64,000 nucleotides of DNA from Halocafeteria seosinensis (taxonomy: Eukaryota; Sar; Bigyra; Bicosoecida): contig LVLI01000294.1 in the NCBI GenBank assembly GCA_001687465.1, positions 152,711-216,710 on the forward strand. Direction: 5' to 3'. Below, one piece after another: positions 1 through 64,000 of this stretch (position 1 is its first letter; every line of letters begins with the position of its first letter). The notes under the pieces were generated by a model that saw nothing but the letters and a program-made list of their open reading frames with translations, did no database searches and was not told the origin of the DNA. The translations under genes were made by a program, and so were the position numbers.

Positions 1-1390
1 CCTTTGTCCCATGCTTCTTTAAATTCTTTTTCGAACTCTTGCTTTTCCTTTTCTTCTTCTTCTTTTTCGACTTCCGCTGTCTGCAATGTTGCGTTAGAAG
101 AGTTCTACAACCCAAATGGAAGGAGGTTTAGAGTAAAAGCAAGAACGTACTGAATGCTCTTTCAGTTGCCTCTCGAACTTCCTTTTGCGAAGTTCGTGTA
201 CAGCAAACGCCTTTCTTGTTGCTACCAGTAATTCCTCTTCATAGCTGCCTAATTCGCTTTCTGAGACACCATCCTTCAAACGTTTCTTTCGGGCCTTTTT
301 CACTTCTTTCTCGGCGCTATCAATGATACTCTGTGAGATCTCTTTTTGTTGGGGATCCAAAATTTGTTGATGAGCCTTCTTCACGACTGTGTCATTAAAA
401 GGAGGTGTATTACTACAGTGAACCACCTCCAGGAAACTATATGCAAGACAACTTACTCTGAAATGCATCCTTTGCTCGTTCTTTATCCTCATTCTTGTCT
501 GGATGAACGAGACTGGATAACTTCAAATAGTGACGCCGAATTAATTCATCATCATCGTCTTTATCTACTCGTAGCACTTCAAAGGGGTTGAGGTTGATCC
601 ATTCATGATTCGGCTGTAACAAACGGTCTGCACATTTCCAGTTTGTGTGTGAAACTAGGCTACTGTGTTTCTCGGGGGAGGATCTCACTTACCAATTTCC
701 TGCTGAGCCACCTTTGCCTTATCAGTAGAAGGATCTTCCCACTCAGGAACTTTAAGTTTGCTTTTTTCTTTAGTTGATGCTTTTATATTGTCGAGCTCTT
801 TGAAAAATTCGTCTAACACATCCCCAGGCCCAGAATTATGTGTGCTTGTTTGTTCGGACGAAGTGGCTGTGGTCGACACGGCAGAGGATGAACTAGGCGC
901 AGAACTGCTCGAAGAGTTGCCTCGATGACCAAACAGTTGCTGGAATGATAAAGAGGATTGTGTATCTGCCACATTTTTCTGCAATACTTGGTTTGAAGGG
1001 TCCAGAGAAAGACCTGCAACGAGAGGACCGGATATGCAAGTGATTCCAAACCCAATTCAGAGGGATGATCCAAAAAATAGCCATACCTTCTCTGTAAGCA
1101 TCCAACGCTTCTTGATATTTCTCCTGGTTCCTCAAGGCGTCTCCTAATCTAATATACGCTTTCGTCCACTGGGGCGCTAACGTCAGACATTGCTGGGCAT
1201 CTTCCTCTGCTTTATCAGGAAATCCTGCTGCTAATTGCGCAGCTGATCGATTAGAGAAATACACTCCAGAAGGCAAAATTTCGATTGCTTTGGTATAGTA
1301 CTCAATGGCCTTCTGGTACTCTTTGGCTTGGAAAGCGGCATTGCCCTTGCCCTTGAGTGCATCGGCGTCATCGTTTTGTTTGCAGGACAT
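1..1390 (-). CDS. TPR protein fused to a DNAJC8/SPF31-type J domain (3' end cut off)
   Basis: Predicted co-chaperone. Exons (minus): 1390-1087, 1013-693, 627-457, 386-151 and 80 to beyond base 1; introns are 65-73 nt and all phases join cleanly. Residues about 8-125 form three STI1/SGT-like tetratricopeptide repeats, which usually bind Hsp70/Hsp90 tails. A Ser-rich linker follows (about 130-160). The J domain begins near residue 222 with NPFEVL and has the HPD tripeptide at about 250-252, which stimulates Hsp70 ATPase. The charged helical tail after it (AHQQILD onward, KEFKEAWDK at the window edge) matches DNAJC8, a spliceosome-associated J protein. DNAJC8 has no TPRs in the forms I know, so this is a fusion or a lineage-specific architecture. 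The start at 1390 is the first ATG before the TPRs. Confidence 0.82.
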
Positions 1391-1691
1391 TGTCTTATTT
1401 CTAATCTAATACATACAGATAAAACGGCTAAGTACTATTCAATTCCCTCCATCATATATGTTTGTTTCCAATCGAGTATACGCACAATCCCACGTCAATA
1501 ACATTCGCTACCTCAACAAGATTTCAAATTCTGGGAGCTGCGGCAACACAAAAGAAAGAAGCTCGTGCGCCGCGCGGGTGGATGGTACTACAACTGGACC
1601 CAGGCATCATGAGCAACCGCTACATAAGCATTGTAATATATATTGCTGGATTCCTACTATCAACGAGACTCGGAAGCTAGAGGAACTGGAT
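1391..1691. other. Intergenic spacer, presumed promoter of the TPR/J gene
   Basis: This stretch lies between the USP5-like stop codon and the ATG of the TPR/J gene, both on minus. It must hold the 3' UTR of one and the promoter of the other. I see no TATA box, repeat or RNA gene in it. Confidence 0.5.
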
Positions 1692-4566
1692 TCATTGTGC
1701 TGTGGATGAGCCTTGTGGTGCAAGAGACGGAGAAGGGGCATCCACTCGACGATACAAGTAGAGATATCCAAGGTCCAGAGGAGGATTAACGGATTCGGCC
1801 ACTGTACGGTCATTCATGATAACCCATTTGTCTCCATGCTTGATGTGACATACATAGTGGCCAGTACCAGTGTTCTTGCCTATATGGGATATGAACCCGG
1901 CTAGTTGGTACTCAGGTTTTCCATCTTCTAGTTCTGGCATGGTACCACTTTCTCCGCCAGCAGAACCTGCAGGTTCCTGGTTGAGCTTCTCCGCATGGGA
2001 CAGTAGCCAATCGCCGGCTCTTTCAGGGTCTCCATTCGTCTCGCGTAGAGCCCTACGTGCGTGTTCAGCCTGAAAACCCATGCTGGTTAGCATACTGACC
2101 GTTTCTTCATCCACTCCAGTCTCTTGCTGTGGTGCAGCGGTCGTCTCTTCTAGAGGAGTGTCAAAGTCCGGGTCTTCCATATGCTGCATTATCCATTCGG
2201 CAGCTTGTTCAGCAGAGGCATTATTCGTAGCCACTGCTGCCCTTTTGCAACCATTATCAGGGAATCCCATGGATACTAGCTGTTGAACAATCTGAGGATC
2301 CGGTTGAGGCTGATTACCAGCGTTTTCAGGTTGGTCTTCGAGCTCCTCCTCGCCTGGCTGTTTTCCAGCTCCTTTCAGGTTTGTGAGATCGAGCTGCTCA
2401 GGAGCTTTGATTCGAACGTTTATCTTCGTCGGTTGCCAGTTTTCTCCGATAACGTAGCGCCCTATTCCTATCCACAAGTAACGAGGAAAAGTCTTGATTC
2501 CAGTCTTACGGCCTGCCCTTCCGCGCTGATTAGTGGCCGGAGAAAGGAAATCATCGACAAGCTCCTCCTCTTTCCAGTTATCCAACAGCCGCTGGAAAGG
2601 GACTTGTTTAATGTTTTCAACTTCGGTCCCTTCGCTGGGTTCGGTCTTTTGGCGTTTGGTGCTGTCGGTACTCTCTTGCTCGGTTGGGTGTTCTTCTTTG
2701 GGTATTTGCAGCATCAGTAGATTGTCTGTCCGCTGATCGTACTTCACTTTGTTGGTCTGTTGGCATTGCGTTCTGGTTTCCATTTCGAACGAGAACATGC
2801 GGGAGAGCCACGCAGGGAAACCACTCTCCCCGCCTGACGGGTTATCAAGTTGGCCAGCACGCTCAATTCTGCCCACACAATAACGAGTATCAACAATGTC
2901 CGCCTGTAAAGACATAGATTAAGCTTACCTTTCCATCCTCTCTAGTGTGTACTGCAAAAATTCAGTAGCATCTTGTTGTCTGTTTGTGGCAAATTCTGGG
3001 TGATTTCTTCCGACGACCGCCTTTAACATTCGAGCTGTGACATATATCGAGTCGGCCAGTTTTGAAGCCTGTTGACGTAAACGCTCAGCTTCCTTCATAT
3101 CTGTGTCACTATCTTTTATCTCTTCTCCAGATAAAAGTCGTTGACGGACATCGGGCTTTTCGTCCAAGAAATTCTGCAGTTTATCAAGAGCTTCGGTGGC
3201 TTCTTTCGTCACTGAAACAGTCAAAGACGAGAGTGAACAGATGAATGCTTCCACATCCTTATCAATCAACCACAACTACTTACCATATCGATCTGTCTGG
3301 AGACCAACCGCAAGTTTCCTTAGCTGGCAAGCGAAGTCCGTCGCTGGATCAGAGGAAACTCCAGAAAATACCCGCGTAACGTCATCCCCAACCGTGAATG
3401 CTCCTAACAAACGCAGCCGTACTTCGGGTAATGAAAATAGCACCTGGTAAACACTATTCATGTAGCAACTATTTCCAAGGTTTTTCATACCAATCAATCC
3501 TTTGTCGGCCAATGGAACCAAGCGCGAGCCCTCTTCCTGAATACTGTTAAATTCAGCTCTCTGATTCAAGTCTAGAGTTAGTTCAGCCATAGTCTTTTCA
3601 GTTTTCTCCATCTGTTTCACTTCTATACCAAAGTGTTGCAGATGTTCTGGTAGTTTCGGATCCTCTACGAGGCTGTCTTCATCAGTGGCGTAGCTGAAGC
3701 AGTCCCCTTTTCCATCAGGGGTAATCGTTCCCAGTTTGACACAAAGGGGGTACTTCTTTCCTGTCTCTTCAAAGTGCTGCAACGCATGGCTGTTGCCGCC
3801 GCTCCCATCAACTGCGAGTCACTAAGTAACCATCATGCAAACGATGCCTCGTATTTTATGGGGGAAAACCCGAAATGGGTAATGACTTACACTGTCGTCT
3901 CCCACACCCGATGAACCCCGTAGAGAGGTTAAGCCACAAGTTCTCCCTCATATCGCAATATTGACATTTCCACGTAGAAGGATCAGGAGATATCCTTGGA
4001 GCGTCGGCAAGTTGTTCAATGGTTGATGCATACTTAGTTACAGGAATTTCTTCCTCCCACGCCGCCTGTTGTACCTCGAGGTTCTTGCTTGCATCATCAT
4101 GGCTGAGGATTGCGCGGGCAGCTTGCGCAATGGACGGAGGGAGGTCTTTATCATCTAGAGCGAAAGAATACGGCTGCAAGTTGTATAACACAACAACTGA
4201 ATTTTTCTTGTCATACTCAGGTTCGTCATCCAGAGGCGCTCCTCCTTCCACACCAATGCCTACTTTGGTCAACTTCTGGGATTCAGCTTGGCGCTCTTTC
4301 TGCTGCTGCTCTTCCGTCTTGGTCCATTTCTGATGAACGTACACAGCGCACCCAGTTTTTTGATGGTCGAACAGAAGGAGGTCATGGGCAACAGAATAGT
4401 ACTTCATGATGTTCGTGTAGATGCCTTTTTCTGACAAAGGTGTATCAAACGTGAAGGCGCATTCCTCTCGAAAGACTTTGTCGGAGACTGTAGGAGATAC
4501 GATTCCTCCCTCCACATTGTAGCACACAGCGAGCGCGTCGCTTCTTAGATCGTCGAACTGAGCCAT
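1692..4566 (-). CDS. USP5: Ubiquitin carboxyl-terminal hydrolase, USP5/isopeptidase T type
   Basis: Cysteine deubiquitinase that in other eukaryotes disassembles free polyubiquitin chains. Exons: 4566-3891, 3811-3284, 3211-2929, 2868-1692 (887 aa, near the usual 830-860). Domain order fits the family: variant N-terminal zinc finger, ZnF-UBP (WKCQYCDMRENLWLNL, then CGRRQ joined across intron 1 to FDGSGGNSHAL), the Cys box NLGNSCYMNS with the nucleophile at about residue 341, NRQQDATEF, two UBA domains (each with an MGF loop) inserted in the catalytic fold, and a His box with GTGHYVCHIK near the C-terminus. I start at 4566 (MAQFDDL) rather than the upstream in-frame Met at 4596, because it matches the family N-terminus. 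The last intron uses an internal acceptor (2869) that keeps phase; the nearer CAG at 2908 would break the frame. Confidence 0.95.
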
Positions 4567-4919
4567 TGGAGCAGTGTGGAATGAAAATATTAACAATAGG
4601 TGTTATGTAAACCTCCCTTCGGTAAGAAAACGAAGAAAAAAGATACAAAGCGCTGACTTTGAAACGAAGGAGAAAAGTATCCCGATAAAGAGAAAACAAG
4701 ATAGAATACCGTCTGACGGTAATCAAGCGGAGAAAAACACTTTCTCTGTACGCAGAGCACTGTGAGAACGATCCAGCCTGTAGTCTATCATCTAGTAATG
4801 ACACCTACATAAGTAACTTCTTGAACTTTGAGGGATAGATGGCTTCGAGCTGCTTGTTTATTACGTAACACCTCTTATAAATAAGAAAAGGCTGGACACT
4901 CTATATGACAGAGGAATCC
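4567..4919. other. Intergenic spacer upstream of USP5
   Basis: A spacer of 353 nt between two minus-strand genes, AT-rich in the part nearest the USP5 start. It presumably holds the USP5 promoter and the 3' UTR of the gene at 4920-7210. No repeats, RNA genes or convincing ORF seen. Confidence 0.5.
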
Positions 4920-7210
4920 TTAGGAGGCATATCGGCCCTCCCGGATTCGCTTTAACGCATTTGCTAAGCGGGTAGCGGCTTCATACATTTGTTGCTCGTT
5001 GCCTGACCGTGCTGCGTGCATGGCTTCCTCGACGAGTCGGACGTTATCATCGTACGTTAACTCTTCTGTCTTTAGTCTTGTACCAGCTCTCGCTCCTCCA
5101 TTCCCCTCTTCCTCAGCAGAATAAATTTTAACCACCGACTCTTCTTCGCTTGAAGCATCATGTTCCGCGTCGTTGAATACAGTTTCCCAAGCACCAGCAA
5201 CAGAGGTGCTACCGCGACGACCTCTTCCGTAACGAAGTTGTTGCCGTTGGTAGTAACTAAGTCCCTCCCGCGAGTCTTCACTATTCAGCTGATTCCACGT
5301 CTGGCGGACCCCATTTCCAGTGGGAGAGTCATGTAGTATTGAATATCCGCCGTGGGCCTTCTTTAATTGATGCATGCGCAGCAACCGCCGCCTCCAGATT
5401 CTCATAGCTTCGTCTGTAGCGTGCATATCCTCTGATTCTGGCTGAAACCCTAGCTCTTGTCTGCAAAAAGTAGCAGCAACATCCACATCCGTAAAAACAC
5501 CAGTGTAAACTTGGAAACTTATATACAAACGTACCGGACGTCTGGATCAGTAAGGTGCGATAATATGACACTTGCTTCATCTTCGCCCACGGCCTTCTTC
5601 AGAGCCTCCTTTCTTTCTCTCATTGCTTCTTCAAGAAGCTCCGTCACCTCTGATTTCACACGGGGACTGGACCTATCGTCGTCTTGGTTGCGCTCAACCA
5701 CACTCTCGTAACGTATAAGAACTTCTAAGTAGTCGCAAGCCAATTCTCGAATCATATGTTGTTCCCGAAGGTTATGTGACGCAATTAGAGCTTGCAGCCC
5801 TCGAGACCTATTTCTCAGGGCATGTGCGGAAGGGGTAGTCCGCACAGGCGGCAGGACAGACGTAGACTCTGGTAGACGGAACGATTCCGTTGCGTCGGTG
5901 GCCCGAGTCAATCTTGAGCCCTGATGACTCACAGTATCGTCTGCTCGCGACGCATTGATACGTCTATTGCTTGACTGATGAAAACTCACTTCTGTCTGTC
6001 GTCCACTGGGTTTTTTCTCACCCTCGCTACCATTGGGGGAAACAGCCACCGAAGTTGAGTTAGGAGCAGACGTGTTACCGGCTTGATCATTACTTCTTGT
6101 GGCGGGATTTACCGCGCTACTGGAGGCATGGGCCGCATTCTGAGGCGAAGAACGGCTCTTATCAGTATTAGCATTTACATCGTTCTGTCTTCTACCAGTA
6201 GGCGAGGATGAGGCTGTTCCTTCATTATGATAGGAACTTACAAGTTGTTGGGCTTCAGAGATCAAGTCATTCAAATCCTCACCTTCCTTTCCGTCGGTCT
6301 GGGCAGATTCAGCTGGGGTTAAGATTCGGTGTCCTGGTGAAGACAATTGCTGAGCTTTTTTAGTAGCGGCCTCAGCTGCGGCTTTGGATGGCTTTTCGTC
6401 ATTTTTATTCGCTACGTGCTTATCCGCTACGTGCTTATCCGCTCCGTTTCCCGCTGGACCAGTGCCATGTGAGACTCCAGCGCTGTCTTGGATAGCACCC
6501 GGTTGTTGTTGTGCTGAAGAGTCTTTGAAGACCTCTTCCCAAGCTCCAGCAATGCTGGTAGAGCCTCTTCTGGCTCTACCATATTTAAGTTGTTGTCTCT
6601 CGTAGTAGCTGGCCCCGGCATCAGGATCTGCGCTATTGAGACTATCCCATGCTTGTTTATAGCCGCGGGAAGTAGGGTGGTCGTGGTTAGTGTTCCTGTA
6701 GCCTGAAATTGGTTTGGCACTGTTATTATGTACTAAACGACGCCGAAACAATCGGCCGTTATCCATCTCTTCTTCGAATTGTACCTCTGGAGACAGTGCC
6801 TCTCGCAGTTCGGGGTCCTCGAGCAGAGCCAGCAGCGTGCCGAAAGCAGCCCCTGCGATTTTTCGTAATCGATATGTGTTGTCCTGGTGCTGTTCCTCTA
6901 AATCAAACAAGGCCGCCGGTTTCCGGTCACTTTGTTCCATCTGTGACAACCGCTGTTTAAACAGTTCAATTCGCTGTTCAATGTCCAGTCGTTCAAGGCA
7001 AAGCTGGCGGACAGCGAGTTGTTTCGGTTTCGAAAACGTAGCAACTATGCCATCGAATCCCCTTGCTTGACGTTGCCTTGGAATCGCTGAAGGTGTATGG
7101 CGTCCAAGCTGTAAGACAGCGGAACTATCTCTTTCGAACAGGGCCGTGGTGTCTCCATCCCCTCCTCCACGGCGCCTATCGCCCACTGTAGATGGCGAGC
7201 GATGGGACAT
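4920..7210 (-). CDS. Unknown protein with an internally duplicated domain containing RRGS motifs
   Basis: I do not recognise the family. Exons 7210-5535 and 5460-4920, intron 74 nt, 738 aa. The protein is two diverged copies of one domain (about residues 50-230 and 480-655) around a low-complexity Ser/Asn/Thr-rich linker. Each copy starts with a charged helical segment, passes DPELRE or DPDVRQE and FRRRL or WRRRL, and ends in a strongly conserved block: YYERQQLKYGRARRGSTS, then IAGAWEEVF in copy 1, and YYQRQQLRYGRGRRGSTS, then VAGAWETVF in copy 2. RRGS (Ser about 217 and 643) is a consensus site for cAMP-dependent or related basophilic kinases. A 15-nt tandem repeat at 6411-6440 encodes ADKHV copies in the linker. 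No signal peptide or membrane segment is seen. Function unknown. Confidence 0.8.
6411..6440. repeat. 15-nt tandem repeat, two perfect units
   Basis: The unit gctacgtgcttatcc is repeated twice head to tail, with partial matches on both sides. It lies inside the linker of the duplicated-domain gene and encodes ADKHV repeats on the minus strand. Its length keeps the reading frame, so copy number may vary between strains. Confidence 0.8.
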
Positions 7211-8024
7211 TGCGTTCTGCGTTGGAAGTCAAAATATAAATTCTATTGGATTCTCGCAAAAGCCATATTATTTTGCTAAACCAAAGCGTGTAGATAACCT
7301 AGAAATCGTCTGCCTCGACCAAAGTCGCGTCAACTAGACCGTTTGAGAGGGCGAACCCCCACATATCCTCCATACAAAGACTCCACGCAACGAATTATTC
7401 GAAGCCCCTCAATGAAAACACCATAGAGACTTACTTTTGCTCAACTTAAAGTCGGCGGTCAATCAGCTTGCCGGCTGTGGAGTGCGAACAAAACTCGTTT
7501 TCAGTTAAATGTGGCGCGGAGGATCCCCATTAATTGCTTTTACGCCCTTTCTCGACTCTGTGTACAGACGATTTTCTGGGCAGCTACGTTCCATAAACGA
7601 AGGGGCAATTATCTAGCGACGTTTGTCTGTGCAGTGTACTCCTGTCGGTTGCGTGGTGCCCTGCGCAGATGAGAAAGCCAGTGACTGGCACGCCGCAACA
7701 GAGGAGAAAAGCGGTTTGACAGGGTAAGATTACACGGCTTGTAGAATCTGAATTGGATCCGATACACCTAAGGAAGCTCGGTCCAAGGACTAGATGCACA
7801 ATCACAGTATGAGATAAGAATGTGCTTGTCATTTCCCCCTTGTATGGTCGTTTTTGGGGACGCTCGTTACCGGGTGCAATAAGTGCGGAAAACGACGCCA
7901 AGTTGGCACCTTGCTGTGAAGCCGGGTGATGTCCTGACCTTGTGGAACTCGAAACAATATGGCACAGATAAGACGTTTCAACTGATAAGTCCGTGGGAAC
8001 GTGCACTGTAATGGGAAGGTGAAA
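7211..8024. promoter_or_regulatory. Divergent intergenic region between the RRGS-domain gene and the CDK8-like gene
   Basis: This 814-nt region separates two genes that start away from each other, so it should contain both promoters and both 5' UTRs. A 186-codon open frame on minus (7584-8144) runs through it and into the kinase gene. That frame has no recognisable protein and I treat it as chance. No TATA box in a convincing position, no repeats and no RNA gene seen. Confidence 0.4.
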
Positions 8025-9350
8025 ATGAGGGCGTCCGAAGTGAATAACACTCGCAAGTTTTCCACGTTCTACACTGTGGGATCCGAAATCGGAGTGGGTT
8101 CCTTTGCAGCGGTACATGAATGCTGGAGAAAAGATAGAGAGCATGCTCCAGAGTCGGAATCGTCAACAAAGAGGCAGCGCATGGAAGATGATGCGGAAAG
8201 CTCTAATTCGAGCGCGATTGAGCCTTCGACGCAGTGGAGCAATCGTCCACTCGCTGTGAAGGCGATGCCCATGGATGCATTCACTCTTCGCGAAATCAAA
8301 ATCTTGCGTGAACTGAAGTCTCCACATCTTATATGTTTGGAGGATGCTTTCGTTGATTCAGTTCGTGACCAGCTTTTGTTAGTGTATGAGCATGGTAAGC
8401 CCTACTGTGCCGCGTTCATGACTACAACAGACAGAATTCCTCCACATCTTCTTGGCAAGACCGCAGCGAAGGACGACTTACAGTCGTGGATCCATAACCG
8501 AGGGCCACTTGAAGAAGCTACAGCTTTAAGGGTTCTTCGATCACTACTGAAAGCGCTTAACTGTTTACATTCCAATGGCATCATGCACAGGGATGTGAAA
8601 CCGGCCAACATACTGCTGATTCAGAAAGGTGAAAAGCACAATTCCAGCAATATCCAGGACTTCTCTTGTAAACTGGCTGATTTTGGTTTAGCTAGAAGTT
8701 TTCGCACCCCCCCAGTTCCTCTGACCGAAGTAGACGCAGAGGTGGTTACTCTCTCTTATAGAGCACCTGAATTGCTGCTCGGAGCCCAACACTACAACAC
8801 GGCTGTTGACATTTGGAGCCTAGGTTGTGTCTTCGCTGAACTCCTAACTGGAAAGCAGCTCTTTCGCGCCACGGACACGAGCTACGAAACTGAGTCGCAA
8901 AAACGCTTCTATAAGGGTCAACTTCTATCCATTTTATCCGTAAGGACTTCGGTGATGCTTGCAAGGAGTGACAATGCTCTTCATACAACTGTAGTCTTTG
9001 TTCATATTGTTCGTGCGCAGGTACTTGGGGATCCAGCGGCAGAGGAATGGCCGCTGCTAAAGTATTATCCATTTGCTTATAAATTGAAACGCTTAAGAAC
9101 GGGCTCCCCCGCCCAATCGCAACTAGAGACTTTCTTAAGAAGAAGAAGCTCCGCAGCGCCAAAGCAGATAACTTCCAAAACAATGGACCTACTTCAAGAA
9201 TTGCTACGCTATGGTATGTCTAATGTTAGGACGACTTAAAGCACCCTCGAAGAGGCTGGAAGTTGATGCTCGATGTGTTATGCAGATCCGGCAAAACGAC
9301 TCACCGCGTGGGGAGCGCTACATCATTCCGCGTTTGCCGGTCTAGAATAG
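8025..9350 (+). CDS. Cyclin-dependent kinase, CDK8-like (Mediator kinase type)
   Basis: Ser/Thr protein kinase; CDK8 with cyclin C forms the kinase module of Mediator in the nucleus. Exons 8025-8394, 8467-8939, 9021-9213, 9286-9350 (366 aa). Seen: Gly-rich loop IGVGSFAAVHE, catalytic HRDVKPANIL, DFG in KLADFGLARSF, and an activation segment PLTEVDAEVVTLSYRAPE that lacks the usual CDK T-loop Thr, as in CDK8. The helix-C region REIKILRELKSPHLICL also resembles CDK8 more than other CDKs. Introns 1 and 2 are 72 and 81 nt with no in-frame stop, so an ORF caller reads through them; removing them restores kinase spacing (QLLSILSVLGDPAAEEWP). The last exon supplies the C-lobe DPAKRLTA motif. The first in-frame ATG is 8025; an upstream GTG at 8001 was ignored. 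Confidence 0.85.
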
Positions 9351-9445
9351 GGGTATAGATAAAATATACATCGTCAAAAACGCAACAGCGTGTGTATATT
9401 TTTTGATGCTAACGAGTCGGAAAGGGGATTTACGGAGCCCAAAAA

Positions 9446-9969
9446 TTACTTAAGTTCCTTGCGGACTTTCTCAGAGATCTGTACATCGAACGTCGTTCGT
9501 GGCGGAAGCCCAGGATAACATGGTTGTATTCAGTCGCTTACCTTCTTCTGGTCTACCATAGCTTTGAATCGATCGAAATCGGTCATTTGGCGCTTGTTTC
9601 TGCGTCGTTCAAGGCGCTTGGCCCAACTGGTGTTGTTCCATTTTCCGAGAATATCGGCTTTATTCCACTCTTTGCAGAGTTTCTTCTGCCTGCTGTTACG
9701 GCCAATATCCACCTTGAAATCAGTCAAGGAGATGCGCTTGAAGTTAATCTGCTGACGATGCACTCCGGTGAGAGCAGTGGGTCCATCGATGAGAGCCTGT
9801 TGGGAAAGGAGCTAGTCAATAAGCTCAGCCGAGAAAGAGTAAAAGGTGGTTGTTGTCAACTTACTCTGTTGTGGTCTACGACGTCCACGATAGTGCACAG
9901 CTTCCCCTCGTCAGGTCCATAGTTGATGAGAGCCACACGGCCTATTTCCACGAAACGTGTAAACGACAT
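9446..9969 (-). CDS. RPL14: 60S ribosomal protein L14 (eL14)
   Basis: Structural protein of the large cytosolic ribosomal subunit. Exons 9969-9865, 9796-9542, 9478-9446; introns 68 and 63 nt; 130 aa, the usual size. The N-terminus [18 protein letters not shown] is the KOW-like eL14 start. It is followed by ALIDGPTAL, the [10 protein letters not shown] block, and [20 protein letters not shown] and KMTDFDRFK-like motifs that define the family. The last exon encodes only [10 protein letters not shown] before the stop. It diverges from eEF2, and the two start codons are 704 nt apart. Confidence 0.96.
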
Positions 9970-10673
9970 TTTATCTATATGGTCACCTGTGTGGTGTACA
10001 GAGGGCTCTGCAAATCAAGAAGGCGAGCGTAAGCAAAAGCCATCAATAAGTCAACCAACGAATGCCCAATCTGCACCATCCGATGGCACACTCAAGACAC
10101 GACGACGTCCATTCCCGTAGTCCTTCCAACTGTATTCCTAAGCTGTGCTAATATTGGTGTATTAGCGTCCAACAACTCGTGGCGGCACGGTCCGCGAACT
10201 ACGCCCAACCTATAGCGACAGAAAGACGGCCCATTGTAGAGCACTTACCCACTGATTATTCCGATAAGTTAGCTTAGGCACCAATGTTCATGTGCACAAC
10301 TCCCCATGCATCAAAATGAGTGATATCTGGTGGAGATTGTAGTTCTGACACCTTGAGGAGACTTGGGTGCAACTCTCATTCCCGGCAACCGAACCGCTAG
10401 GGGAGTGCACAGGGAAGTCTATACCCCTGACATTTTTTGTCGCGCTCTTTCCCACTTTCCTCGACTCGAACATTTGTTTGCACGGTAGTTCTGGTCTGGA
10501 CTCGTTGAAGTGGCTCGCAGGGTATCTAGTTCCTCAGATCCCCTTCTATTGGTAGCTTTCTAGTTTAGAAGGAGTATTTTGAGACCTTAGCACCCTTTGT
10601 CCGCCTAAAGGGTTCTTTTCCAATTCTTCCACGTTTTTGTGCATTCGTGTGATCAAGAACAGAATTTGCAACA
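9970..10673. promoter_or_regulatory. Bidirectional promoter region shared by RPL14 and eEF2
   Basis: Both flanking genes encode highly expressed translation proteins and are transcribed away from this 704-nt interval, so it should carry both promoters. The eEF2 side near 10560-10670 is pyrimidine-rich, as is common near starts of translation-machinery genes. I see no TATA box at a convincing distance and cannot name specific factor sites. Confidence 0.5.
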
Positions 10674-13600
10674 ATGGTAAGTGACGCAGCCCGAAACAGG
10701 AGGGCAAATTGACAGGGGAAGCGCAAGGGGAACCAAAAAGCCTAGGGATAGGGCGGGATATAGCGTCGAGTTCCCCTGTGGCCCCTCTGAAAAAGCCTTT
10801 TTGTCGTTTTACGACACTACTTCTGATTCCATTTCCTCCTTTATCATGCTACTAACTCGCCTTCTTTCTTTTTATTGATCCAGGTGAATTTCACAGTTGA
10901 CCAGATGCGGTAAGTTGATTGACATGCTCTGTTTTCGCGGACGCTATGAAGGGCAGAAGTGTGTCGTGCCAGCCCAAAGGGGAAACCGCGGTGCTGCTCT
11001 CTTCTATCTTGAATGGGCATGAGTGGGAAACGGCAAAAGAATGTAGCCTGTTATGTGGGCAGATTCGTGATTAGGGAAGACATGCTCGTGCCCAACGTTC
11101 CTGCATCGTCTTCCAAGACCAGTGAATTTGACGTGGTGTTGAAGACAGAGTGTCACAGTGGTGGATGTTATTTTTTGTTTCTGCAGAGGCATCATGGACT
11201 TCACGGATAACATCCGTAACATGTCCGTGATTGCACACGTTGACCACGGAAAGTCTACGCTGACTGACTCCCTGGTGTCCAAGGCTGGTATTATAGCTTC
11301 CTCCAAGGCTGGAGAGGCCCGGTTCACTGACACCCGTGCTGATGAACAAGAACGTGCTATCACCATCAAGTCTACTGGTGTCTCTATGTATTTCGAATAC
11401 GACTTGGCCTATGAACGCAAACTTGACGCAGAAGATGCCGCTGAACGTGGAGAGGCTCCCCCAGTCACTGATATCCGTGAGCAACCTGAGGATGGCGAAA
11501 ATATCATCATCAGCAGTGACAAGTCGTTTCTCATCAACTTGATTGACTCCCCGGGTCACGTTGACTTCTCCTCTGAAGTGACTGCCGCTCTGCGTGTGAC
11601 CGATGGTGCCCTAGTCGTGGTGGAATGTATTTCGGGTGTCTGTGTGCAGACTGAAACCGTGCTGCGTCAATCTCTTGCCGAGCGTATTCGCCCTGTGGTG
11701 ATGTTGAACAAGCTCGATCTTGCCATCCTCTCGATGAAGTTGGAAGCCGAAGAAGCTTACACTCGCTTCCAAAAGACCATTGAAGACGTGAACGTCATTA
11801 TCTCTACTTACGGTGGTGAAGAGCTCTCTAAGATTATGAAGTGCGACCTGATGGTGGCTCCTGAGAAGGCGAACGTTGCCTTCGGGTCCGGTCTCCATGC
11901 ATGGGGTTTCACGCTCAAGAACTTCGCCAAGGTGTATGCTAACAAGTTGAAAACCACTCGTGGGAAAATGCTCCGCCGTCTCTGGGGCAACAACTTCTAC
12001 AAGAAAGAAGGTGGCAAATGGACGAACAAGAGCGACAACGGGGCCAACAAGCGTGGTTTTGTCAAGTTCATCTACGAACCCATCATGCAATTGATGGATG
12101 CTTGCATCAACAACCGTGACGAGAAGATCGAGAAGATGCTTAAAGGCATTGATGTCACCCTAAACAGTGACGAGAAGAACTTGAGAGATAAGCCGTTGAT
12201 GAAACGTGTAATGCAGAAGTGGTTGCCTGCCGGTGATGCTATTTTGGAGATGATTGTCATGCACCTCCCCTCTCCCAAGGAAGCCCAGAAGTACAGAGCT
12301 TCTCATCTGTATGAGGGACCTGATGATGACGAATGTGGCGTCGCAATGACCAACTGTGATCCTAACGGACCTCTTATGATGTACGTTTCTAAGATGGTAC
12401 CAACCAACGATGCCGGTCGCTTCTACGCTTTCGGTCGTGTATTCTCTGGTAAAATCGCCACTGGGCAAAAGGTCCGAATTATGGGCCCTAACTACGTACC
12501 CGGGAAGAAGACTGAGTTGTGGGTCAAGAACATCCAGCGCACTGTCATCATGATGGGATCCAAGGCGGAACAAGTCAGTGACATCCCTGCCGGAAACACT
12601 TGCGGGTTGGTCGGTGTGGACAATTACTTGTTGAAGAGTGGTACCATCTCCACCTCTGAAGTTGCTCACAACATGAAGATGATGAAATTCTCTGTGTCCC
12701 CAGTTGTCCGTGTGGCTGTAGAATGCAAAAACAACGCTGACTTGCCCAAGCTTATCGAGGGTTTGAAGCGTTTGGCCAAGTCTGACCCAATGGTACAAAT
12801 CACTCAGGAAGAGTCGGGCGAAAACATCATTGCCGGAGCTGGTGAACTCCACTTAGAGATTTGTCTGAAAGATCTCCAGGAAGAGTATATGAAGGGCTCT
12901 CCCATCAAGATTTCCGAACCTGTAGTATCGTACCGTGAGACCGTTACCGAGGAATCATCTCAGCAGTGTCTGTCGAAGTCTCCGAACAAGCATAACCGTT
13001 TGTTCTGCACAGCTAAACCTATGGCTCAATCTCTGCAAGAAGAAATTGATGAGGGCAAGGTTGTACCCGCTCCTAAGGACCCGAAGGAACAGTCCAGATA
13101 CTTACAGGAGAAACATGACTTTGCGATTGACCCCAAGCGACTTTGGGCTTTCGCACCGGACACAAACGGGCCGAACTTCTTGATCGACCAGACCCAAGGT
13201 GTACAATACTTGAACGAAGTAAAGGAATCAATTAACGCCGGGTTCCAATGGGGTACCAAGAACGGACCGCTGTGTGAAGAACCGTGCCGTGGTGTAATCC
13301 TCCAGGTACTCGATGTTACTTTGCACTCTGATACTATCCATCGTGGAATGGGGCAAATAATGCCTACCGCTCGACGTGTGCTGTTTGCCTCTATGTACAC
13401 AGCTAAGCCTACTCTTCTCGAGCCTTACTTCTTGGCTGAAATCGCTGTTCCTCAGGATGAAACTGGTGGTGTTTACTCTACTCTCGCTGTCCGCCGTGGA
13501 GCCGTGCAGGAAGAAAACCCTGTCGAAGGGACACCTATGACCAACATTCGTGCGTTCCTGCCTGTCAACGAGTCCTTCGGGTTCGACAAGTTGCTTCGCC

Positions 13601-13773
13601 AAAACACAGGAGGAAAGGCTTTCCCACAATGCACATTCCACCACTGGGATGTCATGGGTGGAGATCCGTTTGAAGAGGGGAACAAAGTGGCAGAAATTGT
13701 TTCGGCTTCCCGTGAGAGGAAGGGACTTAAGGCCGAAATCCCCTCTTTGGACAACTACATGGACAAGCTTTAA
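10674..13773 (+). CDS. EEF2: Eukaryotic translation elongation factor 2
   Basis: GTPase that translocates peptidyl-tRNA on 80S ribosomes. Exons 10674-10676 (ATG alone), 10884-10909, 11187-13773, giving 871 aa (family about 840-860). The joined N-terminus [15 protein letters not shown] matches the family and justifies the tiny exons. G motifs: AHVDHGKST (P-loop), [12 protein letters not shown] (G3), NKLD (G4). The eEF2-kinase loop [15 protein letters not shown] is present. The domain IV tip reads [16 protein letters not shown], where the His before RG is the diphthamide position; most eukaryotes have HRGGGQ. Introns 1 (207 nt) and 2 (277 nt) are far longer than the window's typical 55-85 nt, a pattern often tied to expression enhancement. 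Codon use is strongly C-ending (cgt/ttc/aac/aag), unlike its neighbours, as expected for an abundant protein. Confidence 0.98.
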
Positions 13774-13861
13774 GAGTAGTTCCTTGTTTGGAATTCGTTT
13801 GTGTATTCCATAGTTGATAAATATGTAACGAAATTGGCTTCATCATTTGCAATTTTATATC

Positions 13862-15848
13862 TTATTCAACCATCTCGGGGTGTGTAGGGATAAAGCGTTG
13901 TATCGTCCACCTTACAGGTGCACTAACTGTATCACCTTCGACTTCAGTGGATGACAGAAGAACGGCAAGCGATGCCGCAAACAAAAGCCCCTCCCCATAC
14001 GGCACAGATTCAAGTAGCCTGTGGTGAAAATATCATGTGTTCCCGTTTCGAGACACATACCACAGCTCAGTCATACCTTCTCTTCTTCAAGATTTTCCAT
14101 AATGCGTCGATAGCCCGTGGCAAGACGTAGAGCGCCAACTCCGCCCGTTTGCTCTTCCTCTCTATCAGCAGAGAGGTCCCAGCGATGAATCCCCCGACTG
14201 CGTAGACAGCACGGTTTTCTCTGGTAGCATAAAGGCGCTGCAAAGCAACAACTGGTCGATTAGAAGCGAAACTGGCTCCGTTCATAGTGCCCTCTTACGT
14301 GAATATCGAAAACCGCCATGTACATTGCCACAAAGACTCCCAGAAACGTAGTGCTCCGCACAGTGCCCAAAAATGCATCTTTGAGCCATTTTCCAGGTCT
14401 GAACCTCCACTAAGGTGAATATCTTAACATCAGATACAGCAAAAAGCAAGGGTTACATACCTTTGGGAAACGTATCTCAAACGGAGGACCAAAGGAGGCA
14501 CAAAGTTTAGTGCTGAGTAAATGGCCAACACCCGTCGCGCAGCATCAACAAAAGTGTGAATCCACTGAAAGATAAGTATCGACTGTCGCGGGTGAGCGAC
14601 AGAAGACGGAATAAGATTCATCTTTGACCACCCGCCTTCAGAGGGCCAGGGTATTTGGCTCTCGTCAACCTTTGACGGGGCGTTAATAGCCGTTAGCGTA
14701 ATCGGAAATCCAAACGCACGTAGTAATACCCAGAATCCCCGGCGGATCTCGTACCACCAGTCAAAGCTACCGTTTCTACCAAACACCTGTAACCAATCTG
14801 GACGATTCTTGAGACAATACTCTAAAATTTCCTGCGTTTTCACAGAGCCATGTTGCATTAAGTTCCTCACTGCATTGAGTACAGGAGTGCGAATAGGTCC
14901 CGTTTTCAAGATGAATTTCTCATACGAAGGCGGAAGGGCACCGCCGTGTACTATGAACGCATACATGACCTGAGCAGACCCTAGTGAAAACAAAAGCAAA
15001 TCTCCATGTCCTCCCAACCAATCCCCATGCTGAACATTGTATTCGGGCTCAAGGTGAGCAGCATCCCGCAATGGTCTCCAATGCCACACAAACCCTCTAT
15101 TCTTGGACACGTTGTACAATGTTTGTAACGCGCGCGCCATAGCATAAAGACTGATCGTTCGTCGAGATTCCTTATCTAACCAGAAGAGGCTTCCACTAGA
15201 GCATAGAGCAGCCGCGCTACTAGCTACTCGAACCCTTTGTATTGCATTTTCTTCGCTTTCACTACCGAGAATAGAGCAGAACTTCCGTCCTAATCCATTC
15301 TCTGTCCAATATTGTCCCAGCCTTTGCAGTGCATGCAATAGAATCTCCCTCACCGCGAAATAAGAACTAGAAAAAGATGCGATAAACAGTGCCCACCGAA
15401 AGGCACTCACTCGAACGTGTACATGCGCTTCGCTTACAAGCCCCTCCAACGTTAACGAGATTCCACCGGTAGAGAACCACTTCCGGAGGACTGTGAACAA
15501 TCGGCCGGCTATGGCTATACCTGCTCTGACGTTGTACGCGAGAACAAAATTGCGCCCAAATATCCTCAGCATTTTTTGGAGAATAGGTCTGATAACATGT
15601 TTCCACTCCTGTCTACCCTCTCCATTCGGGTGTCCCAATGCGGAGCCCGTCGAGGAAACATTGTTGTTCGTATCGTTGTTGTCGGCACCATCGTTGGCAT
15701 CCTGGTCGTTCTCTTCATCAGCACCACTGCTGACAAACGAGGGCGATGACCACGTGGTTTCTGAAAAAGCAGAGCGCTCGTACGGCTGGGGAGCTTCTGA
15801 AGTATCCTCCTCCCCGGCGCGGTTGGAGGTATCAACATGACCGTTCAT
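13862..15848 (-). CDS. TMEM135-like multi-pass membrane protein
   Basis: TMEM135 proteins act in peroxisomal and mitochondrial membranes in animals; the role here is inferred only from resemblance. Exons 15848-14461, 14404-14299, 14237-14077, 14018-13862; introns 56-61 nt; 603 aa. The first 70 residues are acidic and low complexity. Family-like signals follow: repeated segments with small residues and hydrophobic helices (ISLYAMARALQTLYN, GGHGDLLLFSLGSAQVMYAF followed by LPPSYEKFI, VRSTTFLGVFVAMYMAVF, AVYAVGGFIAGTSLLIE, ALYVLPRAIDALWKIL, GEGLLFAASLAVLLSS). The intron 1 acceptor is the second of two nearby AGs (GGAG at 14405), which alone keeps the frame into RFRPGKWLKDAFLG. It converges with eEF2; stop codons are 88 nt apart. 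Confidence 0.72.
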
Positions 15849-16097
15849 TCTTCCACTCTGCCCTACCTACCATGCTACCTAAATTTCAAACAACATGTGC
15901 AATAGCACACTTGGTACAACAAACCTAGCAATACTACCTATACAAAGACTGTATCCCCGTGAAGGCCCTGAACTTCCTGAAAGGCCCTTAGTTCACATCA
16001 TAACAAGCCACCGTTGAATTATAAGTATTGATTTTTTGTACCCAAGGTGTCCTGGAGTATTTATTGTGGAAGATACTCTCTACGAAGCAAGTTCGTG

Positions 16098-17343
16098 ATG
16101 CCAAAGAAAGGAAAACATAAAGGAGGAGGAAGAGGAAGTGGCTCCTCTCAGACTAAACACAGTGGACGAGGAGGTGGCGGCGGATGTGGACATGGAGGGT
16201 CAAGGAGAGCAAGATTTGCTGCACCTGACGCCGGCACTTATGAAGGGTCCTTTGTTGAACGCAACGAGAGTAGCGACGATGAAGAGGAAAAAGAGACTGA
16301 AGAAATTCCGGACTCGGAACGCATGGACATCCCTCTGCGAATGTGGGACTTTGAACAATGTGATGCCAAACGATGCACGGGCAGGAAATTACAAAGATTA
16401 GGTAGGTTCCCTTTTCGTGTAAGAGACCTGGAAGCCCGTTGTGCTTACATTCAGAAGTGGCTACAGGATACTTGGAAGCGATGAAACCGAATACCCCGTT
16501 TCACGGCATTGTACTCTCTTCAGCTGGAAAGAAACCAGTGTCCAAAGAGGATGCTGTAAGTGGTTTCGAGTTAATAGCCCATGTTGCATTTTTCCCTAGC
16601 TTATGGCTCCTTTTGACATGGTACAGGATGTAATAAGGAAGTGTGGAATCAGCGTTATTGACTGCTCTTGGGCCAAAATAGACACGATACCATTCCAGAA
16701 GCTGAAAGGACAACCTCGTTTACTGCCTCATGTGGTGGCGGCGAACTCTGTAAATTATGGGAAACCGTTCAAATTGAGCTGCGCAGAAGCCATTGCGGCA
16801 GCGCTGTATATTGCTGGATTTACAGATCAAGCAGTCTCGGTGTTAGAGCCGTTCGGATGGGGAGAAGAGTTCTTTCATCTCAACAAAGCAGCTCTGGATG
16901 CGTACGAAAATGCATCTAACGCAGAGGAGGTAGAAAGAGCTCAAGAACAATATCTCAGGGAAATCCAGAAGGAGCAAGAAGCAAGGGCGGAAGCCAAAGC
17001 AGCCGCCAGTGCTGCCTCAGGTGACTACCTGGCAGGCATTGATCTGCCTCCCACCGATTCTGATTCAGAGGAAAGCGGTTCTCCAACCGAAGAGCATGGA
17101 GAAGAAAACCACCATCAAGAGAAAGGAGAAAACTATGCAGAAGAAAGCGTCACCATGCGCAGTGGAGATGCTACTTTGACTATAACGCCAGCGGTATTAG
17201 CTGCCTGGAATTCCTCTGAGTCGACGGCCCATGCAGAAGACACGTCGGGCCTTGAAACTGCTATGGATAAAGTCCACATCGACGAACAACACTTTGCCAT
17301 CAAGGGGGATAGGCCGCTTCACTCCAATGAAAGTACAAGCTAG
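16098..17343 (+). CDS. TSR3: 18S rRNA aminocarboxypropyltransferase TSR3
   Basis: Transfers the aminocarboxypropyl group of SAM to the hypermodified pseudouridine of 18S rRNA during 40S maturation. Exons 16098-16401, 16467-16555, 16627-17343; introns 65 and 71 nt; 369 aa. The start follows an upstream in-frame leader (16047) but MPKKGKHKGGG fits a basic Gly-rich N-terminus. Family motifs: MWDFEQCDAKRCTGRKL, GIVLSSAGKKPVS, DCSWAKIDTIPF, LLPHVVAANSVNYGKPFKLS and CAEAIAAALYIAGF. The C-terminal third (about 250-369) is a long acidic, probably disordered tail of the kind common in this family. Its stop lies 19 nt from that of RRP9 on the other strand, so the 3' UTRs overlap. Confidence 0.93.
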
Positions 17344-17362
17344 GGGCTTCCAATTCCGTATG

Positions 17363-18991
17363 TTAGTCGCTATCCTCTTGCTCCGAGGTTTCGGCAGAGC
17401 CATTCTGCTGTGCTGCCTGTGTAGGCGTTGTACGAGTGTCTTCGATGGAGACCCCTAAGTGGATAATGCGGATGCCGTTCTTCACTTTTGGAATGCGCCA
17501 CCATCTGCCCAAACGATGCTCTTGACCAATTCCAGCAACAAGAAACTTCCCCGACGGTGCAAAGACAAGGCCGTTAACGAAGCCTTGCACTGGTATACTT
17601 CCGATGTGTGTTATCCCTCGATCCTCAGGCTTACAGCTAACCCTCCAAAACCGTATATAACCATCGCCACTACCCGACACCGCCAAGTCAGAGTTACGAA
17701 GAACCGCAAGGGAGGCGATCCAATTTCCTTCGCCGTGCGCATGTTCCACGGTGTCTACCGGCTTCTTTCGTCCTGCGTTCCACAAACTGATACTACCATC
17801 TTGTGCACCGGTAAGGAACCATGAATCGTTGACACATTTAATACAGTCGAGGCTCATGCTCTGTGCATGTCCCCGATATACTAGTTGACTAGATTCGGGG
17901 ATCTTCCACAAACGCGCTGTCCTATCCAGCCCAACTGATAGAGCACGCTCTTTTCCAGAAGGAACTGAATCCACTGCATGAACTCCTGTCTGATGCCCAA
18001 ACAATGTGTCTACATAAGCTCCTTCTGCAACGCTCCATATTTTGAGAGTCCTGTCAAGCGAGCTGGTAAATAACGTCGTGGAATTCCGCTGGAACTCCAT
18101 CCCTGTAATATCATGTCGGTGCCCGACAAACGAATCTACTTCCTGATGGTGTCGTGGATCCCAGATCCGAACAACTCGGTCCCTTCCACCACTTGCAATA
18201 TATTTATTATCGGCTGAAACCGCAATAGCAAGAATTTCTTCATGGTGCCCCTCTATCCCATAATTTTCAATCGCTCCACTCGCTCGTCCACCTCCTGTCC
18301 CAGCTGCCGCCGTCAAACCCCGGCGCGTCTGTTTTTTAGTCTCAGCAAGCCGCTTATCCCGTTTCGTCTTTCTCCTTCCGGGGAACTTCCAACGCTTTCC
18401 GGTACTGATATCCCATTTCATGATCATACAATCTTTAGCACCGGTATATACAGTAGTCTCGTCCTTGCTCAAGGTAACGCTAGTGACTGAAAGCTGGTGA
18501 CCTTTCATTGTTGTCATCTCCAAACTTTGTAGTCTCTGTTCAATCAAGGAAGCGAAATTCGATCCCAAATATCCCTTTGTCGCTAAAGCATCCTCTTTTA
18601 GCCGAGAGCTTATGCGTTCTTGCACTTTATGGTATTGAGAGGCGCCTACCTCTTCTTCTCCACTATCGTCATCCCCTTGATCCTCCTTTCCCTCTTCCAT
18701 GGCCTCCAATCGAGCCAAATACTGTTTCGCGAGTCGTATACGCTTTTCTTCGGCTGATTCGCTTCTGTTATTTTCTTCATCGTCCTGTTCATTCCCTGAC
18801 CTCCTCTTCTTGGTTGTCTGTTGTTGTAACTCTTCTTCCTCGGCGCCACTACTAGCTTCCTCGTCACTGCTGATTTCATCATCCTCTTGCGCCGGACCTA
18901 ATCGCTCTAAACCACCTCCATTAAGATGATGTCCACCTCCTACGCTCCCCGAATGAGCTTTGCGTTTATTCGGTCTCTTGCGAGCCGACAT
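17363..18991 (-). CDS. RRP9: U3 snoRNP WD40 protein RRP9/U3-55K
   Basis: Nucleolar subunit of the U3 snoRNP, needed for early 18S rRNA processing. Single exon, 542 aa. The basic start MSARKRPNKRKAHSG is followed by a long acidic stretch (about 30-110), then RLAKQYLARLEAME and the bundled N-terminal region. WD repeats run to the C-terminus: GHQLSVTSVTLSKDETTVYT, GAKDCMIMKWDISTGK, SGGRDRVVRIWDPR, TSSLDRTLKIWSV, SVGLDRTARLWKI, GAQDGSISLWN and SGSGDGYIRFWRV. A basic insertion (RRKTKRDKRLAETKKQ) after the first repeat is typical of RRP9. I start at 18991; an in-frame ATG at 19033 would add 14 residues. It diverges from NOG2. Confidence 0.93.
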   Translation of the reverse strand: MSARKRPNKRKAHSGSVGGGHHLNGGGLERLGPAQEDDEISSDEEASSGAEEEELQQQTTKKRRSGNEQDDEENNRSESAEEKRIRLAKQYLARLEAMEEGKEDQGDDDSGEEEVGASQYHKVQERISSRLKEDALATKGYLGSNFASLIEQRLQSLEMTTMKGHQLSVTSVTLSKDETTVYTGAKDCMIMKWDISTGKRWKFPGRRKTKRDKRLAETKKQTRRGLTAAAGTGGGRASGAIENYGIEGHHEEILAIAVSADNKYIASGGRDRVVRIWDPRHHQEVDSFVGHRHDITGMEFQRNSTTLFTSSLDRTLKIWSVAEGAYVDTLFGHQTGVHAVDSVPSGKERALSVGLDRTARLWKIPESSQLVYRGHAQSMSLDCIKCVNDSWFLTGAQDGSISLWNAGRKKPVDTVEHAHGEGNWIASLAVLRNSDLAVSGSGDGYIRFWRVSCKPEDRGITHIGSIPVQGFVNGLVFAPSGKFLVAGIGQEHRLGRWWRIPKVKNGIRIIHLGVSIEDTRTTPTQAAQQNGSAETSEQEDSD

Positions 18992-19430
18992 ATCTCTCCT
19001 ACTTATATCAACTGTATCAATTTGACTCTTCACTCCCTGTTTCTATGTATACACACCCAAAATGCCTCTTGATGTGAGGTTGAGGGGACTTCCCAAACAA
19101 TTAGTGGTTTATTGTTCCATTACCTCACCACATAGCAAGTTTTTCCACACACACACATTTACCGAGGTCTTCCATTACATCCATCCATTGCAGGTGTGCC
19201 TATGTAACCACCTCCATCGTTCGTGTATAGGCCATAGACTAGTATGGTGTCACCTCAAGAAAACATCCGTCGACTCGCTCCGTCTCACCAGAGGACCTCT
19301 ACTTGTACTGCGTATTACAGAATAAGTTTTGAGTATATGTACTCAATTCCAATTGCATAGCATCGATGTTTGATTTTAGTATCTGCTAATTTAGCTTCTG
19401 CTTGTATACCGTACACAGAGAGCTCATATA
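18992..19430. promoter_or_regulatory. Divergent promoter region between RRP9 and NOG2
   Basis: A 439-nt interval between two ribosome-assembly genes transcribed in opposite directions, so it should carry both promoters. It includes short CA-rich runs (near 19140-19160). Open frames inside it are short and unrecognisable. No specific motif can be named. Confidence 0.45.
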
Positions 19431-21288
19431 ATGCCGCCAAAGAAAGGCAGCGCCGGCTTCAAGAAGGGAGCCTCGTCTGATAATGTAGATCGTGTGGCCA
19501 AGAAGAATGACACCAGTAAGCGAGACAAGTCCACCATCCAGCGCCTCCAGATGTATCGGAAAGGAGGCCCGAAACGAAACAGAGATGGGAAAATCTTGGA
19601 CGGTAATTTCGTCGGCAAGGAGAGAGCAGGCGAAAAACCCATCTCAGGTGCTACAGGGCGTGTTCAACCGGATAGGCGATGGTTTGGTAATACACGAGTT
19701 GTGGGACAGAAAGAACTTGATGTTTTCCGGGATGAGATGAACAAAAAGATGTCGGATCCCTACTCGGTAGTCCTCAAGACCAAGAAACTACCCATGGGGT
19801 TATTGACGGACTCCCAAAAGAAAGCGAAAATGAACAACTTATCTGCGGAGAGCTTCCGAGAAACATTTGGACCGAAGAAACAGAGAAAGCGGCCCAAGTT
19901 GCAGGTATCCAACTTGAGCTCTTTTGCGGCAGGTGCGCAGGAAGCCGTGGAGTCGTATGATCAGACCAAGGATGGTCATGATCAAGACACCGAAACGGCA
20001 TCGGGGATGGCGGAGAAGCAAGAAGCACGAGCAGCAATTTTCGAGAAAGGGCAGAGTCGCCGGATCTGGAATGAATTATACAAAGTATTAGATTGTAGTG
20101 ATGTAGTCATTCAGGTTTTGGATGCTCGTGATCCTGTTGGCACCAGAAGCAAACACGTGGAGCAACATATACAAAAGAATGCCAGGCATAAACAGTTGAT
20201 ATTTGTTCTTAACAAATGTGATCTGATCCCCACAGCCGTAACAAAGAGATGGGTCGCGCGTCTCTCAGAAGAATACCCTACGTTAGCATTTCATGCGAGT
20301 TTGAAGAACCCTTTCGGAAAGGGGAGTCTGATCCAGCTGCTCCGACAATTTGGCAAACTTCACAAAGACAAGAAACAGATTAGCGTAGGCCTCATTGGAT
20401 ACCCGAATGTTGGGAAGAGCAGCGTCATCAATGCTCTCCGTTCGAAGAAAGTGTGCAAGGTAGCACCCATCCCCGGAGAAACAAAAGTATGGCAATACAT
20501 CACTTTAATGAAACGCATCTTCCTTATTGATTGCCCGGGAGTTGTATATGACACCGGAGACGATGAGGCAACCATTGTATTAAAGGGCGTTGTCCGCGCT
20601 GAAAAACTGGAACACCCAGAAGTAAGTGAGAGCCATCCTTGGCAAGTGTTATTGCTCCGTAATCCCCTTATCAACAATTCTCCTGCAGGACTATATTGAC
20701 GCCCTCCTACAGAGGACAAATAAAGAGTATTTAGTCAGGACGTACCAGGTCTCTGGCTGGAACAATGGTACAGAGTTCCTCGAGAAGCTAGCCCGCCGAA
20801 CGGGCAAATTGCTGAAAGGTGGGGAACCAGACTACAGCACAGTGGCCAAGATGGTTATCAATGACTGGCAAAGAGGCAAACTACCATGGTTTGTTCCTCC
20901 CTCTGAGGAGGAGCGCAAAACCAACCGCGAGAACAACACACAAAATAAAGACGGACAGTTATCTGTTGAACCTCAAGATTACGAAAAGCTTAGATCGGTC
21001 AGTTGGAAAGCGACCAGCGAGGCTGTCCCTTCAACGGATGAAACCGGCAGTGAGAACGTAACAGCTGAAGAAGGAAGCAAACAGACAGAGGAAATGCATG
21101 AAATAGAAGAAGATGGTGATGGAAGAAGTCGCGATGACGCGGAGGAGGACTCAACAGAAGGAGGTATGGTTCAAGCGCAGCAGCAGGAAGACGAGAGTGA
21201 CGAAGACAGTGACGAGGATGATGTATCAGAGGACCAAGATGACGATAACGCTGACAATCTCTTTGATAGTTTAGATGTTGAGGACTGA
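19431..21288 (+). CDS. NOG2: Nucleolar GTPase NOG2 (GNL2/Nug2)
   Basis: Circularly permuted GTPase required for late nuclear 60S maturation. Exons 19431-20621 and 20689-21288; intron 67 nt; 596 aa. The N-terminal NGP1NT region ([15 protein letters not shown]) matches the family. G motifs appear in permuted order: DARDPVGTR (G5-like), NKCD near residue 261 (G4), [14 protein letters not shown] near 323 (G1) and DCPGV near 367 (G3). The C-terminus after [15 protein letters not shown] carries [14 protein letters not shown], diagnostic for NOG2, and ends in a very acidic tail (about 500-596). Confidence 0.96.
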
Positions 21289-21904
21289 GATATTGTGCAA
21301 CCGTGAATGACTCAGGAGACCACGTCCGATGAAATTATATTGGCCAGTACAGGTTGCGCCACACCGTTGCATTGCTTGACTCGTTGACGAGAAGCAATAA
21401 AAACACCATTCCTTGATATTCTTTACTGAATTTTCACTACCATAATTGATAAACTTATTTCATCCAAGCGTAGGATTTGAATTCCTGGAGTTCCATCCTG
21501 AGTCCTCGTGCGAGCACTCGCAACAGAGATGGCAAGAAGTTGAAGTTAGAGTCACCCCCACGATAACTCCTCCAGTATGCACAGGCAGATCAGAAGGGAG
21601 TTTTGTCTTTTCAGGACTTCCCCCGAGCGCGAGAAGTACATATCTTGTTGAATAGGAACGCGAATGGTTAAGACACAGTAATACAGTAAATACTCTGGGG
21701 TCGAACTGCTCGTCGCGCGCGATTTTTGCACCTAACGGACAGGGATTGCCACGTACCTAAGCTATACACTGTTTTCCAGTCGCCCCCTGGGTGTAAAAGT
21801 GTGCCGATTCCACTCCCTACCTAGGGAAAACTGGCTTCAGTTAGTTGCGGCAGGGCAGTGAGTGTCTACAGGGAATTGAACATTCGCGACCGAAGGGATC
21901 CACG
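21289..21904. other. Intergenic region upstream of the coiled-coil gene
   Basis: This 616-nt stretch between two plus-strand genes should hold the NOG2 3' UTR and the promoter and 5' UTR of the next gene. A polyadenylation-like aataaa lies at about 21395-21400. The 69-codon frame at 21446 has no recognisable product. Nothing else seen. Confidence 0.45.
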
Positions 21905-24277
21905 ATGCCGTCGCAAAAAGTCGACGATTTGCCTTCATTGCCTCGGTACGTCTTCCTCTATCGTTCTTGTTGGCGCATGACTATGCTTTTTATCCTAGAT
22001 TGTATCGATTGTGTCATGGAGACAGAATGGCACCTGTGGAGCACCGACGGAATTTCCATGAGGAAGCAGCGTCGGTGCTTCCCAGCGACAGACAAATACG
22101 TCGAAAAGATGTAAGTTCCAAATTTTTGTTATTCACGATGCGGTTTAAATGATCGGCTCTGATTTGCCCCACAATTCAGGATTTGATGAGTACCGTCCGT
22201 TCGCTAAATGATGAAAAAGCTAAGAGGGCGGCCACCTCCACCAAGGGCGTTTCAACGGGTACGCTCGCTAGTTTAGCTCGCGCAAATGCTGGGAAAGACA
22301 GTCAATCAAATAGAAACCTCGTGAAGAGGCGTGGGGTTGACGTACAAAATGCTCGGCCCCTCGACGGCGTCGAACAAGTAGGTCAAGGCTACGGACCTGG
22401 CTTGCTCCCTTATGAACGTAAGCCCTTAGACAACACCTCAAAGACTATAATTGACCTGGAAAACGAAGTTAATTCCACGTCGAAAAAATATAATAACATG
22501 AAAGAGCAAACTCGGTCAAAAATGAAGAAAGTCGAGGAGCTTTCGGCGCAACTGGAAAGTCTCAGGAGTGCTAACGCCCAACTGAAACCAGAGGCTACAC
22601 CGGAAATGAAACGGACGAACGATTTAGAAGAAAAAATTACTCAAAGGAAGCAAGAGCTTGCAGAGGCAGAATTTCGTTATTCTCAGTTAGAGCACATGGC
22701 AGCAAGACTAAAGCGTAACCATATAACATTTGATGGTCATCTTCGAATGATGGATGAAGCTATAGGTGTCGCCGAGAAAGAATTGAACGACGTTCAGTCG
22801 AATTTGCTTTCGGTAAGTTCATATCCCCTTTAGTGTTGTCAATGGATAAATGTGCATGAACCGCCTGTAATGAATTTTGCAGTTGAACAATGCCAAAGAT
22901 GAATCCGCCACGACGCTAGCAGAGCTCGAGAAGGATATAGAGCGAAGAAAGGAAGAAAGAAAAACTGAGCTGGGCAAGCGGAGAGAAGAACTCAAGATCG
23001 CCAAAAAAGCTGAGGGCTGGAGAAGATATAGGCAGCAAGTACGAGAAGAACTAGAGGCGAAGTTACTTGGCGGACTGAGCAAGGCAGAAGAGCAAGAGCT
23101 GGTGGAGAACTCGAAGGAGAAGGAAGTTAAGTATGAGGAGTTACTCTCGATGAAGCGTGAGAGGGAACAGAAGGCAAATGAGCTGTATAACCTATTCACG
23201 AAGATCAGGCATCAAATGGGGATACAGAACCTCGACGAAATGTCGCAGAAGTTCCGATCGCAAAAAGATAGCAAGGAGAGTCTCGAAATTGAAAGAAACG
23301 AAGCTGAAAACCGCCTAAACGAAGCGAAAGAAGCCTATAAACGGGCGCAAACGGATTTACAGGCCATAGAAGCTAGTGGTGGCCCCCAGGATGTTGACGG
23401 GAACGTGCCTAAGAGTTCATCTCATGAAGATCTAAGCCAGTACGTTACAGTGAGCGGTGCCAGAGAAGCTATCTCACGGGAAATCAGAGAGATGCGAGAA
23501 CAGGTGAATGCTAAGTACGCGGCAATACAGAGACTTTCATCTACACTTGTGGTTATTAGACAGGGAAGTTCTGGATTATTGCAAACACTTCGTGCCTTCA
23601 GGGACGTGGTACCCGCCTCGGTATTTTCCCGGAATGCTCACGAAATCCCAGTCGAAATGGATTTTGAAGACATCTACAGTATGGGAAACATTAGTATCAA
23701 GAGACAAACTGAAGAGGCTATACAAATCCTAGGCGACATCCACTCTTGTGTAAGGCACATGAAACGAGCAGTACAAGAAGCGGGTGCGCCAGAAGGACCA
23801 GCTGGTTCTGAAGACGAACAAGGGGAAGAAAAGGATGAGAACGACTATGTGGATGAGAGACCTTTGGCCGCCACCGACTTGTCGTTCAGTATGACTAATG
23901 TGCGGGTCAAGCCGCGTGCCGAGTACCCGGAACAGGAACCTGACGATGATATGGAGAGCGACGAAGGATCTGAGGCCAGCGAAAGCAGCGACCCTTACAC
24001 AGGGAGACGGCGGAGTCATCACGCACATCATCACGAACGAGGGCGAGATAGTGCTGAAGCCGATCAACTTCAAAGACAATCGCTTAAACAAGATAGTTCT
24101 TTCATACTCCAGCAATCTTCCGACGAGCACGAGCAGAGTCCGCAGAAGACCACAGCCCGCCATCATGGCGAAGCAAAGACCCCCGAAAAAGAAAACAGCT
24201 TTTCTTCAAGTATGTTCGGAAAATCTGGCCCACAGTCGCCTTTGTCATATTTGACATCGCGACCTCCTCTTATATGA
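21905..24277 (+). CDS. Long coiled-coil protein, family not identified
   Basis: I do not recognise the family with confidence. Exons 21905-21945, 21999-22110, 22180-22812, 22883-24277; introns 53, 69 and 70 nt; 726 aa. The short first exons encode MPSQKVDDLPSLPRLYR and a charged segment. From about residue 130 the protein is almost continuous coiled coil (IIDLENEVNSTSKKYNNM; KAEEQELVENSKEKEVK; ESLEIERNEAENRLNEAKEA), broken near 490-540 by a possible globular patch (DFEDIYSMGNISIKRQTEEA). An acidic, His/Gln-rich tail follows. The pattern QLEHMAARLKRNHITFDGHL resembles axonemal dynein-docking coiled coils (CCDC151/ODA type), but only a profile search could decide. It converges with the UBX gene at 9 nt. 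Confidence 0.75.
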
Positions 24278-24286
24278 TCCCTTCGT

Positions 24287-26031
24287 CTATTCTCTCTGGA
24301 TAACGCGAACTGACGCACCATGCAATTTTGCATCTTCGATAGTGAAATGGGCGTATTTCGACAACGTCTCTGCAGGAAACGCTGTCTCTAAATCCCACTG
24401 GTCGTCGCTCTGCAAAACGAGTTCGCCAGATAAGGACTCTTCGCATCGATTACCGATTGAATGTTGAACGCCGATCGTAGCTGCTACAAGTGCGTAGAGT
24501 CTAGCTACGTTCCTTGTCTTTTGCAGTTTGACAATTTTTCTATTCCCGTCCGGGAATAGTACTTTAATTTTTGAAGCATCTGCTCCCTCATCTTCCGTAA
24601 CATTCACCGGGCGGCCAGTAGGCTTAGCGCTCTCAGTATCTCCATTAGTCGCCCTACTCTCCGCACTAGTAGTGGAAGTAGCGTAATTGTCCTTCTTTGT
24701 TGGCTGTTCACCTGAAACAATAATGACCTCATCATCGCTAGAGTAGCTGTTACCCTCATCCTCTTCTTCCTCCTCCGAAAGTACTTCTACGTCGTCATCG
24801 TTCCGTTGGGCCAGTGATTCAGCAATGGCTTGCTCCATAGCCCTAGCTTCTTCCCTATCCGAAGCACGCTTCCTCTTCCCGGATGATTCTGACGGACTCC
24901 TCGTACCATCCTGGATATCAATGGTTGGTGGACCCTTTTTGTTGAATGGATTGACTGAAATAAATTCACACAGCTGGTTTAGTAAATCCGTTGGTTCGAT
25001 AAACCCCACGCGTTGCCATACCAGCTCCCCCGTACGAGGGTCAATGATCAGCATAGCAGGAAGCTTACTGGTATCAAGTTTATGGAGATCAATAACCTTT
25101 TTTGCATCCCCTACGGTACTCCATTGCTGCCAGAAACAAAAGTAGTGTCGAATGTAGTCTTTCACAGACAAGGAAGACCACGTATCCCTATTCAATCTAT
25201 GGGAGTCGAACTCCTTTTCATCCTGAAGATTCACGAGGAGCCATCTCTTTTCATTCGCGGCATACGCTTGAGCCTGCAAGGGTAACATATTAAGACAAGC
25301 CTTCCATCGTTCTGGCAATCACACGTCGTGTCCTTACTTCATGGAAAACCATAGGTAGGATGAGATCCTGAGGTGGGCTAAAAAGAGTAGACAGATCCCG
25401 CTTCTTTTGCCTTCCTTTGCCAGAGGAAAAGTCTCTAAAAGCATCAACCACTTGGGGCATACGAAAATCCTCTTGGGGCACTGAATACACACATAGAGAA
25501 CGGAGTAGACTAATACCTGGAACCCAATTCTGGGTAAAGCGGTATAACCCTTACTTGCATACCCTGGTCCAGCGAGTAGTCGCTCTTGTCGGCTAGGGAT
25601 AGCTTCACGTACCCTGAACACGGTTCATGTGCGAATGAGACAAGTTCATCTTTCGCGCTGGAAACACAGTGGACTTACCCTTCCTCATCGTAGGCACTTG
25701 AAGAAGCAGCCGATGACTGACCGTGTACCTGAGTCTCATGGGTAACAAGATTGTTCTGAGACGAGCTGCTGGAGGACAGCTGAGGGAAAGATGTAGAGTC
25801 ATTCGTCTCCATGTAAATATTCACCGCCTGTTCAATGTTCCAGTTTGCTGACTGCAGACGTCATTAGGTCTCAAACGAGGTGTAGCAGCGCAAGTACTCG
25901 GGTTATACAGCACTTACTTCTAATGTATGCTTTGCTATCTGCTCATTAGCCCCAGTAATGGCGACGAACTGTGCTACAGCACCATCCTGGTCGTGCTGAG
26001 AAGATGAAGAGGCACTATGTTGCTCGGCCAT
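24287..26031 (-). CDS. UBXN7: UBX-domain p97/Cdc48 adaptor, UBXN7 type
   Basis: Adaptor linking ubiquitylated substrates to the Cdc48/p97 unfoldase. Exons 26031-25918, 25851-25679, 25613-25555, 25480-25338, 25273-24287; introns 64-74 nt; 491 aa. Domain order is that of UBXN7: UBA (about 15-55, AVAQFVAITGANEQIAKH then NWNIEQAVNIY), linker with VREAIPSRQERLL, a UAS thioredoxin-like domain (about 164-285, RWLLVNLQDEKEFDSHRLNR; MLIIDPRTGELV), a ubiquitin-interacting motif (REEARAMEQAIAESLA, about 300-320), acidic linker and a C-terminal UBX domain (VLFPDGNRKIVKL onward). Introns 2-4 give very short exons (59-173 nt) that only make sense when joined. The stop lies 9 nt from that of the coiled-coil gene. 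Confidence 0.93.
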
Positions 26032-26428
26032 CGTAATTCAAAGTGGTTGTGTGGCAAGATGTTGCTAACGATACTGCAATAATTTCGCGGGGAGAAGTCT
26101 TTCTCACAGGAAGGAATATCTTGGCAACACTTTACGAAGTTCAATCAGTAAGAAGTTCACTTCTTATATGGGAGTATGTGACGATTCTTCCTTCAAGGGC
26201 CGATTTTGACGAAGTCGTGGCTTTTCCGCACAGACAACGCCTGCCGGATTGACGGAGCTTGTACTCCATATTATCCATAAATCACGTATTCGGCCGGAAT
26301 GATGACAACCACCACCTCATAGATTGGAATTGCGGGTTTCATTAAACTAGGTGTGCGTTTTGATATCTGTGTAGACAGGGTGGTTTGAGTGCATTGACGT
26401 AGATACGAAGGCTGGGAAGGAACGAACG
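26032..26428. promoter_or_regulatory. Divergent promoter region, UBXN7-like and small membrane protein genes
   Basis: A 397-nt interval between two genes with opposite orientation, expected to hold both promoters. A 69-codon frame at 26043-26252 has no recognisable content. No TATA-like element or repeat stands out. Confidence 0.4.
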
Positions 26429-27162
26429 ATGTCGGGGATTGGGAGCAAGATTAGCAACTATTTAGGCCGTTTCCATTATTGGAAATGGGTTTATCTAATC
26501 CGATATCGTCAACATTATGGAGACAGGTATGTCCATGTTCCATTTAATGCAGCCAACGAACCCTCTGCATTTCGAGCGGTCCCCTATATTTTTTGTTGCC
26601 CTGTGGACCCCCTTTGACTTTGCTTTTGTTCTTTTTGGCTACTGAGCACGGGCGCGTTCTACGTGGAGCGTAATTCCCCAAGGTTTATCTGAATTTTACT
26701 CGAGAAATGGGTCTTGGTCGGTTCTTCATTATTTATGTACTTGTTTACGATGCAGTGCCATGCCAATTATACATCTCTACGCGGGTGTGATGTTCGCCTA
26801 CATGGTGGTGGAATCACACGAACACAGTAAGTAAATCCAGGGTGCTGATGAGAGTTTGCATGTTTGAACATTTGTAATTTTGTCGAGCAGCTCGCAAACA
26901 ACGCGTACACGACTACCACGAGCGCAAGAAACACATCCAGCAAGTGGAGGATGAGATATGGAAGGAAGAAAGAGATCACTTTGAAATCAATATCCCAGAA
27001 TTGGAGCAATCCGTATACCGAGCGAGAAGGCGCGATATCCTTGACGATTTGAAACTACCCAATGGTATTGTACCGAACAAACCTCCTATCGTATACAGAC
27101 CTATAAGGCTTACCAAGGCATCCAAGAAACAACAACAAGACGTGGATTCAAACAGCCGATAA
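26429..27162 (+). CDS. Small single-pass membrane protein, possibly mitochondrial ATP synthase subunit f-like
   Basis: Exons 26429-26526, 26756-26826, 26891-27162; introns 229 and 64 nt; 146 aa. The joined N-terminal half reads FHYWKWVYLIRYRQHYGD, then one hydrophobic helix (PIIHLYAGVMFAYMVVE), then a basic segment HTRKQRVHDYHERKKH. An aromatic/Arg-rich stretch, one helix and a His/Arg/Tyr tail resemble Fo subunit f (WRW family), though the match is short and by eye. The C-terminal 75 residues are charged and extended beyond the animal protein. Intron 1 is unusually long for this window. Other small organellar membrane proteins remain possible. Confidence 0.55.
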
Positions 27163-27275
27163 CACCGTGCAGAGGAATGTTGTAGGTCAATTCGTTGCGA
27201 ACAGTGACGCTATTATTGATAGCGAGTCGAGTTTATTGACTTTCAAATTATAGTGCAATTATTGTCCATCTTTCT

Positions 27276-28282
27276 CTATGACAAGTTGAATGGCAATTGA
27301 TCGCCAGGCGTGTAACTTCGTTCAATTCCTGTCCGGTCAATACACACTGTTCGAATAACTCCACCGGATGCACCATCTCTTGCCATAGCATGTGCCAAGG
27401 CTTTGCGTACAAAGGTAAGACACTCTTCCTTATTCATTCCTTCACGGTAGTTATCATCAACCCACCCGTAAAGAAATGTAGAACCACTACCTCCCATGGC
27501 GAAGCCCTGTTTCACGCAAGATCCTCCGAGAGGAATAGAGTACACACTTCCACCGTTCACTGGATCCCACCCAGCAATAATCAAGCCTGCCAGGAGCTGA
27601 CTCTTATGTTTGTAGCATATTTGACGGGCGACTTGAGCTGCGCTTTTTACGCTTGGCAAACTACCTTTGTCAATTCTGCCTCGTTGGAAGAGGAAACAGT
27701 GAGAATGGTGTAGCACCTTCCAGTTCAATGCTCGAGCCACTTACCCTAAAGCATATAAATTCGCCCTCACGATATCTGCCACGGCTTGTGTATCTGCTGC
27801 CGATCCCGAACGGCACACACATATGTGATCGTGAAGCTCGGTGATTTTATCAGAAACTCTGTTGGCAACATAAGGACCTGTACCCGAGAAGAGGTAGCAC
27901 CAACACCATTCCACATGCTAACACTATCCTCTCTTTATTCCATTTCCTCTTACCCATGGAAGTCCTGGAATCAGCTCCAAGTACTACACCTCCCTCGAAT
28001 TCGACAGCTATGATGGTCGTCTGCAGCAAACAAAACGAGGAATCAGTTGTTGAAATAACTCGACAACGGGAACTTCGACCCTTAAAGCCAGCCGTGGAAT
28101 ATTCGCTTGTTTCTGTCTCTTGTGCGTATCCTAATACGCTGCATTCTCTTTGGCTTCTCAAGAAATTACAAAAACAATAGCAAGGGGACTCCCAGGGGGT
28201 ACACAAACAGCCGACGTACCCCTGAGCTAATCTCCTGTTTGGACGGCACAGAAGTCCCTAAAACAGCTTCCGTCGCGTTCAT
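27276..28282 (-). CDS. PSMB6: 20S proteasome subunit beta-1 (PSMB6 type)
   Basis: Catalytic beta subunit with caspase-like activity in the 20S core. Exons 28282-28220, 28020-27954, 27877-27745, 27675-27276; introns 199, 76 and 69 nt; 220 aa. Exon 1 encodes a 21-residue propeptide ending in Gly. Exon 2 begins exactly with the catalytic Thr ([19 protein letters not shown]), so autoprocessing would give a mature chain of 199 aa. The active-site partners Asp in GADSR and Lys in RVSDKIT are present, as is GGSGS of the catalytic serine. [13 protein letters not shown] and [18 protein letters not shown] identify beta-1. The first intron is about three times the usual length. Confidence 0.96.
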
Positions 28283-28675
28283 TTTCAAGTTGCTTCGCTG
28301 AGATGTTGTACCTATGCGGCTATTACGTGGCCTGAATAGCTCTTTTCAATGGTATACTATCATGTCTGAATGAAGCAGGAGATCTTCGCTTCAATCTCCT
28401 ACCCAACCCAACAATCATTCCTGAGCTCTATTCATCCATTTCGACTGGTTCCAGACACCTGGACGTGTATGGACTGTAGTTGGAAAATTTGTCAAAATTA
28501 CCACCATTGTAGTGTTTTAGGTTCTCTTGCGCTGTTCAAACCAGTACTAGTGGATTGAACGAGTACGGCAACGAGACATTTCACGGTCTCAACGAAGGGC
28601 CAAATCTCACCCGCAAATTTTCGTTGTTAGCCCTCTCTGAAGGCAGATTTATGGCCCTACAGGAGCGATAACACT
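28283..28675. promoter_or_regulatory. Divergent promoter region, PSMB6 and the SPRY gene
   Basis: A 393-nt interval between oppositely transcribed genes, expected to contain both promoters and 5' UTRs. Short open frames here look accidental. No motif can be named with confidence. Confidence 0.4.
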
Positions 28676-31600
28676 ATGAGTGCGTCTGGAGGAGAGGAAA
28701 CTTCGCTTCATTCCGCTGATGCCCTGAATAAACAGGACAGCGCAGAGCAATTGGATAAGTCCCACGGCGATATCACCCTGCCTCGCTCGAAACGGAGGGT
28801 ATTATTACAGTACGCAGAAGATGGTGCTGGACCGAAGAACAACTCGTTAGAAGCACTAGGAACTGAACTGCTCAGCAACTATGCCGAATCCGAACTACAG
28901 CAGCCAGGACTCTCTCCCGCTTGTTTGTCGCTCTTGCAGTCTTTCGAAGAAGCTCAAAGGCACTATCCTGAAGATGTTATCTTTAAATCATGGGCCCCTC
29001 CGCGAACACCGCCTCTCAAACCTCTCAGGACGGATGAGATGGAGGTATCAGCCTCTACAACAGAAGAGAGTTCCACCGTTGAGGGCATTTTGTCGTCGCA
29101 ATCCTCCAAGTTCTGGCAGTCTCAATCAGGGAATCAACGCTCCCACGTTCAAGTTACGTTTGATGAGTGCGTAATAGCTGGGTTTCGATGTGCCTTCCCT
29201 GATAAGGGAAAGAGTTCGAATTCTGTGGAAGTTTCCGTAGCCTTAAAGGAATTCCCCTCGGGTAAGGACGAAAGCCAGAAAACGACTCGTAGCTGGGTCT
29301 CTCTGGGCAGCTTAGATGGGTCTGAAGTGCCTGTTGGCAGAACAGCTGATGAGTACACGCTCCTACCTTCCATGAAATGCTGTGGAATAAGAATAAGTTT
29401 TATTGGTTTTCATACGGATAACAAGTCAAAACAGCACGCCGCCTACAACTTTTCAGTATTGCGGCTAGATGGGAACAAACTGTCTCCAAGCGGAAGCACG
29501 GTACTGACCATCGTTGAAGAGTTGTGCAAAAATGCAGCCACAGTTGGTGACCAACATGATCAACTTCTACAACTTGCGTTTTCACATGCAAGGAAAACAG
29601 GCTCCTTGTCTGCCCAGCTTTCTTGTGTCGAAGTAAGTGCACAGCACTAAGTAGCTAAACTTGAATGTTCAGTTAGCGTGGTTGTCGTTTCGAGCACAGA
29701 TGTTATTAAACTGCACTAGACGCCTAACTGACGAAGCGTCCCTCTCCCTCCATACCTATACCAACTTGCTCCAGGCAGAGTGTCGTCGAAGATGTATGGC
29801 ATTGCATGATAAGTCGTCCTTTGGAAAGTGCCAGGTAGCTCCGGAAGGTGTGTTGGAAGCGCATGGTAATATCACCATTACCAACGACGGCCGAACAGCC
29901 AGAAATCAAGATCCTGGTACTGTTGCATCTCTTAACATTGGAATCACCGAAGGCAAACTTTCATGGGAGTTCCGTCTCGATCATGACGACGAAGAGTCGC
30001 AATGTACATGTTTTGGCCTGGCAATAAAACCGATTCAATCAACAGCATATGATTCATCACCGCAGCTATGGATGTGGCGTGCGTTCAAGTAAGCAACTGG
30101 AAGAAGAAGTCGCCGTTCATGATACTTAATTACTTACCTTGCCTATGCAGTGGTTGGTTGTATGTCAAAGGGACTACAATCTCGCGGCGGGCGAAACCCA
30201 TTAAGGTTGGCGATACTGTTCGATTCGAACTGGACATGGACGAAGGAACTTGCCGCGGTTGGGTAAATGACGACGATCAAGGAATTGTTTTCGAAGATCT
30301 AGACAAGGAAGGTCAAGTTTTCCCGGCAGCCCAATTTTACGCTAGCGACCGGCAGATAAGCTTGGTCTCAGTACATCAACCCACTGCTGGGAATTCCATC
30401 TGCAGCAGTGCACCAGCAAGGAGTTCCCATTCAACTGATTCTTTTCCCATTAGGCGGAAGCTCGATACGCTTCCAGGGATACCAGTTGGTACCACCCCGG
30501 TATACAATAGCGAAGAATACTACTTGTACTTGCCGTTGAAACAAGGCCAGAACAAACTAGAGGCAACATGGGATTTACCAGAAAATCATTCCTTCCGTTG
30601 CCTTTTACTTACAGCTGGATTGCAGTTCGAAGATTCCCAAGACGTTCGAGGAGCCCAAAAAGATGGTTCTGTCAATCAGCAGGGAAAACTCAGTGATGTA
30701 GTCAATCAACTGTCTCAGCTCTATTCGTCGAAGCCCAGAGAGCACCCGGCGTACGCTTCTTCTGTCACATTTAAGGTGCTTTTCGATTCGAATGTTGCTT
30801 GGACAAGCCATGGTTTTCCAGTTCCGCGCGACCCCGATGATATTAAGCGTTTCGTATCTCCTTGGAATCAGTTTTACGACAGTTTACCGGAGGAATGTTT
30901 CGTCCAGGTGCCTTTGGAAACAAAATCAATTACAATCGAAGTTTCTGCGTCGACTGCTTTGCCGTATACAGTGCACCCAGTGTTAATGTCACCAAGCTTT
31001 GGGAATAGTGAGAGGCCGCTTTCAGTCTTCCGTGGGAGTGAAACTTTCGATTCTCCCTTACTAAATACTTCTGGGAATACATGGATAGGAAAAGCTGAGG
31101 AAAGCAATCGCACTCTGAAACTTCTTGAATTATCGAAAGCTACAGAACAAGCATTAAAAGACGGGAACACTAATGTATCCCGTGTGGATCAAGCGTTGTC
31201 GAACATGCTTAAGTCCCCACAGTTTTATGCACTAAAAATAGTGAAAATATTCGATTTATGTGCTTGTGAACTCCTCGAGGCTCGTCGAGACAAGCACTCC
31301 AGTAGCTTACTCCAACAGAACGGTTTAGATCTCGAGCTACCATATATACTCCAGGCCACAGGTAGAGGATTTTATTCTCTTCTCTCCCTACTAAGAGAGT
31401 TAACGGGAAGAGTCGGAAAGCAGCTTTCAACATCAACGGAAGCTGAAGCAATTCAATCGGTCTTACAGTTAATGAATGCTAATCTCCGACATTTGATATC
31501 GACAGGTGTAAACCCTCGAACAGCGGAAATAGAGCCAATCAATGATAACTCTCCTCTCGTGACAAAAAGAGATCTGGATTCCAATGAAAATGACTTTGAG

Positions 31601-32485
31601 AGGAAATACTGTTGGAGCGACGTTAATGAGGTCATTGTCACCCTGGAGGACTTCGCTGCCTCTTTGAAAGCAAGAGGCAACGACGATTTGAAAGCTGCTG
31701 CAGCGTCGTGCTATGAACTTGTTGACCATTGGCATGATATCTCTGGAGAAACGTCGCAGCAGCGATTGAATTGGCAGTTCTCTAAATTAGTGAGACGAAA
31801 CCTCACATTGGAGCTTGTCATGAGGTGGCCTTACATGAGCTCACAAAGAACGATGGATGACCAACGTATTGATAGGATTGTGCTCCTCCTTCAAAGTCTA
31901 GCGAACCGTTTGGGCTATAGGCACACTTTGCATGTTGCCTGGCCGGAGAGTATCCATTTGATTGTTGAGCTTCCATGCGATTCTCCAAGTGATGGTGTGT
32001 CGTCTATCGACGATGATTCGTTCAGAAGTGCGCATCGATTCTTGTCAGCAGGACTCTCGTGGGTATTCACAGAGTCAGGCTGCTCTCCATGGGTGTTTCC
32101 TTTCGGATGCGAGGACCCCGAGATGTCCATCAAACGAAAGCGAATGATGTCATCTCGCTCCGACAAGTCCGTGTTGACTAGGCTCAGTGGTGTGGGCAAC
32201 ATTTTCGTTTACTCTGGAGATATTGCCACTTTTGAGGAAATCGATGATGCGTGTAAGTCACAACTTTCTGCAACGATGACCGACCGTGCGTATTATCGGG
32301 TATACCAGAAATCCTTCGTTGAGGTTCTTGATGGAGTTGTTAAAGAGGCTGGGAATATCTCTGAGGACGATTCACACTCCAAGTTAAACACGAAGGGTCT
32401 TCCGCTTACGCCGAACGAGATTAGCCGAGATATTCCTGAGGAAGATGTAGGTTTCTTTTCGGATTCCACAGACGACGAATCATGA
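28676..32485 (+). CDS. Large SPRY-domain protein, otherwise unidentified
   Basis: Exons 28676-29632, 29700-30088, 30151-32485; introns 67 and 62 nt; 1,226 aa. The N-terminal 320 residues contain a beta-rich stretch (SHVQVTFDECVIAGFRCAF; YNFSVLRLDGNKL) that could be a galactose-binding-like fold. A SPRY domain follows at about 360-490: GNITITNDGRTARNQ, SWEFRLDHDDEESQCTCFGL, WMWRAFNGWLYVKG, VGDTVRFELDMDEGTCRGWV and FPAAQFYASDRQISLV. The rest (500-1226) is helical with no recognised domain and an acidic C-terminus. Two acceptors are possible for intron 1 (29672 or 29699, both in frame); I prefer 29699 because it gives 67 nt rather than 40. SPRY domains bind proteins, often in E3 ligases, but no RING or HECT domain is visible. 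Confidence 0.82.
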
Positions 32486-32841
32486 AGTATAGATATGACT
32501 GCGTAGCATGTAGACCCTCCCAGTCATTCGATTACGCCCACAAGTTGTGGGCCGGGGCCCACGCTGCTGGTTGGTCTTCATGTCGTTGGCTAGTATGTTT
32601 ATTCCATTTTACGAATTTACATTCATTTTTGGCTCAAACATCTTGTTTGATTCGGATGAATCGCTACTAGCCTTTGACTCGCGCTTGACGGTCCTCGCGT
32701 ACAAGTCTCTTCACATCAATGGTACAACAGTAGTATAACATTTACATCAGTTTTTGTCCACTCATTGTTTGAGTAGTACTTTGCCGTTGACGTTAGTATT
32801 GTGTCCAACAATTGGAGCCCTGGGAATATACGGCTGCCAGA
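32486..32841. other. Intergenic spacer between the SPRY and ASCH genes
   Basis: A 356-nt spacer between two plus-strand genes. It should contain the SPRY gene 3' end and the ASCH gene promoter. I see no RNA gene, repeat or convincing ORF. Confidence 0.45.
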
Positions 32842-34107
32842 ATGAGTTCTCCCCCCGTGGTGGCGCTTTGTGGAGATCCACTCGATACGAGGCTCACTCA
32901 AGAGAATGACTGTTTCTCCATAGTCGAGACCCTCGTGCAACGAGTGCTAGAGGGTTCTCCGTCGCGACAGTGGATCTTGCTCCTACCGTGGTATATGGTG
33001 TGTAAAGGAAAGCAACATGAAACTTCGACTTCTACTGGAGCTGGGATGCAGAGTTTGGCTGATGTGGTGCAACACATGGAGACAGCCACGAGGGATGCTG
33101 GAGGGGAAATGACCATCCGGATTATCGCTGATGAGGAAGCGATGCAATTGTTCGAAACTCATGGTAGAAGCCAAGCTGTACTGGCCGAAGCGAATGAACT
33201 GATGGATTCCTGCTCAGCAGTGGAATTCCAGACGGTGCCCGGACAACATTACGCTGCCGCTTATGGGAGCACTGAAAACTCCTCTGCAGCAGGTCACAAC
33301 AGTTTCAACATGGCCAAAAGACGCCTTGGCATCGAAGCGGGTCTGGACGTGCAAGCGCTACTGGTCCTCGGGGGCTGTGACCCCAATTCTTACGCTGAGG
33401 CGGATATGGCATGTGCACTCCACTGTGGACTTGCTACACGGTTTGTTCCCCTAAGTTATACTGATCCTGCGAAGTCAAATAGAAAAGAGCAAGCCAAAGG
33501 TGCTTACGGATTGGCTCAAGAACTGGGGATGTATCAGCAGCATAGAACTGAATCAACAGGCGCAGATCCGAACATACCGTGGCATTCCGACAATGGATCC
33601 TGTTTAACCATGCACCAGCCCTGGGCTTCACTGGTTGTATCTGGTATCAAACGTGTGGAGGGGCGCCCTTGGCCGTCTAACTTTGCTGGTGTTCTATGGA
33701 TTCATGCGGCAGCAAGAGAACCTCTAGACAGTGAAATTGAACACGTGGAGCAGGAATACCAGTCAATTTACGGGGAGCAAAAGTTCGAATTCCCCAGCTC
33801 CTACCCAACTTCGTGTTTGCTAGGGTGTGTATATGTCCCCGCTGTGATGGATCAGTCGTCTTTCCGTGAATTCACGTCGCAAGCGAACCTGCACTCTGTC
33901 CAGGCGGAGAGTACAAGTGAACATGTTTTCCTCTGCGAAAGACCGCATAGACTGATAGCTCCATTTTCTTTAGCAGGATCGAACAAAATATGGAACCTCT
34001 CAAAGACCAAGTCGGAATTGGCATCGCTACAACGGGGATTACGAGCAGTTCGAGGACAAGAACCAATCGAATTCTCCGAACTTCTTCGGGACTTCAAGAA
34101 CTCGTGA
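32842..34107 (+). CDS. ASCH-domain protein (TRIP4/ASC-1 C-terminal domain) with an unrecognised N-terminal domain
   Basis: Single exon, 421 aa. Residues about 250-385 form an ASCH domain very close to that of activating signal cointegrator 1: LTMHQPWASLVVSGIKRVEG, WPSNFAGVLWIHAAA, EFPSSYPTSCLLGCVYV and SLAGSNKIWNLSK. ASCH domains have a PUA-like fold and are thought to bind RNA or nucleotides. The N-terminal 240 residues (VVALCGDPLDTRLTQ; QWILLLPWYMVCKGK; VLGGCDPNSYAEADMACAL) look like a compact alpha/beta domain I cannot name. The TRIP4 zinc finger is absent. The first ATG is 32842; a TTG further upstream is not used. Confidence 0.85.
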   Translation: MSSPPVVALCGDPLDTRLTQENDCFSIVETLVQRVLEGSPSRQWILLLPWYMVCKGKQHETSTSTGAGMQSLADVVQHMETATRDAGGEMTIRIIADEEAMQLFETHGRSQAVLAEANELMDSCSAVEFQTVPGQHYAAAYGSTENSSAAGHNSFNMAKRRLGIEAGLDVQALLVLGGCDPNSYAEADMACALHCGLATRFVPLSYTDPAKSNRKEQAKGAYGLAQELGMYQQHRTESTGADPNIPWHSDNGSCLTMHQPWASLVVSGIKRVEGRPWPSNFAGVLWIHAAAREPLDSEIEHVEQEYQSIYGEQKFEFPSSYPTSCLLGCVYVPAVMDQSSFREFTSQANLHSVQAESTSEHVFLCERPHRLIAPFSLAGSNKIWNLSKTKSELASLQRGLRAVRGQEPIEFSELLRDFKNS

Positions 34108-34445
34108 TTTCCGAGTTCTCATTATTGGGAACTCCACAATGCTACCACACTGTCATCTGGCTGATAAAGGGAATGAGAAATGCATCATTATCCTACGAAG
34201 TCTTCGAATTTTATCATGGTTTGGCTAGTGGCGAACTACTTTGCATGGACCAGGCATCTGCACCTGAGTGTTGTTCATGTATCATGTATAGGTTCTTGCC
34301 GTCATGAAATTGGGAAAGGAAAGTGGGGGAAGAGCCTGCGCTAGAAACATATTCAACGCATAGTGCCTTGAGAAGAACGAAGTCCAAGAATGGATGATAT
34401 ATGACCTGGTGGTAGAATTACTACAGGAGGAAGACGCACATGTCT
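34108..34445. other. Convergent intergenic spacer between the ASCH and ankyrin genes
   Basis: A 338-nt interval between two stop codons of converging genes, so only 3' UTRs and terminators are expected. It includes a short open frame continuing past the ASCH stop with no recognisable content. Nothing else seen. Confidence 0.45.
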
Positions 34446-37369
34446 TTATTCATCACAGATCTCCTGTTCAAATCTGGATTGGATTGTGTGCATGCTGATG
34501 TCACGGATATCCCGGTGACTGCGGAAAAACTCAAGAATGGCATCTCCCGTTACATACCGGGGACGTTTCGGGCTATTTCCTGTGAGTCCGTCTACAATGG
34601 AAATTTTACGATACACCTTTTTGGAAAATGCAACAGGGTATCGCGAATATAGGTGCATATGCTTTCCGCCAAGATGCTCGTTGATGATCTCTTTGACTGT
34701 TTGCACCGCTAAGTCTAGCGGAAACAGGCCGCTGTCAAGAGTTCCTAATTCAGAGAGTGTGCCTCCATTAGCGCTCCATGGTAAATCTGAAGCCGCACTC
34801 GTTCCTGCTACGCTACTGTCTGATTGCACGCCATTCTTTTCATTTTCTTCACTTTGCTGATCACGTATTCGCATACGCTTATGTTTCAGCAAACGGGTTT
34901 CTTCCTGGGTGAATCCCATGAAGCACAAAACAGAAGATGTGTCCTCAAAGCGACATTGATCCGTCATGAGTCCTCTGAGAAGGATCAAAGCGGTGACAAC
35001 TCCTTCAAACTCATAAGGGGTCGTTGGGTCTGGTGGTAGCAGCTTTTCCGTCTCGTTCTGGAATGCGTGTAGGGCATCCAGGTTTTCATGGTTTTTCGCC
35101 ATCAATGCGTCGCTAAGGGCAAACGTCAAAGTTCGACATATCTCTTCTACTCGTGTCGCAAGACTATCCGGAGTGACCAAGTTCCCGATTAAAGACTCAA
35201 ACGCCTCCGTCTCCGTACCATCCACCTCGTTTCCAAGAATTGCAGCGCAACTCGATAGCAGGCTACCGGTACATGACCACCGGGCCGTAAGGCAACGAAG
35301 ATAGGCTTCGGCATACTGTAAATATCGATCTCCATGTTGCTGTGACTTACCAGAGAGGACTGCAAACGCTGCGACAGTATAGTCATACAGTGTCGTTTTC
35401 ATACTTTGGTAGCAGTCGTGGAGCTGTCGGTGCCTGCACAAATAGTCCCCTTCGAGCCGTTTCTCATGTATTTCTTCATACGTGTAAACACTCTCGTTCA
35501 ATTTTGGCAGGAGGGTAACGTCTCTTATGTACGCCTGCAGTTCTTCCCTAGTCAGTAGGCTGGTTAGGTCTTCAGCTATCTTCGATGGCAACTGGACACT
35601 GTGCTTGTGAACGATTATTGCGTGCTTGATAGAGGAGTTAGTGGCCACTCCGTAAGGCGTGTTCCCGTTCTATGTTGACAAAGGAGCAAGAGAGTATAGA
35701 AGTGCGTGGTCGCTGTAGTTACCTCAGTACTCACCTTGTCCTTCGGCGTTGGACTTGCGTCCAGTTCATTTATCAAGAACTGTACCATTCCAGTCTGTCC
35801 CTTCCTAGCCGCTTTGTGGAGTGCGGTCTCTCCACTGCCCTGTGTTGACCTGGGTAATGAGCACGGAAATAGGGGCAGGGCGTCGACGCTACTTACTCGT
35901 ACGCTATTCTCTACCCAGTCCACACTGACTCCGTACTCCAATACCAGGAGACGTGCTATCTCGGTATGACCGCGAACGGCTGCAGAATGCAATGCAGTCA
36001 TCCCTCTCTGTGATGAAAAATCACTGTTAGAAAATCCAGCGGTGATACTGAAAATGTAAGGGCGTACGTTGCTCGTAGAAGTTGGAGATGCTTGATACTT
36101 GTCAAGCAACAACTTGACTGCGTAATAGTTCCCTTCAGCAGCAGCGATATGGAGAGGGACGAATCCAGACTGCAGGAGTACCCATGCATAACTTGATTCA
36201 TGTTAACTCAGAAAGGGCAAATTGTTGTACTTACATTATCTTTGGCTACAGGTGACACGTCGTACTCATCAATGAGAAGCTCGATAACATTGCACCCTCC
36301 ACCATGAGCAGCACTATGCAAAACCGTTGATCCGTTCTGTATTTGCGACCATGCACTGTATACAGAAACAAGCTTTCATTTTAGAATGTTGACACACTCT
36401 TACTTCAGTACAAGTGCGGGGATGAACTCCATATTCGTCAATAAACAACCTAACGAGGTCAGTGAAACCTCCGGCAGCGGCATCATGCAAAGCTGTTACT
36501 CCTCCCTGTAACAAATTTCAAAGAACCCTGAAGTCTCTATGATGATAGCAGTTGAGACACATCCTTGGAATACCTCTGCGCCTATCGCTGGATCCACACT
36601 AGCGTGTTCAACGAGCCACTTGACAACATGTATTTGGCCAGCCGAAGCAGCACCATGCAATGGTGTCGCTCCGTCCTGCAAAAAGACTCATTTTTACAAC
36701 GAAGTGTTTCTACTATCCCATTGACAATTTAATATGTACTGTGAAACCATTTACGGATGCTTTAATTTCTGGATCCACTCCGTAATGATTGACTAGAGTT
36801 TTGACTACGTGTAACTGTCCACCCAAAGCTGCCGCATGCAAAGGAGTATGTCCGAGCTGAAATAAAGCACTCATCCCGTAACTTGTTGAAAATTTGCGTG
36901 GTAACACTCAGTAACTTACAGAATGAGCCTTTGAACGAGCACGGGCCCCGTATTTCTGAATCAAGAGGTTCATAACATTGTGATGACCATAGAGAGCAGC
37001 TGTGACGATCAGGGTTAGGTCTTTGCTAGGTCGCAGACCGCCTCCATGCTTATTCCACAACACTATGGCTCTGGATATAGTATCAAGATTCGAGCCTGCT
37101 ATGTCGATTTTGTGAATGCGTATATACGCGTCCAAGGCTTTTTGGAAACGATCAAGCAGAAGATCGGAACGGCTGTGGGAGCTCTCTTGGTGGTCTTCTC
37201 CATGCGTCGTTCCCAAAGGTGCATAAACTTTTGCTGTCGATGTGGCCTTGCTCCCATCAGTTCCATCTTCCGAATGGAGATCGGAGGAGCGTATTTCATA
37301 ACCTATGTCCTTATCCGTGGCATTAGGTTCCATCAGGATACCAAAGAGCATGTGCTTTTCTTGCTCCAT
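34446..37369 (-). CDS. Ankyrin-repeat protein with one-repeat exons and an unknown C-terminal domain
   Basis: Nine exons: 37369-36920, 36856-36755, 36675-36574, 36505-36404, 36336-36235, 36169-36068, 36007-35903 (or 35897), 35839-35735 and 35669-34446; about 797 aa. Five consecutive internal exons are exactly 102 nt (34 codons), each encoding one ankyrin repeat (LGHTPLHAAALGGQLHVVK; DGATPLHGAASAGQIHVVKW; GGVTALHDAAAGGFTDLVR; NGSTVLHSAAHGGGCNVIE; SGFVPLHIAAAEGNYYAVK). Two more of 105 nt follow. All these introns are phase 0 and 57-79 nt. Residues 1-115 are charged; a weak first repeat ends exon 1. The C-terminal 400 residues (LLTREELQAYIRDVTLLPKL; MKTTLYDYTVAAFAVL) are helical and unrecognised. 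Ankyrin repeats mediate protein binding; no enzymatic domain is seen. Confidence 0.87.
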
Positions 37370-37766
37370 CTCTTCGTCGTGGTCGTCACCCGAGACAACA
37401 CAGAGACATGAGCAGTCTCAACCCTACCAGTAGATCTTATTGTAATATAATCTTTCCGTTGATTTAACAGTCACTAATATAGGTAAGTTAGTAAAAACAC
37501 TGCGCAACCATCCGATTTCACAGTGTGACGTAGGTAGGGCTGTACGTGGCAGGAACAATCGCCATATCTCCGCAACAACGGTTGTCGTTGCGACATCCTA
37601 TGTTATGTGTGCAGAAACTACCATGGGATCGTATTCAGGAAATACGGTAAATACATTACCACTAAACCAGAGTCAGATCAAAGGAACTCTCGGTTACGTG
37701 CGCCGGTACTGGTGGTAGCGTTCTCGTAGCTCTCACACTCTCCCACTAGTCACAGAGTAGTGTATG

Positions 37767-38115
37767 TTATACCGCGTGTACACTTTGAAGAATCAATTCC
37801 CCAACTCTATGCCGGTTTTCGTCAACAAGTTTGCTTCCACGTTTCCAAGCAGCCAGTACAATTTTCCAGTTCATCGTCCTGTACAAACAATTCATGAATT
37901 ATTGTTTCTGCATCTACATAATACATGTACATATTGTCAATAGTACACAACATAGTCCAGCAACCGAGGAGTTCAGATGTCATCATAAAAATAGATGTAG
38001 CATTTTCATACAAAATTATGCAATCACCGCCCTGAATTAGTTCATTCATACGTCCACGTCGTCCAGCGACAAGCCCCGAGTTACCAGTAGTAAGGTTGTG
38101 AACTTGCTGAGCTGC
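37767..38115 (-). CDS. Candidate small multi-exon gene, unidentified
   Basis: Weak call. On minus, a terminal exon 37878-37767 encodes MNWKIVLAAWKRGSKLVDEN and HRVGELILQS before a stop. It joins in phase to an upstream exon ending at 37931 through a 52-nt intron (GTACAT...TTGTACAG). Upstream coding potential includes VAGRRGRMNELIQGGD and CIILYENATSIFMMTSELLG, with further acceptors near 38055 and 38116. I cannot place a start codon or name the family. It would diverge from the SET-type gene at 38270. It could equally be fortuitous open frame in a 900-nt spacer (37370-38269) that otherwise shows nothing. Confidence 0.28.
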
Positions 38116-38269
38116 TCGACAGTAACAAAAACAGCCAGGAATGAAACAATAGCATCGTCAGAACTGGTCAATAATACTGCGAGATATTATTCTCTTTGAT
38201 TATAGAGCTCTTCATATATCGTAGATTTGATCTTACTTGCATGAAGAAAACACACACCGGTAGTACCCA

Positions 38270-41200
38270 ATGAAAGTCCCGAAGTGGTTGCCACTCTTTG
38301 TGTTTGCCAGCTACATTACGTATGTTAGCGCGGAAACACTGAGTGGAGGTGACAATAACACTCAATACTTGACAAATTTTTTGAAATGGATAAAACAAGA
38401 GGGAGGTACGCTGACTAACTGAGTACCTTTGAGGCAACCGACTACAATGCTTGTTTGAGCGCAGGGAAACTATATAATGTCACTCTCGCCAACTTTGATG
38501 GAATGGGTGTTGGAATAAAGGCATTGCATCCGATTGAGAAGAATCAGAAGACTATTCATATGCCTCTGTCCTTAGTAATGTAAGTGGTGTTGAACGCAAA
38601 GTGCGAGACTAGTCACTAAGACGTGCTCCGTTGGAATCAGGTGTCGGAAGAGCATATTGGAGAGGGAGAAAGACAATGAGGAGCTAGTTCAAGCACTGTG
38701 GACTATGGAGGATGCTGACTTAATTGCTGCCTACGTTCTTCATCAGCTTTCCCTCGGAAGCAACTCATTTTGGGCACCTTACTTGTCGACTCTACCAGCG
38801 TACGTTCCCGTGTTATATACATGGGACGAGGAAATCCTTGAACGTCTCTCCCCTAACGTTTCTAAAAGTCAAGCAAGCAAAAAACGCGGAGCAGATTTAG
38901 CTACATCAGTATACAGAATCAGAAGATCACTGAGGAAGTCCTACGAAGCGTACTCAACGTATCGGCATACTTTCTTGGGTGGCAACGCCGAAGTATCCCT
39001 TTCTGCAGAGGCAGACGCACAAACTATGCTAGATCCTTCATGGTTAGAGTCGTTTTCTGCCTGGATGTGGGCACATTCTATTGTGGATTCTAGGGCCTTG
39101 TCTATCGAAGGAAAGAGGTATCTGGTACCGTTCGCCGATATGCACAATTTTGTGCCCCAAGATGAGGCTAGGGCTCAAAATTCTGGTCTGTCCTTCCTCA
39201 AGTACCACAAGGTAACAGAAAACAGGTCAGTACTCACTCATTGTGTGATTAGTCTTGCAAATGCTCAGGTCGAGAACAACATTGGCTTCTGCAGTTTTGA
39301 TATCTACGCTGACCGACGCTTCAGTCAGGATGCCCAAGTATACGAGGATTATGGTGACAATGCCAATGATGTGTATTTGCTTCACCATGGATTCGTTCCC
39401 AGCAAGAATCCTTTTGAATGTATTAATATTGTTGAAGAAGTGCTCAGCTTTCTTCGCTTGACTCTTCCTGCGGAGCAAAAGGACAAACATTTGAAGGTTG
39501 TAGAGTCTATACTGAATTCGGTGTCGATCCCTACGAAATGTGTTGTACCGACTGCTGAAGCTGCCATTCCGTTCAGGTTATATTCAATACTAGCAGTAGT
39601 CAACATGACTTCAGAAGAAGTCCCCAGGTGCGATGATTTCTTAGAAAAGAATACTTCTCCTGACGCTTTCGTCAAATGCGTCGGACGCATTACCGACACT
39701 TTCAGAAATCAAGGTCATTTACTCCTTCGGCATTACTTGCATGGTTTGCGAATAAAGTACAAAAGGATGATAGCAGAAGTTTCAGCGATGGACCTCAATG
39801 TAGACGGAACAATTTTATCGCAAAGAATCGTACAGCGCAGAATGTTACCGGGAAGTGATGGGGTTTGCGCAGAGCGGGAGTGCAAAAGGGTGCAGTTGGA
39901 TATACTGGCGAGATTTCTCAGCTCCAAAATGAATACACTCTTTTTGCTGGAAGGAGATCTGCAGCATGCAATAGAGAACGAACCGGGTAACCAGAACGAT
40001 GAGCATGAGAGACAAGCTGACACAGTAGCTAGCGCTACTCCAGATGACAATCTCCCATCAAACGCTTTCGTGATGGCTCACGAAGATTTAGCTAGGGAAG
40101 CATCACTCTCAGAAGGGGCCGAACTACTGAATCAATGGATCGCAGACGCAAATCCTCGGGCGTTCTTGATAAGAGCTAGCGTCTTCGGTGAAGGTATGCG
40201 CTTCGGGGTTGAAACAATTACTGATATAAGAGAGGGTGAGGAATACTTTAGTATTCCGACTTCTCATGTGATGAGTCTTCAGACAGCTCGCAGTTGTCCG
40301 ATATTAGGTCTCGTTTTATCAGAACTGCGCGAAAGGTTTCCCAGAGGAGATCCATTTCATGAGCTATTGTTTCATCTCATTTTTGAAATGTTTGATCCCC
40401 GACGACGGCAAGAGAGTGTCTGGTATCCGTATCTCGCCACTTTGCCTTCTACTGACGAAATGCGAAACCCGCTCTACTACGAAGAATCCGATTGGGATCA
40501 ACTCGAGAATCCAGATATAGTTAAGGAGTTCAAGGACACACGGAAGACAATTATCTCTAAGTATAGATCCGTCCGCTCCGCAGTACTACAGAACTATCCT
40601 GAAGTTTTTGATCTATACTCGGTGTTTACTCTCAAAAATTATGCGTGGGCCCATACGATACTAGATAGTCGATCAATCTGGTGGAACAGCGAAAGGCATT
40701 TAGTTCCACTGCTGGACCTAATTAACTGCAGGGAAGGTCCGGACCCTACCAAGGTTCACAGCACGGTTCTTGATTCCTCTGGCAAGTTCGCAGTAACTAA
40801 AGCATCCTGGAGTTTTAAGAAGGGCGAGCAGTTGTTTGAAAATTACGGGCAGCCGAACTACATATATTTCACGTATCATGGGTTTGCATTACTGCAGAAT
40901 GCACACGATTGTGTCCCATTCTCATATAAGACGAAAGATGGCTCATCGCGAGTAAGTGTCCACAAGAAAATAATAATGAAACCTGCAGCCGCATCGTCTA
41001 CCCTGTCAAATATGAGTACAGGCGCGCCAACTGAAGGAGGAGGGGATGCCCAATGCTATTCGTATATGCCTTCCTAAAAATGGAACCATAGAAGACTCCG
41101 ATATAGCTTGGATGAAAGCCTACAGGAGATGGGGCCCTCGGTTTGAGACTGGGGTATCCTACATAGACCCAATGACCGGCAAAAAGATGAGCTGGTCACA

Positions 41201-41521
41201 ACGCGAAGGTTTCGCGTCGAAACGCGTCATTGCTTTTCTGACCAAGCAAGCCCAAGTTCGACTCTCAAGATATACTACTAGCATTGAAGACGATACCGGT
41301 TTGCTTAGAAACGAAAGCGAAGGCATTCTCAAGTATGTATGCACAAATCCTCATTCGTGACTCGTTCTCTTGACATATTCGTTCCGTTTCGCAGAAGCAT
41401 TCGGCATGCAGTTGTGACTTTCCGATTGTCAGAAAAAACCACTTTGAGATCTTTCATTGACAACCACCACGATACATCTCACTTCGTAGAATCCGTGCTG
41501 AAGAGCTCAGACGTCAGTTAA
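38270..41521 (+). CDS. Secretory-signal protein with two tandem SET/LSMT-like domains
   Basis: Six exons: 38270-38405, 38465-38579, 38641-39211, 39269-40951, 41022-41332, 41395-41521; introns 57-70 nt; 980 aa. The start gives a signal peptide (MKVPKWLPLFVFASYITYVS, cleavage plausible after VSA). Copy 1: LTNFLKWIKQEGG, FDGMGVGIKALHPIEKNQ, WAHSIVDSRAL, LVPFADMHNFVPQ, VYEDYGDNANDVYLLHHGFV. Copy 2 (about 470-780): LLNQWIADANPRAF, GMRFGVETITDIREGEEYF, WAHTILDSRSIWW, LVPLLDLINCREGP, LFENYGQPNYIYFTYHGFAL. Both match the SET plus Rubis-subs-bind architecture of SETD3/Rubisco LSMT methyltransferases, including the catalytic-type Tyr in ENYG/EDYG and DxxN motifs. Intron 3 is 57 nt and stop-free. Intron 1 carries a textbook ctgactaac branch site. 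A SET protein entering the secretory pathway is unusual. Confidence 0.85.
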
Positions 41522-41522
41522 A

Positions 41523-42731
41523 TTACTTGAAGTAGAACGAAAGAACAAGCTGTGGCATATGAATCCGAAATACGGTGCACACAAAGCATGCAAGTATGCA
41601 TAAAACAACAGGGTATAGCAACACATTGGTACGTCTCAGGAATGGAAGTACTGCAAAGCATCACGACAACAGCATCTCCAAAACAACATTGCAGCTCGGA
41701 ATACGCAAGGCTTACCAACATATCCGGAAAATGTAATATACCAGTATCCTGCAATGGCTGCCGTATACAACAGGTTGCCACAGACCATCCCTAGGTTATA
41801 GTAATACTGGCTCAGTAGCAGTGGCAAAATTGCGTATTGTCCCACATATCCAATAAGGAACATTACCCAGAAAGAGTTCGTGTGTACGTCAAAAGCATAC
41901 ATCCATTCTACTTCTTGTTCGACTGCGTGAGGTGTTGACTCGACCTTTAAGTAATTGTTTGCCAGAGTTCGGCAAATAGCTGATATGCAACCGCCAAATA
42001 CAATATATTGCGCAAGTCCATGGAATAGGAGGCGAACGACTCGACTTAGAGTGAAGTGATTCAAAGCGAATGCATAAGCACAGCAAATAGGCTGCGAGTG
42101 GCCACACAGTATGGATCATTCAATAATGGCACAGCGCGCAAAAGAATTTCCAAGTGTGCTTACAAGAATAAAGAAGCATTGCAGCATTACCACAGCTGGA
42201 TCATCCCGCGCCCACTGGTTCTTCGTCTCTGCATTTCCACATGACATATTCTCAATTGGACGGGATTGTTACCAGTTAATAAATGATTATTACCACACTT
42301 ACGTTTACGCCGTTGATTGAGTCTATAACTGCGACAGGGAGACACGCACTAAGCATCGAGAGAGGCAATTCTGGAAAACATTAACACACTTACACTTTGG
42401 CAGGATGCAAGAGTAATTCCACCATTTGCCATGCCGCAAATTGCCAGTCCATGGCTTTCACACTAAGGGCTCGGCGAGCGTACGGTCCGATAAACGACGA
42501 TGACGACGAGGCTCCGGCGACACTGGATGATGATGATACGGGGTGGTTGCTTGAATGCTTTGAAGAGTCTTCCAGGAAAGAAGCTGAAGGGGCGGTCGCG
42601 CCACCCACGGGGTCCATCGATCGATGTGAAATTTCACTACCAGTATTGTCTGCTCTCGAATTATTGTATCCACCACTTGTTTTCCTGTTTGTCGTCGTCG
42701 AAGATCTGTCCAGAAGGTGCTGAGCATGCAT
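41523..42731 (-). CDS. UNC50: UNC-50 family Golgi membrane protein
   Basis: UNC50/Gmh1 proteins are Golgi multi-pass membrane proteins involved in trafficking of certain receptors and Arf-GEF recruitment. Exons 42731-42394, 42328-42303 (26 nt), 42228-42164, 42091-41716, 41650-41523; introns 65-74 nt; 310 aa. Matches across the family: MDWQFAAWQMVELLLHP, then VYRLNQRRKQTKNQWARDDP assembled across three exons, a membrane helix pair, VEWMYAFDVHTNSFW, GYWYITFSGYV, and VLPFLRRTNVLLYPVV in the last exon. The N-terminal 75 residues are Ser-rich and variable. Without the 26-nt exon the frame is lost. The stop codon is one base from that of the SET-type gene on the other strand. Confidence 0.95.
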
Positions 42732-43252
42732 TGTTATCGTCTACAATACCGAACTTCCCCTGCAGATCACACCGACACTGGAGATCGAGCCACGAGTACG
42801 GTGTCTGGGCAATCTCCTCTGAGGGAAAGTGTCTTAAAGCAATTCAGCAGGGGGGTATGATATCCCTTCTTCCCACAAGAGTAGGTATTGTCACCAGCGT
42901 TCCCACGATGAAATATATTTATATATCCCAGCTACCGCGTCAATACAGCGACACAATTGACATACAACTTAAGATAGATTCTGATAGTACAGGAAATACT
43001 CATTATTCAACAATGAGCCATTATACTCTGTGTATGGTCCATAACTTATGGACCATAAGCCCCTCTTCAATGAAGCAAGCTGCCAGGGACACGACAAACT
43101 TTTATCACACCTATGGGGAAGAAATCTTCCCCTTAATGATGTTAGTGTTAGCGAAGCATCAGTTTAGTTTGCTTTCGTTTCTGCGTGACATTTATGTATA
43201 GGAACAAGCGCTGCTTGGGTATAGTACTGTGGAAGAGGCAGAAGCCGGGAAA
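42732..43252. promoter_or_regulatory. Divergent promoter region, UNC50 and NDUFA2-like genes, with a 25-nt palindrome
   Basis: A 521-nt interval between oppositely transcribed genes. It contains an AT-rich segment around 42905-42930 and a perfect 12-bp inverted repeat with one central base at 43033-43057 (arms tatggtccataa / ttatggaccata). The palindrome could be a binding site for a dimeric factor; there is no T-run after it to suggest a terminator. Confidence 0.45.
43033..43057. repeat. Perfect palindrome, 12-bp arms around one base
   Basis: Left arm tatggtccataa (43033-43044), centre c (43045), right arm ttatggaccata (43046-43057). Every base pairs. It sits 196 nt upstream of the NDUFA2-like start codon and about 300 nt upstream of UNC50. 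The symmetry was seen directly; any function is inference. Confidence 0.85.
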
Positions 43253-43800
43253 ATGAGCTGGCGGGCTTTCGTCTCCAGGAACGCACAGGCTGTTCGTGTA
43301 TTTGTAGACCCTACACAAACTGCCCCAGGACAGAAATCTCATGGATTAATGTACGTATCCATCATACAACCACCTTGCTTGCTTTTTGTCTTTTCAACTG
43401 AGGCGTAGTCTTCTTTTGATGCTTGTATGATGAGGCGTTTTGGGGGCTTGCTTCTTACAGGAAATGGTATAAACAGAATTATAGAGAGCTAACAGAGCTC
43501 AATCCTCATATGGCTCTTCCCATTCGCGGTGTTAAAGGTACTCCAAGTATGGTTGGGGTTTCTTACGGTATGTGTATACCACAATGGTGCCTTGGTGTCT
43601 TCTGTCGGATACCATTCGTCGCCTCACTCATGGGATTTTGTTGAACAGATTACGGGCAAATGGAATGGTACAAATGCGACAATCGTCTTCCTCACGAAAT
43701 CGATAACATGCTGGAAGAAGCGGTGTTGAAAGGAGAATATAAACCAAGGGCAAGATGGCAGAGTTTAACGAAGCCAGAATTACCAACCATTGTTGATTAG
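43253..43800 (+). CDS. NDUFA2: Mitochondrial complex I subunit NDUFA2-like (L51/S25/CI-B8 domain)
   Basis: Accessory subunit of NADH:ubiquinone oxidoreductase with a thioredoxin-like fold. Exons 43253-43350, 43461-43567, 43649-43800; introns 110 and 81 nt; 118 aa, close to the animal subunit's 99. The joined sequence contains QAVRVFVDPTQTAPGQKSHG, LMKWYKQNYRELTELNPHMA, LPIRGVKGTPSMVGVSYDYG and HEIDNMLEEAVLKGEY, which follows the family pattern of a strand with ...GVRDF...Y..LK..NP.LPI.IRE...V.P...A.Y..G. The start MSWRAFV is the first ATG in frame. A mitochondrial ribosomal L51/S25 protein is the main alternative, since the fold is shared. Confidence 0.78.
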
Positions 43801-44278
43801 GCAATTCTGCGGGTACACAACGCCAATATGATAGCTTTGCAGCGAGGAGAATAATTCAATGTGTGCTTTACCGTTTCGGCATTTTGGAAACGATGTAGCT
43901 TTCCTCACAGCAATGCTGCTTGCGGTAAAAGAAAATACACAAATGTTCTTGTTTGAGTCGCTTCTGCTATGATGTGAATATGTACTAACTCATTGATCTC
44001 GCTATTCCTTGTCGTCCACGCTGTTGACAAAATCAACTATTGAAAGCCGAAGACGCTGTAGCAGTAGTAGCCTTCCGGGAAGGGGTTCAGTAACTTCAGT
44101 TCTCTCATAGGTTTGGCTTCACAAGCAACATTGGGCAATGACACCTTTACACAAGTTGACAGTTCATACATGTAGTTCTCCTTCCGTCCGGAATGATATC
44201 CGCGTACAGGTGATAAGATAAGATAGTGACTCATCTACACAGTGAATAGGAAGGTATTAAGTGGGTGGAAACGGTGTC
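43801..44278. other. Intergenic spacer upstream of the mitochondrial ribosomal protein gene
   Basis: A 478-nt interval between two plus-strand genes. A 65-codon open frame on minus (44037-44234) contains no recognisable domain. I see no RNA gene or repeat. Confidence 0.4.
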
Positions 44279-45796
44279 ATGTATAGCTGTCCACTCCGGG
44301 CAAATACGTGGCGTCGAGAGGGCCTCGGGGCCCTCCGTTTATTACGCCATACGCATGTGCGCACAGGGCGTCATACTCATAGCATAGCAACCATAGGAAG
44401 TTCATCGTCACAGTGTGTATCTTCATTGGGATCATATTTGCCTCCGAAACATGTCTGTGGAAGGAGGCACTTTGTCTCCCTGACACATCCCCGGCAAAGA
44501 GCTCAAAAAGAGGGAGGTGATAAAGACATTGAGGAGGATGCAACCGGTGCTTTTGTGGATGAGGAAGGTCTCGCTGATAGTGACTATGAGAGAGCGGATG
44601 CACAAGAGAAAACATTTGGAGAATATGAAAAGGGAAGGAAAGTAAGCGAAGGGGGAGCAAGCTTAGCCGAGGGAGAGGAGTGGTTGCGCCGTATGCAGTC
44701 AGATCCCAAGCCTGAGATGTTCAAGGACTGGGAATTAAATGCAGACGAACAATCGCATATTGCGCAAGAAATGGATGCGACAGCTGAAGCCGAGGTGGAA
44801 GCTGAAGTAGATCAACCAAAGCAACGCCCTGGAGCGTCCCGCCTGGATGGCACGTACTGGCAAGGTCAATGGACCAACCGTGACCTCCATGACCCTCCTT
44901 ACCGGCAACCTCGCCCCCATATGGCCCCGGCTCAAGATCCTTCGGAAAAACATATACCGGCTTTACGAGAACATCCAATGAGCAAGCAATGGGGAGGTCT
45001 GATTGATATTATTGAACATGAAACGTACATGTCGAAACTCGGAGATGCTGATTCTGGGGGAGGATTTCATGACTTCGCCATGGCTCCCTATGACTCCGAA
45101 TCGCTCGAGGATCCCTTTTACAACAATTTCTTAACGGAAGATGAATATGTCTGGCCTTCGGACTATGAGCCGCAGCCATACATTCCTGATTCTGTAAGAC
45201 AGCAAATATACTTCTTATGGTCCTCCAAAGGCTGGTCTATCCCCAAATTAGGATCGAAGTTCAAAATGAGAACAGAGAGAGTGTCCTTCATCATCAACTT
45301 AAAGCGCACCGAGCCAGAATGTATAGAGGAGGGGAAGTATGCTGATGAACTGGATGATGCTATGACTCAAATGTACGGGCGTGAGTATGACTTCGGCGAC
45401 AAAGATTATCAGTCTGAGGATGACGATATAGGGCTGAATGTCAACGTATTGAAAGACTCACAACTGCCAGATGATGTCGTGCCTAAGATGCCGTGGAAAG
45501 GGAATGTCCTTAAAACGGGAACGCATTTGCCTCCCGTAGAACTACCACCCAAAGAAGAACGAACATGCAAACATCGTTTCGCCTTCAAAGATATCTCGAG
45601 TGGAGAATCAATGGATTCTAAATTTGTACCATTTTCGAAGAAGCATCTAGTTGTAGATCATGACGGCACAAGGCGAGTTTCTACCAAAAAGGAGGATTTA
45701 TACAGGAGTAATAGAGCCAGACGGTTTATTGTTAAACGGGATGGTTCTGGTAGTAATAACTGGCCATTCCCGGACGAACAAGCAGACCAAATATGA
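44279..45796 (+). CDS. Mitochondrial small-subunit ribosomal protein, mS35/mS45 (EMRP) type
   Basis: Single exon, 505 aa. The N-terminus (MYSCPLRANTWRREGLGALR, then RLLRHTHVRTGRH) is rich in Arg and poor in acids, a good mitochondrial presequence. The diagnostic part is near residues 300-345: VRQQIYFLWSSKGWSIPKLG and SKFKMRTERVSFIINLKRTE, the winged-helix-like block of the eukaryotic mitochondrial regulator protein family (mS35 in animals, mS45 in fungi). The middle is acidic and low complexity, the C-terminus basic (RSNRARRFIVKRDG). I start at the first ATG, 44279, not the upstream GTG at 44261. It converges with the GTP cyclohydrolase gene at 17 nt. Confidence 0.72.
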   Translation: MYSCPLRANTWRREGLGALRLLRHTHVRTGRHTHSIATIGSSSSQCVSSLGSYLPPKHVCGRRHFVSLTHPRQRAQKEGGDKDIEEDATGAFVDEEGLADSDYERADAQEKTFGEYEKGRKVSEGGASLAEGEEWLRRMQSDPKPEMFKDWELNADEQSHIAQEMDATAEAEVEAEVDQPKQRPGASRLDGTYWQGQWTNRDLHDPPYRQPRPHMAPAQDPSEKHIPALREHPMSKQWGGLIDIIEHETYMSKLGDADSGGGFHDFAMAPYDSESLEDPFYNNFLTEDEYVWPSDYEPQPYIPDSVRQQIYFLWSSKGWSIPKLGSKFKMRTERVSFIINLKRTEPECIEEGKYADELDDAMTQMYGREYDFGDKDYQSEDDDIGLNVNVLKDSQLPDDVVPKMPWKGNVLKTGTHLPPVELPPKEERTCKHRFAFKDISSGESMDSKFVPFSKKHLVVDHDGTRRVSTKKEDLYRSNRARRFIVKRDGSGSNNWPFPDEQADQI

Positions 45797-45813
45797 TTCG
45801 AATACACAAGCCT

Positions 45814-47641
45814 TTACTTATCGGCTTTATCTCCGTATTCCTGGCGACCTTTTACGTTCTTAAGTTCATCTTTAGAGTATTTGTACACTGAGCCACCCTC
45901 ATATCCTGCCACCACCTTGGCGGAAATCTCTACCTGAGCATCCTCTGGTACCATTTCAGGCGGGATAGGAACGCGTTCTTTAATTTCAATGCCTGATTTG
46001 GTTATGGCGTTGTACTTCATATCGCTCATACTAATGAGCTTATCAATCTTAGTGATTCCTAGCCAATGCAGAGGATCGGGCATTAGAGCTTGAAATCTAA
46101 CATCCTCAGTACCAGCGACAGTTGCAGTGCAGGTGAAATACCGCTCAGCCGAGTCACCCCCTTCCTGCCGTTTTCGCATATTGTATACGAGATATTTAGT
46201 AACTTCGCCCAGCGCTCTACCTTCTTTCCTGAAATATACAATGACACCGTTTCCTCCTTGTTGTGCGGTCCTAATGCATTCTTCTATACCATGCACAAGG
46301 TAAGGGCGACAAGTACAAATGTCGCTGCCAAACACGTCACTGCCATTGCATTCATCATGCACGCGTACTGTCAAGGGCACTGAAGGGTCAGACACGGTGG
46401 AGGGATCCCCATACACGTATATCTGTAGAGAGAATAGAAAACAAGGCGAGAACACGAAGTGGTGTAGAGGCACGCAAAATGTGATACAATAATTGATGCA
46501 CATACGGTAAGACCTCCAATGGGTGGGAGGAAAACCTTTAAGTCCTTTCGCGTTACCAGTTCGGGGTACATGCCATTCGTTTGCTCAAACAAGCTTTTAC
46601 GTAGCTCATCTTCGGTACAGTTAAACCGCTCGGCTACACCCGGGAGGTACCAAACAGGGTCTACAGCAGCCTTGAGCACATGAACTTGGCCGTTCTTGAG
46701 AAGTACTTTTCCATCGGGAGTTAAGCGCTCAGAGCTCATAGAATGCTTAATTTCCGGCAATTCGCAGTGAGCCTTGGTGACAGCAATGGTTGGACGCACA
46801 TCATACCCTTTGTCAAAGTAGTGGCGGAATACTTCGACAGCCGTGGCACCAAATGGGTCCATGGTTACGATCTGCTATTGAAGAGAAGCGGAGAATGACA
46901 CAAGGCAGGGATGAGCTATACTTTCCAGGTCGTTATCTCACCTTCTTTGGATCAAACCAGGAGGGGTAAGGTCCAATTTGAGCCGCTGGGGTGGTGAGGC
47001 TAAAGTCTGGGCGATAGTTAGGGTCGAGAGCTCCGGATGCCACAGCAAGGCTTCGATAAATGCTGTAGCTGCCACCATGGGCGCCAACCGCATTGCGGGT
47101 TCCGGCATGCATAGTGGAGGCAATGATAGGACCGCGCTCTTCAGCGGACGGTGCACCCCACTGCAATATAGAAGAAGGATAAGATAATTCCACTATGACT
47201 TCATAGCTAGCAGCTTAATCGTAGTACATACCTTCAAGGGTACTGGCTTTACTCCTTGAACGCCAGCATGACTGGTGAGGCTGATGTAGCTCTGGCCCTT
47301 TCTCGCCGTAGGTGCTTGCGGAATATGTTTGGCAATAGGAGACACTTTCTCAGCGGCCTGCTTCTTGGCGGTTCCATTGTCTGCACGAAATGTAGGTCAT
47401 GAAGATAGTAAGTTCGATGTTCGCAGCCTCGTTCCCCTTCCAGTTCCCCTTTAATTCCCTTTTTGTACTTTCCCGCTCAGACACCAACTCAGCCCACGTG
47501 CAACAACGCGACATTCTCGGCGTTGCAGCTCGATGCAGTCTAGCGCTCTAACTTACTAGCTTTGTCGTTAGCTTCCGTCTCTTCTGCTGGGCGTTTCTCA
47601 CCAGCTTTAGAGGCGGTTCTACTGCTTCTTCTGGAAGACAT
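45814..47641 (-). CDS. GTP cyclohydrolase II-type enzyme of the URC1 subfamily
   Basis: GTP cyclohydrolase II opens the GTP ring in riboflavin synthesis; the URC1 subfamily has been linked in yeasts to uracil catabolism. Exons 47641-47557, 47380-47232, 47160-46942, 46871-46506, 46422-45814; introns 70-176 nt; 475 aa. The catalytic half has the zinc site C-x10-C-x-C in DECNGSDVFGSDICTC, the IVYFRKEGRALGEVTKYLVY segment and PDPLHWLGI. The N-terminal half (YRPDFSLTTPAAQIGPYP; TIAVTKAHCELPEI; GQVHVLKAAVDPVWYLP) is the extended URC1-type region absent from bacterial RibA. Exon 4 has adjacent acceptors TAG and CAG (NAGNAG), so one Gln may be optional at the junction. I infer GTP hydrolysis chemistry but not the pathway. 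Confidence 0.85.
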
Positions 47642-48199
47642 GGTTCAGAATAAACCTGAAAGGCACGGTAGTGCTTTTGATGTAAGATCAGTAAGTGCTG
47701 CAGCAAAGTGCTAAGCCTCAAACAGAAAGTTACCAACTAACCCACAAGACACGGACATCAAGGGATTATGTCTTTGCGGCCACAAGGGAACAGATCCGTA
47801 GGTGGGTGCCAACTGGCAGTGTGTGAAGCTGGTATCCAGCCCCGTCCGATCCCCCTTGGGAAGCCTTTTTGTAGTTTACGGGATATCTTCGCGGCCACGC
47901 TTCCATGACTTTTTTCAATATATTGTCTTTGCCTGCCGACACAGCATTAAACTGTCTTATTCACTTTGTCAGTGCTGAGCGCCCTTAAGTGGTGGAAACG
48001 GGTCATTCGGAATTCCCCCGCTGATTGAAGTTGTCTCGTTGAAGTTGCCGTCTAAACGCCGTTTAGTAAACGGTCGGCTTTGAGAGCCATTCAGTCGATT
48101 CCAGAGCGTTTTATAAGGTATCCGGATTGCTAGGTATTTTTTTAGTTGCGTACTCCACTGCTGACGTGAGCATCGGCCTCAGCCTTAACAGTCTGAAAA
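47642..48199. promoter_or_regulatory. Divergent promoter region, GTP cyclohydrolase and CAP-Gly genes
   Basis: A 558-nt interval between oppositely transcribed genes, expected to contain both promoters. A TATA-like ttttataaggta lies near 48108-48120, about 85 nt before the CAP-Gly start codon. The rest shows no repeat, RNA gene or recognisable ORF. Confidence 0.4.
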
Positions 48200-50493
48200 A
48201 TGCCCCCTCCTCAGGCGATCAGCTGCGAGATATGCGGCAAGAAGTTCTTTAAAAACTCATACGCCATTCATCTCAAACAGTGTGCCAAGAAGCGAGAGGA
48301 TTCGACGTCTCAATGCGAATATTGTGGACACTCTGTATCGCATGATGAGTTTGAAAACCATGTCTCTGAATGCAAGGTAAGCAAAACGTTAGGTCTGGGT
48401 CGGGATACCTGTGGGTTGATGGTATAACGCCATACGTATGCTATTTACAGAAAGCTCATAAAGGTAAAAAGGCAAAGAAGTTAGGCAAGCATAGTGCGGT
48501 TTCTGATTCCGTTCGGCAGAAAATTGAGAAAGCTGATAGGGGAGAGTCCATAGTCCCTGAAGATGGAGGACAGTTAGGCGGAGAATTTGACCCATTCAGA
48601 CGATTAGATGTAAGCATATGGTCATGGAGCACATCTTCAAGGCTCTGGTGCATATAAATGTATTTTGATACAATCCTGCAGGAGATTGTGCGAAATGAAG
48701 ATGTTGTCAAGGACGAACCGGAAGATAGTCGAGTGGAGTGTGAAATTTGTCACCGTAAATTCAATTCAGACAGAATAGCGAAACATCAACTGGTATGCCA
48801 AAAGGTGAAAGAGAAGGAAAAGCAAAATCGGCGTAAACCCTATACCTCCGAGGACTGGAGAGTGAAGGGTACAGATTTCGAAAACTTCAAGGATAATCGA
48901 ACAGACGTATGTCTACTGCGGCGTCCTATTTCCTCTTTTTCGTCGTATGAGTCTATCTTCGGATTGCAGGTGAAAGAGTTGAAGAGGCAAGCCAAAGAGA
49001 TGGCAAAGGGGCAACAAAGCGTTCCGCCTGCCAGTTTTCGGCCCGCTGCCGCACCCGCAGTTGAGGCCAGTATAGCCGGAACAGCTACTGAGACCTCCAG
49101 TCAAACGGAAGCAATCAACAGAGCAAATAATGAAGAAATGGAAAATATGCCACCGAGCTCCATGGAGATACAAACAGCTAATGGAGCCCCTGCTTTTAAT
49201 GAAGACACGAATTGTTCGACTGATCATTCTAACAGCCGAACTGAAATCTGTAATAGTGAGGCGGAATCCTCTGTATCAATGACAACTGCCGTTGATAACA
49301 CGACTGATGCTGAGGAAGACCATTCTGTGCCTGCTTCGACAATTGTTGGTAGCGATGTGGCCGCCGCGTCGACCAGTGTTGCACAAAAACAAGCATCTGA
49401 AGTCCACAGTACTACCGCGGTCTCAACCTTGCATGCTTCTTCGACGAATAACCAACTGAATGCGTCTATGTCTTCTACGGGAAGCACAGGGAAATCAAAA
49501 TTGCGTGTTGGAGACCGAGTAAAGACTTCTAAAGGTCACGAAGGAATATTGCGGTTCAAAGGAAGAGTGTGGGGCTTATGGAAAGGCATGTGGTACGGTG
49601 TGGAACTGAACGAAGCTTACGGCAAGAACGATGGATCGTGCCAGGACGTAAAATATTTTGAATGTACCCCTGGTCACGGTGTCTTTGTACGTCCTCATAC
49701 AATTGTGCCCGTGAGAAAGTGGGACGATGACGTTGAGGAAATCAAGCAAAAAGAGAAGGAAGAGAAACAACGCTTATACCAGGAACAACTGCGCATTCGG
49801 GAGAAGCTAGCGGCAAAGCAAGCAGCGCAAAAGGAACAAGGAAAACACAGGAAACATGGGCCAGAAAAGCCATCAGGCCAAAATCCAAAGAATGACAAAA
49901 GCAAGGAGCAGCAGAGCAGTGTCGTCCCGAGACTAAAGACTGATTCTCGGAATAATGATGCACCAGCAGGTTCTGCTATAGAAGCAGTACGCAAGTTAAG
50001 CGCTCGTAGCTCCGGAAGGAACAATAGCGCCGGTCAATCCTCCGCTACGAGCACAAAACACCAAGGGCAGTCACATGGCAGGCTCAGTGCTCGAGCATCT
50101 AACCCCGGTAGTGATCCCAGTTCTCATCCCACAAGTGCAACAGCGAAATCTTCCAGCAGCTTATCTCGTGGAGTATCAAAACGCAGCGAAATGAAGAGTA
50201 CAGTTAATGGAGACATCTCGACGTCTCAGTCGAGGTCTCACCCCTCTTCTTCGCAACATACAGCGACAAAAACCAGCAATGCCTCCCAGGATAGCGGAGT
50301 CTCGAAGCGGAAACCTAATATGCCGTCTTCAAAGCCTCTAAGTGAAACAGCTGCTAACAAGCCCAATAATAATCGAGCTGAGCCGAGAAAGGAAAAGAAT
50401 CAGGAAGCACCTGACGATGCTGCTGCCCTTCGACGCAAACGTGCGGAATTTTTCGAGAAAAAGTTCAAAGAGAAGGAAGCACCCAAGTCCTGA
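48200..50493 (+). CDS. C2HC zinc-finger protein with a CAP-Gly microtubule-binding domain
   Basis: Exons 48200-48376, 48451-48609, 48682-48906, 48970-50493; introns 74, 72 and 63 nt (the last stop-free and in frame); 694 aa. Three ZC2HC-type fingers: CEICGKKFFKNSYAIHLKQC and CEYCGHSVSHDEFENHVSEC in exon 1, and CEICHRKFNSDRIAKHQLVC in exon 3. After a Ser/Thr-rich linker comes a CAP-Gly domain at about residues 365-430: LRVGDRVKTSKGHEGILRF, WYGVELNEAYGKNDGSCQDV, KYFECTPGHGVFVRPHTI. The canonical GKNDG core binds EEY/F tails of tubulin or end-binding proteins. A charged helix (KEKEEKQRLYQEQLRIREKL) and a long disordered basic tail follow. A cytoskeletal or ciliary role is likely by inference. 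I know of no standard family with exactly this order. Confidence 0.87.
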
Positions 50494-50553
50494 AACATGC
50501 CAGCATTAAGAAATACACACAAGGAATGATACAGTCATTACCTTACAATGCTG

Positions 50554-51783
50554 TCATGTATTCGAGCGCTTGGCATCGGCTGCCCGTGCCAAGTTGGTGC
50601 GAACCTCAGCACAAAATGAGCGGTAGTTTGCCCACGTGTTGTACGCCAACAATCCGCTAGCTGCAAATGTGCACAATGTTGCATACCGTAACGTCTTAAA
50701 GCGACGAAGCACTGCCAAATTTAGTAGTGCGAAGGACCCGATGGCGCATCCTCGAACACATGAATGTAGCGCATCTGAAGAGGGGACTTCACTTAGAGGG
50801 AGGGTACTGTAGTAGTCTGAGCTTTCCCAATTACGCCAAACTCCAGACGCAAGAGCAGGAGGTAAAACTGCGACAGAATGCATTCCGGGAAGTTCATGAA
50901 TACTGCAGGTTACAATTTTGGATCGTTCTTCGTAGCGCTGTTTACTAGCTGATAGTGCTAGGTATGCTTGAAATTCGCGAAATTGTTGGTAGTTCTGTTT
51001 CAAAACCGTAAAGGATGTGCGGTCTCTCTCTTGCTGCTTCTTGCGCCGATTCATTTCTTCCTCCGACAAAATGATTGCACCCGGGGCGCCTTGCGGAGGA
51101 TGCATCAGATTTGCCAAATTGTGCAGGAAGTGCCTAAATGCATCGATAGTGTCCTGTTCCACGTTCACATCCTCTTTCATAGGACATAAGGAATCCTCCA
51201 ACGAGATGGCTTCAGCCGTGAACGTACAGTGAACTCTATCGGCGAAGTCTCGCAAAGATTTCCCCAGATCTGCATAACTACCTCGGACCAATGCATATAC
51301 ACAGCGTCTGCCTTCTTTCGTCCACACAATCCATCTCAGTACCGGAGCACGTTCCCACCACGGGAGGCGTTGGTTCTCCACGTACCAAGACCGCCCAATC
51401 GTCACGAGTTCCACTCCTTCATTTTCAAACACGAATTGTTTGAGCTCATCCCATGGTCCCTGTTGTTCATGGGAAGACCCTGCTATCACAGGGTCTTGTA
51501 GCACCAGAATCAGAGGCTTACTGATACACTTCTCAATCAGTGGCATGATTCCAGGCCATTGGGGTTTGGCGGGCTCCTGGAACGCATTGGGCCTGATTCT
51601 CCTGGCATCGAGTCCGAATTGCAGAAACGCACTTCGCCGTGAAATGGGAATGCCAACGTCATCTGGAACGTGGGCCCTTAACTTCTCGCGTATCTGAGGC
51701 CATTTCTCCTGAACTTCCCACACATCCATGACGTAGATGTCCACCACCCCTCCATTTTGCTTCTGGCGTCGTACGACTTTCAT
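50554..51783 (-). CDS. Unknown protein with C-terminal membrane anchor
   Basis: I do not recognise this protein. Single exon, 409 aa, starting MKVVRRQKQNGGVVDIYVM. The N-terminal 220 residues are mixed alpha/beta (KPLILVLQDPVIAGSSHE; VLRWIVWTKEGRRCVYALVR). A helical, charged middle (EEEMNRRKKQQERDRTSFTV) follows. Near the C-terminus are two hydrophobic stretches (IGSFALLNLAVL and YATLCTFAASGLLAYNTW) that could form a hairpin or one tail anchor. No signal peptide is seen. It converges with the CAP-Gly gene, 60 nt between stops. Confidence 0.7.
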   Translation of the reverse strand: MKVVRRQKQNGGVVDIYVMDVWEVQEKWPQIREKLRAHVPDDVGIPISRRSAFLQFGLDARRIRPNAFQEPAKPQWPGIMPLIEKCISKPLILVLQDPVIAGSSHEQQGPWDELKQFVFENEGVELVTIGRSWYVENQRLPWWERAPVLRWIVWTKEGRRCVYALVRGSYADLGKSLRDFADRVHCTFTAEAISLEDSLCPMKEDVNVEQDTIDAFRHFLHNLANLMHPPQGAPGAIILSEEEMNRRKKQQERDRTSFTVLKQNYQQFREFQAYLALSASKQRYEERSKIVTCSIHELPGMHSVAVLPPALASGVWRNWESSDYYSTLPLSEVPSSDALHSCVRGCAIGSFALLNLAVLRRFKTLRYATLCTFAASGLLAYNTWANYRSFCAEVRTNLARAADAKRSNT

Positions 51784-52008
51784 GACGACACCAAAAAGAG
51801 AACAGAAGCTCGAAGGCAGTCAACGACACAATGACAAGAACACTATCCCTGCCAGCTTATAGTACAACACAGTGTCAGAAGACAGTACACTTCACAACAC
51901 GACACGGAAGTAACGACGGGGCACGAAAAAACTACACGAAAAGATGCGAATTTTTTTTGGATTGTTCGTGTTGTACTTGTGTATTAAGTGTGTCAACCAA
52001 AATAGCTG

Positions 52009-55000
52009 CTATGACCATGCTTGGTACTCGTTATCAGAATCGGAATCACTTTCTAAGACGTCGTCGACGAGCTCATGGAAAGTCTGCTGCTTTTTCTCCC
52101 ACTTTTCTTCTGCGTCCTCAACACACTTTAGCTTCGTTGCCCCGGGGTTCTTGCGTTCTTCCTTCAAGTCAGCGTAAATCCGCTTCATCCATCTCCCGCG
52201 ATTATCGCGCAGTAAGCGAAGTACAGGTTTTGCTTTTGGAAGTAATCGGGACACTTTCGCAAACAACGGGGCAACGATGAAATCAATAAAATTTACAGAA
52301 AGCTCATTTTGATTCGTCGTATTTCGATCCATGTTGGCTGATAGAGGCAGATTCTCCTTCTTCTCCCGGTCACCCTGGTTAAAGAACTCCCCGATCAAAC
52401 GGTCGCTCCAAATTTTGCTCAGGTCAAATGCCTTGCAACAATTGTTGATATCGGCTGCGTGTAGCAACGTCTTCATGAGCACCATTCGTTCTCCAGCGGA
52501 TATTGTTATTGCAAAGTCATGCCCTTCTTTGAACTTATACTCGTCGGGATAGATTCCGTGAGTACTTTGTTTGTCGTTGTTTGTCAGTAGTTCCACGATT
52601 CTGTTCTGTCTACTTTCTTTCAACAAGGTCCTGATACGTTTCTTATTATTCTCAATTACAGAACCAAAGTCTTCAGTTAATGTCATATGGCATGTCATAT
52701 CCGTAGCCAATATTGTTGACACAAACACTTTCCTGGCATATTTCTTGTCATCCGCTTCCAGACCATCCCAGAGGCCGTGCTCATTCAGGAGAAATGATCC
52801 GACCGCCGCATGATGGTTTTCCAGTACTGATGAGTCGTTATACCGAATCGCCAGCTCCGTTTGGGCACTTACCTGGTAGCTATTTCCGAGTCCTGGATGT
52901 TCCAGATCGTGACACAAACATGCTACTGCAAGAGCGTGGACTTCTAGAGGAGAAAACAAGCATGCTGCATCAAAGTTGATACACATGATATAGAAACAAT
53001 GTAAAACATCTACGGCGTGCCAGAAGTTGTGATACTTGACGACATCTGAAGAAAATAAACTCATGCGCTCGCATACGTCTTCAATAAAGTTGACATAGGA
53101 GTTCGCAGCAATCTTAAAGTACTGAGGTAAGCGCAGCGAAACGAACATGTACGTAACAATCGGGATCAAATGTTCCGGTTCTTCAGCGGGAAATTGAAAC
53201 ATATTGAACTCCCAAGTGTTCACATCCCCACAACGGGATCTATTCGAAGCAATGTCTTCCCGCAGCGCCGATATGTGCGCCACAATAGCAATTTCGTATA
53301 CAACGTCCTCCAAAACATGTGCTTCTTTCTCGGGCCCGCACAACACTTCCATCTCTCCGGGCAAGTGGTCGTCGACGTACCATTCGTATATCGTCTTCGC
53401 ATCAAAGGGACCATGCACATCGTCCTCCTCGCCTTCGTAATACAACTCGTCGAAAATACCGTTGGCTGCAGTACTATCTGCCTCGAGAAGTGTTTCCAGG
53501 CCCCAACCGAACCGACCGCGTGAAAGGGAATATTCCAAGATGCGATCCTTTGCGCACAGCTTGCTAGCGGGTAAATATCCTGGTACCCATTTGCAACGTT
53601 GATTGTGTACAGTGGAGGCATCCAATTGTTTAATTTCGTCGTTATCGGACCAACTGGTCACAGACCCTTCACTTTCCTCTCCGTCAATGGCTTCGGCCTC
53701 TGGAACAGACTGTAAGCTTCGCAACGAAATTTGTCCGGCACTGACTCTGCTTGCACGCCGGCTGTTTGATTGCGCAGAATGAGGACGGTCTTCTGAGGAA
53801 TCCTCAGAAGGCCGTCTAACATCGCCTTTGGAGGATGAGCGACGGAACTTTGAGATCCCAAAACTGCTTCCACGCTTCAATCTTGGGATGCCATTCCGAC
53901 TCGGAACATCGGACATGACTCCCAAACTCGCCCTGCGCAGAGCATTGCCAGCATTCTGTTGAGACGCAAGGCTCTGTTGGGCAATTGGCGTGTAGCTCTC
54001 GTTAGGTCTAGCGTACTCTGACAAGAACCAATCTCGGTTGGCTTCATCAACATTCAGGAACGAGAGTATTCGCGACAACTCTCCCTGGTTGTCAGTTTGC
54101 TTGTTAGCGTCAGGGCTTCCAGGCAGAGCTCTATTTTCGCGGTCATCAAGTATCTTAACTACAGCACTTACAATATCCTGTAGCATGCGGTGGTACCAGC
54201 TCATTTCTTTCTCTGTCACGCGTTCTTCGTTGTCAGCCTTAGCCCCAATGAGCTCATCCAGTCTCTTTAATTTTCGTTTGACGGATTCCATCTCATCACC
54301 GCGAACAACGAAGTATCCACTCTCGCTTTCACTGATGCTATCATCGTCGCTGTCAACCGTAGCTGTATCCTGAGTTTCGAGACTGCCCACAAAATCTAAT
54401 GTACCTGAGGCAACAGAAGAAAGGGCTTGTAACGCAAGAAATGACGCGGTCGAGTTTTGGGTTTTCTGTTCCTTCGCTCCTTCATTCGCATTCTTTTCTA
54501 GAAGTCGTCTTGTCACCTCGTCGTAAGCCTTTGGGGGTAATACAAGCTGCAAGCGCACCTGAAGGCTTCCCCTGTAGATCCATTCATTCTTATCTGGTTG
54601 GTGTGCCCACAGGTTTCTACGTTTGTAGCCTTGAGGCTCGGCATCATGGTAGAACTCCCAGCTTCGCGAAGAGTGTAGCGGCAACTCTTTTGTTTCGCCC
54701 TTGAATTCCACGGAATGAGCAGTTGGGGAGGGAGAAAAGCCACCGTTCTCATCAGCGCTCAATGAGCCATTCACTGTAGCAGTATTTTCCGAGTATGAGC
54801 GGTCCAAACTGTCTGTATCCTCATCTTGTTTTATTATTTCCACTTGAGACAACGCAACCTCGGTCATTCCTAGAAGCATATTTGCCCCATATTTGTCTTT
54901 GTCCCACACCATAAAGCGCAACTGACAATTCTCAATTTGATCAGCTCGTACAGGAAAGATAAAATACTGTTCCCATCTCGGGGTTTTGTCCAACGTTCGA

Positions 55001-58000
55001 ACTGTTGAATCTTGGGAGCTCCCATCCAGGTCTACGGTGACAAAAGGAGACGCGTACCCATTAGACTTGGCCGGAACTAAGTGTTTGGCACTTTCTAGAT
55101 AGACTGCCAATCTATTCCCACCGAAATCGAACGCTGCAGGCTCTGATTCGTTTTGTATCAGTTCGGATGCAGCTTTTGTCCCAGAGGCACTAGTACGCTT
55201 GTCAAGAACCGATGTGCTGTTAGCTTGCTGCTTCTTGAGGAAGTATCTGAGCACGAGATACCACTCTTCTGCTTGATCCGCGCTTTCTGCAGCAAAGTAA
55301 AAGCAGCGACTTTCGTCCATTTTTCCGCCCTTCTTGAACCAATGAGGGCAATCCAGTTGTAAAACATTGGCTACGGCAAACTCCCCTTCTTGAACCTTCT
55401 TGATCGAAGCACCTTGGAGAGGCACTATCTGAACAGGTCGTTCTCCTTTCTGCGAACCCCTTTCCTCTTTGAACATCGATAGTTTCTCAGAGTCCATTTC
55501 TACCCATCTCCACTTCCAAATTTTCTTCCCGAAAAAGCTTTTCGTCGTATCCACATTTTTCCGGACGTTTGCCCAACCCGCCTGAAACGTCGTTGTCGAA
55601 GAGCGCTGTACCATCTGGTCGAGCTTAGCCCGCGTAACCGCCTCTTTCTCTTTCATTAAAGATTCCTGAATAGACTTATCTAGATTCTTTCGCTGCTCCG
55701 CTAACACACGAAGGCGCACCGTGTCACTGACGAAAGAGTGGGTGAATTCGTATTGTGGCTCTATTGAAGATTCCGAGCCCACAGTGGGCTCAACGAGGGA
55801 TCGGATAATATATCCCTTGCTTTCAAGTTTCTGAAGCAATTGCGGTAACTGGGAACGGAGCGAGTCCATGGGGAAACTGTCATATAGCACGCTGAACTTA
55901 AAAACCTGCTGAAATAGCTGTGCTACATTTTGCGGAGTAGCGGCCGGATTTGGCGAACCTGGGGCCTGTCCACTTCCTTCTTGTGGAGTTTTGTCTCCAT
56001 CGCTTAGGCTCAGCCTCTCCTGCCCCGTTTTCCGCTTGTCTTGCATATTATGGTGAGCAATTATTGACCCTACTTTGAGTAACAGCTGCTCATGCGGCTC
56101 CAGACGATCAACTTGCATACCAAGATTCTTGTGGGTCATCCGACAAAAAGGTACCAGCGTGCGCAATCCATTGACAAGCTTTAAAATCCCACCCTTTCCA
56201 AAATCTGAGCCTTTGCTAAACAGATCATTCCTATCTTCTGTACTGGTACTACGCTTGGGCTGAGAGGCAGTGCGTCCCCGCTTCCTTATTTTCTCTTTAG
56301 CAAATAGAGGGAATGGGACGAGGTGGGTGCCCTTTTCCACAGTGACTCTATCCTCGTCTTCCGGGTCATCAGGTTCAACAATAACTCGCTGTTTGTTGAT
56401 AAGGTTGATTATAACTTCTTGTATCATCAGAGGGTTTCCCTGGGCCTTCCCTTCCACCAGATCGAGCAGCTGTCTAGAGAGAGCTCCATGCCATTGACAG
56501 CAAGATGCAACCAACACCTGGGAATCTCGTCGAGGGAGGCGGGATAGCCGAATAAAATTAACGAACGGGGCTTCCAGCATTGCACTATAGCTAGAAGGCG
56601 GTTCCGGGGTTATGGTGTCCAAGTATTGAGATATTGGGCGAGTCCCTAGGACTAGAGACAAAGGCAGGGACCCCGGTTGTCCCTTGGGAGCATCGCACGC
56701 GGCCGCCAGCTGCGAGACAGGAGTTTAGTGGCAACACAAAGTATGTCAAGATGGGTTGCGCAGATTTACTTACTTCTAAGGCAATATCCCACGACTCCGC
56801 GTGCATATATAAGGCATCGTCAATAATAATTACAGCCGGTTGGCTACTTACGATTGACCTTAGTAGTGCGAGAATGAGCGACTTCATGACTTGCTTCTTA
56901 ACTGCAGTGGTCAAATTTGATCCAACGGTAGTGGCGGGAATCTCAGTTCCCAGTAGTTCGTTTACAAAGGAAAACATCGAAGATAAGCGAGGGTCTGGGG
57001 CATATTCATGAAGAAGTTCGCGCGCAACCTCAGTCCTGGAGGAGTCTCCACGCTCATTGACCAGCTTGTCCAGATACTGGGAAAGGATGCTACCCCAGAC
57101 TGAATACCGTTCAGTCCTAGTAAAGGGACTTCCATTTGAGCAAAAAATGGAAGTCTTTCCGGTCATCATTTTCGTAAATTCTCGTAGTAAAAACGTTTTC
57201 CCGCAACCACTTGGGCCTTCAAGTACCACGCAGCTTCCTTGGTTGCTGCAGTACAGTTGCATTTTTGATAACAAAAGCGCTTGCTTCGCCGCATAATGCC
57301 GTGACTGGAGCATTGCCGCGTCTCTAGCTCTCACAAGAACAAAAGGCCACGGTTTCATTCCTTTGGCCAGCTCCGGATATTCCATGATATCTTGAAGCTC
57401 CGTGATAAAAATGGACACCCATCTCGTGTCCATATCCAATCGCGGCAAGAACATTTGGCTACCCTTGAACAAAAGCAAAAATTCCTTATCGTCAGCGCTC
57501 TTATCCAATAAACTCAGCGACTTCGCCATATCAGTAGCACTCTTCACTAGCGAATTAAGTGTAAGATCTTCGCCATTGACCTCCAATGCTTCTGGAAAGT
57601 CGCGCAAAGCGTCATACTTAATTTCTTTTGTCAAATAGTCACCGTCTTGGAGGCCATTGGGGATCTGAATAGTGAGAGATCCTACTTCTGGTATAGTTGT
57701 AAATGTGTATCGCGGTGGAGAGTTTAGAAGTAGAACTTCTGTAATGGTCTTCGCAAGGGGGGCTGGGGGAGTCCGAGGTATCATCGACAAATACAATGGC
57801 TCCGAAAAATTCATCAGATTAGCTCCTTCTGATTTCTTTAAGCGCGGTGTTTTAAAGGAAGGGCTGGCAGATTTCTTTTCCTCAGCTCTAGCCATCACTT
57901 CCCCTGGATCAGATCGAGGAGGGGGAGGGTCTACATAATGTAGGTGTAGATTCGAAAACTCATGGTATTTCTTAAGCTGTTCCAGGTAATTGGTGTGATA

Positions 58001-59572
58001 GGACGACATATTCGAATCGTTGTTTTCAGTATCGACGATTGGCTGGTAGATCTTTATAGGCATTGTCTTTCCTTTAACGTATATCGCATCCAGCTTCTTG
58101 AAGGACAAGCCATTCTGGCTGCCCTTCATTATTTCCTCATCGACAAGCACTCCACCACCCGTTTGGCATGCGCGTTGCATCAACCTGGCGGAGAGGTTAA
58201 CAGTGTCGCCAAGCACGCTGTACTCCTTCCGGGTAGTTGAGCCCGCAACGCCACAGAAAACAACACCAGTGGTTATACCAATCGAAGCAGTGAGTCCAAG
58301 TTCCCATAATCGGTCGCATATAGCTAAGCCACAAAGAACACCTCTTGTGGAGTCGTCCTCGTGAGAAAGAGGGGGCAGACCAAAAACTGCAATCAAAGTA
58401 GATCCCTTATCATCCATCAGAAACTTATTAACCGAGCCTTCATATTGGTATACAGAACGCTGAACAGCGACCAAAACTTGATGGGACCGTTGCATAGCGT
58501 CATCATATTGCGCTGCAGCAAGTAAATCATGCTCTTTCAGTCCTAAATTGACAAATAAAACACAAGCGTTTCGAAGATCACCACCCCAAGATTCCAAATC
58601 GGGACAGTCAGGGGAGATCCAAGGTAGAATAGCGCCTGGCAAATAACTTCGTAGAAGCCTTTCCAGTTCGGGGCCATGGGTATCCAGGTCATCCAAGCCC
58701 ATCTTTTTCATCATGTAAACCTTTCCCATTTTTGTTAATTTGTGTTTGATAGGCCCTGCAGCAAAGTGGATAGGTGCTCGTTCCTAAACCTCCAGGTTAG
58801 GTAGCAAACAGCCTGTCGGACGAATGGCTTACCTTCCTGATTGCTTTCTTCGGGAGAAATCCCAACGCCATCTCTTGTTAACCGGACGGCACCGGATTCC
58901 ATCACATTAAGAGGGTTAAAATACTTTTCGATCATTGACCACGCTTCAGCGGAAACTATAACCTCTCCTCCAGCTTCAGCGTGGTGCTCCGCTTCGAAAG
59001 CCTGGACTAAGGGTTCACCAACAGCAACATATTCCATTCTGTTAAGTACACCTCCTAAATGCAGTACGGACACGTTTCCAACGCCTATACCAACTTTCAC
59101 ACTAAGGGTAACTCCTTCTGCCAGGGCGGCTTTATGCAAGGACTCTTGAATAGCTAAAGCACACTGTGCAGCGCGTCGAGCTCGAAGTTCGAGTTCATCT
59201 ACATCTGGCCATAGAATGATCATAGCATCTCCAGCAAACTTGAAGATATCCCCACCTTCCGAGGCGATGAGCTTTACCATCTGGCTAAAGTACGAGTTGA
59301 GATGTTTAGCAAGGTATTCGGCGCCTTCTGGTCCATATTTTCCCATGGCTTCACTGAGCGCAGTGAAGCCACTCACATCGGCAAACATACATACTGTGCT
59401 ATAGCTGCAGAGCCCAAAGACAAGGCAGTGAGATTCTAGTGAGGTGCATCGGTTGTATGAGGAACAGCACTTACTTTTGCCGCGTTGGAGGGTTATCCGT
59501 CGTATCATGGTCAGCCAAATGATGGACGATAAGAGAGGGCAAATAGGAGGCTAAAATCTCCACGAATTTCAT
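52009..59572 (-). CDS. Soluble adenylyl cyclase fused to a cyclic-nucleotide phosphodiesterase (2,450 aa)
   Basis: Predicted bifunctional cAMP enzyme. Exons 59572-59475, 59404-58833, 58755-56774, 56709-52009; introns 70, 77 and 64 nt; phases join exactly. The N-terminus follows ADCY10: MKFVEILASYLPSLIVHH, cyclase domain 1 (about 35-195; metal Asp in CMFADVSGF and FKFAGDA), cyclase domain 2 (about 285-460; adenine Lys 334 in NKFLMDDKG, Asn 410 and Arg 414 in VNLSARLM), and a P-loop NTPase (GPSGCGKT at 736-743, Walker B VIIIDD near 864-869). Added domains: PH (about 1258-1376), C2 (about 1416-1610), a linker rich in RRxS sites (1808-1875), GYF-like (about 1970-2012) and a class I phosphodiesterase (about 2048-2400; YHNFWH, CHDLEHPGLGN, LLHAADINN). 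A Ser replaces the purine-binding Gln of that domain (residue 2355). The nearest alternative would be two adjacent genes, but exon 4 is one open frame of 4,701 nt spanning NTPase to phosphodiesterase. Confidence 0.93.
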
Positions 59573-60346
59573 CGTTCAATCAAGAAAGAGAAATAGGCCT
59601 TTTACTCAGCGCGCCCCTCCTTGTCCAAGGAAACAAGGGGAGCAAAGGAATCTCTTTGTGCTCTCTTACACTTCCAAGAATGTGAGGAAAGACTTAACAG
59701 ATCGGCACCAATAACACAGATACAAAATTACGGCTGAGGAGAGCAAAGAGATGGATAATCAGCTAGAATTCACCCGTACCCGCGGTACTGCCCAGGCTCC
59801 AGCTCGCCCCAAGTCTTATTCTCTGTGAGGTACCCATTCCACTGCCAGTTTGGCGTCTAAAGTACATCAACGCAGTGGAGTCTCTAGCTGGTGTACCTCC
59901 ACACATTAAGCAGCCCGCACAACAACACTTGTCGACTCAGACAATGCGAGTGTGATTCCCTTTGCGACAGTTGTAGCCGGCAGGGTCCGGAACGGAAGCC
60001 AACCGCGCGGTCCCCGGCTGGAAGTATGCAACCCCAATTAAGCGTCAGCACCGATCTGGGGAGCACTTTTCTTAGAAAAACATAGAGCAATATCGCATCA
60101 CCACAAAAACGAAGATCAGAAAGGTGCTATTTGGCATCGCATGGCTTTTAGTCTCGATGGCGCCAAAATGGTGGCGGGGTTGGNGATTGATGACAGCAGG
60201 GAACTGACTGGTAGGAATACTCGTAGCGTCGTGTTATTATAAAAAAGTGCACAAGTTGCCGCTATACAGACATGGAGAAAAAGAACAATTATCGCCCTTC
60301 CAGTGGTTCTCAACGTGGAGCGAGAGGGCACCACGTCTACGGCACA
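59573..60346. promoter_or_regulatory. Intergenic region upstream of the cyclase-phosphodiesterase gene
   Basis: A 774-nt interval between two minus-strand genes. It should hold the promoter of the cyclase gene and the 3' UTR of Beclin-1. It contains one undetermined base (n at 60184). Short open frames around 59884-60090 on both strands have no recognisable content, and no repeat or RNA gene stands out. Confidence 0.4.
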
Positions 60347-61951
60347 TTATTGAAAAACCCGTTCCCCAACGGAGTTCATAGAAACTACAAGTAAGAATTT
60401 GAGATCTGACAACAAGTAATTCATCGCTTGCGTCCATAACACTTTATCTGTAGACCGAATAGTTACACCGCCGATTCTGTCATCCTCAATCGGGTAGGGG
60501 ATGTTTAAGTCCGAGTACTTCGGCAGCCGATGCTCTACCAGCGACTGGACACAATGAAGCAATTTCACTAGAGCTTTGTCTAAACGCTTCCTTTTCGAGT
60601 TATTTTCGCAGTATCTGCAAGAAATGAAAGGATAAACGAATGGCTGTCAAATAAAGAGAATTTGTAATAATGAACGTACAAAGGATCGGCGTTTTGCTCA
60701 TCGCCATGACGAGCTACTGTGGAGAAACTACCCATCGGAATAACGATGTACGGTTCCAACCGATACTCCAGTCTGTTAGCCACAACCAATAACATTAAAG
60801 CGGCATGGCCCAGAGCGGCATTTACTTCTCTCCAGTCTAACTCATGACTGGGTAAGAGTCCTATACGCAAGTTATTGATGGTAGCCATGCTTCCGTAATG
60901 CCAAATGAAGAACGCATCGTTTGTGGCGTCTAGTTGTTGCAATTTAAGAAGCTGCAAAGATAGAGGCTTAATTGCTTTATCTAACAACAAAGTGGAGACG
61001 GTAACACTCCTCCATTAACTTACCCATCTGCTGAGTACTCTTGTTCGAATGCGATAACTCGAGTGCTGATCCGCAAGTTTCGACCTGTAGCTGGCCAGGG
61101 TTCTACTCAACTCCCACACTCTGTATTGAAACATAGGAGTAAACCATTAGTAAAAAAAGACGTATATGACGTATGTCAATGTCTCCACGTACTGGTCGTA
61201 TTTACGTTTAAGTTCATACTCCCGCTGTGCCTCTTTCTTCTTTTCTTCTAATAATTTTTGCTTCCGCTCTTTCAGCTCCTTAATCTCTTGCTCCAGTCGT
61301 CTTTCTTCATCAGTAAGCGCTTGCTGAGCCACAAATCAAGGCAATAAAATTGAACTCGGTATAGGAACGACACGGCTTTACGGAAGAAGCACCCACCAAT
61401 GAGTTTTCTGGCGAACTTGTATAAATATCTTCGAACGAGTATTCTAAGCTATCTTCAAAGCTACCTCCAGAAGTGGCGGCTTGATACATGTCGAGCAATT
61501 TATCCGTCATCATAAGGGAGTGTTGCTCACTGTAATCAAACTCTAATTCCGAAAGAGTCTGCTCAAACGTCGAATCAGTCTCACATGCCACTTTGTTTCG
61601 AAAGGATTCCCAGGAGGAGTCTGGCTTGGTGTATTCCCAGGTCACCAGGTATTGAGCCCGAAAATCTAGGCCCGACGCAAAGCCTCTTGTTGCATACTCT
61701 AGCTCGGCATCATCTATCCATGCCGCCCTCATTGGCCGATGATACAGCCGGTTCTGTGTACTCTCTCCGTCTGTGTTTTGCTGGGTTGGTCGACTATGAT
61801 CCGTAGGAGGCTGCGGCGGACGAACTCCCTCGGAGTGTCGTGGAGACGAGTGTGCTGTTTCACTTCGTGTGGTTGCATTCGTCTCAGCTTGAAGGTCCTG
61901 GGAGACTTGGGAGGCATTTGTGCCTAATTTCTGTTGTGGAGTGCTGTTCAT
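60347..61951 (-). CDS. ATG6: Autophagy protein Beclin-1/ATG6 (VPS30)
   Basis: Subunit of class III PI3-kinase complexes that start autophagosomes. The N-terminal exon runs from 61951 to about 61397 or 61382, then one from 61323 to near 61195, one ending at 61024, one ending at 60680, and the last 60615-60347. Clear family parts: coiled coil EERRLEQEIKELKERKQKLL, then the beta-alpha autophagy domain FFIWHYGSMATINNLRIG, LDWREVNAALGHAALMLLVV, DPLYCENNSKRKRLDKALVK (joined across a 64-nt intron), and the C-terminal STDKVLWTQAMNYLLSDLKF. The N-terminus is Ser/Thr-rich with no obvious BH3 motif. The middle splice sites (60950-61200) are not resolved: several donor and acceptor pairs fit, one of them giving a 43-nt intron. 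Identity is firm, the exact coiled-coil sequence is not. Confidence 0.88.
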
Positions 61952-62282
61952 TGCGTGTCTACGGAGGACAATGTATCCATACTAGCAGCCTATTAAAGGG
62001 CCATACACCACTGATTAGTTTCAGTGGAAATAAGGACACTGTAGGGATATCACTATGCAACAAACATAGACACTATATTGACACAAGGGTCCACTTCGTC
62101 AACTTGTCGGGCAGCCCCATCTTCAATGTTTAACAAGGCAAGGCTCTCTGATAGTATTTATTAGAGTCTCTCAGGACTGTATCGTCCCATTTTACGAATG
62201 TAATTACTCTGTTGTATATTGACCTTTTTCATTCATTTCTGTATAAGGTATAAAAAGTGGAACCCAAACATTTACTAGCAAA
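61952..62282. promoter_or_regulatory. Divergent promoter region, ATG6 and the mitochondrial ribosomal protein gene
   Basis: A 331-nt interval between oppositely transcribed genes. On the plus side a TATA-like tataaaaag lies at 62249-62257, 34 nt before the ATG at 62283. That spacing suggests a very short 5' UTR. Nothing else is recognisable. Confidence 0.45.
62249..62257 (+). promoter_or_regulatory. TATA-like element
   Basis: The sequence tataaaaag precedes the start codon of the L51/S25-type gene by 26 nt (end of box to ATG). It is the best TATA match I saw next to a start codon in this window. A functional box here would imply a leader of only a few bases, so it may instead be chance in AT-rich DNA. 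Confidence 0.35.
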
Positions 62283-62821
62283 ATGCCACTGCCGAGACAC
62301 ATTAGAAAGCCGGCGAACAGACGCAGCACCATCCCAAGGTAAGTAAGCACCACTCGTGCGGCGCACATGTACGATGGACCTTAGTTTTGTCAACATTTCT
62401 CCGTGTCAATTTTACCTCTTTCAGGCCTCACCAAGGCAGGCCTGAATTCCCTGCAAAAGTATTGCATGCCAAACCAGGCACGAAGGAAGTCGAGTTATAC
62501 ACAGCCTACAAGGGCCCCGGACAAGGAGCTTTAAGGTATGAGTACAGTGGCTCTGTTTGCGTCAGAAGCCGAACGCTAATGAGGTATTAGTTGGCTTCGT
62601 TCCTACGCAGGACATGGATCAGGACCTACCTCCCGTCCCTACGCTATCATAACCAGGAAATAATATGGAGGCATAAAGGAAAGCAGGAAGGCGATGCCAC
62701 TATTCGAATTGTTTCAGACTCAGGGGAGAAAACACTTAATGTGACACAGGAGAAGATGTCGCACGGTCAAATTTTTGAAGCATTAGTGCAGAGCTCACCC
62801 ACCGATCAGGCAGAGAGGTAA
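62283..62821 (+). CDS. Mitochondrial ribosomal protein of the L51/S25/CI-B8 fold (mL43/mS25-like)
   Basis: Exons 62283-62338, 62425-62535, 62611-62821; introns 86 and 75 nt; 125 aa. The basic first exon (MPLPRHIRKPANRRSTIPR) may be a presequence. The joined core reads YKGPGQGALRTWIRTYLPSL, then RYHNQEIIWRHKGKQEGDAT and IRIVSDSGEKTLNV. This follows the family pattern of ...F....LP.....NP.I.......P.....Y.NG....I.V... It shares the thioredoxin-like fold with the NDUFA2-like protein at 43.3 kb. The final codon AGG-TAA could also be read as a donor, but protein length supports a stop here. Confidence 0.7.
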
Positions 62822-63362
62822 AACGCGCAGATATAGTGAGTCGGTGCGTGACTACCACTGGGAGAGTCTTAACGAGAGACCAGAGTGAGTGATCTACAAA
62901 TTCTTGAGCATTTTCCCATTCTACCGACAGTTCTGTGCGGTCCGATGCCGACGGACCGATGGCAGCCTGCACCCAGGGATGCTTGCGCAACTTGCTGTAG
63001 TGTGTCAATATACATTATAACCATCCGTGGTGAAAGATTTTATATTAAATTGGTACCCGTTTGGTGGCCTTTATCAGCTTTTCCGGTATGTAGATCTCAA
63101 TCATTTGAATAGTATGCTTCACAGCCGGGCAAAGGTGTCGTGGGGGCTAATTCTGGTGCTAACGCCGCGACGCCGACATCGAACGGTCTGTGAGTTCAAC
63201 TCGATTATCCGAACAATCGCGAATCAAAAATGTACTCTGTTGCACCATATGTATTTTGGGTGTGAGTTCAAGATAAACGCGACACGGTATGAAGTGGTCG
63301 AGAAAAAACCAGAAAAGTATTGGGCGTATGTGGGCGTATGCAGCCGATGAATCCCGGAAGAG

Positions 63363-64000
63363 GAGCGCGCTCAAGTGTTCGCTGTAGATCTGTGGAACAA
63401 AGACTTCATTGTGCGCCTGTACGAGCATTTCGGATGCAACGACACGGCCGAGGCGTATCGGGTAGGTCACGTCCACATTCTCCATCCTACCTCAGGTATC
63501 TAATTCGTGGCGCAATCCGAATGTGCAGAACTTGGAAGGATCAGTGCTGGATAGGTTCTGTTCTAACTTTTCTACTGATAGGTCAACTGAAGATGGTTAT
63601 TGCAAAGACTTCTCCCACAGAATCACGCCAGTCAATTATCCTGCATTTCACGCTGTCGGAAAGATGGCACACTTGGGTGTGTATCCCGAGTTAATATACG
63701 TTGATTGTGATCTGGAATATTCTCGGTTAAAGAATCTACTGGTGCTAATTATGGACAAGGTTTGGAACCGCAACCGTTGCCACATTGTAGGTGGTGGCTG
63801 GGGTGTGTCCAAGGTTAGTCAATTTGTTTGGCTACAACCTCCATATGAGTTGAAACAAATTCGTTGGCACGCAGGGTGTGCGCAAGGCGGCGACAGAAAT
63901 AGCCACAGAGTGGGGGATGAGGCTGCACGTGGAGCAAGGGCAGTGTTGGACATTTTCAGGGGTATACATAAAAACAACCAAAAATAATTCTGATGATATC
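63363..64000 (+). CDS. SAM-dependent methyltransferase (class I, cephalosporin-hydroxylase-like or Methyltransf_24), partial at the window end
   Basis: Partial gene; the 5' exons are unresolved and the 3' end lies beyond base 64000. Firm exons are 63496-63813 and 63875 onward, joined by a 61-nt intron (GGGWGVSK then GVRKAATEIA). Upstream, RAQVFAVDLWNKDFIVRLYE at about 63366-63425 is in a compatible frame. The family pattern VFAVDLW ... PAFHAVGKM ... PELIYVDCDLEYSRLKNLL ... IVGGGWG is typical of Rossmann-fold methyltransferases that act on small molecules or sugars, with AVD and YVD as the SAM- and metal-associated acidic strands. Joining 63461 to 63496 would require a 34-nt intron, shorter than any other here, so that junction may be wrong. 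The interval 62822-63362 may hold further 5' exons, but I cannot place them. Confidence 0.6.

Follow-up and report, generated by a model that had tools for sequence, protein, structure and literature searches.

Gene structure and domain order

The window, which is the whole 64,000-nucleotide stretch of Halocafeteria seosinensis DNA that was analysed (contig LVLI01000294.1), carries on its minus strand a gene extending from an ATG at 59572 to the last base of the stop codon at 52009. The gene model consisted of four exons and three introns, all of the GT..AG type, and encoded a product of 2,450 aa, reproducing exactly the coordinates of the single gene proposed in the first-pass annotation. Exon 1 (59475..59572) holds the ATG and is followed by intron 1 (59474-59405, 70 nt), at whose junction the product was colinear with the related protein records P0069 and P0016. 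Exon 2 (58833..59404) encodes most of cyclase domain C1, as judged by Pfam (Guanylate_cyc, residues 32-192) and by alignment with ADCY10, and intron 2 (58832-58756, 77 nt) lies at a junction colinear with P0001-P0003 (best match). Exon 3 (56774..58755) was assigned on the same grounds to cyclase domain C2 and the first part of the NTPase, and the product was colinear with P0001-P0003, P0069 and P0070 across intron 3 (56773-56710, 64 nt). Exon 4 (52009..56709; 1,566 codons and the stop) encodes the remaining NTPase, a PH domain, a C2 domain, a GYF-like stretch and the phosphodiesterase in one frame, leaving the stretch from NTPase to phosphodiesterase uninterrupted. This open frame spans 1,571 codons, whereas no frame exceeded 274 codons when the window was resampled 60 times under a first-order Markov model. 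The start of the protein (MKFVEILASYLPS) resembled that of P0069 (MKFVDILASYLPS), and the start codon context agreed with the starts of P0069, P0004, P0006, P0072 and P0016. A single BLAST alignment with P0003 spanned window residues 33-2432, linkers included. Judging from the sequence, all four exons are presumably joined in one mRNA.

A Pfam scan of the product detected two Guanylate_cyc domains (1.3e-20), AAA_16 (5e-9), PH (2e-9), C2 (1.9e-14) and PDEase_I (7.2e-74), which bears out the two class III cyclase domains and NTPase annotated at the start and the class I phosphodiesterase annotated at the end. The NTPase, which runs on past intron 3, was matched at 56783..57271 (residues 719-881) with 37.3 bits against a cut-off of 32.6, and its Walker A motif, GPSGCGKT, begins at residue 737. 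The PH domain was found at 55243..55542, the C2 domain at 54838..55113 and the phosphodiesterase catalytic domain at 52216..53034. PH, C2 and GYF-like domains had been annotated between the two enzymes; PH and C2 stood, whereas the GYF-like stretch (53344..53442) scored 18.6 bits in the window, under the cut-off of 25.7. The GYF match exceeded this cut-off in P0003 (28.3), P0069 (27.0) and P0070 (27.6), where it is sited between C2 and the phosphodiesterase.

Active sites and membrane-binding domains

In a PDB sequence search, human ADCY10 aligned with window residues 7-455 (5.1e-49), which cover the C1-C2 cyclase pair. An NTPase also follows the cyclases in ADCY10, the mammalian soluble adenylyl cyclase (sAC); the window protein differs in having PH, C2, a GYF-like stretch and a phosphodiesterase added at its C-terminal end. 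Following this alignment to query residue 455, we placed cyclase domain C2 at 58040..58558 (about residues 290-462, the limits being our own). Cyclase domain C1 contained the metal-binding Asp42 and Asp92 and Lys88, and cyclase domain C2 contained the catalytic Lys334, Ser403, Asn410 and Arg414. Among the fusions compared, K95, D99, K144, K334, S/T405, N412 and R416 (human numbering) were present in all 14, the 405 place being Ser in the window, and D47 in 12 of the 14, the remaining two rows lacking that part; the Hanusia row was left out of the C1 site comparison. As read from these alignments, the catalytic residue set of the window cyclase is intact.

The arginine of the human bicarbonate switch, Arg176, is Phe in every one of the 14 fusions, including the window (Phe169), and Lys95 is retained. 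In human sAC, K95 and R176 are the reported bicarbonate-binding residues; the sACs of sea urchin and salmon, each without one of the two, reportedly responded to neither bicarbonate nor calcium. Because the switch arginine is Phe, the window cyclase is probably not bicarbonate-gated.

Sequence and fold both gave PDE4 as the top solved-structure match of the phosphodiesterase. PDE4B was matched in the PDB sequence search (6.5e-48), and an AlphaFold model of 52012-53550 (mean pLDDT 79.8) matched PDE4B in Foldseek (E 4.4e-18, TMt 0.83). The metal ligands (His, His, Asp, Asp) are present in the window phosphodiesterase and were retained in 20 of the 21 rows compared with PDE4B, the exception being P0003, in which Gly replaces one metal Asp. 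The UCR of PDE4 was not found in the Pfam scan. Alignments also showed that the window has Ser2355 (codon 52297..52299) where class I phosphodiesterases carry an invariant purine-binding Gln. Ser or Thr replaced this Gln in 13 of the 14 window-type rows, whereas each of the 20 remaining rows that had a letter there kept it (three rows had none). For P0016, a later alignment with Gln at the purine-binding place was used in preference to the first, which had a gap there. A Gln-to-Glu change in PDE9 lowered kcat/KM about 50-fold for cGMP and 5-fold for cAMP. Given this loss and the Ser in its own purine pocket, the window phosphodiesterase may be weak.

In the PH domain, three residues were invariant in all eight aligned rows, namely K37, K52 and R54 as counted along the piece 54553-55668, and the predicted structure strongly matched a PH fold. 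PH domains of the phosphoinositide-binding type have a basic K-x(n)-K/R-x-R motif in strands 1-2, and the spacing of K37, K52 and R54 lies at its edge. In the C2 domain, Lys and Ser occupy the aligned places of both loop-1 aspartates of the calcium site. Judging by its domain folds, the protein would attach to a membrane through PH and C2.

Relatives and origin of the fusion

The annotation had suggested a search for the same domain order in related genomes, and that order (cyclase, NTPase, PH, C2 and phosphodiesterase stretches) was present in P0003, P0069, P0016 (Chrysoparadoxa australica) and P0004; AAA_16 scored below the Pfam cut-off in P0003, P0004, P0006 and P0069, as did C2 in P0004. 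P0006 had the order of the window without a C2 match, and P0072 (Durusdinium) had it without C2 and AAA matches. Cyclase and phosphodiesterase lay within a single record in each of P0001-P0003 and P0069, and P0070, P0071 and P0073 were window-type phosphodiesterase records with no cyclase in the record. The source genome encodes two paralogues that are likewise cyclase-first fusions. Their open frames, of 2,324 codons and, for the one with an additional 5' exon, 1,951 codons, each span a cyclase, an NTPase-like part and a phosphodiesterase. Neither light-harvesting proteins (PF00504) nor a silicon transporter (PF03842) turned up in this genome, which makes a diatom source unlikely; the cyclase tree and the missing light-harvesting proteins would fit a stramenopile that does not photosynthesise. 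A division of the locus into two separate genes was not supported, since the single-record relatives, the frames of these paralogues and the P0003 alignment all speak for one gene.

In the cyclase tree, 14 of the 15 fusion cyclases fell into one clade, and the fusion phosphodiesterases apparently formed two. The label window-type covers 14 phosphodiesterase rows, which were grouped by tree and similarity whether or not they carry a PH domain; Pfam found PH in 10 of them (the window, P0001-P0004, P0006, P0016, P0069, P0070 and P0072), a match below the cut-off in P0017 and none in P0005 and P0071, and the precomputed Pfam list of P0073 held PDEase_I alone. The starred clade comprised 11 of the 14 rows, and P0016, P0017 and P0073 lay in the same unresolved fork. 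The green-algal phosphodiesterase P0074 adjoined these three in that fork.

An AU test opposed keeping 17 rows together (p 0.0169); with only the 14 window-type rows kept together, p was 0.315. This result speaks against a single origin of all cyclase-first phosphodiesterase tails but is moderate evidence only, because the row sets were fixed after the tree had been inspected and included the cyclase-less P0070, P0071 and P0073; Hanusia was excluded. Hanusia phi P0020, which likewise unites cyclase and phosphodiesterase in a single record, carries an extra cNMP-binding domain, and its cyclase lies outside the fusion clade. P0042, P0044 and P0019 join the two enzymes in the other order, with the phosphodiesterase first.

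A candidate membrane-held cAMP turnover enzyme

We consider it fairly likely that the gene encodes one bifunctional cAMP enzyme, a local cyclase and phosphodiesterase held at a membrane. The ADCY10-type head would produce cAMP, the NTPase module would follow it, PH and C2 would anchor the protein, and the C-terminal class I phosphodiesterase would degrade cAMP at the same spot. Such a pair could fix a local cAMP level with fast turnover, or yield a short pulse upon cyclase activation, and would hold back the spread of cAMP. Candidate inputs to the cyclase are pH, ATP/NTPase, membrane lipid and partners of the GYF-like part. Both activities are expected in the window protein from its sequence, and the self-limiting cAMP pulses at a membrane that had been proposed can reasonably be anticipated. 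Because one gene encodes both maker and destroyer of cAMP, in an order common to relatives, the protein may control cAMP as a device complete in itself.

Fusions of this general kind are already known, namely CAPE and CAPE-like genes in water moulds; the sAC-type form would be a new one, and among the literature matches listed no other description of an sAC-type, cyclase-first architecture appeared, in agreement with the first-pass annotation, which knew it from no described protein. As described in the passages available, CAPE proteins of Marchantia and other streptophytes likewise carry a class III cyclase and a class I phosphodiesterase on one chain, but the phosphodiesterase is N-terminal and followed by transmembrane regions and then the cyclase, so the order in the window is reversed, as had been noted. 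NTPase, PH and C2 take the place of these transmembrane regions in the window, and the CAPE passages name no NTPase, a distinction drawn from published descriptions. Loss of the purine-binding Gln is reported for the plant fusions too, which have the opposite order, with Thr or Asn in CAPE and Ser or Thr in the window type. MpCAPE of Marchantia is reported to have both activities. CAPE-like genes of Saprolegnia, Achlya and Thraustotheca, in non-photosynthetic stramenopiles, also pair cyclase with phosphodiesterase; the parts of PMC8115329 consulted describe them as having the 'same domain organizations as CAPE' and place them apart from plant CAPE in trees. These genes could be kin to the window's fusions or to the PDE-first proteins.

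An unlikely alternative is that the phosphodiesterase is a sensor, not a sink: it would bind cAMP, or a different nucleotide, while hydrolysing little of it, and would act back on the cyclase. The Ser or Thr in 13 window-type rows, against Gln in the others, the metal Asp absent from P0003 and the weakening of PDE9 by its Gln mutation would all suit a sensor, but the metal ligands are otherwise retained, and the MpCAPE phosphodiesterase, with Thr at the Gln place, is reported to hydrolyse cAMP and to lose this activity once its conserved His residues are mutated. We regard as improbable a locus with two products, in which an internal promoter, an alternative end or proteolysis parts cyclase from phosphodiesterase. 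P0070 (1,770 aa) starts downstream of the cyclase part, and the Pfam lists of P0071 and P0073 show no cyclase; however, the P0070 alignment begins at window residue 617, ahead of the NTPase and not at PH, and would therefore fit a prediction split at an intron, and the single-record relatives and the paralogues hold both enzymes together.

Gating of the cyclase by bicarbonate or calcium, in the style of mammalian ADCY10, is very improbable. The ADCY10-type C1-C2 pair and the conserved Lys95 would allow it, but the bicarbonate or calcium tuning proposed earlier lacks support because Arg176 is Phe and the loop-1 aspartates of the C2 domain are replaced; the unresponsive sea urchin and salmon enzymes point the same way, as does the MpCAPE cyclase, which is reported not to respond to bicarbonate. 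An assembly chimera or faulty gene model is near refuted: a single N at 60184 marks draft quality, but the same order recurs in other records, the P0003 alignment runs through nearly the whole product, and the splice junctions agree with relatives.

For the bifunctional enzyme, we tentatively propose, with real doubt, that membrane-bound proteins for self-contained cAMP turnover form a class of their own, spread among stramenopiles and present in one or more dinoflagellates. A phosphodiesterase would have joined one sAC lineage on two or more occasions, and loss of the Gln would have retuned it in the window's branch. If so, a phosphodiesterase fused to its own cyclase might work best with an altered purine pocket; lower affinity, for example, would confine its action to high local cAMP. 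Scaffolds that unite separate cyclases and phosphodiesterases are a frequent means by which cells shape cAMP signals. Here both enzymes lie on one chain with domains of lipid-binding type, an arrangement retained in several lineages; relatives with this domain order come from a small number of algal and protist groups. The fusion thus offers a natural test case for how local cAMP signals arise, a possible engineering part for cAMP control, and a handle on why cyclase-fused phosphodiesterases, of the window type and of plant CAPE, lack the 'invariant' glutamine. The source genome also contained 36 cNMP-binding domain matches at E <= 0.001, a few of them below the cut-off, and the proteins carrying them are possible targets of cAMP.

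Relatives and genomic setting of the fusion gene

The fusion gene (59572-52009, minus strand; 2,450 aa) had been read in the first-pass annotation as one gene encoding both a cyclase and a phosphodiesterase, and comparison with related proteins argues for this reading. Three records (P0001-P0003, 2,483-2,560 aa) contained the window's Pfam families, GYF included, in precomputed lists, a single BLAST alignment with P0003 spanned window residues 33-2432, and all three splice junctions were colinear with relatives. Pfam also identified the same families in a further long relative (P0069) and, every match being above the cut-offs, cyclase, AAA_16, PH, C2 and phosphodiesterase domains in Chrysoparadoxa australica P0016. 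The same domain order, which the annotation had proposed to look for in related genomes, was matched in P0003, P0069, P0016 and a further record, P0004. AAA_16 was below the Pfam cut-off in P0003, P0004, P0069 and one other record (P0006), and no Pfam match to C2 was found in P0006. Durusdinium trenchii P0072 contained matches to cyclases, PH and phosphodiesterase, with C2 and AAA unmatched, and the shorter Chrysophaeum taylorii P0017 (1,307 aa) contained one cyclase stretch, a PH below cut-off and a phosphodiesterase (Pfam). Three records (P0070, P0071 and P0073) lacked cyclase domains; P0070 begins at window residue 617 by BLAST, N-terminal to the NTPase, as expected of a gene prediction split at an intron.

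The upstream neighbor is an Apg6/Beclin BARA-domain gene (autophagy; Pfam) at 60580-61014 (minus strand), and the downstream neighbor is a 421-codon frame at 50554-51819 (minus strand) for which a Pfam scan (E ≤ 0.001) gave no hit. Elsewhere in the 30.6-Mb assembly of the same organism, two further loci, L038 and L040, contained cyclase, NTPase-like and phosphodiesterase parts in open frames of 2,324 and 1,951 codons, both with AAA_16 scores under the Pfam cut-off. Pfam reported no cyclase in L040, the cyclase part of which was identified by alignment and tree. Directly upstream of the L040 frame is a 5' exon that encodes FVDISGFT, the motif of the metal aspartate. Cyclic-nucleotide genes are many for a genome of this size, with 38 cyclase, 17 phosphodiesterase and 36 cNMP-binding matches, counted per exon and including a few cNMP-binding matches below cut-off. 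Another locus, L039 (contig C87, 316-9069, minus strand), is possibly a cyclase-kinase fusion: its single frame of 2,917 codons matches cyclases twice, and inspection by eye alone suggested membrane segments as well as a protein-kinase domain that is split.

Catalytic and regulatory sites

Cyclase residues (human sAC numbering) were compared in 14 cyclase-first fusions, the window's included and that of Hanusia excluded. K95, D99, K144, K334, Ser/Thr405, N412 and R416 were kept in all of them and D47 in 12, the two gaps arising from a late record start in P0005 and from the first exon of L040, which the aligned row lacks. Published text on human sAC places its bicarbonate site at K95 and R176. 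The first-pass annotation had suggested a bicarbonate-tuned cyclase; K95 is kept, but position 176 was Phe in 14/14 fusions, so gating by the known human mechanism is unlikely. Since Arg was present there in only 2 of the 48 remaining non-human rows, its absence is not special to fusions. An Arg176-Asp99 lock has been described in human sAC, and the fusion cyclase, which lacks this lock, may be open by default or set by pH, like sea urchin sAC.

The metal ligands were intact in the alignment in the window's phosphodiesterase and in 20/21 rows, P0003 having Gly in place of one metal-ligand Asp. At the purine-binding Gln position, the 14 window-type rows contained Ser (10), Thr (3) or Gln (1, Chrysoparadoxa). 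Among the non-window-type rows, all 20 that had a residue at this position kept Gln, and 10 of these come from the same genome as the window; three rows without a residue fall outside this count, and in one of them, locus L030, Gln was visible by motif scan of another frame. Gln loss is common to CAPE, compared by its published description, and the window-type fusions, whose domain orders are opposite. Passages of the 2021 CAPE paper give Thr or Asn at this position in plant CAPE phosphodiesterases, and those of the 2016 paper describe a Marchantia CAPE phosphodiesterase that hydrolyzes cAMP far better than cGMP and a cyclase unresponsive to bicarbonate. Because the Marchantia enzyme is active and CAPE has Thr or Asn here, loss of the invariant Gln does not imply an inactive enzyme. 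A Gln-to-Glu change in PDE9 is described as lowering kcat/KM ~50-fold for cGMP and ~5-fold for cAMP, which makes a changed affinity of the window-type phosphodiesterase plausible.

Most likely, one chain would carry cyclase and phosphodiesterase, and PH and C2 would place it at a membrane. The PH basic residues K37, K52 and R54 (numbering of the modelled piece) were invariant in 8 rows. The C2 positions that we take to be the loop-1 aspartates are Lys and Ser in the window, so calcium control through C2 is unlikely, and the calcium tuning suggested earlier is not supported. cAMP from the cyclase head would be cleared by the phosphodiesterase tail unless captured by a nearby target, candidates being the 36 genomic cNMP-binding matches, including those under cut-off. 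A lower-affinity tail would spare basal cAMP and clip its peaks.

Classification and history of the fusion

By its head the window fusion is a member of the sAC family, and its tail matches class I phosphodiesterases by fold and metal site, without the invariant Gln. Domain order sets it apart from CAPE, as the first-pass annotation had held. Among the matches listed from open-licence literature, a class III cyclase joined to a class I phosphodiesterase appeared only in plant CAPE and one CAPE-like mention; cyclase-phosphodiesterase fusions are already known from CAPE, and the sAC-type window fusion is a variant of them. The mention (PMC8115329) concerns Saprolegnia, Achlya and Thraustotheca, and since the available text does not give the domain order, these proteins may belong to the window's fusion family.

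The cyclase tree (63 rows, quick method, SH-aLRT support only) placed 14/15 cyclase-first fusions in a single starred clade, with Hanusia elsewhere; P0019, with phosphodiesterase before cyclase, was scored as not fused, and P0042 and P0044 were absent. In the 37-row phosphodiesterase tree, 11 window-type tails formed a starred clade, beside which the branching of P0074, a phosphodiesterase from a green alga, and of P0016, P0017 and P0073 was not settled, and the tails of L038, L040 and P0015 lay elsewhere, grouped with PDE4B. With row sets chosen after the tree had been seen, constraining 17 fusion-type tails together was disfavored (AU p 0.0169), and a single clade of the 14 window-type rows was not rejected (AU p 0.315). 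The simplest reading of these trees would be one sAC lineage in which a phosphodiesterase was added twice or swapped once.

The fusion clade also held P0009 (1,579 aa), an sAC with a FYVE zinc finger and no phosphodiesterase in its record, in which the lipid-binding domain was perhaps swapped or the gene cut by prediction. P0042 (1,416 aa) and P0044 (1,445 aa) have the order GAF, phosphodiesterase, cyclase, opposite to the window's, and retain the invariant Gln. Hanusia phi P0020 (1,921 aa) is a single protein that unites a cyclase and a phosphodiesterase with a domain for cNMP binding; its cyclase was placed outside the main fusion clade, so it is perhaps an independent fusion.
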